From positions 1 through 28,760 of the IMG/VR virus record IMGVR_UViG_3300027770_000203: a DNA stretch of 28,760 nucleotides; one strand, 5' to 3'. Source of the stretch: a virus. Shown here one piece after another: positions 1 to 28,760 of the stretch (within the stretch, counting starts at the first letter, position 1; every line of letters starts with the position of its first letter). The translations under genes and the position numbers were made by a program. The notes beneath the pieces were generated by a model. That model made no database searches. It was not told the origin of the DNA and saw only the letters and a program-made list of their open reading frames with translations.

Positions 1-95
1 GCGTCGTTTAGGGGATAAGAAACCCCGTAGGCCACAACTCCGGCCAAACTAAAGCAAGCAAAAGCAGCTGAAAATGAGAAAAGAAAGTCTTTCAT
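1..95 (-). CDS. partial small protein with hydrophobic N-terminus, runs off left edge
   Basis: An open frame starts at ATG 95 and continues without a stop to base 1, giving 31 codons. The N-terminus is a short charged stretch (MKDF) followed by a hydrophobic run rich in Phe, Ala, Val and Gly, which could be a membrane anchor or signal peptide. The 18 bases that end in its ATG are identical to those before the next gene (ATG at 500), which supports this start although there is no Shine-Dalgarno (SD) sequence. It would be the second gene read from promoter P1. Function is not recognised, and the rest of the protein is outside the window. Confidence 0.5.
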   Translation of the reverse strand, partial: MKDFLFSFSAAFACFSLAGVVAYGVSYPLND

Positions 96-158
96 TGGAA
101 AGAAAGTTGCAAGTGAGTGGTGAGCGAGGCAGTTTAAGTCTTACCTCAGGACAAGCAA

Positions 159-500
159 TTACCAAAGCTTAAGTGCTGTTTCAAGGATTGTAAGCCAATC
201 CATGAACATTTCCAGGAGGACTATCTCTCCATTTTGGTGTTTTATCATGCAGCAAAACATGTCACTTTCCGTTTTGCAAACGGTTATCTTAGTTGCACCC
301 CTTTTTAGGGTATAGTCGTTAGTCGTATCTATGGTAGTCAAGCCATCTTTTACGGCGTCTGACGTAAGAAACCATAAGTGAGAAGCCCCTGCTTTTTTAA
401 GGGCAAGCTCAATTGAGTGAGCGTGGGCTGTTGCCCACTCTGAATTGTCATGGTTAACTGTTGTCGGAATAAAAACTGCTTGGGTAAAGTTGGTAGCCAT
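159..500 (-). CDS. hypothetical protein, first gene after promoter P1
   Basis: 113 residues from ATG 500. The frame stays open upstream to an ATG at 563, but that codon lies next to the -10 box of P1 and cannot be on the transcript; the extra 21 codons are the leader hairpin read as protein. The start has no SD and is preceded by the AACTTTC-type motif shared with other first genes here. The protein is mixed alpha/beta by eye, with a CC pair (MFCCM) and no membrane segment. I do not recognise the family. It is probably an early, host-directed accessory protein, judging only from its position behind a strong promoter. Confidence 0.75.
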   Translation of the reverse strand: MATNFTQAVFIPTTVNHDNSEWATAHAHSIELALKKAGASHLWFLTSDAVKDGLTTIDTTNDYTLKRGATKITVCKTESDMFCCMIKHQNGEIVLLEMFMDWLTILETALKLW

Positions 501-527
501 TGGAAAGAAAGTTGCGGTTTTAACTAA

Positions 528-556
528 CAGCAGGAAAGTTGTTACACCTCCCGCTG
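528..556 (-). promoter_or_regulatory. P1 leader stem-loop
   Basis: On the minus strand CAGCGGGA (556-549) pairs with TCCTGCTG (535-528), eight pairs with one G-U, around a 13-base loop containing GGTGTAAC. It begins within a few bases of the expected transcript start. The same position is paired in the leaders of P2-P7 with different arm sequences. Confidence 0.65.
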
Positions 557-565
557 CATACATAC

Positions 566-594
566 ATTATACACCATTTACAGTGGTATGTCAA
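566..594 (-). promoter_or_regulatory. promoter P1 with spacer operator
   Basis: TTGACA (594-589), 17 bp spacer, TATAAT (571-566). The spacer contains ACCACT-GTA-AATGGT, an inverted repeat with one mismatch. It is a perfect sigma-70 promoter by sequence and drives 159-500. A repressor or activator bound to the palindrome would sit between the -35 and -10 boxes. Confidence 0.85.
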
Positions 595-623
595 GTCAAA
601 GTCTGATTGATTTCAAGCTTAAC

Positions 624-1106
624 TTACTGCAGGTCATCATAACTGGCCAGCTTATCAAACAGGAAAGTTGTCTTTCCACCTGCTCGATAAAGAATCCGTG
701 GCGCATGATGTAAGCTCCCCAAACAAACTACATTCTTAAAGTCAATCTCATTATGCTTATTTACAAAGCACATTGAAGTACAGGAGAACAGCGTCTTAAG
801 TTGATCGTAAAACTCAACTGCATAATCATGCACACTGAAAAACTCAAACTCATCGCCAACAAAGAGTGATCGGTTATCTTTAATGCACTTCCGAACAAGC
901 TCTTCAGTTAAGGAAACTGAATCTACAAAGTTGTACTCGTTCAAGCAGTTGTAGCCTTCCAGTTCAATGAAAGGAAGAACTTTATCTTTCGGCGCCAAGA
1001 AAAGAATACGTTGGGTCTTGAATCTTTGTAAGTGTTCCTTTGCGCCTTTCAGCCTACGTTCAACTTCAGCCAAACTAAAATGTTCTGTCGTTGGGATCTT
1101 TGCCAT
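624..1106 (-). CDS. hypothetical protein, 160 residues
   Basis: ATG at 1106 (MAKIPTTEH) is chosen. The frame stays open to an ATG at 1223, but those 39 extra codons run through the space just after the terminator at 1251-1286, where a promoter would be expected. The N-terminal 35 residues look like an amphipathic or coiled helix (EVERRLKGAKEHLQRFKTQR); the rest is mixed, with many aromatics and an acidic middle. No known domain is recognised. The gene sits alone between that terminator and promoter P1 and I could not find a convincing promoter for it, so read-through is possible. Confidence 0.7.
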   Translation of the reverse strand: MAKIPTTEHFSLAEVERRLKGAKEHLQRFKTQRILFLAPKDKVLPFIELEGYNCLNEYNFVDSVSLTEELVRKCIKDNRSLFVGDEFEFFSVHDYAVEFYDQLKTLFSCTSMCFVNKHNEIDFKNVVCLGSLHHAPRILYRAGGKTTFLFDKLASYDDLQ

Positions 1107-1250
1107 CGGAGTTTCTTTATGGAGTTGCTTTATGAAAGGTAACTGTGAAAGTGCATGAATCCAACCTGAATCGCCAGCTTTCTTCAATGGCCCCAGGAAT
1201 CGCCCTGAAGGCGCCTCAACCATCTCCCGCGCCTATCCCTAGCCAAGCAC

Positions 1251-1286
1251 AAAGAAAGCCCCTTCCAGGAGCAACTGGAGGGGGCT
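1251..1286 (-). terminator. intrinsic terminator of the P2 unit
   Basis: On the minus strand AGCCCC...TCCAG pairs with CTGGA...GGGGCT (6+5 pairs with one internal mismatch) around a short loop, followed by TTTCTTT. It lies 17 bases past the stop of the gene at 1303-1521 and closes the unit transcribed from P2. Confidence 0.8.
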
Positions 1287-1302
1287 GGTGAATCTCTGGA
1301 GG

Positions 1303-1521
1303 CTAGGAACTGATCTCCTCAGGCTTGATGAGCCTGTATGACTCAATGCCGTAGTAAGCGACCGTATCTGCAGAGTAACTACGAAGCCGCTTCATCTCAT
1401 TATCTGCGCCATGGCGCGACTTAAACCATTGATGATTCCATCTGCCATTGCATTTAACTGCAACGCAGAAAGAAGCATCTTTTTCAATCTTTCTACCTGA
1501 GGCGAGTGTGAAAGTTTTCAT
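1303..1521 (-). CDS. small basic hypothetical protein
   Basis: 72 residues from ATG 1521, whose ATGA overlaps the TGA stop of the upstream gene (1518-1520), so translation is probably coupled. The sequence is basic in the middle (KSRHGADNEMKRLRSY) and begins like a beta-strand protein (MKTFTLASGRKIEKD). It is the last gene before the terminator at 1251-1286. I do not recognise the family. Confidence 0.75.
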   Translation of the reverse strand: MKTFTLASGRKIEKDASFCVAVKCNGRWNHQWFKSRHGADNEMKRLRSYSADTVAYYGIESYRLIKPEEISS

Positions 1522-1727
1522 TTGTTTGGGTTGCAGGTGTATGCAGTAAGGGAAACCTGAGTGTAGTTTCCCTCAATCTCCATCAACGCAGCATCTATGT
1601 CGTAGATGCTTTGGTGGTGATGCTTGCCGTTCCCGTAAGTGTCGGGAAATTTTGACTCAAGGCTGATAAGTTGTGCCCTGTAATCAATCAGAGCAAGTCT
1701 AATAGTCGTTGAAGAAAGAATAGCCAC
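1518..1727 (-). CDS. hypothetical protein, GTG start
   Basis: 69 residues. The frame opens at a TTG (1745), but a GTG at 1727 sits one base after the preceding stop and has GAGG seven bases upstream, so GTG 1727 is the better start. The product contains a His-rich patch (GKHHHQ) and an acidic helix (YDIDAALMEIEGNY). It belongs to the coupled chain 1970-2191, 1729-1968, 1518-1727, 1303-1521. Function unknown. Confidence 0.7.
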   Translation of the reverse strand: MAILSSTTIRLALIDYRAQLISLESKFPDTYGNGKHHHQSIYDIDAALMEIEGNYTQVSLTAYTCNPNK

Positions 1728-1728
1728 G

Positions 1729-1968
1729 TTAGCCCTCAGGTACAAGGATGAATTGTTCCGCCGTCATCGCGCCATCGTTTTCACAAAGACGCTTTGCCGC
1801 GCAAACAATAACTGAATCGTTGCCAGAGTCGAAGTCATCATCGTCTTCCTCTGTGCAACATGCACCGTCTACAAAGTATCCACCTGCAACCTTGCAAATG
1901 GAACCATCAGCGGCAACAAACAAAAGATTGTCAAAGCCAAGTGACAACTGAAGAATTGATCTGTCCAT
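1729..1968 (-). CDS. acidic hypothetical protein
   Basis: 79 residues from ATG 1968, which follows the preceding stop (1970-1972) by one base. The longer reading up to 2136 only overlaps the upstream gene in another frame and is rejected. The protein has a hydrophobic beta-rich N-terminus (LLFVAADGSICKVAGGYFV), a Cys pair, then a strongly acidic stretch (TEEDDDDFDSG). Acidic patches of this kind occur in phage proteins that mimic DNA or bind host proteins, but nothing here proves that. Family not recognised. Confidence 0.7.
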   Translation of the reverse strand: MDRSILQLSLGFDNLLFVAADGSICKVAGGYFVDGACCTEEDDDDFDSGNDSVIVCAAKRLCENDGAMTAEQFILVPEG

Positions 1969-1969
1969 G

Positions 1970-2191
1970 TCAGAAAAGCGGTTTGTCGTTTTGATCGTAA
2001 ACGTGTTTGATCTCTGTGTCCAGATAAAGATTGCCCTCTTCGTCCAGATAAAGATTGCCCCAAGATTCGTCGTCGCAGTATCGCAAACTTGTTTGATCAA
2101 CGGAAATCGAAAGATCACAATGCTCAATAACTGCAAACGGATCTTCGCCTTCGGGAATGTCTACCCGAACAAGGATGTAACAGTGTGCCAT
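1970..2191 (-). CDS. acidic hypothetical protein with internal 8-residue repeat
   Basis: 73 residues from ATG 2191, preceded by CACAAACTTTTCCTGAC with no SD. Residues near 45-60 contain GNLYLDEE twice in tandem, encoded by a 19-bp direct repeat 24 bp apart, so the protein has recently gained or could lose eight residues in frame. The overall charge is acidic. Family not recognised. It is read from P2 together with its neighbours. Confidence 0.7.
   Translation of the reverse strand: MAHCYILVRVDIPEGEDPFAVIEHCDLSISVDQTSLRYCDDESWGNLYLDEEGNLYLDTEIKHVYDQNDKPLF
2018..2060. repeat. in-frame 24-bp tandem duplication
   Basis: GTCCAGATAAAGATTGCCC occurs at 2018-2036 and again at 2042-2060. The offset is 24 bp, so the reading frame of 1970-2191 is kept and the protein gains an eight-residue repeat. 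Confidence 0.85.
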
Positions 2192-2241
2192 GTCAGGAAA
2201 AGTTTGTGGTTAATTTTTGTTTCGTAAGCAGCCTTCAAAAG

Positions 2242-2499
2242 TCACCATGCATGAACACTTCCGTCTGGCATGATGCAACCATAGTAACCAGAAACAAAGT
2301 GCGTTCCTTCAAGCATCACTTCGTGACTGTAGCCAATCTGTTGGGCCATGTACCTTGACTCTCGAAGCAACTTTTGCAGAGTTACATCTTTTGTGCAAGC
2401 CCAATCATAGAGCTTGGCAACCTGCCGATTTGAAAGCAACTGCCAAACGTCGTTATCAATGTCGCCGTTTTGATTAAGAAGCGGTGCGCGGAATCTCAT
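2242..2499 (-). CDS. hypothetical protein, 85 residues
   Basis: ATG 2499 is preceded by CCACAAATTTTCCTGAC, nearly the same as the sequence before ATG 2191, so these two genes share a non-SD start context. The protein is mostly helical (VWQLLSNRQVAKLYDWACTKD, then TLQKLLRESRYMAQQ) with a Gly/Tyr-rich C-terminus ending in HAW. It is the second gene of the P2 unit. I do not recognise the family. Confidence 0.7.
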   Translation of the reverse strand: MRFRAPLLNQNGDIDNDVWQLLSNRQVAKLYDWACTKDVTLQKLLRESRYMAQQIGYSHEVMLEGTHFVSGYYGCIMPDGSVHAW

Positions 2500-2523
2500 G
2501 TCAGGAAAATTTGTGGTTGATAA

Positions 2524-2859
2524 TTAAACGTAAACCGCGCAGCTAACTGCGGTAAACTCAATAGTTAGCTTGTAACCGAAGGAAGAGTCTTTACACTTTT
2601 CACATGTGGTGTTAAAGCCACCGCTGCCGCTGGTAGCTTTATCAACACGATCCATCCAGGAGATGGAACTATTAAAGAGAACGTGAATCTGAATCCTCAT
2701 TTCGTCAACCGTAGGACGGCGAAACTCATTGCTGAAATGAATCATCCATTTCCAGTCGAGTGCATCCATGACTTTTTCGACGCGGGAAAAGTCGAACTTT
2801 TCGATAACATCATCAACCGCCATGTAAGCGCGGCCAAGATTGGGGGCGGAAGTTTCCAT
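2524..2859 (-). CDS. recurrent phage hypothetical protein, first gene after P2
   Basis: 111 residues from ATG 2859; the open frame up to 2925 is the leader hairpin and not coding. The pattern FDFSRVEKVMDALDWKW, then RPTVDEM, then a Gly-rich SGSGGF and a beta-rich tail is one I associate with a widespread hypothetical protein of tailed phages and prophages. No function is known to me. This copy has a CxxC (TTCEKC) near residue 90. It is read from P2. Confidence 0.75.
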   Translation of the reverse strand: METSAPNLGRAYMAVDDVIEKFDFSRVEKVMDALDWKWMIHFSNEFRRPTVDEMRIQIHVLFNSSISWMDRVDKATSGSGGFNTTCEKCKDSSFGYKLTIEFTAVSCAVYV

Positions 2860-2888
2860 TGTGTGAAAGAAAGTTAGAAAACAAAGTC

Positions 2889-2920
2889 TGCGGAGTAAAG
2901 TAGTTACACCCTCCTCCGCA
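2889..2920 (-). promoter_or_regulatory. P2 leader stem-loop
   Basis: On the minus strand TGCGGAG (2920-2914) pairs perfectly with CTCCGCA (2895-2889) around an 18-base loop containing GGTGTAACTACTT. It starts almost at the predicted 5' end of the transcript. Confidence 0.7.
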
Positions 2921-2927
2921 TACATAC

Positions 2928-2956
2928 ATTATACACCATTTTTAGTGGTGTGTCAA
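2928..2956 (-). promoter_or_regulatory. promoter P2 with spacer operator
   Basis: TTGACA (2956-2951), 17 bp, TATAAT (2933-2928). The spacer holds ACCACT-AAA-AATGGT. The TGA stop of the upstream gene (2953-2955) lies inside the -35 hexamer. It drives the 2859-1303 unit. Confidence 0.85.
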
Positions 2957-3216
2957 GTGAAAGAACGACCTCCTTTGTACTTGTTTTCCTGAATAAGAAG
3001 TTGCTTAGCAGCAGACTTTGCCATAGAAAGCAACTCTGACTGAGTAACCATCTTCTTACCGTTGCGCCTAAGTAAAGCGTAGATGTTTCCAGTCAAGGAA
3101 TCCCATTGTTGAGTGTCAGTATCAACAAAGTTTTCGTGATCCCTTGACTTTATAGCGTGTTTGTATGCGACAGAGCCGCGAACAATTTCAATAACTTGAT
3201 CGTTAACGTCTGTCAT
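2953..3216 (-). CDS. small hypothetical protein, second gene of P3 unit
   Basis: 87 residues from ATG 3216; no SD is visible. It is mostly helical, with a basic second half (YALLRRNGKKMVTQSELLSM, then KSAAKQLLIQENKYKGG). The stretch TQSELLSMAKSAAKQLL could be one helix of a DNA- or protein-binding fold, but I see no full helix-turn-helix. Its stop codon is part of the -35 box of P2. Family not recognised. Confidence 0.7.
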   Translation of the reverse strand: MTDVNDQVIEIVRGSVAYKHAIKSRDHENFVDTDTQQWDSLTGNIYALLRRNGKKMVTQSELLSMAKSAAKQLLIQENKYKGGRSFT

Positions 3217-3245
3217 TTGTTGTAAATAAAACTGTAAACCGTGGA

Positions 3246-3725
3246 CTATCGGGTAAATTCCCGAATCTGAGACTTGAGAGCACTGACCTTGGCCTCTAGA
3301 TGCTTAATCTCTTCTCTTGTCTTGGTGATCTCTTCTACAGTGTAATCAGTGCGACCAGGCTCCGTTTCTCGCCACTCGCTTTTAAGAGTGTCGTTATCGA
3401 GAGAACATATGTAAATGTCCCTCTTGACGTAGTTGCAACTGTACTCACCTGATTGGTAAGTTGTGTCCAGGACAGCGTAAACTGTGTGCCCATAGCCCCA
3501 CTCAAAAACAAGTCTAAATTTGTTTTTGCGCAACCTTTCCTGAATAGGAGCAAGAAGCTCCTTGAGTTTCTTTGTTGCAGTTCTGTATGGAGTAACTTTG
3601 ATGATCTTTTTGCCAACTAACGGCAGTAACAGTGACTGAATCTCTACCTGAATTTCATTGGCAGTTTCATTGACTAAGTTGCGTGTTGCAACTTCCTTGG
3701 CGAGAAGTGAATCCGAAGTAAACAT
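3246..3725 (-). CDS. hypothetical protein with C-terminal coiled coil
   Basis: 159 residues from ATG 3725; the 29 codons that extend the frame to 3812 are the P3 leader. The first 60 residues are helical; the middle has aromatic, beta-like sequence (FRLVFEWGYGHTVYAVLD). The last 25 residues form a clear coiled coil with heptad-like Ile/Leu spacing (EEIKHLEAKVSALKSQI), suggesting an oligomer. First gene of the P3 unit. Function unknown. Confidence 0.75.
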   Translation of the reverse strand: MFTSDSLLAKEVATRNLVNETANEIQVEIQSLLLPLVGKKIIKVTPYRTATKKLKELLAPIQERLRKNKFRLVFEWGYGHTVYAVLDTTYQSGEYSCNYVKRDIYICSLDNDTLKSEWRETEPGRTDYTVEEITKTREEIKHLEAKVSALKSQIREFTR

Positions 3726-3763
3726 GGCGTGACAGGAATGTTTGTTTGTGAGTAAAGAAAGTC

Positions 3764-3795
3764 TGCGAGGGGAAGTTGCTAGTCTTTCCCCCGCA
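3764..3795 (-). promoter_or_regulatory. P3 leader stem-loop
   Basis: On the minus strand TGCGGGGG (3795-3788) pairs with CCCCTCGCA (3772-3764), eight pairs with the same internal G-U as in P1, P4 and P6. The loop is diverged (AAAGACTAGCAACTT). Confidence 0.6.
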
Positions 3796-3802
3796 TGAGT
3801 TA

Positions 3803-3831
3803 ATTGTACCACATATTCAGTGGTATGTCAA
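3803..3831 (-). promoter_or_regulatory. promoter P3 with spacer operator
   Basis: TTGACA (3831-3826), 17 bp, TACAAT (3808-3803). The inverted repeat is wider here: TACCAC, seven bases, GTGGTA, so its right arm runs into the -10 box. It drives 3725-2953. Confidence 0.8.
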
Positions 3832-3836
3832 GTGAA

Positions 3837-4478
3837 TCAATAAAGCGATGGATGAATCTCGATTGGATATTTAAACTCTTTCAGTCTGCCAACAAAGCAA
3901 TTGCGCTTTTTCGACCAAGCCGGTCTTGAACCAGAACCACGAGGACGCAATACTTTGTCCAATTCATAAGAGGGACTATTGCTGTAACCTGCGCTAAGTT
4001 TTTCTGATACTTCTAGCAACTCTGAATCTTCCAGAAAGTCAAATCGTCCAAGCCAGTAACCAATGCGCCACTGAAAGAAATCTGTATCTGCAATGCCGCC
4101 TGAATCAATAAAGTAAAGCTCATCGTCAATTGCTACATAACTATCTCTCGACCAGTAGGCATCATTGTATCCACTTTGGCAATAGATAGTGAAATCTATT
4201 TCCCCTGCTAAATCGTTCTCTTCTGCAGCGGTACTATAGCTAAATGCTTCGACGTATTCATACCTAATCTCATCGTATCCCCAACGATTAAGATTGTAGT
4301 CTTTATTCATCCATTGAAGAAGCTTCTCCTTTGGTACATCACTAAGAAATCTGCAGTCTTCGTCATTTGCCATCTCAGTGTATCTAACTTTGATTGGATC
4401 TCCAAGCTCGTCAATGACTGACTGCCTATCAATCCTGGCGCAGTAAATGTCGTCTTGATCAAGAATGATTTCAGGCAT
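3837..4478 (-). CDS. acidic hypothetical protein, 213 residues
   Basis: ATG 4478 has GGAG eight bases upstream. The protein is very acidic and rich in Tyr, Trp and Phe, with a long stretch rich in Asp/Glu between residues 60 and 150 and a more basic C-terminus (SGSRPAWSKKRNCFVGRLKE). No catalytic motif or membrane helix is visible. It is the last gene of the P4 unit, five bases before the -35 box of P3. Family not recognised. Confidence 0.75.
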   Translation of the reverse strand: MPEIILDQDDIYCARIDRQSVIDELGDPIKVRYTEMANDEDCRFLSDVPKEKLLQWMNKDYNLNRWGYDEIRYEYVEAFSYSTAAEENDLAGEIDFTIYCQSGYNDAYWSRDSYVAIDDELYFIDSGGIADTDFFQWRIGYWLGRFDFLEDSELLEVSEKLSAGYSNSPSYELDKVLRPRGSGSRPAWSKKRNCFVGRLKEFKYPIEIHPSLY

Positions 4479-4516
4479 TGTGAATCTCCGTGGTGGAATG
4501 AATTGAAGTGAACTGA

Positions 4517-5083
4517 TCAGAACCGTAGGCCGTCTTCGTTGAAGTCGTAATCATTGTCGCAAATGGACTCAATGATCTGTTCGCGGGAAGTTTGATGGTG
4601 GTACTCCTTTTTTAGTATTACAAGATAGTCTTCAAGCAAAGCAAGTTTATAGTTTCTTTCTACTTCGTCTGCCTCTTCGACGTACTTAAACTCTGCAAGC
4701 CAGTCCTTTGTCTTCCAGTGATCACAGCCGCAGTCATTCTCTGAACTATCTTTCTCCTTCTTCATCCATTTCTTGAATTCTTCTATGTATTCGACTAGGT
4801 ATGCTTTTGCCGTCTTGAAAGTTTCGCAGCTAACGCCATGATTAGTCCTGACTAACTTGCAAGATTCCAGAAAGTTTTCCGTCAAACTTCCTTTAATTGT
4901 ATTGTGATCAATGTCAAATTCAGCAATCTCTAGGCCAACTGTGGCTGCATCTTCAAGAACGTGCTCCCACCAATCATGGTCAACATTAAAGTCCCAGTGA
5001 TCGTTAAGTACCTTGTCCTGAGCTTCCTCTGATAGCTCGTCAAACTTGTAAAGCGTGTAAGTGACTGTTTTTGTTGTAGGCAT
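4517..5083 (-). CDS. recurrent phage hypothetical protein (ELSEEA family)
   Basis: 188 residues from ATG 5083, with GGAG seven bases upstream; the 26-codon extension to 5161 overlaps the upstream gene and is rejected. The layout is familiar from many phage genomes: a beta-strand start, then LYKFDELSEEAQDKVLNDHW, a WW-containing helix, then VGLEIAEFDID followed by a Gly and a long helical half with HGVSCETFKTAKAYL. No function is established to my knowledge. The Cys pair near residue 130 (CGCDHW) is distinctive. Fourth gene of the P4 unit. Confidence 0.8.
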   Translation of the reverse strand: MPTTKTVTYTLYKFDELSEEAQDKVLNDHWDFNVDHDWWEHVLEDAATVGLEIAEFDIDHNTIKGSLTENFLESCKLVRTNHGVSCETFKTAKAYLVEYIEEFKKWMKKEKDSSENDCGCDHWKTKDWLAEFKYVEEADEVERNYKLALLEDYLVILKKEYHHQTSREQIIESICDNDYDFNEDGLRF

Positions 5084-5130
5084 GGTAAATCTCCGGTTTG
5101 TGGTTGAAGGGTTGAAGCTAGTGATTGAAA

Positions 5131-5484
5131 CTAAACAGTAGGGCAGGGCTTGCCCTCCCAAAAGTTAGAAAAGAGTGAAACAACGTCATCAATCCTGTCC
5201 ATTAAAGAATCAGATTTTGACGCTATGTCAGCAACTAACTCTTCCGGCTCATTACCGAGAACAACGAATAGGGTAGCCGTAGCATTGCCGTCGCTAACAA
5301 CAACGTGAGAGTAGTCCACTGAAGTAATTACCTCAGCGGCAAATTGTATTTGCCTAAGACTGGACAGGCTCCTATCAATATGAAACCATTTCTCGCAACC
5401 ATCGTTTACTGCAAGTAAACGAAGTCCATCTTCTTGAAGATGGCTTAACAATGACATAACAGGTGGATTCCAATCGCAAGCCAT
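5131..5484 (-). CDS. hypothetical protein, 117 residues
   Basis: ATG 5484 (MACDWNPPV); no SD. The N-terminal half is alpha/beta (LLSHLQEDGLRLLAVNDG) and the C-terminal half is acidic with a helical tail ending SNFWEGKPCPTV. No domain recognised. It is read in the P4 unit between 5519-5899 and 4517-5083 with gaps of about 35-50 bases, wider than the other junctions in this unit. Confidence 0.7.
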   Translation of the reverse strand: MACDWNPPVMSLLSHLQEDGLRLLAVNDGCEKWFHIDRSLSSLRQIQFAAEVITSVDYSHVVVSDGNATATLFVVLGNEPEELVADIASKSDSLMDRIDDVVSLFSNFWEGKPCPTV

Positions 5485-5518
5485 GATGAGTTTGAGTGAG
5501 TTTGGGTAAATTGATGGT

Positions 5519-5899
5519 TTAAATACTGACGCGAGACTCGTAAAAGTCTCCCCAGCTTGTTAATCTCCAGCGACTGTGAACGTGATCGAGGAGAATTGTC
5601 GTTGCATATGCGCAACCAGTATTCAGATAGGTTGCAATAATGTTTCCGTAAAAGCTATCAACGTATGTGTTTTCATCGTTGATAGGCTCCACTCCGTAAG
5701 TACGAAGCAACTCATCCAATGCACAGAGTTTAATCTCTGAAGCACGGGGACTGTTGTAGCAAGCGTTAACCCACTCGCAGGTTACTGGGAATCTGCGTGG
5801 ATGAGAAAGTGGGTCAACCCTACCTCGCATAATTAGCAAGGCAAGGTTGGCCTCAAACAAACTGCAATCCATGCAGTCTGAAATATCTTGCGCTTTCAT
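5519..5899 (-). CDS. hypothetical protein, coupled to upstream gene
   Basis: 126 residues from ATG 5899, whose ATGA overlaps the preceding stop, with GAGG seven bases upstream; translational coupling is likely. The N-terminus (ISDCMDCSLFEANLALLIMRG) looks like a small helical bundle or an HTH-like element, and the C-terminal part is beta-rich and aromatic. Several Cys residues are present without a clear zinc pattern. Family not recognised. Confidence 0.75.
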   Translation of the reverse strand: MKAQDISDCMDCSLFEANLALLIMRGRVDPLSHPRRFPVTCEWVNACYNSPRASEIKLCALDELLRTYGVEPINDENTYVDSFYGNIIATYLNTGCAYATTILLDHVHSRWRLTSWGDFYESRVSI

Positions 5900-6441
5900 T
5901 CTGTTACCTCTGAATCATCGGAGACTCTGAAGCACTTGTAAGGCATGGCGCCTTTATCAAACCAGTCTGGCCCCAAGCAGTAAGTCTTGATGCTGCCAGG
6001 AGTAAGCAGATAACCAGCGCCGGGAGCGCAAGGACTGCAGAAACTGCAGAGTGTATAGAACTTTGAATCGGTAACAAAAATGTCACCGCCTGAGGCAACA
6101 TCGAATGTTACTCCCATCTCTCCCTCCTCTTCGTAATGGTATCTTGTGCAATCACCAGTGTTTTGATAGTCAATGTCTAAGTTATCAACAATCTCTTCGG
6201 CTATCTCATTCGCATCAAAATGCGTGGAGTAATCTTCCAGCACTGACTTAACAGCATGAGCCAAGGAAGAAAGAAGTTCATCTCTTGCATTTTCGTAGTC
6301 TACATCTACGCCATTTGCTTGAATTTCACTCCAAGCAAACTCTCCAAGTTCGTTGCCATGAATAACACCGTACCGAATTCCGGTATCAGTGTTAATGTTT
6401 GTCATTCCTCGTCCGTAATCAATGCCAGAGTAAGTTTCCAT
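5896..6441 (-). CDS. recurrent phage hypothetical protein (CSPCAPGAGYL family)
   Basis: 181 residues from ATG 6441, preceded by two AACTTTC motifs and no SD; the reading up to 6474 is leader. The N-terminus DYGRGMTNINTDTGIRYGVI and the C-terminal CSPCAPGAGYL...TYCLGPDWF are a combination I recognise from many phage and prophage hypothetical proteins. The Cys-Pro-Cys loop and later Cys could bind a metal, but that is inference. No function known. First gene of the P4 unit. Confidence 0.8.
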   Translation of the reverse strand: METYSGIDYGRGMTNINTDTGIRYGVIHGNELGEFAWSEIQANGVDVDYENARDELLSSLAHAVKSVLEDYSTHFDANEIAEEIVDNLDIDYQNTGDCTRYHYEEEGEMGVTFDVASGGDIFVTDSKFYTLCSFCSPCAPGAGYLLTPGSIKTYCLGPDWFDKGAMPYKCFRVSDDSEVTE

Positions 6442-6478
6442 TTTGTGAAAGTTGTGGAAGAAAGTTGGGAACAAAGTC

Positions 6479-6510
6479 TGCGACGAAAAGTAGTTACACC
6501 TCTCGCCGCA
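6479..6510 (-). promoter_or_regulatory. P4 leader stem-loop
   Basis: On the minus strand TGCGGCGA (6510-6503) pairs with TCGTCGCA (6486-6479), eight pairs with one G-U, around a loop containing GAGGTGTAACTACTTT, nearly the same loop as P1 and P2. Confidence 0.7.
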
Positions 6511-6517
6511 TGACAGT

Positions 6518-6546
6518 ATTATAGCACTTATTTAGTGCTGTGTCAA
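6518..6546 (-). promoter_or_regulatory. promoter P4 with spacer operator
   Basis: TTGACA (6546-6541), 17 bp, TATAAT (6523-6518). The repeat is AGCACT-AAATA-AGTGCT, with the last T shared with the -10 box. The arms are GCAC/GTGC instead of CCAC/GTGG, but symmetry is kept. It drives the 6441-3837 unit. Confidence 0.85.
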
Positions 6547-6555
6547 GTGAAAGAA

Positions 6556-7080
6556 TCAGCGATCACCAGCAATGTAGCGATTGAAGTATTCAAGCGACTG
6601 TTCATCGTTATCTTCAAGGGAATCTTCCTGCAAGTCTTCGTCTTCGTCTTCCTGATGAATCATGTTGTGCTCAATGTATTCGGATATAAGTGTAAATGGT
6701 ACGCCAATGTCATTCAGCGTTGTCAGTGAAACATGTTCACCGTTGTATCTTTTGACTATTACATCTCCAAACACTTCCACGGGCTCTTTAATTTCCGCCC
6801 ACTTAACAACCTCGTTCGGTAAATACCCCATGCAACCATTGATCAACCTTCCGCCATCAAATTCCCTAATTAGATAGCCGCCATTTAATGTATCATTTAA
6901 TCCATTGCATTCCAGCGATTCTTCCCAAGTAATGTCTGGATGATCTTTAACGTAAAGATCACACAAAACTCCCAAGCAACAGAAAGTGTTATCGCTGGGA
7001 TTGTGTAAACACTCTTGTCCTTGCTTGTACTCTTCAGATCGAAGAGCCTCGACCCACTGTTTCTTAATTTGCTTGTTCAT
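6556..7080 (-). CDS. recurrent phage hypothetical protein (CCLGVLCDL family), copy 2
   Basis: 174 residues from ATG 7080, preceded by AACTTTCAC. Opens with a basic helix (QIKKQWVEALRSEEYKQGQ), then the signature FCCLGVLCDLYV, and ends with LNDIGVPFTLISEYIEHNM and an acidic tail. This is a widespread hypothetical family of phages. It is a paralogue of the gene directly upstream (7108-7524), sharing the N-terminal helix, the Cys motif and the LNDxG...I...IE motif. The acidic tail (EDEDEDLQEDSLEDNDEQ) is unique to this copy. Confidence 0.8.
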   Translation of the reverse strand: MNKQIKKQWVEALRSEEYKQGQECLHNPSDNTFCCLGVLCDLYVKDHPDITWEESLECNGLNDTLNGGYLIREFDGGRLINGCMGYLPNEVVKWAEIKEPVEVFGDVIVKRYNGEHVSLTTLNDIGVPFTLISEYIEHNMIHQEDEDEDLQEDSLEDNDEQSLEYFNRYIAGDR

Positions 7081-7107
7081 GTGAAAGTTTGATTGTTTTG
7101 GATTAAA

Positions 7108-7524
7108 TTAAAGGCATTCTTCAATGATAGAGGCAATCTCATCAAAAGAATGCCCACTATCGTTGAGTCCAGTAAGAGTCTCACCCCTTACAGAAACACA
7201 TCCGTCACAGTAAACAGTATCTTCATTTATTCCGGCCCATTTAGCGACAGACTTGGGTAACATCTCCGTATTGTTATCAACAGAGAACTCGTCAAAGGAA
7301 TCATAACTGTACGTCAATTGCAGGTATTCATCTTCGTCGTAAATTTCACTTGGTTCTTCTTCGTCGTCTCTTGCCTTCCATTCCCTGCTGTTCTCACTTA
7401 AGTAAAGATCACACAAAACTCCTAAGCAACAAAAATCGTCACCCTTCTTAAGCCAATTCTGTCCTTGCTTGTACTCTTTAGATCGAAGAGCCCCAACCCA
7501 AAGCTGTTTAATCTGTTGGTCCAT
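7108..7524 (-). CDS. recurrent phage hypothetical protein (CCLGVLCDL family), copy 1
   Basis: 138 residues from ATG 7524; the frame up to 7605 is the P5 leader. Signature motifs QIKQLWVGALRSKEYKQGQ, FCCLGVLCDLYL, KWAGI and LTGLNDSGHSFDEIASIIEE match copy 2 at 6556-7080. An acidic insert sits around residues 60-75. Two tandem copies behind one promoter point to local duplication followed by divergence, or separate acquisition of two alleles. Function unknown. Confidence 0.8.
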   Translation of the reverse strand: MDQQIKQLWVGALRSKEYKQGQNWLKKGDDFCCLGVLCDLYLSENSREWKARDDEEEPSEIYDEDEYLQLTYSYDSFDEFSVDNNTEMLPKSVAKWAGINEDTVYCDGCVSVRGETLTGLNDSGHSFDEIASIIEECL

Positions 7525-7558
7525 TTGAAAAGTTTGCGAGTGAGTAAGTAAAGTAAAG

Positions 7559-7585
7559 GCGAGAAAGTAAATACTCCTTGCTCGC
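7559..7585 (-). promoter_or_regulatory. P5 leader stem-loop
   Basis: On the minus strand GCGAG (7585-7581) pairs with CTCGC (7563-7559) around a loop starting CAAGGAG and ending TTTACTTT. It is the shortest arm but in the same position as the other leaders. Confidence 0.5.
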
Positions 7586-7593
7586 TTGTGTTG

Positions 7594-7622
7594 ATTATAC
7601 ACCACTTTTAGTGGTATGTCAA
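7594..7622 (-). promoter_or_regulatory. promoter P5 with perfect spacer operator
   Basis: TTGACA (7622-7617), 17 bp, TATAAT (7599-7594). The spacer has the perfect repeat ACCACT-AAA-AGTGGT. The TGA stop of the upstream gene (7619-7621) is inside the -35 box. It drives both CCLGVLCDL paralogues. Confidence 0.88.
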
Positions 7623-7918
7623 GTCAAACAGCGACGATGAATTAAGTCCATAGGCACTGGATGTTTAATTATTGCTTTCGGAACCTCTGGAATCGGCAAC
7701 TGATAAAATTCAGAAACCGTAACCGCCTGAATTGATTTAGCAACGTTGCTGCCAAATCTAAAGTAAATGGCATAAGTTTCTTCGCCATTTGGCAAGCAAC
7801 TCCAAGGCTCCCAGCCTAATTCATAACAGCCACGTCTGTGAAGTATTTCACCTGAATCTCGACAGGCCCAAAGGTACAAGTCCTCTTCGATTGCAAGAAA
7901 TTTAAGATGAAGTGTCAT
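7619..7918 (-). CDS. hypothetical protein, 99 residues
   Basis: ATG 7918 overlaps the upstream stop as ATGA and has AGGAG seven bases upstream, so it replaces the longer reading to 7951. The protein is beta-rich and aromatic (LYLWACRDSGEIL, GWEPWSCLPNGEETYAIYF), with a Pro-rich C-terminus (YQLPIPEVPKAIIKHPVPMD). It is the last gene of the P6 unit and its stop is part of the P5 -35 box. Family not recognised. Confidence 0.75.
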   Translation of the reverse strand: MTLHLKFLAIEEDLYLWACRDSGEILHRRGCYELGWEPWSCLPNGEETYAIYFRFGSNVAKSIQAVTVSEFYQLPIPEVPKAIIKHPVPMDLIHRRCLT

Positions 7919-8172
7919 TGATTTTCTCCTGAAAATGCAGAGTTTGCCCAAGTAAGAAGTGAAATATCAGAAGTAAACCCAAAGCCTAGCCGACCAAAAG
8001 ACTTTGGATGATAGACAATCCAAAGATAACTTGCACTGTAATGCGGCTGAAGCCTGCACTCTCTTGGATCAAGAGTTGCAATGTAATCTTCAACCTGTTG
8101 CGCTGTTGTAAAAATCATCAGTCTTTCCAGTTTTTTAGGTGTAACAAACGCAATGACTTTAGAGAAAGTCAT
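7915..8172 (-). CDS. hypothetical protein, 85 residues
   Basis: ATG 8172 (MTFSKV) is taken as the start; an in-frame GTG at 8175 is the alternative. It overlaps the end of the upstream gene by 14 bases and its own stop overlaps the next ATG as ATGA. The protein is mixed alpha/beta with a short helix (TTAQQVEDYIATL) and a hydrophobic C-terminal half. Function unknown. Confidence 0.7.
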   Translation of the reverse strand: MTFSKVIAFVTPKKLERLMIFTTAQQVEDYIATLDPRECRLQPHYSASYLWIVYHPKSFGRLGFGFTSDISLLTWANSAFSGENQ

Positions 8173-8803
8173 CACGCAGGAAGCATCTGTAACTGTTAAA
8201 CTCTACATGTAAAAATGCAGTACGGTCCTCGTCTCCATCTGCGATTAACTTAGCGCAGCAACCTGCAATCTCATCAAAAAGATGATTTGCGATTGAGTAA
8301 CCATCTAAACCCCTAAAACGTTTTTTGTAAGCCTGGTAACCTTTACAGATCCAAGCAGTAGCGGAATTTACGTCATAATCAAGATCCGCTTTGACTTCTG
8401 ATTCTGCTTCTCTAATTCCAGAGGCAACAGCTATTCTGATTTCCTGCTCAATTTCTTTATCTTTTAAGTAACTGCTAACTTCTTTTTTGCAGAAATATCC
8501 TTGACCATGAAAGCAGTTCTCCGCAAGTCTTGCCACTTCAACTGCAACATCATCGCTGCTTATACTTCTCCACGCACCCCCATAATGAGCCCAACCATGC
8601 TCAACCCTTCCAGCCATAATCCCTCCCAAAGCTAATAACTCATCGGTCACGGAACAAAGATGAGGCTTTACAGTGTGCTCAATAATATCATGTGCTACAA
8701 CCGTTCCATTAAGTGGCTCAAAGTAAGGTCTTCCAGTATCTACTATTACGCCCAGTCCTCCATACTCTTCGTGCTCCTTAGTCTGTAACTTGTAAATTTT
8801 CAT
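8159..8803 (-). CDS. phage hypothetical protein with HDIIEH motif
   Basis: 214 residues from ATG 8803, four bases after the preceding stop; the reading up to 8923 overlaps the upstream gene and is rejected. Residues about 34-62 read TVVAHDIIEHTVKPH...DELLALGGIM, a pattern I associate with a recurrent phage protein of unknown function. The His/Asp/Glu cluster could be a metal or catalytic site, but there is no full HD-domain signature. The second half is helical. Third gene of the P6 unit. Confidence 0.75.
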   Translation of the reverse strand: MKIYKLQTKEHEEYGGLGVIVDTGRPYFEPLNGTVVAHDIIEHTVKPHLCSVTDELLALGGIMAGRVEHGWAHYGGAWRSISSDDVAVEVARLAENCFHGQGYFCKKEVSSYLKDKEIEQEIRIAVASGIREAESEVKADLDYDVNSATAWICKGYQAYKKRFRGLDGYSIANHLFDEIAGCCAKLIADGDEDRTAFLHVEFNSYRCFLRDDFL

Positions 8804-8807
8804 GGTG

Positions 8808-9002
8808 TTAGTGATGGATGAAACGAACATTTTGCCTTGATATGCCGTAAACGTGTTGCAGCATGTCAAGGGCTTCCACTGATTGAGTTCTTGTCCAAGT
8901 CTCTGCCCTGATGTATTCAACACAGTGACCGATGCGAGGTAAAGTAAATGTAAGTCTAAACCTCATGGAACCAGTAAACTCATGGCGAACTTTAACTTTC
9001 AT
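8808..9002 (-). CDS. small basic hypothetical protein
   Basis: 64 residues from ATG 9002, chosen because GAGG lies six bases upstream; ATG 9008 in the same frame is the alternative. It overlaps the tail of the 46-residue gene before it. The sequence is beta-rich and basic (MRFRLTFTLPRIGHCVEYI), with a helical C-terminus ending VRFIHH. A longer reading to 9125 covers that gene in another frame and is rejected. Function unknown. Confidence 0.7.
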   Translation of the reverse strand: MKVKVRHEFTGSMRFRLTFTLPRIGHCVEYIRAETWTRTQSVEALDMLQHVYGISRQNVRFIHH

Positions 9003-9132
9003 TGTCATCCTCGTCTTCTTCATCTTCAATATCAAACAAAAACTCTTCAGTTGTCGAATCTCCCATGCAATCTGAATCAAGCCAAGGAAACAAGTGTGCT
9101 TCCATAGCCATTTCGTCCCAATCAATGGTCAT
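8992..9132 (-). CDS. very small acidic protein, 46 residues
   Basis: ATG 9132 has GGAG eight bases upstream and follows promoter P6 and its leader, so it is the first gene of that unit. The protein is extremely acidic, ending with a run of Glu/Asp (DIEDEEDEDDNES), and has two Trp residues near the N-terminus. Acidic mini-proteins behind early promoters are often host-factor binders or DNA mimics in phages; that is inference only. Confidence 0.7.
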   Translation of the reverse strand: MTIDWDEMAMEAHLFPWLDSDCMGDSTTEEFLFDIEDEEDEDDNES

Positions 9133-9173
9133 TAAGTAACTCCGTTTTTAATTTGTGTTTGTGGTAAAAGAAC

Positions 9174-9203
9174 TGCGAGAAAGTGATTACTCTCTCTCCC
9201 GCA
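9174..9203 (-). promoter_or_regulatory. P6 leader stem-loop
   Basis: On the minus strand TGCGGGAGA (9203-9195) pairs with TTTCTCGCA (9182-9174), nine pairs including two G-U, around a loop ending in TAATCAC. Confidence 0.65.
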
Positions 9204-9210
9204 TGACAAC

Positions 9211-9239
9211 ATTATAGCACTTATTCAATGCTATGTCAA
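9211..9239 (-). promoter_or_regulatory. promoter P6 with spacer operator
   Basis: TTGACA (9239-9234), 17 bp, TATAAT (9216-9211). The repeat is AGCATT-GAATA-AGTGCT (one mismatch, wide spacing as in P4). The TGA stop of the upstream gene (9236-9238) is inside the -35 box. It drives 9132-7619. Confidence 0.85.
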
Positions 9240-9523
9240 GTCAAAGACTTTTCGGCTGCAAAGATTTTAACTGGTTTAGCTGGAGGAATCTCGCACTTGC
9301 AAACACTGCAGAAAGCGTTTTTAACATCATTGTTTGTTCCTCCATCAATAATAGTCCATGCACCTAACAGCGCAAACCTCTCCCTAAAAGCGTAACAGCA
9401 CATTGAGCAAGCTATGAAACCACCCTTTGTTACAACCCATTTGCTTGCGTAATACTTGCTGTTTTGCAAATACTCTGCTGCCATAATATCCGCAACTCGT
9501 AGCGAATAGCTTTTTGAACTCAT
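9236..9523 (-). CDS. small protein with two CxxC pairs (possible zinc ribbon)
   Basis: 95 residues from ATG 9523. It carries CSMC near residue 39 and CSVC near residue 73, a spacing compatible with one four-Cys zinc site (CxxC-x30-CxxC), plus extra Cys directly after each pair. An aromatic segment (SKYYASKWVVTKGGFI) precedes the first pair. No DNA-binding helix is obvious. It sits after the terminator-like hairpins at 9613-9678 and I found no clear promoter of its own. Zinc binding is inferred from spacing only. Confidence 0.7.
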   Translation of the reverse strand: MSSKSYSLRVADIMAAEYLQNSKYYASKWVVTKGGFIACSMCCYAFRERFALLGAWTIIDGGTNNDVKNAFCSVCKCEIPPAKPVKIFAAEKSLT

Positions 9524-9612
9524 TTGAAACAGTTAACTTAAGGGCAATTAAGTAAGTACGGACTGCCCGCCAGGAAGCCCTGGGAGCGGCGTATCCATGG
9601 AGCAGGGAGAAT

Positions 9613-9678
9613 CTGTCGGCGACAGGAAAGAAGGGGCGTGGAGCGGCACAGAGAGGCCGCTCACGAATAAATTGCCCC
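9613..9678 (-). terminator. nested hairpins, probable terminator
   Basis: On the minus strand GGGGC (9678-9674) pairs with GCCCC (9637-9633), enclosing a perfect GAGCGGC/GCCGCTC stem (9662-9656 with 9647-9641), followed by TTCTTTCC. A second perfect hairpin CTGTC-GCC-GACAG lies at 9625-9613. The structure starts two bases after the stop of 9681-9869. The gap 9524-9680 otherwise shows no gene. Confidence 0.6.
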
Positions 9679-9680
9679 GG

Positions 9681-9869
9681 TCAATCAGTCTCCAGCGTTT
9701 TCTTGATTCGTGCGTGAAGATCCCTGTAAACAACCCTGGCCTCCTTCCAGGCTTTTTCGTTTTCTTCCTGTGTACCGTTTTCAACCATAGGAACGTAGTA
9801 TTTCCCAAAGTTGTGCATAAAAGAAATAGCGGCGAGAAGTGCAAGTTTTTCTTTTTTGTTTAATGCCAT
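9681..9869 (-). CDS. small helical hypothetical protein
   Basis: 62 residues from ATG 9869. It is almost entirely helical and charged (LNKKEKLALLAAISFMH, ENEKAWKEARVVYRDLHARIKKTL). It is the last gene of the P7 unit before the nested hairpins. A competing plus-strand frame covers the same bases (9597-9863) but has no start signals and goes against the local orientation. Family not recognised. Confidence 0.65.
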   Translation of the reverse strand: MALNKKEKLALLAAISFMHNFGKYYVPMVENGTQEENEKAWKEARVVYRDLHARIKKTLETD

Positions 9870-9893
9870 AGCTTTATACTAGATAACCATGGA

Positions 9894-10211
9894 CTATGCA
9901 GTAAGCCTTCGCTTTTCTTCAAAGTCGCGCTGCCATCTTTCGTCAGCAGAAAGTGCAGGCTCGCCTCCAGTGTTGTCGTACAGGAACTGTGGCGTCGGAT
10001 CAAAGTCAAAACTAATCTCAATGCCTATGTTGTTTTGATAGGCGTAAACAATGTGATCCATAAGATCAATGATTCCACGCCCTGTTTGCTGTGATTCTGG
10101 CACCCTTGCCTTTAATTCTGAATCCCAGTAAGGTGCAAACGTAACAATCCATTCGCCTTCATCCCGAGCAAGAGTGGATTCGATTTCATAATTAAAAACG
10201 CTCTTAGACAT
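9894..10211 (-). CDS. hypothetical protein, 105 residues
   Basis: ATG 10211 has GGAG nearby (CGGAGATCAGCAATG) and overlaps the preceding gene by eight bases; a longer frame to 10382 is antiparallel noise over that gene. The middle is beta-rich (WIVTFAPYWDSELKARVP) followed by an amphipathic helix and a C-terminal charged helix (ADERWQRDFEEKRRL). No known domain. Part of the P7 unit. Confidence 0.75.
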   Translation of the reverse strand: MSKSVFNYEIESTLARDEGEWIVTFAPYWDSELKARVPESQQTGRGIIDLMDHIVYAYQNNIGIEISFDFDPTPQFLYDNTGGEPALSADERWQRDFEEKRRLTA

Positions 10212-10404
10212 TGCTGATCTCCGCTTGTATGTAAAGGGAAGTACCTGGGCCATAGTTCTGGGCAATCTCTGGGAAAGCAGCCAGAATTCTTTCACGATTT
10301 GTCCGATCTGCGTGGCGAAGAGCAGCACCAAGGGCTCTGTAGAAAGACCCCCCGTAGGTTTCCACCGCACAAACAGTCGCAAAAAACTCAGAATCGTTTA
10401 ACAT
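10204..10404 (-). CDS. recurrent small phage protein (VETYGGSF family)
   Basis: 66 residues from ATG 10404. The pattern FFATVCAVETYGGSF, ALGAALRHAD, RERILAAFPEIAQNYGPG is one I associate with small hypothetical proteins of many tailed phages. It is helical with a short beta end. No function known. Third gene of the P7 unit, overlapping the next gene's start. Confidence 0.75.
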   Translation of the reverse strand: MLNDSEFFATVCAVETYGGSFYRALGAALRHADRTNRERILAAFPEIAQNYGPGTSLYIQAEISNV

Positions 10405-10422
10405 TTTTTACTTGCAATGGTG

Positions 10423-10821
10423 TCAGAAGTAAATAAGGTTGTCGTCGCCAACATAAGCTTCAATCTCTGAATGCAAGCGAGCAACTGTGGTGAGAATTTC
10501 ACCAACAGACTTATCCCAGTCTCCATCCCAGAAACCGGCGCCATGATGATTCCTGGTGAGAATGTAATCATGCTCCAATTGGAAACTCCTCAGACTGCTC
10601 ATGCCAAGAAAATATCTTGAGAGATCGGCGCAGTAACCACGCTTATCCTTGACTGCAGCAATAGCAGACGTGACAAACTCTTGAAACTCTGATTCAAGCT
10701 TAACTAAGCAAGCTGAATCAATTTGGTTGATTGAGTAATCTTTGTCAAGGTTTTCATCATCCCAAGTAGAACACCAAAGCAAAGTTCTTGCAAGTTGCTG
10801 GAGTGATGCTGAGTAATTCAT
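10423..10821 (-). CDS. hypothetical protein, translationally coupled
   Basis: 132 residues from ATG 10821, overlapping the upstream TGA as ATGA. It is helical with several Trp and Asp residues; the central part has NHHGAGFWDGDWDKSVGE, a loop rich in His, Gly, Trp and Asp. This pattern of FWDGDW recurs in small phage proteins of unknown role as far as I remember. No catalytic assignment is justified. Second gene of the P7 unit. Confidence 0.75.
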   Translation of the reverse strand: MNYSASLQQLARTLLWCSTWDDENLDKDYSINQIDSACLVKLESEFQEFVTSAIAAVKDKRGYCADLSRYFLGMSSLRSFQLEHDYILTRNHHGAGFWDGDWDKSVGEILTTVARLHSEIEAYVGDDNLIYF

Positions 10822-11156
10822 AGCGTGTAATTACCAAGTTTAAACTCTTCCATCTCGCCGTAAGCAATTTGCACCGCAGCGGCTGCGATAAAGCTTGTCT
10901 GGTAATGATAAAAACCAACCTTGTCGTTGGCGTAACTTGCCCAGTACCTACTCTTCCATACCTGAACAAACTCTGTAGCCCTAAACGTTGCCTTAGAAAG
11001 GTAATCGGCATCGCAGGTTCTTTCTTTGTAAAGAATGCTGAGATCACGCCGCAATCTGTTCCATTCATTGCCATCGCAATTTTCAAGAAAAATTACGAAA
11101 TGCCTAAGTTCGTCGCCAGTCAAAAATGAATCTGTAGTCCCGATTGTTTGTGTCAT
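10818..11156 (-). CDS. hypothetical protein, first gene after P7
   Basis: 112 residues from ATG 11156, preceded by CACAACTTTCTCAC with no SD. An N-terminal helix (TGDELRHFVIFLENCDG) is followed by a basic Tyr/Trp-rich part (FVQVWKSRYWASYANDKVGFYHYQ). No domain recognised. Its stop is coupled to the next start. Confidence 0.75.
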   Translation of the reverse strand: MTQTIGTTDSFLTGDELRHFVIFLENCDGNEWNRLRRDLSILYKERTCDADYLSKATFRATEFVQVWKSRYWASYANDKVGFYHYQTSFIAAAAVQIAYGEMEEFKLGNYTL

Positions 11157-11181
11157 GTGAGAAAGTTGTGGATTTACAAGA

Positions 11182-11197
11182 GCCAGTCCTTGCTGGC
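11182..11197 (-). promoter_or_regulatory. P7 leader stem-loop
   Basis: On the minus strand GCCAG (11197-11193) pairs with CTGGC (11186-11182) around a six-base loop CAAGGA. Arms differ from all other leaders but pairing is kept. Confidence 0.55.
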
Positions 11198-11205
11198 GTG
11201 ATTTA

Positions 11206-11234
11206 ATTATACACCACTCTTAGTGGTATGTCAA
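11206..11234 (-). promoter_or_regulatory. promoter P7 with perfect spacer operator
   Basis: TTGACA (11234-11229), 17 bp, TATAAT (11211-11206). The spacer has ACCACT-AAG-AGTGGT, perfect arms. The stop of the upstream gene (11236-11238) lies two bases upstream of the -35, in the conserved TTGACTTGACA block. It drives 11156-9681. Confidence 0.88.
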
Positions 11235-11235
11235 G

Positions 11236-11541
11236 TCAATCTTCCTCCTGTTCACTCATCATTTGATCCAGCGAAACAAAGTTACCATCTTCGTCTCGCC
11301 CTTGGCTTTCCATGATCTTAGCTTGCGTATTACTTAATACGCCGGTAAGTCTAATGGATTCCATTGCAAGACTGAACAGATTTTCGTCAAGCTGACGTTT
11401 GTTCCATGGTGTCAGGAATGAAAGAATTGTGTGCATTCTGTTTGCACTGACAATACCTCTTCCGTTCTCCTCAATCTGAAGATTGATCCCCCGCATAATG
11501 CAGAGCAGTTCTTCAAGGTAAAACTCGCTTTGGATTTTCAT
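11236..11541 (-). CDS. hypothetical protein, helical, acidic tail
   Basis: 101 residues from ATG 11541; no SD. It is helical throughout (FYLEELLCIMRGINLQIEE, LDENLFSLAMESIRLTGVL) and ends with an acidic tail (MMSEQEED). No motif recognised. It is read from P8 after 11560-12021. Confidence 0.7.
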   Translation of the reverse strand: MKIQSEFYLEELLCIMRGINLQIEENGRGIVSANRMHTILSFLTPWNKRQLDENLFSLAMESIRLTGVLSNTQAKIMESQGRDEDGNFVSLDQMMSEQEED

Positions 11542-11559
11542 TTGATTAGTAAATGTGAT

Positions 11560-12021
11560 TCAGGTAAACAGATTTGCTTTGCCGCAGAACACAAGATCCA
11601 CGACAGAATGAAAAGTAGTTGGACAGATAAGAGAATTGTAATCGTTAGTGCCCTTAATAATGAAGTAATACTTACAGTTGACTTTTGCATCCATAAGCAC
11701 TCTTGTTTGGGCTGTTGCAAATTGATCCTCCTTAAAAAAACGTAGCATGTAAATTTCAACTGAAGTAAGCTTGTAGTCTTCCTTTAGTTGAGACTCTTCA
11801 CTTAGCTTGCAATACATAGGTAAAAACAAGCTTCCAAGCTCCCAGATAACCCAGAGCCTGGTGTCTCCTGGTTGCATTTCATCTATAATCCTGCGATCAT
11901 GGATTGCAATATCAGTCCAGTTGTGCCTAACAGTGTTTTCACTTTCAAAGCACATCCATTCGTGAAGTGTTTGCACGCAAGAAACTATCTTGCATGTTTC
12001 TTGTTGCGAGGTTAGTTGCAT
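11560..12021 (-). CDS. hypothetical protein, first gene after P8
   Basis: 153 residues from ATG 12021. The frame is open to an ATG at 12045, but that ATG overlaps the TATAAT of P8, so transcripts from P8 would lack it; ATG 12021, about 15 bases into the transcript, is the first usable one. If the longer form exists it must come from another promoter. The protein is mixed, Trp- and Cys-rich, with a basic beta C-terminus (KVNCKYYFIIKGTNDY). Function unknown. Confidence 0.65.
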   Translation of the reverse strand: MQLTSQQETCKIVSCVQTLHEWMCFESENTVRHNWTDIAIHDRRIIDEMQPGDTRLWVIWELGSLFLPMYCKLSEESQLKEDYKLTSVEIYMLRFFKEDQFATAQTRVLMDAKVNCKYYFIIKGTNDYNSLICPTTFHSVVDLVFCGKANLFT

Positions 12022-12043
12022 ACAGTCTGGTGAAGACTCGTTC

Positions 12044-12072
12044 ATTATAGCAGCTTAGTAATGGTACGTCAA
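12044..12072 (-). promoter_or_regulatory. promoter P8, degenerate operator
   Basis: TTGACG (12072-12067), 17 bp, TATAAT (12049-12044). The left arm ACCATT is kept but the right arm has decayed (AAGCTGC), and no leader hairpin follows. It is the outlier of the family and could have escaped the common control. Confidence 0.75.
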
Positions 12073-12087
12073 GTGAAACTACAAAGC

Positions 12088-12633
12088 CTAGAAAACTGTT
12101 GCATCAAGGTCAGGGTATATTACTTTATTCATAAGTCTTGGCAATATCTTCCTGGCTTCTACCATTGGGAGAAATGGTTCCGTCCTAACAAAGCCACCCT
12201 TTGAATATGGACATACCCACTTTGCGATACTGTTGCTGACGTAAATCAATGGAAACTCAGAAACATTTCCAATCCATATACAGCCCTCGTCGATTGGTTG
12301 ATGCGATCTAAACCTTGTGCGAACAAAAGGAAAAAATGCACCTTCTGGCGCAGTAAATGCTTCGTAGTCAATATACTTCCCTCCCCACGCCATTTCACTA
12401 AGCTCAAAGTATCTCTGAGTAAATAGATAAACCTTGTCGGCTTCTGGGATAGCGTTCTCTTCAGCATTGAATAAGCTTGAATAAATATCCTTGATTCGCA
12501 GTGTGTAGCTCTTACTATTTGTAAGTGCTTCCTTGCAAAGTGCAAATCTTCTTTTAGTTTGCGTCTCAGTAAACAGAAGGTTTCCACTTTCCGAATACTT
12601 GTAATGCAATTTCTTCGGCTGTCTTGGCCTCAT
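12088..12633 (-). CDS. hypothetical protein, 181 residues
   Basis: ATG 12633 has a strong SD, GGAGGT, eight bases upstream, inside the preceding gene; the two genes overlap by 68 bases in different frames. The protein is basic at the N-terminus (RPRQPKKLHYKYSE) with aromatic, beta-like central parts (EGCIWIGNVSEFPLIYVSN). No known domain. It ends 16 bases before the -35 box of P8. Confidence 0.75.
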   Translation of the reverse strand: MRPRQPKKLHYKYSESGNLLFTETQTKRRFALCKEALTNSKSYTLRIKDIYSSLFNAEENAIPEADKVYLFTQRYFELSEMAWGGKYIDYEAFTAPEGAFFPFVRTRFRSHQPIDEGCIWIGNVSEFPLIYVSNSIAKWVCPYSKGGFVRTEPFLPMVEARKILPRLMNKVIYPDLDATVF

Positions 12634-12955
12634 ATCTCTTGACCTCCGAAAGGATCGGCCTGCGAGTCACTATAAGCTCTCTCAGATGAACATGCAACTT
12701 CCATGAATAGTCACTTTCATCTAACTTCAAAAGCCAAGCAAGTATATCTATTGACTTTCTCTTGCACCAGTACCAATACGACCTAAATTTTGCAGCATCC
12801 TGCTTAGTTGACATACTTGCAACATAAAAAGTCTCCTGGCATAGGAACTCTTTTTCAGTTGGAACGCCAATTCTTTTAATGCAATAATTGCTCCACCACC
12901 TTTGCTTTACTTTTGCATTTGCCTTGATTACTTGAAAGTAAAACTTCATCCTCAT
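12566..12955 (-). CDS. basic hypothetical protein, first leftward gene at the divergence
   Basis: 129 residues from ATG 12955 (MRMKFYF); ATG 12949 has GAGG upstream and is a close alternative. The frame is open further to a TTG at 13126, but that part is unlike the rest and is probably leader. The protein is rich in Lys, Arg, Trp and Tyr (KQRWWSNYCIKRIGV, RSYWYWCKRKSIDILAWLL), consistent with nucleic-acid contact, though no fold is recognised. It overlaps the next gene by 68 bases. Confidence 0.65.
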   Translation of the reverse strand: MRMKFYFQVIKANAKVKQRWWSNYCIKRIGVPTEKEFLCQETFYVASMSTKQDAAKFRSYWYWCKRKSIDILAWLLKLDESDYSWKLHVHLRELIVTRRPILSEVKRYEAKTAEEIALQVFGKWKPSVY

Positions 12956-13089
12956 CAATCTAATTGCACGTACCTTCCAGGCTATTGAAGAGTGTCTTCT
13001 CTGCCGTGGTACCCGTGGCGTGAAACCCTCTGGCGCCAGCTTGATCAGATGCTTGAACGGTTTGTGTATCGCCTGTGGCAAAACAGGTG

Positions 13090-13118
13090 TTGCTGATTTA
13101 CTAAGTAGATGATACCGT
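13090..13118 (+). promoter_or_regulatory. possible rightward promoter at the divergence
   Basis: TTGCTG (13090-13095), 17 bp, TACCGT (13113-13118), 31 bases before ATG 13149. It is weak and overlaps the leftward candidate at 13109-13137. Confidence 0.35.
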
Positions 13119-13137
13119 GGCGCCAACCCCTAGTAAA
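13109..13137 (-). promoter_or_regulatory. possible leftward promoter at the divergence
   Basis: TTTACT (13137-13132), 17 bp, TATCAT (13114-13109) on the minus strand, with a GGCGCC palindrome in the spacer. If real it gives a leader of about 150 bases for the gene starting at 12955. Confidence 0.35.
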
Positions 13138-13148
13138 CCGGCGGAACC

Positions 13149-13349
13149 ATGGACCGCTTTCTGTTCATAGCAACCCTGCCTGAAACCGTAGTCTCGGGAC
13201 AGATGACCTGTCAGAGCGCAGCGGTGGCTTTGAGTGCTGTTGAATCCATGTACCCAGATGCTATAGAGTTGCACATTCGCAAGCAAAAGCCAAATGCAAG
13301 GGATCAGGCCATCGGAAGACGAAAAGAAGTCTATCGGCGAGCTGGTTGA
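13149..13349 (+). CDS. small basic hypothetical protein
   Basis: 66 residues from ATG 13149. The start is plausible after the weak promoter at 13090. The N-terminal half is alpha/beta (FLFIATLPETVVSGQM, AAVALSAVESMYPDAIELHI) and the C-terminus is basic. The last 56 bases overlap the start of the next gene in another frame. Function unknown. Confidence 0.6.
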   Translation: MDRFLFIATLPETVVSGQMTCQSAAVALSAVESMYPDAIELHIRKQKPNARDQAIGRRKEVYRRAG

Positions 13350-13587
13350 ACTGTTTGATGAATCAATAAAGCAAGCATCGGAGCAGGGGGAAAATCTTCT
13401 ATCAAAGCTTGGGGGAAGCTTTTTATCTGTAGATGATTCTACAATTAAAATACTTCGCAAAAAGCAAAACGAGCTGCTATCTGCAATGTGGAAGCTTAAT
13501 GTAAAATTATATGAAATGCGTGATTTCCCAGAACGAATAATTGAATACAAGGATGATCAGAATGAAGGCGAGTGGGATGACTTTTAG
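13294..13587 (+). CDS. helical protein ending in an acidic WDDF tip
   Basis: 97 residues from ATG 13294. It is predicted helical with coiled-coil character (KSIGELVELFDESIKQASEQ, IKILRKKQNELLSAMWKLN). The C-terminus is acidic and ends in EGEWDDF, resembling the acidic-aromatic tip by which SSB recruits partners, and matching the end of the protein at 18007-18300. The 56-base overlap with 13149-13349 is long for this genome. No SD. Confidence 0.65.
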   Translation: MQGIRPSEDEKKSIGELVELFDESIKQASEQGENLLSKLGGSFLSVDDSTIKILRKKQNELLSAMWKLNVKLYEMRDFPERIIEYKDDQNEGEWDDF

Positions 13588-13596
13588 TCGAGTTGC

Positions 13597-13625
13597 TTGA
13601 CAGTGCCTAGCCGATGTGCTACTTA
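13597..13625 (+). promoter_or_regulatory. rightward promoter before the replication block
   Basis: TTGACA (13597-13602), 17 bp, TACTTA (13620-13625) with an extended TGC directly before the -10. It lies 24 bases before the GTG start at 13650 and could read the whole chain to the replication genes. Confidence 0.7.
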
Positions 13626-13649
13626 TATGCGGCACGACACTCCTGAAAC

Positions 13650-13877
13650 GTGGCACAAACGCAACTGAACCCACACGACATTGTTTATGCTCGCTGGCAT
13701 GGTGACATGCAGTTTGAGCTGATCGAGAAAGTTGAACTTTCTTTTCCTCATTGGAAATGTAAAAGTTTAATGACCGATAGCGACTTTTGGCTTCTTCCTC
13801 AAATTCATCTTTCCACCAAAAACATTCAAATGCTTGCCGGTGATCACAATAGAAAGCAACTTCCTATTTCTCTATGA
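13650..13877 (+). CDS. small hypothetical protein, GTG start
   Basis: 75 residues from GTG 13650, about 20 bases after the expected transcript start. It opens LNPHDIVYARWHGDMQFELI, beta-rich, as in small SH3-like or Tudor-like folds, but this is only a resemblance. Its stop overlaps the next ATG (ATGA at 13874). Function unknown. Confidence 0.65.
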   Translation: MAQTQLNPHDIVYARWHGDMQFELIEKVELSFPHWKCKSLMTDSDFWLLPQIHLSTKNIQMLAGDHNRKQLPISL

Positions 13878-14173
13878 CAAACTTTTTCCCATTAGGCAAG
13901 CCACAAAGAACATCAAAAGAACAAAAGAGAGCAAATAAGCTAAGACACTCAGACTTAATGTGGGCGGCGAAGCGAAGATACTTACCATGGAATGAGTGGA
14001 ATGAATTACTTGCACTAGATAGAGAGCTTGGGAAGTGGGGGCCAGAGCGAGCTGAGTATGAATTTGCCGCGCTATCCGGCATTCGTGATCATTTCTATGC
14101 TGCCTTAATTACAGAATTCGTCAATCCCGAAAAACAAAATGAAGACACTGGCGAGGGGGATGAGTATAATTAA
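13874..14173 (+). CDS. basic hypothetical protein, 99 residues
   Basis: ATG 13874 overlaps the preceding TGA. The N-terminus is basic (GKPQRTSKEQKRANKLRH), followed by an aromatic helix (YLPWNEWNELLALDRELGKW) and an acidic tail (NEDTGEGDEYN). Position at the head of the replication block suggests a nucleic-acid role; the sequence does not prove it. Confidence 0.7.
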   Translation: MTNFFPLGKPQRTSKEQKRANKLRHSDLMWAAKRRYLPWNEWNELLALDRELGKWGPERAEYEFAALSGIRDHFYAALITEFVNPEKQNEDTGEGDEYN

Positions 14174-14229
14174 ATAGTACAAAAGCTGCTGCAATCTCGG
14201 ATCTATTCGTCACAACACACACAAAAAAA

Positions 14230-14595
14230 ATGACAAGCGACAACGAGCTACAGGAACTTTTGCACAAAGCTACAAGAGTAAAGGAGATTATTCTCAACAC
14301 AAAAGCCAGGCACAAAATACTTGTGCAAGAGATAAAAGAGAAGCGCAACAAGCTAATGATTGATATGACACTAGAAGTTGATGGATCAGTGGCGCAAGGA
14401 AGGATCGAACAGGAAATAGATTCTCTTGATCAGAGAGAATTCAAGTTTCACTACGACATGAAGAAAATCCTTTCAACCGCTGACGTTGAGATCAATGAAA
14501 TCATCGGAGATATTGCAAGAAGATTTGGACCCAATCCAGATAGCAATAGGACTCCAGGGGATACACAAGATTATGACCGAGGCGCAACTAAGTAA
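14230..14595 (+). CDS. coiled-coil hypothetical protein
   Basis: 121 residues from ATG 14230, preceded by an A-rich CACACACAAAAAAA tract and no SD. Almost the whole chain is helical with a heptad-like pattern (LQELLHKATRVKEIILNT, VQEIKEKRNKLMIDM). The C-terminus is Pro/Gly/Asp-rich. It could be a scaffolding or dimerising factor; family not recognised. Confidence 0.7.
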   Translation: MTSDNELQELLHKATRVKEIILNTKARHKILVQEIKEKRNKLMIDMTLEVDGSVAQGRIEQEIDSLDQREFKFHYDMKKILSTADVEINEIIGDIARRFGPNPDSNRTPGDTQDYDRGATK

Positions 14596-14776
14596 ATCAC
14601 TGGAAATAGAACATAGCATTATTGCCCTTGCAACGTTAAAGCTTAGCATGATTGCAAGGGGTGATAATGCAGGTCATAAAAGAATTTGCAAGCAACAAGC
14701 ATTGGCGATGAGAATAGGTCAGGAGATTATCGAGCAAGTAAAAGGTAACTCAACCTCAACCACACCAGATGGCTAG
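14573..14776 (+). CDS. small helical protein overlapping both neighbours
   Basis: 67 residues from ATG 14573, overlapping the previous gene by 23 bases and the next by eight. It is a single helical bundle by eye (EIEHSIIALATLKLSMIAR, KQQALAMRIGQEIIEQVKG). No motif recognised. Tight overlap with the replication initiator-like gene suggests co-translation. Confidence 0.65.
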   Translation: MTEAQLSKSLEIEHSIIALATLKLSMIARGDNAGHKRICKQQALAMRIGQEIIEQVKGNSTSTTPDG

Positions 14777-15605
14777 TGAATTCAAAAGCTTTTATCCATT
14801 CGTTGGATTCCCTACATGGATACTTAAAAAGCAATTCAGTGAACCAGAGTGGATCTCAAGAAATGAGATGCTACTGATTCTTGTTCTTCAGGCTTTTGCT
14901 GATGGAATGAGAAATGAATCGACTGTAGAAGCAAATCTTGAAACACTTTCAAGGATGACTTCACTTGGAAAACGAACAATAATAGATACGGTGCAACTAC
15001 TGCAAGACAAGCAGTTAGTTGAAAAGCATTCAAAATATGTTGATGGCAAGAGATCGTGCAATGTCTATACATTGAAGGTATGGAACCTTGAGCCACCGAC
15101 AAGGGGCGACCAGGAGGAGTCCCTAGGTGCAGATTCAGCACTCAGCGAGGGTGGCGACCTGAGTGCAGGTCTTGCACTAACTCCTTATTACTCTAATAAC
15201 TCTAAAAACCCCCCTATATCCCCCCACCAGCCTGCGGCCTCAGGGGGGAGCAAGTGGCAAGGGGCAAGCCCAGAGGCGATCCCAAGTGAGCTACAAAGTA
15301 TCTCTGAGCTGATCTGCTTGTTCTTTAATAAGCACAAAGGAGGACAGAAAACAAGGCGAGCATTTGAAGGTCAAATACATGAGCTACTAAAAATAAAGCA
15401 AGATAAGTTTGGCGGAACAGATTCCGTAAAGTCTCAGCTTGAAGCAGCAATTAAAAGATCAGAGAGCGGAGAAAAAAGGTGGACATCTATCACCTATGAA
15501 AACTGGCAGAGATTTGGAATGAAAAATCAACAAGGTAATAACTTACGCAACACTACTAGACAGCTACCGCAAATATCTGCTACATTTGCAGACGACCTAG
15601 TTTAA
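14769..15605 (+). CDS. replication initiator-like protein with winged helix
   Basis: 278 residues. The N-terminal 110 residues look like the winged-helix domain of phage replication proteins (DnaD or lambda-O type): FPTWILKKQF, then a helix-turn-helix RMTSLGKRTIIDTVQLLQDK and a basic wing (SKYVDGKRSCNVYTLKVW). A low-complexity linker with Ser/Gly/Pro follows, then a C-terminal helical domain (residues about 170-250) that could load the helicase. It lies directly upstream of the DnaB-type helicase. Initiator/loader is the best guess; the origin itself is not identified. Confidence 0.7.
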   Translation: MASEFKSFYPFVGFPTWILKKQFSEPEWISRNEMLLILVLQAFADGMRNESTVEANLETLSRMTSLGKRTIIDTVQLLQDKQLVEKHSKYVDGKRSCNVYTLKVWNLEPPTRGDQEESLGADSALSEGGDLSAGLALTPYYSNNSKNPPISPHQPAASGGSKWQGASPEAIPSELQSISELICLFFNKHKGGQKTRRAFEGQIHELLKIKQDKFGGTDSVKSQLEAAIKRSESGEKRWTSITYENWQRFGMKNQQGNNLRNTTRQLPQISATFADDLV

Positions 15606-15623
15606 CAACAAACACACAAAACC

Positions 15624-17069
15624 ATGACACTTCTTGACCTCGCCTTATTTGAATCAGCCGAAACGTCAATTGAAATTGAAAAACATTTTCTTGCTGTCGC
15701 ATACAATTACTTTTCTTTTAATGTTGGCAACAATGACTGGATTTGTGAATTCATGGATCTTGTTAAATCGGAAGAAATGTTTTCTGATATATTTAACAGG
15801 TGTGCATATAAATGCCTGCATGATGAATTTGCAAACTTTAGTCAGGCGCCGATAAATGATATTACATTCTCGTCTCGCCTTAAGAAGATTGCTGGCTGTG
15901 AGCTTGCAACAGCAGAAAGCTATGTAGTTGAAATTACTGGATACCCAATTGAAAATGATATTGATGCGTGGAGGTTCAAGGTTATGCCAATCTGGGCATC
16001 ACAGATTTCCAGGAAGCTCGTAAAGAAACACCTTGAGAAATCGCTAGAGTTAATAAAAGCTACATGCAACCAAAAGGAAACAGGAACTGCTCTTGTAAAT
16101 ATCGTACATGCCGCCGAATTACTTGAAGGCCAACGGTTTCAAAAAACAGAACAACATCCGTTACTTACATCAAGAGAAATCTTGACAGGCCCAAAGCTAT
16201 TAAAGCGTGTACTTAAAACAAGGTTGTCAGGACTTAACCATTGCCTTGGTGGTGGAATACGTCATCCAGAGTCTGCAGATAAAGGAAGGCTCATCGTAGT
16301 TGCAGGTCGTCCAGGAAGCGGCAAAAGTACATGGGCAATGAATCTCGCTTTAGATGTTGCTAGCAAGGATACAAAGGTTTTGTACTATACACTTGAAATG
16401 TCAGAAAAGGAAGTTAGCGATAGAATGATTTCCTGTCTTGACTACCTTAATTGTATCGCCAATGATAATGTGCTTCCAAGTGAGCTAAGAGTGCCACTAT
16501 CTTACGGACATATCATTCGACAAGAAATAAGCAAGAGTGATGCGAAAAGGATTAACGACATTGACCTTGATTCAATTGCAGCTAATATGATCTTCGCCAA
16601 CACTTATGAAGTCACACCGGATCAGCTTGTTTCAAGAATCAAAACAGAGAAGCGTAGGAATAAGAGTCTTGGTCTTGTTGTTATTGATTACCTTACGCTA
16701 CTTGATCTTGACTCTGAAAAAGTTTCAAGTGAAAATAGGGCACTTGCAGTCGGCAAAGCAACTAGGCGCCTGAAAACTGTTGCATTACAGACTGGTGTAG
16801 ATATTCTTGCAGTTTGCCAGCTCAATCGTGGTGTTGAAATGAGAGATAATAAAAGGCCGCAACTGTCTGACCTTCGTGAATCAGGAAGAATTGAAGAAGA
16901 TGCAGACGTTGTAATTATGAACTTCTGGCCTTATTACTACGACAAAGGCACTGACCCAATGAGTTATGAATATGCAATTGTGAAAAACAGACAAGGACCA
17001 ACAGGAACATGTAATGCAATTTTTGCTGCGCCTCATTATGCAATGCTCGACTCAGCGAGCACATTGTAA
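15624..17069 (+). CDS. dnaB: replicative DNA helicase, DnaB type
   Basis: 481 residues, slightly longer than bacterial DnaB. ATG 15624 follows a CA-rich leader. The N-terminal domain (residues 1-150) is helical as expected but diverged. The RecA-like motor has Walker A GRPGSGKS at 228-235, TLEMS at 256-260, Walker B LVVIDY at 351-356, CQLNRGVE at 398-405 and the DnaB signature RPQLSDLRESGRIEEDADVV at 411-430. It unwinds the phage replication fork as a hexamer. No primase or TOPRIM domain is attached. The next gene starts two bases later. Confidence 0.93.
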   Translation: MTLLDLALFESAETSIEIEKHFLAVAYNYFSFNVGNNDWICEFMDLVKSEEMFSDIFNRCAYKCLHDEFANFSQAPINDITFSSRLKKIAGCELATAESYVVEITGYPIENDIDAWRFKVMPIWASQISRKLVKKHLEKSLELIKATCNQKETGTALVNIVHAAELLEGQRFQKTEQHPLLTSREILTGPKLLKRVLKTRLSGLNHCLGGGIRHPESADKGRLIVVAGRPGSGKSTWAMNLALDVASKDTKVLYYTLEMSEKEVSDRMISCLDYLNCIANDNVLPSELRVPLSYGHIIRQEISKSDAKRINDIDLDSIAANMIFANTYEVTPDQLVSRIKTEKRRNKSLGLVVIDYLTLLDLDSEKVSSENRALAVGKATRRLKTVALQTGVDILAVCQLNRGVEMRDNKRPQLSDLRESGRIEEDADVVIMNFWPYYYDKGTDPMSYEYAIVKNRQGPTGTCNAIFAAPHYAMLDSASTL

Positions 17070-17071
17070 TT

Positions 17072-17680
17072 ATGAAACACTCTTCACGCCGTACTCCATG
17101 TCCAGTCTGCGATAGAGACAAAGATGATAAATGTAGATGGAATGATGATTTCATTCTTTGCTATGTAGGAAATTCATTCTCGCCTCCTGGTCACATAAAG
17201 ATTGGCGATAGGATTAAAATAGAACAAAGGACATATGCGCTTTGTTCTCAGGTATCTGGATTTGCTGGTAACTCGTTTTGCTTTGCGCTTGTAGATGACT
17301 TTGACTATAGGTTTTTACCCTATGAGGATAAGATTGCATACAGAAGGCAATGCGTTAAGGTAACTCGTATTTTTATGGCAAAGCATTCCAGCGCCATTGA
17401 ACTTATCAACCATATCGCCAATGATGAAACATTTTACGAAATGACGGCTAATCAGTTTTACGCAAACAAGAATACCGTTAAGGCTGCAATCTCTTTACTT
17501 ACGGAACTGGTTGAACATGCAACAGCGAATAAGCGTCATATAATTGATTATCTGCAGCAGATAAAGACCGTAATTGAGGTTACAAGAGATATGCGACAAA
17601 AGCTAAATAGCATTTACGAGTTTGAGAGATTTCTCTTCGCCTCCCCCAACCCAGATCAAAGCGACATGAGAGGCCAGTAG
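17072..17680 (+). CDS. zinc-ribbon replication-associated protein
   Basis: 202 residues from ATG 17072, two bases after the helicase stop. The N-terminus CPVCDRDKDDKCRWNDDFIL, with further Cys, resembles the zinc ribbons found at the start of phage primases and helicase-primases (PCPxC...KCRW). The rest is helical with no TOPRIM or primase catalytic motif that I can see. It might be a primase-like template-recognition subunit working with the helicase; that is inference from domain type and position. Confidence 0.75.
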   Translation: MKHSSRRTPCPVCDRDKDDKCRWNDDFILCYVGNSFSPPGHIKIGDRIKIEQRTYALCSQVSGFAGNSFCFALVDDFDYRFLPYEDKIAYRRQCVKVTRIFMAKHSSAIELINHIANDETFYEMTANQFYANKNTVKAAISLLTELVEHATANKRHIIDYLQQIKTVIEVTRDMRQKLNSIYEFERFLFASPNPDQSDMRGQ

Positions 17681-17806
17681 CTGCCGCAGGGAGGTGCCGT
17701 TAGGGTCATCCCGCTGTCATTCCACGGCAAACTGTTTCAATGGCCTTCCAGGGCCTCCTGCTGGCCACCTAGCTCAACCCCTATCCGCTACTATCACTAA
17801 AAGTAA
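17681..17806. other. intergenic gap with GCTACTAT box
   Basis: No gene. It holds short inverted repeats (TGGCC/GGCC near 17740) and GCTACTATC at 17787-17795, a -10-like element just before ATG 17807 without a convincing -35. The same box recurs in other plus-strand gaps. Confidence 0.4.
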
Positions 17807-18010
17807 ATGCAAGATAACCAGCAACCGTTCAAACCATTACCAGATTGGACTGCAATTTTTACTTTGCACCCAGAACTTGAACCACCTGGATACGCGGAAA
17901 TCTTTATCCATATCTTGAACAACCCAAAACAAAAGCCGAAGGAAATTGAAAAAGAAATTAAGAAAAGCAAAAAGAAAAAAACAAAACTGGGGCGAAACGA
18001 AACTTTCTAA
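17807..18010 (+). CDS. small cyanophage-type protein with basic tail
   Basis: 67 residues from ATG 17807. The front half FKPLPDWTAIF, HPELEPPGYAE is a pattern I recall from small Synechococcus phage proteins. The back half is a lysine-rich helix (EIEKEIKKSKKKKTKLG), which could bind DNA or RNA. No function is known. Its last bases overlap the convergent gene at 18007. Confidence 0.7.
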   Translation: MQDNQQPFKPLPDWTAIFTLHPELEPPGYAEIFIHILNNPKQKPKEIEKEIKKSKKKKTKLGRNETF

Positions 18011-18300
18011 AAGTCATCCCAGTGGCATTCTTTTTTGCTTTCAAGTTCATCTAAGGTTACTTTTTCAAAATCAATAGGAGCAACTGGTATCCTCCTGGTC
18101 ATGTTCTTATTGTCTGAGTTTGTATCAGTTGCGAGTCCGTTTATCTCGCAATATTTCTCATACCACTCCTGGATCATTCTTCTGTCAATGAAGCCTTGCA
18201 TAAAGTTTGCTATCGCCTGAACACTTTCACCTTTTTCAAACAGGAGATTTACTGTCACTCGCAAGATCCTGTTGAGAGAGGTTGAGGCGCGTGTTGGCAT
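18007..18300 (-). CDS. minus-strand candidate regulator beside the ERF promoter
   Basis: 97 residues from ATG 18300, the only leftward gene within the replication block. Residues 10-45 (ILRVTVNLLFEKGESVQAIANFMQG...IQEWYEKY) look like paired helices that could form a helix-turn-helix; certainty is low. The C-terminus is acidic and ends KECHWDDF, like the protein at 13294-13587. It starts 14 bases from the -35 of the ERF promoter, the usual place for a divergent autoregulator. No lysogeny genes accompany it. Confidence 0.6.
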   Translation of the reverse strand: MPTRASTSLNRILRVTVNLLFEKGESVQAIANFMQGFIDRRMIQEWYEKYCEINGLATDTNSDNKNMTRRIPVAPIDFEKVTLDELESKKECHWDDF

Positions 18301-18313
18301 TGCAGGTAAAGGC

Positions 18314-18343
18314 TTGACGGCTTGTGCTAGGTCATGCTACCTT
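18314..18343 (+). promoter_or_regulatory. promoter of the recombination genes
   Basis: TTGACG (18314-18319), 18 bp, TACCTT (18338-18343) with an extended TGC before the -10. It is 26 bases upstream of ATG 18369 and can read ERF, nuclease and SSB. Confidence 0.6.
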
Positions 18344-18368
18344 GCAGCTTGTCAACACCCATCACAGC

Positions 18369-19118
18369 ATGTCTGTTCACCAAAAACTGATGCAAGCCCG
18401 CATCATGCTGCAGTCCCGCAAGCTCACAAAGACTGGTAAAAACAAGTTTGCAGGATACAGCTACTTTGAACTTGCAGACTTCCTGCCTACAGTTCAGGAA
18501 ATCTTTTCCGAGGTTGGTATCTGCGGCGTTATCTCCTATGGAATGGAACAGGCGACACTCACAATCTTTAATTCTGAAGATCCAGATGACTTGATTGAAA
18601 TTTGTAGCCCGATGAGTAGTGCAGCGCTCAAAGGTGCTCACGAAATCCAAAACCTTGGCGCAGTGCAAACTTATCTTCGCCGTTACCTTTGGGTAACTGC
18701 AATGGAGATTGTTGAGCATGATGCACTTGATGCTGTACTTGGTAGCGATGACGAAGAACCGCAGGCTGCAAGGAAGGCTTCAAGGCCAGTGGTGAAAGAA
18801 GTTGCAAAGTCGGTCGAAAAAGAACTGATCTCAGATGCCGCTGGCCTGGTGGCCAAGCTAACCGAATTTGGAATTACCAAGTACGGGATGAAAACCGTTC
18901 TTGCGCTTACCGAATCGGGCAGCGTTGAGGAGATTCCAGCACTGAAGGTTGCGGCACTACTGAAGGCTGTCGGTCCTGAACATGTGAAAATGTTCAACGA
19001 AGGTAAAAACAGTAAAGGAACGCAAGTTATTCAGGCTCCAGTAAAGGATAAGATTAGCGGAACGAGTTCTATTGACGAACTGGAGAACGCTGCTAATGAG
19101 GCTTTTGGTGATGATTGA
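18369..19118 (+). CDS. erf: ERF-family single-strand annealing protein
   Basis: 249 residues from ATG 18369, placed downstream of the promoter; the frame extends 15 codons further up but through the -10 box. Family hallmarks: QKLMQARIMLQSRKLTKTG at the start, NKFAGYSYFELAD at 25-37, and QNLGAVQTYLRRYLWVTAM at 94-112. ERF proteins anneal complementary single strands during phage recombination and circularisation. An acidic linker and a C-terminal helical part end in AFGDD. Partner genes (nuclease, SSB) follow directly, a classic recombination set. Confidence 0.9.
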   Translation: MSVHQKLMQARIMLQSRKLTKTGKNKFAGYSYFELADFLPTVQEIFSEVGICGVISYGMEQATLTIFNSEDPDDLIEICSPMSSAALKGAHEIQNLGAVQTYLRRYLWVTAMEIVEHDALDAVLGSDDEEPQAARKASRPVVKEVAKSVEKELISDAAGLVAKLTEFGITKYGMKTVLALTESGSVEEIPALKVAALLKAVGPEHVKMFNEGKNSKGTQVIQAPVKDKISGTSSIDELENAANEAFGDD

Positions 19119-19317
19119 TGGCAACACCTTGCAAAGTACATTTCAGAAGCCAGTTCCATTTGCAAGCTTTCTTGTGAATGGTATCTGGATTTCACTAAAA
19201 GACGTATCTTTTCGCAACGGATACGGACAAATAACAGGACACACTTACGATGGAACCTGCCAGCACGGTGAGTGCTTGTTAAGTGCATTACAAATCTCTG
19301 CATGTATTATTCCATGA
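19111..19317 (+). CDS. small hypothetical protein between ERF and nuclease
   Basis: 68 residues from ATG 19111, overlapping the ERF stop by eight bases. It is beta-rich with aromatic residues (FASFLVNGIWISLKDVSF, GYGQITGHTYDGTCQHGEC), with two Cys near the end. No known family. Position suggests a helper of recombination, without direct support. Confidence 0.65.
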   Translation: MIDGNTLQSTFQKPVPFASFLVNGIWISLKDVSFRNGYGQITGHTYDGTCQHGECLLSALQISACIIP

Positions 19318-19320
19318 GCA

Positions 19321-20157
19321 ATGAAAATGGTACACCCTAACAGCGGGTTTTATGAAAAAGATGACCACGAATATGTATCTGTTAGCACTGTGCTTGGCAG
19401 TACGTTAGAGCTTTTTCATCCAGACAGAGTAAAAGGACTTGATATATGGCGAAGTAAAGAGCCAGATTGGCAGGAGATAATGCAATCTTCTCAGCGAAGG
19501 GGAACTATCTTACATGCTGAGATAGAGTCTTTTTTTGGAGTTGATATTTTCAGCGACGAAAAGAAAAAACTTGAGTCGCCAACTATGGATGAAATTATCA
19601 CACATAATATTCACGAGTATATTGCTTATCTATTTCCACTGCTTGAGGATCTTAAAAAACAGAATGGCTCAGAGGTTGATGGCGATTATCAAATTCACGA
19701 TCACTTCTTGATGGAGCAGGAGTTGTTTTGTCATTTAGGTTGTGCTGGTACTGCAGACTTAAGATTATTTTTTGCTGCACCAGACAAAAAGCAAAAGACT
19801 ACTCTTCCGCCAAGATATTCAATATGGGACTGGAAGAGTGTAAGATCGTACAAGGACTTGGACGAGCATGAAAATGAAAGAAAAAAAGTTAAAGCCAAGT
19901 CGCATTACAAGGAAGCGTTCGTTCAACTTGGCGCCTACGCTCTGATGCACAATCTCGCCGTAAAGCGTGGAGAGCTTGACAATGAGATCGAGCAGGGAGT
20001 AATATGCGTTTGCTACGACTGGCGTGAGCCTCAGCTTCACGTTTTGTCAAAGCAAGAGTTAAAAGCTGCAGCGCAAGAGTTCATCGAACGCTTGAAAGCT
20101 TATTACTCTATTCAGAATACCAAGTTCCCACGATTGATTCAACCATGTTTTCTGTAG
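19321..20157 (+). CDS. PD-(D/E)XK nuclease (Cas4/RecB-like exonuclease)
   Basis: 278 residues from ATG 19321. Motifs in order: QRRGTILHAEIESF at 58-71 (the R-G-x-x-x-H motif), LGCAGTADL at 139-147 with D146, YSIWDWKS at 166-173 with D170 and K172 as the D-x-K pair, and AFVQLGAYAL at 199-208. Such enzymes resect DNA ends to make single strands for the annealing protein encoded just upstream. The family is used by many phages in place of lambda Exo. It overlaps SSB by 13 bases. Confidence 0.88.
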   Translation: MKMVHPNSGFYEKDDHEYVSVSTVLGSTLELFHPDRVKGLDIWRSKEPDWQEIMQSSQRRGTILHAEIESFFGVDIFSDEKKKLESPTMDEIITHNIHEYIAYLFPLLEDLKKQNGSEVDGDYQIHDHFLMEQELFCHLGCAGTADLRLFFAAPDKKQKTTLPPRYSIWDWKSVRSYKDLDEHENERKKVKAKSHYKEAFVQLGAYALMHNLAVKRGELDNEIEQGVICVCYDWREPQLHVLSKQELKAAAQEFIERLKAYYSIQNTKFPRLIQPCFL

Positions 20158-20528
20158 CAATCACTGGCTACGTCACAGGAGAAGTAAAGGTCGAACAAAA
20201 CGACTACGGCAAACGTGGCGCTTTGAGTCTCCGTGTTAAATGCGGCAAGCAGTCTCACTTTTTCAATTGCTACTTTTATGGCAAGAAGATTGAGGTTGCG
20301 GAAAAGTACATGCAGGATGGACGACAAGTTTCTGTGACTGGTAGCGTAAAAGCTGTTACCAACAAGACCAAGAAAGATGGAACAGAGTATTCCAGCTTTT
20401 TCATGGATGTTTCTGATTTTTCCTTTCCTGAACGTCTTGATGGTGAAGAGAGCTATTCACAAGCACCGAAGCCAGCGGCAAGACCTAAGGCGGAGAAAGC
20501 TGAAGATGATGATGACATTCCTTTTTAA
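20145..20528 (+). CDS. ssb: single-stranded DNA-binding protein
   Basis: 127 residues. An OB-fold (residues 1-100) with VAITGYVTGEVKVEQND, FNCYFYGKK and DGRQVSVTGSVKAV, then a short Pro/Ala linker and the classic acidic tip AEDDDDIPF. The intact DDDIPF end shows it can recruit partner proteins. It is smaller than bacterial SSB because the linker is short, as in many phages. Translationally linked to the nuclease by overlap. Confidence 0.93.
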   Translation: MFSVAITGYVTGEVKVEQNDYGKRGALSLRVKCGKQSHFFNCYFYGKKIEVAEKYMQDGRQVSVTGSVKAVTNKTKKDGTEYSSFFMDVSDFSFPERLDGEESYSQAPKPAARPKAEKAEDDDDIPF

Positions 20529-20789
20529 GTAAGTAATTCTTGGCCTGGAAGCCTCTCCAGCGTCAACGTTGCTACTGCTCGGGCCATGCGGTAGATGTAG
20601 GTGCAGTATTTGCAGTGCTGCAATAATGGCAAGTCTGACATTGCTACCCTTCAACGACGCCAGAATCAGGAGTCTTATCAGGGAGCGAGGTGGTTCCAGT
20701 CTGTCTCCGCAGACAGTGGGCCTCGTCAAGGCATCCTGTGAGTCCAAGACCTGAAAGCCACCTTGTAAAATAGGTGGCTTTCTTGTATT
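20529..20789 (+). ncRNA. structured intergenic transcript candidate
   Basis: A gene-free stretch that contains a long hairpin: GCGAGG (20685-20690) pairs with CCTCGT (20721-20726), enclosing CCA/TGG and a perfect CTGTCT-CCGC-AGACAG stem (20701-20716). It ends with a strong intrinsic terminator. Two GCTAC boxes (20571, 20643) resemble extended -10 elements seen before plus-strand genes, and a TTGCAG-TG-CTGCAA inverted repeat lies at 20610-20623. It is either a small RNA or a structured 3' end of the recombination transcript. Confidence 0.45.
20753..20789 (+). terminator. intrinsic terminator after SSB / ncRNA candidate
   Basis: GAAAGCCACC (20753-20762) pairs perfectly with GGTGGCTTTC (20773-20782) around a ten-base A/T-rich loop, followed by TTGTATT. 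Confidence 0.85.
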
Positions 20790-20813
20790 GTCGCATTGAG
20801 CCTTCCCAAAGCA

Positions 20814-20909
20814 ATGACAGAGCAAGACCCAAACGGCTTAAGCCAGTATCAGCCGGGAGCAAAGCTTGATAGCAGAAAGCTTCGCCCGCAGCTTGTACTT
20901 GGAAGCTAA
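20814..20909 (+). pseudogene. 31-codon N-terminal remnant, dATP/dGTP diphosphohydrolase-like
   Basis: A short frame starting at ATG 20814 reads DPNGLSQYQPGAKLDSRK followed by LRPQLVLGS and a stop. The DPNG...PGAKLD.GK.R..LVLG pattern is what I recall at the N-terminus of phage dATP/dGTP diphosphohydrolase-type proteins (the DUF5664-like N-terminal module), which normally continue with a catalytic part of about 100 residues. Nothing matching continues in any frame afterwards; an unrelated gene begins at 20922. It is most likely a decayed fragment, or a free-standing small protein. Confidence 0.45.
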
Positions 20910-20921
20910 CGAAAGTAAGTA

Positions 20922-21647
20922 ATGTTAAATGATAGAACTGATGAGTTTTATGGTGCAAGACTTGTAGCCGATGCAAGACTACACCTTGGCGCCATCATCA
21001 ATGGACAATATTCAGAACCATTCTTTGTTACTATGTGTAAAATAATGAGTAACGAGGTATATCTTGGGTATAAAACGTTTGGGAATAGAGAGGTAAAGCT
21101 ATCTGGGATAAAAGATTTCTTTTTCAATTCAAGCTACGGACTTGGGGTAAAGCGTCCAGACCTCAACCAGTTTCTTGCAAATTGCACAAAAGCGGCGGTA
21201 AAGGATAAATCGCAAAGCCAGTATGCCTTTAAGTTTATCAAATGGCTCAGGGACCAAGACGATATATTCGACTTTCCAGCAGAATACTTTGAATACAAAA
21301 GGCTAAGGCTTACGATATTCAAGAAATACGCAAAGAATAGAAACGAAAGGTGGAAGCAGTTTCATTTAGCCGAAGGCCTTTATACGCACAACCCTGAACT
21401 ACTTTGTCAGATTGGGCCTGGACGTAAATACAAAGATGTTATAGAATGCTGCGATAAAGAAGGAATAAAAGAGTCGGTAAAGACAATCAAGCTTGAACTT
21501 TACTCAAGGCCAACAGTTCATCAGGTTCATCAAATTGCAAACAGGCTTCATGTTCGCCTGGACTCCTTGCACAGGAAAGCATTGATCGCTAGGCTTATCG
21601 AGCTATACAAGGAATCTGAGGCGAGTGATGAGACTTTTAGCGATTGA
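20922..21647 (+). CDS. hypothetical protein, 241 residues
   Basis: ATG 20922 follows GAAAGTAAGTA without a real SD. The N-terminal half is mixed; residues 85-160 are strongly basic and aromatic (KFIKWLRDQDDIFDFPAEYF, YKRLRLTIFKKYAKNRNERW). The C-terminal 60 residues are helical with VHQVHQIANRLHVRLDSLHRKALIARLIELY, which could be a helical protein- or DNA-contact domain (SAP-like by length, uncertain). It overlaps the resolvase gene by 20 bases. Function unknown. Confidence 0.7.
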   Translation: MLNDRTDEFYGARLVADARLHLGAIINGQYSEPFFVTMCKIMSNEVYLGYKTFGNREVKLSGIKDFFFNSSYGLGVKRPDLNQFLANCTKAAVKDKSQSQYAFKFIKWLRDQDDIFDFPAEYFEYKRLRLTIFKKYAKNRNERWKQFHLAEGLYTHNPELLCQIGPGRKYKDVIECCDKEGIKESVKTIKLELYSRPTVHQVHQIANRLHVRLDSLHRKALIARLIELYKESEASDETFSD

Positions 21648-22104
21648 TCCAGGGCCGGAAAAATCTGGCTATGTGATATGGGATGGCAGTCGCGTAATAA
21701 ATTCTGGCCATGAACTAAATGAAAAAATCAAAGAATCACTAATAGATGGATCTACTCATGTAGCAATAGAAATGATTGCTTCCTATGGTATGGCTGTTGG
21801 TGCATCCGTATTCAATACATGTGTAGAGATTGGAAAATTTGTAGAGCGTGTTAACATTTTTGCCCCAAATACTTCAGTTGAACTGATCTATAGGAACAGC
21901 GTTAAGGTATTTGTTTGCGGAACAGCGAAGGCAAAAGATACAAACATTCGACAATCTTTAATCGACTCGATAGGTGTTGTCGGCACAAAAGGCAGCCCTG
22001 GCCCGCTTTATGGAGTCAAAAGCCACGCTTGGGCAGCTCTTGCGGTCGCCGTTACGGCGGCAAATGATGTCAGGCTGCCTGGACACAAGCCGATTTCCGG
22101 CTGA
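21628..22104 (+). CDS. RuvC-like Holliday-junction resolvase
   Basis: 158 residues from ATG 21628, with GAGG five bases upstream; a GTG at 21625 is the alternative. The RNase-H-like active site shows D7 in LLAIDPGPEKSG, E48 in VAIEMIASYGMAVGASVFN, and a C-terminal GVKSHAWAALAVAVT. This is the pattern of a phage/plasmid RuvC-like family and not of E. coli RuvC; the final acidic residue of classical RuvC is not evident. It would cut branched intermediates made by the recombination module upstream. Confidence 0.85.
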   Translation: MRLLAIDPGPEKSGYVIWDGSRVINSGHELNEKIKESLIDGSTHVAIEMIASYGMAVGASVFNTCVEIGKFVERVNIFAPNTSVELIYRNSVKVFVCGTAKAKDTNIRQSLIDSIGVVGTKGSPGPLYGVKSHAWAALAVAVTAANDVRLPGHKPISG

Positions 22105-22108
22105 CTGC

Positions 22109-22137
22109 TTGCAAGCTGCCCGTAAGTGTGTTATCTT
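22109..22137 (+). promoter_or_regulatory. promoter of the AbrB-like gene
   Basis: TTGCAA (22109-22114), 17 bp, TATCTT (22132-22137), 23 bases before ATG 22161, with AAGGA as SD. The gene therefore has its own promoter and is closed by the terminator at 22740-22770. Confidence 0.6.
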
Positions 22138-22160
22138 TCATAGGCCAACAAGGAAGCCCA

Positions 22161-22718
22161 ATGGCAACCAAACGCCGTACCGCTGACACTGCCAGCGAAT
22201 CCACCGTCGAAACCGATTCCCCCGAAAACATGTCCGAAGTTATCGCCGAAGCTACCGACTCCAAAAAGCGGTCTGCCAAAACCCGTGAGTCTGGTACTCG
22301 TTTGACGGGTCAAGAGCTTCTTGCTTACACCGATACAAACGCTACGGCTGGTAAAACCGCCGAAGAGCTGGCGCTTGGTGCTGGTTATTTCACCAAGATC
22401 ACTGATACTGAAACTGGCGAAACGAAGACCAACATTCAAACGCAGGAATACTACAAGGTTGTCGCCGAGACTTCCCGTGGTATCACCATCGCCCCGAGCA
22501 AGCGTGTCTACGCCCCTCGCCGCAACCGCGCTCAGGCGATCACCGTTGGCGGCACCGGCAACTGTGTCGTTGGCGTCCGCTACACCGCTCAGGCGGGCTA
22601 CGAGCCCGGTTCCAAGGTGTCTGTGGTAGTGGAAGGCAACCGGGTCATCCTGTCGCCCTTTGTGGAGTCCGAGGGCGCCGATGAGGATCAGTCCGAAAGC
22701 GAAGACATGGACCTCTGA
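22161..22718 (+). CDS. cyanobacterial AbrB-type transcription regulator-like protein
   Basis: 185 residues from ATG 22161 with SD AAGGA. After a Ser/Thr/Glu-rich leader (1-45) comes LTGQELLAYTDTN and GAGYFTKITD...TKTNIQTQEYYKVV (48-101), which matches the N-terminal module of cyanobacterial AbrB-like (cyAbrB) regulators of carbon and nitrogen metabolism. Residues 127-167 (ITVGGTGNCVVGVRYTAQAG, EPGSKVSVVVEGNRVILSP) match the swapped-hairpin AbrB DNA-binding part. The acidic tail is unusual. Codon use is more GC-rich than the neighbours. It is a monocistronic unit, so probably made in quantity. Confidence 0.8.
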   Translation: MATKRRTADTASESTVETDSPENMSEVIAEATDSKKRSAKTRESGTRLTGQELLAYTDTNATAGKTAEELALGAGYFTKITDTETGETKTNIQTQEYYKVVAETSRGITIAPSKRVYAPRRNRAQAITVGGTGNCVVGVRYTAQAGYEPGSKVSVVVEGNRVILSPFVESEGADEDQSESEDMDL

Positions 22719-22724
22719 TAGCCT

Positions 22725-22733
22725 TGCTACTAT
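22725..22733 (+). promoter_or_regulatory. TTGCTACTAT box (extended -10-like)
   Basis: TTGCTACTATC sits just after the AbrB-like stop and before the terminator. It has a TGC-extended -10 but no recognisable -35. Its location directly before a terminator is odd: transcripts from it would be attenuated before MazG. Confidence 0.3.
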
Positions 22734-22739
22734 CGTCTG

Positions 22740-22770
22740 GAAGCCCCATTTTAACATGGGGCTTCTTTTT
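22740..22770 (+). terminator. intrinsic terminator after the AbrB-like gene
   Basis: GAAGCCCCAT (22740-22749) and ATGGGGCTTC (22756-22765) form a perfect ten-pair stem with a six-base loop, followed by TTTTT. Confidence 0.92.
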
Positions 22771-22788
22771 ACCTGCAATCAACAAAGC

Positions 22789-23187
22789 ATGGGACTCCTT
22801 CAATCACAAGCTGCCGTGTGGCGCCAAGCGTTTGAAGTTGAAAGTAATCGAGAAAAAGGATCTCAGCAATTTAATCTTCAGATTCATCTCATTCAAGAGG
22901 AGTACGGCGAAACACTTGAAGCTCTTTTTGCGCTTGATACAAGTAGCACAGAGAGTAAAGCTGAAGCCCTAAAGGAGCTTGCTGATCTCGTCTTTGTCTG
23001 CTATCAAGCAGCCGAAAACATGGGGTGGGATCTTGACGAAGCTATACAAAGGGTATTTATCAGCAATATGTCAAAGCTTGATGATAGTGGTAGAGCAATT
23101 AGAAACAACAAGGGGAAAGTCCTGAAGGGGCCAAAGTATTGCCTGCCCTCACTCAATGATCTTGTAGAAGATGAACCAAAAGAATGA
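22789..23187 (+). CDS. mazG: MazG-like nucleotide pyrophosphohydrolase
   Basis: 132 residues from ATG 22789, after the terminator. The all-alpha NTP-pyrophosphatase pattern is present: LQIHLIQEEYGETLEAL (E-E-x-x-E) near residues 30-46, then EALKELADLVFVCYQAAENMGWDLDEAI (E-x-x-D) and VFISNMSKLDDSG at about 88-100, as in phage MazG/HisE-like proteins. These hydrolyse nucleoside triphosphates and in cyanophages are thought to adjust host nucleotide pools. The C-terminus GPKYCLPSL is typical for phage members. Confidence 0.85.
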   Translation: MGLLQSQAAVWRQAFEVESNREKGSQQFNLQIHLIQEEYGETLEALFALDTSSTESKAEALKELADLVFVCYQAAENMGWDLDEAIQRVFISNMSKLDDSGRAIRNNKGKVLKGPKYCLPSLNDLVEDEPKE

Positions 23188-23350
23188 TCCTAAGTTTATC
23201 GAAGATACTGAAATCGACTCAATTATTGAAAGCACTTGGAATTCCAACGCATCTATTGATGCAAATCTAAGGTTAATCGCAAGGGCATCAGTCTCTTACG
23301 GTCAGCGTCGTCTTATTGCTGAGGGATGGAGGCGATTGTATAACTCTTAA
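23171..23350 (+). CDS. small hypothetical protein, 59 residues
   Basis: ATG 23171 overlaps the MazG stop by 17 bases. It is acidic at the N-terminus (NDPKFIEDTEIDSIIEST) and helical and basic at the C-terminus (QRRLIAEGWRRLYNS). No motif recognised. Coding is supported by tight packing and its codon use, not by homology. Confidence 0.6.
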   Translation: MNQKNDPKFIEDTEIDSIIESTWNSNASIDANLRLIARASVSYGQRRLIAEGWRRLYNS

Positions 23351-23416
23351 CCTTTCCGTCTGGGGAGGCATGTGGGATTATGGGTGTATGGACTCTCCCT
23401 TGGACCCTCGCTGACC

Positions 23417-24283
23417 ATGAACGAGCAGGCGTATCTCAACGAAATCGGGAGATACCCTCTCTTAACCAAGAGTCAGGAGCTTGGCTTAGGTGCACAGATA
23501 CAAGCTTGGCTAAGTATCAATAAAGAAGAAAGCGAATATACGGATGAAGAAAAACAAATAGCAAAAGCCGGAAAAAGGGCGAGGCAAAAGTTTGTCAACT
23601 GTAATCTAAGACTTGTTATTGGCATTGCTAGAAAATACTCTGGCTCTTGCAATACACTTGACTTAATGGATTTAATACAAGAAGGAAATAAGGGACTCAT
23701 AAGAGCTGTAGAAAAGTTTGACCCTAAACTTGGATACGCAATGAGTACATATTCATATTGGTGGATAAGGCAGGCTATACAGAGGGGAATTCATTCCAGC
23801 GAATCTGCGATCAAAATCCCTTGCAACGTCAGGGAGTCATTAAGCAAGATTAAGAAAAGTATTGAACAGTTTGAAAAGAAGCACTTGCGTTCGCCAACAG
23901 CCAAGGAAATCGCCAGAAACTGCGAACTATCAGTTGAAGATGTTGAAATTGCAATGAACATTCCGAAGGTTCAAGTAAGTCTTGATGCTCCTACTGGTCA
24001 GGATAACGACTCAGTTGCATTGATTAACTTTATATGCGATGAACAAACCAGCAATGCAATTGAAGATGCGGAGGAGAGAATTCAACTTGAGTCACTGAAA
24101 ACAGCAATTAACAATCTTGACGAGATAAGTAAGTTTATTATTACTGAAAGAATGCTCAACCCACCAACGTCTTGGAAAAAGCTTGCCTCGCTTACAGGTA
24201 TGGGAGTTACAAAATTACGGCAAATCGAGTTACTTGCTATCAATCGTTGCTCACTTCTGATTCGCTTGGAAAGCCAAGTATAA
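23417..24283 (+). CDS. sigma-70 family RNA polymerase sigma factor
   Basis: 288 residues from ATG 23417; the upstream 15 codons are rejected as low-quality sequence. Region 1.2: AYLNEIGRYPLLTKSQE (5-21). Region 2: RARQKFVNCNLRLVIGIARK (54-73), LDLMDLIQEGNKGLIRAVEK (81-100), YSYWWIRQAIQRGI (112-125). Region 3: IKIPCNVRESLSKI with RSPTAKEIAR (132-167). Region 4 (225-284) is diverged, but VTKLRQIELLAINR (264-277) keeps the recognition-helix frame. It should redirect host RNA polymerase. The NEIGRYPLLT start resembles cyanobacterial primary and group 2 sigmas, so capture from a host is likely. Confidence 0.92.
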   Translation: MNEQAYLNEIGRYPLLTKSQELGLGAQIQAWLSINKEESEYTDEEKQIAKAGKRARQKFVNCNLRLVIGIARKYSGSCNTLDLMDLIQEGNKGLIRAVEKFDPKLGYAMSTYSYWWIRQAIQRGIHSSESAIKIPCNVRESLSKIKKSIEQFEKKHLRSPTAKEIARNCELSVEDVEIAMNIPKVQVSLDAPTGQDNDSVALINFICDEQTSNAIEDAEERIQLESLKTAINNLDEISKFIITERMLNPPTSWKKLASLTGMGVTKLRQIELLAINRCSLLIRLESQV

Positions 24284-24377
24284 GAAAGTCTTATATTTAA
24301 TTTGCTTGACTTTTTGCAATCTATTGGCAATGATAGCCATGCAGTCGAACCGTAGCTGCGTTTCCTTACACAAGCAC

Positions 24378-24599
24378 ATGCAGACCAAGAAACACTGGAG
24401 CGACAGCTCTGCGGCACAAGCTGTTGGAACAGCTATTGTCACCATTATCAGTATTGGACTTATTTCCATACCTTTTTTCTTAATATTTGCAGTAGTTCCA
24501 GCTTACTTTGAAGCATCAGCCTTCAATCGACTTACCACTGGTCCGAAGGTTTCAGTTTTTGATGCAGTTTTCCTTGATCTTCGCATAGAAGCAAAATGA
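24378..24599 (+). CDS. small single-pass membrane protein
   Basis: 73 residues from ATG 24378; earlier in-frame ATGs lie within a possible promoter (TTGACT at 24306). A hydrophobic segment of about 23 residues (AIVTIISIGLISIPFFLIFAV) is followed by YFEASAFNRLTTGPKVSVFD and AVFLDLR, a combination I recall from small phage membrane proteins. It likely sits in the inner membrane; no function is established. The stop overlaps the next ATG (ATGA). Confidence 0.65.
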   Translation: MQTKKHWSDSSAAQAVGTAIVTIISIGLISIPFFLIFAVVPAYFEASAFNRLTTGPKVSVFDAVFLDLRIEAK

Positions 24600-25066
24600 C
24601 CACACCCGACTTTCGCGCTTTATGCGAAGAGCTGCTGGCCGCTGCTGACGAGTACGCCGGTATGAATCCCTACATGAAACTGGACAACGCAATGAAAGCC
24701 GCCCGCACCGCCCTGGCTGCCACCACCCCCGAGGCCGCTCCGGTGGCCACGGATGAGGATCTGTGGAGCCTGTGGGCCAACCGCCCAAATTTGCCGAACT
24801 CATCTGCCGCTGCCCTCCGCGCCTGCTACAACCTGGGCCGCCAGCACGGCGCCGCCCAGCCCCCAGCCGCCCAGCCGGAGCCGCCTGTCGCGCCCAAAGA
24901 GAAGTCTGCACTTGCTCAGCAGGCGTATGTTGCTTTTGTGCAGATTTGCAAGGGCAACTCTGACGACGCTGGCACCTATGCAGAAGACGAGGAGCTTGTT
25001 CGGCAGGCCCTAAAGCGTCTTGACGATTTGGAGCAAGTAGCCGCCCAGCCGGAGGTTAGTGGGTAA
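24596..25066 (+). CDS. GC-rich cyanophage/cyanobacterial hypothetical protein
   Basis: 156 residues from ATG 24596. MTTPDFRALCEELLAAADEY is a start I associate with many Synechococcus/Cyanobium phage and prophage proteins. A short helical domain is followed by an Ala/Pro/Gln-rich linker (residues about 80-102) and a helical C-terminus. GC content is clearly higher than in flanking genes, hinting at recent transfer from a GC-rich relative. Function unknown. Confidence 0.75.
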   Translation: MTTPDFRALCEELLAAADEYAGMNPYMKLDNAMKAARTALAATTPEAAPVATDEDLWSLWANRPNLPNSSAAALRACYNLGRQHGAAQPPAAQPEPPVAPKEKSALAQQAYVAFVQICKGNSDDAGTYAEDEELVRQALKRLDDLEQVAAQPEVSG

Positions 25067-25391
25067 TCCGAAAAAACTTCATTGCAAGGTTTGTGGGGGA
25101 AAAGCAAAGTTAATCGAAACAAGACCTCACCTAAATGGAAGCAGGCGACGTAGGTACAAATGTCTTTCCGAAAGCTGCAGCCATCGTTGGAGTGAGTTTA
25201 TTGGCCCAAGATCGAAACATTCCATTCGACAGGAGGCTATAGCTATGGGTGCTCAACAGGGAAACATTTCTCAGTTATGCCACAATTGCTATCACTACAA
25301 AGAAAGTTGCAGCTTCGGGTTTCCCGATGCTATTGACGATCCATCTTTTGCTACTATTTGCAATTTATTTCAACTCAAAAACCATGACTAA
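25059..25391 (+). CDS. NrdR-like zinc ribbon plus second Cys cluster
   Basis: 110 residues from GTG 25059, overlapping the previous gene. Residues 9-47 read CKVCGGKAKLIETRP, NGSRRRRYKC, CSHRWSEF, which matches the zinc-ribbon of NrdR and related phage DNA-binding proteins (Cys 9, 12, 35, 40). The NrdR ATP-cone domain is absent. A second cluster, Cys 74, 77, 84 and 101, resembles that of 26010-26345. It could be a transcription regulator; targets are unknown. It overlaps the deaminase start by eight bases. Confidence 0.75.
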   Translation: MGNPKKLHCKVCGGKAKLIETRPHLNGSRRRRYKCLSESCSHRWSEFIGPRSKHSIRQEAIAMGAQQGNISQLCHNCYHYKESCSFGFPDAIDDPSFATICNLFQLKNHD

Positions 25392-26004
25392 TCGACAAAC
25401 TGGTTTTCTTTCTGATCGCTACATTCGTTCTTTTGCGGAAGAAGGAATGATTGCTCCGTTTGAGTACGACAAGATTCGCAAGATTAGATTTATTTCTCGG
25501 GAGCTTTTGCGAATAGATGCACCCGCTATTAGTTTTGGGTGCAGCAGCTATGGTTACGACCTTAGGCTTGCGCCTCACGATTTTCGTATTTTTCACCATG
25601 TCCCTGGACTGATTGTAAATCCAAAAGCTTTTGATGATCGCTGCCTAGTGTCAACAGAGTTTCATATCGACGAGTTCGGTCAGTATTTTATTCTTCCCGC
25701 TCACACTTATGCACTTGGCGTAACGCTTGAACGGCTCAAGCTTCCATCGAACATTACAGCACTATTCATTGGTAAAAGCACTTACGCTCGCTGTGGAATT
25801 ATCGTAAATACAACCCCTGGCGAAGCCGGATGGGAGGGGTTTCTAACGCTTGAGATCAGCAATAGCTCTGGTGCTGACTGTAGAATCTACGCAAATGAGG
25901 GAATTGCCCAAGCGCTCTTCATGGAAGGCAGTGTTTGCGATAGTCCCTATGGCGAAGGAAAGTATCAGGACCAAGGAAATGCTGTTACTTTGGCGAGAAT
26001 CTAA
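25384..26004 (+). CDS. dcd: dCTP deaminase
   Basis: 206 residues from ATG 25384; the longer frame to 25249 covers the upstream gene. The trimeric dUTPase-like fold shows SSYGYDLRL at 54-62, the signature GKSTYARCGI at 130-139, the catalytic Glu in GWEGFLTLEISN at 149-160, and GIAQALF at 173-179. It converts dCTP to dUTP and ammonia, feeding dTMP synthesis for phage DNA. No thymidylate synthase or dUTPase is seen nearby. Length fits bacterial dCTP deaminases (about 190 residues). Confidence 0.92.
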   Translation: MTNRQTGFLSDRYIRSFAEEGMIAPFEYDKIRKIRFISRELLRIDAPAISFGCSSYGYDLRLAPHDFRIFHHVPGLIVNPKAFDDRCLVSTEFHIDEFGQYFILPAHTYALGVTLERLKLPSNITALFIGKSTYARCGIIVNTTPGEAGWEGFLTLEISNSSGADCRIYANEGIAQALFMEGSVCDSPYGEGKYQDQGNAVTLARI

Positions 26005-26009
26005 CAAAA

Positions 26010-26345
26010 ATGGCACTAACAGTCGAGCAAGTTAAGGAAAATGTGAGAGCAGTTCTTTCTCATCCATTAACTACCAGCCACGCCGAAATATCGCGCTTGA
26101 CAGGTATCCATCGTGAAATGATTAGAGAGATTAGATTTGGAATAAAGTTTGATAACGTACTACCAAGCTTACCCCGCCTCGACCCTAAAAGTTTCAGGCA
26201 AAAATGCTATAACTGTGTTCAGTGGAAGCCAGGTACAGAGGAATTCCAAGGAAGCTGTACCCTTGGCATTCCAGAGTGCGTATCCGAAGGTTCAACTTGG
26301 GCTCGCGGTTGTGGGGCATATAGCGTAACCGGAGAAGAAGCATGA
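26010..26345 (+). CDS. helix-turn-helix protein with C-terminal Cys cluster
   Basis: 111 residues from ATG 26010. Residues 20-45 (TTSHAEISRLTGIHREMIREIRFG) form a likely helix-turn-helix. After a Pro-rich linker (VLPSLPRLDPKSF) comes a zinc-type cluster: Cys 66, 69, 83 and 101, with GSCTLGIPEC and ARGCGAYS. The Cys-part is similar to the end of 25059-25391. Such proteins recur in cyanophages in my memory. Probably a phage transcription regulator, by inference. The stop is coupled to the next ATG. Confidence 0.7.
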   Translation: MALTVEQVKENVRAVLSHPLTTSHAEISRLTGIHREMIREIRFGIKFDNVLPSLPRLDPKSFRQKCYNCVQWKPGTEEFQGSCTLGIPECVSEGSTWARGCGAYSVTGEEA

Positions 26346-26686
26346 CAACAGACTGGAAAGCGATTTCAATTAAGCTTAGTGATGCGTTGGCGGCAAGTGA
26401 AAAGTTCTGGGAGCACAGAGACTTGCTTCGACAGGTAAATGACTTGCTAATGGATGAAGAAGAGAGGACTCCATTGAAGTGGATCGGCCTTCCGACCGGA
26501 GTTCAAAATGCACTAATGCGATCAGGCTGTGATACGATAGAAAAGCTTGTTAAGCTTAGGAAGGAACAGATACTTTCAATTCGCGGAATAGGGGAAAGGT
26601 CTATTCCTGTAATCACAAGATCAATCAAAAATTGGAACAGTGTAAACTGTCCTGCAGGAGATCCCTTGTCATTTGCAGATGAGTAG
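26342..26686 (+). CDS. RNA polymerase alpha-CTD-like helix-hairpin-helix protein
   Basis: 114 residues. Residues 47-97 (WIGLPTGVQNALMRSGCDTI, then EKLVKLRKEQILSIRGIGER and SIPVITRSIKNW) follow the alpha-CTD pattern: L-G-L-S-x-R-x-x-N-x-L-x-x-x-G, then L, then L-L-x-I-R-x-(F/I)-G-x-(K/R)-S. The first 45 residues form a helical extension. No RNA polymerase alpha N-terminal domain is present. It could compete with or tether the host alpha CTD. Its last 62 bases overlap a convergent gene. Confidence 0.7.
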   Translation: MTTDWKAISIKLSDALAASEKFWEHRDLLRQVNDLLMDEEERTPLKWIGLPTGVQNALMRSGCDTIEKLVKLRKEQILSIRGIGERSIPVITRSIKNWNSVNCPAGDPLSFADE

Positions 26687-26942
26687 CGCTAATTTCTTCG
26701 GTTAAAGGCTCCCCTTTTGCTAGTACAAGCTCTACCTCCAGATGACGGACTCTACCTAAAAGCATATTTATAGTAGCTTCGTGTTGATACCAGTCAACTA
26801 AAAGCTTGTCTGTCAATTCATTCAATTCATCCCTGCCCAGCTTGGCCGCTTTCCGCCGGTCCATTTCGCGGTCCAGCAGAGCGGTCAGACTGGGCTCAGG
26901 AGGCGTGAACCACTTACCGCAACTCTCCAGAGGGTCAGCCAT
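26625..26942 (-). CDS. coiled-coil protein, minus strand, overlapping both neighbours
   Basis: 105 residues from ATG 26942. It has a Pro-rich head (SCGKWFTPPEPSLTALLDREM), then long helices (AKLGRDELNELTDKLLVDWY, INMLLGRVRHLEVELVLAK). The composition is clearly protein-like. It has no SD and overlaps the plus gene 26342-26686 by 62 bases at the end, and shares the CATG of its start with the plus gene at 26941. One of these overlapping calls could be wrong, but each looks coding. Family not certain; resembles small cyanobacterial proteins. Confidence 0.6.
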   Translation of the reverse strand: MADPLESCGKWFTPPEPSLTALLDREMDRRKAAKLGRDELNELTDKLLVDWYQHEATINMLLGRVRHLEVELVLAKGEPLTEEISATHLQMTRDLLQDSLHCSNF

Positions 26943-27141
26943 GACACAGCCACAGTCAGTTCAGTCTAATCGAAACAACGAAATGCCCTATGTCACCGTT
27001 GGCACAGACAAAAGCGGTTCGGCCTGTTGGGTCGTTATCGAAGGAGAAAAGATAACGAGATTTTCGGGCGGCAAAGAAGCATTCAAAGCCTTAGGTGTAG
27101 CTATGGGAGAATACGGTGAACCCAGGCTTGGCCAAGATTAA
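26941..27141 (+). CDS. small hypothetical protein
   Basis: 66 residues from ATG 26941, with AGAGGG six bases upstream. The chain YVTVGTDKSGSACWVVIEGE, ITRFSGGKEAFKALGVAMGE looks like a small folded domain (two beta hairpins and a helix). It overlaps the convergent peptidase gene by 41 bases. It is the last plus-strand gene of the window. Family not recognised. Confidence 0.7.
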   Translation: MTQPQSVQSNRNNEMPYVTVGTDKSGSACWVVIEGEKITRFSGGKEAFKALGVAMGEYGEPRLGQD

Positions 27142-27685
27142 CATTTTGGATCTCCTTGCTGCGATAACGGTTGTTTGCATCCCATTTACTTGTTCCGGCG
27201 ACACAGGCGGCATAGATAATTCTATCGCTGTAGAAGCCATCAAAGAATTTTACAGTTGGCTTGTTGTAGCTCCAGGACAAACCATCAAACTCACTCCACG
27301 GATCTTTTACGTTAAAGCTTGAACAATTGTTCTCGTTTAGCCTTACGCCATCAAGTGCGATAACGTGACCGCTACCAGTGAACCAGCCGTGAGTAATCAA
27401 GAACTCACCGGCTTTCAAGTATGTCACCATGTCATTGATAGAAGCGCTTTCATCGTAGATGTACTTTTTCCCCTTGAAGCGCCTGAGAACTTGTCCCATA
27501 TTCGACGGATGGCCAGCTTCACCTAATCGAATCAACTGGCTCCTAATGTCGTAAATATCTTTTGTGCCAATTGCCATTGCAATGCAGGCAGATTGACAAG
27601 TGCTGCCATCAGGCTGGGATAAGTTCAAAGCACGAACCTTTGTACCCCACTCAGACTGCATTTGATTCGGCGCTGGTTGAGTCAT
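27101..27685 (-). CDS. C39-like cysteine peptidase, possible endolysin
   Basis: 194 residues from ATG 27685, five bases after the upstream stop; the reading up to 27727 overlaps that gene. The papain-like pattern is clear: SQPDGSTCQSACIAMAIG with C30 as nucleophile, GSGHVIALDGV with H107, and FNVKDPW with D128. Phage proteins of this C39-like type are frequently endolysins or accessory peptidases. It follows a holin candidate and two small genes on the same strand, which favours a lysis role. No cell-wall-binding domain is evident; the C-terminus is probably structural. Confidence 0.78.
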   Translation of the reverse strand: MTQPAPNQMQSEWGTKVRALNLSQPDGSTCQSACIAMAIGTKDIYDIRSQLIRLGEAGHPSNMGQVLRRFKGKKYIYDESASINDMVTYLKAGEFLITHGWFTGSGHVIALDGVRLNENNCSSFNVKDPWSEFDGLSWSYNKPTVKFFDGFYSDRIIYAACVAGTSKWDANNRYRSKEIQNVNLGQAWVHRILP

Positions 27686-27690
27686 GGCTG

Positions 27691-27855
27691 TTATGCTTGA
27701 AGAATGACTTGTGTAATTGTTTTCCATCCAAGCAATTTTAGCTGTGCAATTTTTGCTACAGCTTCGCTTGGTTCTAGGTCAAAGACGACTGGTTGTCCGT
27801 CTTGGCCCTTTGGTGTTGGTTGCTCGCAAATCAAACGAACAAACTGATGTGGCAT
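27691..27855 (-). CDS. small hypothetical protein, 54 residues
   Basis: ATG 27855 to TAA 27691-27693. The sequence FVRLICEQPTPKGQDGQPVV, then FDLEPSEAVAKIAQLKLLGW is a beta strand pair plus helix. It lies 17 bases after the preceding gene and five bases before the peptidase ATG, so it is part of the lysis-type unit. Family not recognised. Confidence 0.65.
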   Translation of the reverse strand: MPHQFVRLICEQPTPKGQDGQPVVFDLEPSEAVAKIAQLKLLGWKTITQVILQA

Positions 27856-27872
27856 CGTTATTGTATCGCCGC

Positions 27873-28091
27873 TCAGGACTGTTCGTCCTTCTTGGGAGTG
27901 GTGTCAGGTCGGCGGCGCTGGCCGAACCCAAGGAGCCTCCCAGCGGCTGGCAATGCGCCTTGGATGGGACTGGGCACCAATACGCCTAGAGCCCAGTTCC
28001 AGCGGCTCTCACAGGCCACCCAGGGGCTTGGGGCGCGGTATTCGCAGATGCCGATGTAACCGGCCAACATTGCAGCAGTGACCCAGTTCAT
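27873..28091 (-). CDS. small hydrophobic protein of the lysis unit
   Basis: 72 residues from ATG 28091, coupled to the holin-like gene by ATGA. The N-terminus NWVTAAMLAGYIGICEYRAP is hydrophobic and could be a signal anchor, with Cys 16; the rest is Trp- and Pro-rich and ends in a charged tail (RRRPDTTPKKDEQS). It might be a spanin-type or second holin protein, but no lipobox or clear transmembrane topology decides this. Confidence 0.6.
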   Translation of the reverse strand: MNWVTAAMLAGYIGICEYRAPSPWVACESRWNWALGVLVPSPIQGALPAAGRLLGFGQRRRPDTTPKKDEQS

Positions 28092-28414
28092 GGTGCAGAC
28101 CTGTTGATAGAAGGGCTTTCAGTGTGTGTCAATGCCTTAGTAATGTAAGGCACAATAAAAGGAAGTGAAAAAGTTAATGCTAGACATATACCAGTCCATT
28201 TAGCAATGTCTTTCTCGACATCGCTAATTTTGTTTTCTGCTGCATTTAGTTCCTCACGCGAAACGGCGTTTTTTTCTAAAACACCGATCCTGGTAAATGC
28301 TGCGTTAATGTCATCTCTTTTTTCGCCGACAAGCGTAATTAAGGTAGCAACCTGCCCCTTAAGTTCACCGATCTGGACGAGAATATCGCCGTGCGTTGGC
28401 TCGTTTACTGCCAT
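28088..28414 (-). CDS. holin candidate (coiled coil plus one membrane helix)
   Basis: 108 residues from ATG 28414; the longer frame to 28519 includes a leader hairpin. Residues 10-70 form a coiled coil (LVQIGELKGQVATLITLVGE, LNAAENKISDVEKDIAKW) and residues 73-95 a single hydrophobic helix (WTGICLALTFSLPFIVPYIT), then a short tail. This layout is known from phage holins and holin-like proteins. It is the first gene of the unit that ends with the C39-like peptidase. Classification is by topology, not homology. Confidence 0.65.
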   Translation of the reverse strand: MAVNEPTHGDILVQIGELKGQVATLITLVGEKRDDINAAFTRIGVLEKNAVSREELNAAENKISDVEKDIAKWTGICLALTFSLPFIVPYITKALTHTESPSINRSAP

Positions 28415-28441
28415 GGCGAGGTAAGTTGCCAGTCCCTGTCT

Positions 28442-28458
28442 CAGGCAGTATAGCTGCC
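28442..28458. other. short hairpin before the holin-like gene
   Basis: AGGCAG and CTGCCT form a six-pair stem with a five-base loop; TATACT lies in the loop on the minus strand and could be a -10 box. No T-run, so it is not a terminator. Confidence 0.35.
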
Positions 28459-28479
28459 TACGCTGATAGGGTAGGGGCT

Positions 28480-28581
28480 TTATGCAAGGTAATGGCTCTC
28501 GTTGTAGTGCTCCCACCAAGGGGAGGACTGCATTTGCGAAATCGCAGGCGGTGCCTGGGGTGGCGTTGGTAGCGAAAACAT
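28480..28581 (-). CDS. very small protein, 33 residues
   Basis: ATG 28581 to TAA 28480-28482. The peptide is Pro-rich at the start (SLPTPPQAPPAISQMQ) and ends SSPWWEHYNESHYLA, an unusual aromatic tail. It fits between two minus-strand frames with a gap of 22 bases upstream. Coding is uncertain at this length; proteins of this style occur next to phage structural genes. Confidence 0.45.
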   Translation of the reverse strand: MFSLPTPPQAPPAISQMQSSPWWEHYNESHYLA

Positions 28582-28603
28582 GCTGGCTTAGTTTTGGCTT
28601 AAA

Positions 28604-28759
28604 TCACTGCGTCAGCCTCTGCAGTATGGGGTTTGGTAGGCGAGCGGGCCAGTAGGTTAGGCGGGCGATGGTTTTCTGTTTCTGGAGGCCATAGGTGATG
28701 TCCCACCCCAAACCTGCTCGGTCAAGGGATGACATTGGTATGCCAACACTGGTGTCGAT
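28604..28759 (-). CDS. partial C-terminus of a gene entering from the right
   Basis: An open frame of 51 residues enters at 28759 and stops at TGA 28604-28606. It reads SLDRAGLGWDITYGLQKQK, IARLTYWPARLPNPILQRLT, a plausible folded C-terminus with a basic end. It shares strand and spacing with the lysis-type unit. The gene's identity cannot be judged from this piece. Confidence 0.45.
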   Translation of the reverse strand: MDTSVGIPMSSLDRAGLGWDITYGLQKQKTIARLTYWPARLPNPILQRLTQ

Positions 28760-28760
28760 T

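Follow-up and report, generated by a model that had tools for sequence, protein, structure and literature searches.

A two-domain homologue of the cyanobacterial cyAbrB proteins is encoded in the window, i.e. the whole 28.8-kb stretch of DNA analysed here, an IMG/VR virus record of a phage with about 44% GC that is probably a fragment of a larger genome. The gene appears to form a transcription unit of its own, and its product may interfere with silencing by host cyAbrB. A cyAbrB-like regulator gene had originally been predicted at positions 22161-22770 from the sequence; the open reading frame was confirmed, and its homology was established by a host profile and by profile-profile alignment. 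The ORF runs from an ATG at 22161 to a TGA at 22716-22718 and encodes 185 aa (Table 1). A version of 196 aa with a GTG start at 22128 was rejected because it overlaps the promoter. The gene is under purifying selection, with a dN/dS of 0.14 between the window and a copy of 98% identity and of 0.07-0.20 among closer pairs of family members. In comparisons of distant copies, synonymous changes approach saturation, with dS about 1.2.

Table 1. Coordinates of the cyAbrB-like gene, its signals, the parts of its product and its neighbours in the window
Feature	Position	Strand	Basis
RuvC-like Holliday junction resolvase, upstream neighbour	21628-22104	+	phrog_1770, E 1e-16
Promoter: -35 TTGCAA (22109-22114), 17-bp spacer, -10 TATCTT (22132-22137)	22109-22137	+	conserved in family
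Shine-Dalgarno-like AAGGA, 6 nt before ATG	22150-22154	+	sequence
cyAbrB-like gene, stop TGA included	22161-22718	+	ORF call, homology, dN/dS against the 98% copy
Residues 1-45, N-terminal extension, low-confidence, probably disordered	22161-22295	+	residues 1-40 modelled with pLDDT of about 40-47
Residues 46-108, cyAbrB N-terminal domain (LTGxELL...GAGY...)	22296-22484	+	helix-helix-strand-strand-helix; alignment, model
Residues 120-166, AbrB-type domain	22518-22658	+	strand-strand-helix-strand-strand; PF14250 sub-threshold, Foldseek/VIA matches to AbrB, SpoVT, MazE
Residues 167-185, acidic C-terminal tail ending in the conserved SEDMDL	22659-22715	+	tip pattern in all 16 family proteins and none of 113 hosts
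Intrinsic terminator: 11-bp stem (hairpin 22739-22766), 6-nt loop, T run	22739-22771	+	terminator scan, conservation
MazG-like pyrophosphohydrolase, downstream neighbour	22789-23187	+	Pfam/PHROG; order kept in relatives
Sigma-70 family factor	23420-24283	+	nearest: cyanophages S-CBS1, S-CBS3, KBS-S-2A

A profile made from 113 host cyAbrBs only gave the window protein 42 bits, compared with 8.5 bits for the best of 2000 shuffled sequences and 3.0 bits for the next ORF of the window. When the phage-only profile was aligned with the host-only profile by hhalign, a probability of 95.7% (E 1e-8) was obtained over 119 columns covering both domains. A search with the window protein alone was already positive in 271 of 291 cyanobacterial genomes (E<=0.01; best E 2e-10), the best host alignments spanning residues about 35-180. 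In full-length alignments, in hhalign and in the structural model the N-terminal cyAbrB domain is followed by the AbrB-type domain. With 17.5 bits the protein stays under the gathering cut-off of Pfam PF14250 (25 bits) because it is very divergent. Its family relatives also score below this value (19.7-21.4 bits), and the phage copies L250 (42.7 bits) and L251 (28.9 bits) pass it. The window protein is therefore classed as a divergent homologue that falls short of the curated PF14250 limit and not as a canonical cyAbrB1 or cyAbrB2. The predicted structure contains a SpoVT-AbrB swapped-hairpin-type unit with its elements at residues 127-166, and the top Foldseek matches of the C-terminal domain in the PDB were AbrB (probability 0.96), SpoVT and MazE, with E-values of 0.1 or more. 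Among known structures the N-terminal domain matched helix-turn-helix proteins only weakly (Z 3-4). Confidence in the models is moderate, and phage and host models were both built from alignments mixing host and phage rows; the fold is taken as supporting evidence only.

Membership in a phage structural-protein family, which the original prediction had set against an AbrB identity, can be rejected. A PHROG search with the window protein gave no match, Foldseek led to AbrB, SpoVT and MazE, and the best viral match was an AbrB-family phage protein (E 6e-7). Relatives of the gene were located by way of two neighbouring genes, RuvC and DnaB, and afterwards with a phage-only alignment. They define a family of 24 IMG/VR contigs besides the window, with 16 distinct complete proteins that are 44-98% identical to the window protein. 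The window protein and an approximate host cyAbrB sequence, each used as query against the collection of phage records, gave no match, nor did a scan of viral contigs with a host-derived pattern. The approximate host query, which itself supports no conclusion, matched plasmid copies, and the real host sequences were taken there.

The family proteins differ from host cyAbrB at several conserved positions. The redox cysteine preceding the invariant GY is present in 94% of the 113 hosts and is replaced by alanine in all 16 family proteins (Ala74 in the window); alanine is found at this position in 6% of the hosts as well. The cysteine is also absent from L250, L251, B23 and P-TIM68, which belong to four other cyanophage lineages. 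AbrB2 of Synechocystis has a single conserved cysteine, which is glutathionylated with effects on oligomerization and DNA binding (PMC4264147). Because there is one conserved cysteine in the family, the residue lost in the phages would correspond to this site. The AbrB domain of the phage family contains a new cysteine, Cys135, without exception. Of 14 lysine or arginine columns conserved in hosts, 10 have lost the basic residue, among them those of the RKH motif in the last hairpin. The proteins carry a net charge of about -4 to -9, compared with a host mean of +1.5. Loss of the basic residues may not equal loss of DNA binding. The claim of an added acidic tail holds in part. The last 19 residues of the window protein have a net charge of -9, but acidic tails are common among host cyAbrBs too. 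What the phages have added is the exact tip of the [DE][LM]D[LI] type, in which every complete family protein and none of the host proteins ends.

The promoter was revealed by comparison among relatives; a generic sigma-70 scan of the window had not flagged it. The pattern TTGCA[AG]-N17-TANNTT is found 23-25 nt before the ATG in each of the 14 distinct regions upstream of family genes. The pattern occurs once in the window, once in the relative G303 and twice each in G295 and G296, and the occurrences always include the cyAbrB site. In sigma-70 promoters the most important positions are the TTG of the -35 and the T, A and final T of the -10 element, and precisely these are invariant in the family. 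The -10 of many relatives falls within an inverted repeat, GTGCTANNTTGCAC, the equivalent of which in the window (22128-22141) has decayed, and the -35 sits within an 8-bp palindrome, CTTGCAAG; together they are a possible operator. Downstream of the stop codon all complete members have a hairpin and a T run, with stems and loops that differ and co-vary. The promoter pattern persists in relatives with as little as about 45% protein identity, also where a different gene has come to lie upstream. Judged by these sequence features the phage gene is a single-gene transcription unit. The original description of a self-contained unit with its own promoter and a strong terminator was thus borne out, as both elements are kept even where the upstream gene has been swapped. 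The Shine-Dalgarno sequence described at the same time is shared by the window and the 98% copy and is absent from the other relatives.

The gene lies in a replication and recombination module. Its neighbours in the window include genes for a DnaB-like helicase, an ERF annealing protein, an exonuclease, SSB, the RuvC-like resolvase, the MazG-like protein, the sigma-70 factor and dCTP deaminase. Records of 38, 41 and 71 kb keep its place between resolvase and MazG. The window and G295 have a RuvC-like resolvase upstream and G296 (6342-6908) a RusA-like one (phrog_140), with the flanking order preserved; by sequence this is a non-homologous replacement. In G303 an additional ORF (27103-27510; about 136 aa, including a hydrophobic stretch) is found between the cyAbrB terminator and MazG. 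An extra ORF precedes MazG also in L236, L238, L239, L241 and L242, and a similar one is present in L245 and L247. The sigma factor of the window is 34-42% identical to those of S-CBS1, KBS-S-2A and S-CBS3. Because of this cyanophage-type sigma factor and the cyAbrB gene itself, the host of these phages is likely to be a cyanobacterium.

The position of the gene could indicate a nucleoid-type or transcription regulator belonging to the phage itself, which would act on phage DNA in an early/late switch or in the protection or compaction of replicating DNA and leave host cyAbrB uninvolved. The tips of SSB proteins recruit replication or recombination proteins, and the conserved acidic tip of the phage family may do likewise. 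A fixed place in the replication/recombination module and, in many relatives, a possible operator-like inverted repeat over the -10 would fit such a regulator as well. However, most of the host-conserved basic residues are lost, and on the phage genome no site family was found besides the promoter itself. We regard this explanation as somewhat doubtful.

The codon composition of the gene bears on the amount of product. As originally noted, its codons are richer in GC than those of its neighbours: GC is 0.57 and GC3 0.63, against a GC3 of about 0.35-0.45 in the neighbours. The GC3 of every complete family copy lies between 0.56 and 0.66, including copies only about 45% identical, whereas the gene-mean GC3 in three relatives is 0.42-0.46. 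C-ending codons are enriched in the cyAbrB-like genes (0.68-0.76 against medians of 0.35-0.43). In G303 its GC3 equals that of the gene for the major head protein (phrog_247, 0.62), with which it is also on a par in C-ending codons. Recent transfer from a GC-rich host was rejected as the cause, as GC3 is high in copies down to about 45% identity; this points to selection rather than foreignness, and the near-saturation of dS between distant copies makes a recent acquisition a poor explanation too. The simplest reading would be selection for high expression. A conserved promoter of a strong type, a terminator and a head-gene-like GC3 together suggest an abundant product, which would fit a nucleoid-type or dominant-negative protein. 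The same GC3 could be expected of a virion-packaged or co-injected DNA-associated protein, and in the T7-like phages L250 and MedDCM-OCT-S39-C11 the cyAbrB gene is indeed located in the structural module among tail and internal-virion genes. In the family of the window, by contrast, the gene has its own host-type promoter in the replication/recombination module, and a virion role seems very improbable.

Other genes of these phages also have a high GC3. A second GC-rich gene of the window (24596-25066, + strand; GC 0.63, GC3 0.69) had no match in Pfam or PHROG and could represent inserted DNA or a further gene with high expression. The top GC3 of G303 and G296 (0.74-0.76) belongs to an ORF of 225-254 aa with the motif MTRT[TK]KTAN, located at 69341-70102 in G303 (L264:9341-10102, - strand) and at 31594-32268 in G296 (L257:11594-12268, + strand). 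The G303 copy gave no Pfam or PHROG match and the G296 copy no PHROG match. Elsewhere in the window, within an arm of unknown genes, two adjacent small proteins encoded at 6556-7080 and 7108-7605 (- strand) are alike (..QIKKQWVEALRSEEYKQGQ.. and ..QIKQLWVGALRSKEYKQGQ..), apparently as a result of tandem duplication.

In the phylogenetic tree all phage rows are on one side of a branch, separate from all host rows, and the family of the window has its own long branch. The tree was a quick search with SH-aLRT support only and long branches, and the safe reading is that the phage proteins are not nested in a sampled host clade; it thus gives no sign of recent uptake from a host. No phage-type cyAbrB copy was found in 291 genomes of the class, in 251 of the family of G131 or in 38 of another family. 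These results bear on the original suggestion that the protein is an auxiliary regulator which reprograms host carbon and nitrogen metabolism. Mutants of host cyAbrB2 do show altered expression of carbon and nitrogen genes (PMC11368403). But the phage protein lies outside the sampled host clades with a best host identity of about 36%, it has lost the redox cysteine and most basic residues, and its gene is in the replication/recombination module with no metabolic genes found beside it. The suggestion is thus unsupported, and we think it improbable.

Current literature makes nucleoid silencing the first function to consider. Host cyAbrB2 coats and represses long AT-rich tracts and insertion elements, and in 2024 it was proposed to be a nucleoid-associated protein like H-NS and Lsr2 (PMC11368403). 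Islands and phages carry homologues of silencers, of which truncated or acquired forms act as dominant negatives or modulators (PMC7074111), and phage-borne homologues of xenogeneic silencers are known elsewhere (PMC8612146). Since cyAbrB2 is a silencer and silencer homologues occur on mobile elements, interference with cyAbrB silencing, or its redirection, by a nucleoid-type protein that the phage makes in abundance is the most economical mechanism, and we favour it tentatively. The phage protein would accumulate in the infected cell and join the network of host cyAbrB, either in mixed oligomers or by competition for DNA, and silencing of the phage genome would be weakened. Lacking the conserved redox cysteine, it could not be switched off by the host by that route. 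We infer all three steps, i.e. abundance, the meeting with host cyAbrB and its counteraction. The mixed oligomers are a guess. With a GC content of 42-47%, the family phages need not be AT-rich relative to their host. A more detailed version, which we hold to be doubtful, is a counter-silencer derived from the host's silencer that would be redox-blind and charge-reduced, would have a recruiting acidic tip and would mix into cyAbrB coats on phage DNA and loosen them; by analogy the protein of P-TIM68 could be a second, H-NST-like solution.

Should phages of cyanobacteria carry a cyAbrB of their own in altered form, the silencing of foreign DNA is probably of importance in these infections. The conserved phage protein would offer a handle on silencing during infection. 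As a naturally occurring cyAbrB that lacks the redox cysteine, it would also be of help in telling the effects of redox control and of DNA coating apart.

A literature search found no paper substantively linking cyAbrB with phages, and one public phage record, MedDCM-OCT-S39-C11 (an uncultured Krakvirus), already carries the annotation 'AbrB family transcriptional regulator'. Its protein and that of L250 are phage-borne, have both domains and lack the redox cysteine like the window protein, but they are shorter, score above the Pfam cut-off and have no tip. The T4-like Prochlorococcus phage P-TIM68 (L252, 55868-56026) encodes a protein of 52 aa, annotated as hypothetical, that consists of the cyAbrB N-terminal domain only and recalls truncated antagonists of the H-NST type; an N-terminal-domain protein is also present in Synechococcus phage B23. 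Host cyAbrB1 and cyAbrB2 (PF14250 plus N-terminal domain; AbrB1 and AbrB2 of Synechocystis) share with the phage family both domains, their order, full-length alignment and the predicted secondary structure. Identity is only 20-36%, however, and the family lacks the redox cysteine, the RKH motif and most conserved lysines and adds a 40-aa N-terminal extension, a fixed acidic tip and a net negative charge. AbrB/SpoVT of Bacillus and the MazE antitoxins have the fold of the C-terminal domain without the cyAbrB N-terminal domain, at 10-18% sequence identity. H-NST, CgpS and the Lsr2 of actinophages are likewise copies of a host nucleoid silencer on mobile elements and often diverged (PMC7074111, PMC8612146). 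Their fold is unrelated and their functions have been partly tested, whereas phage cyAbrB is known from sequence.
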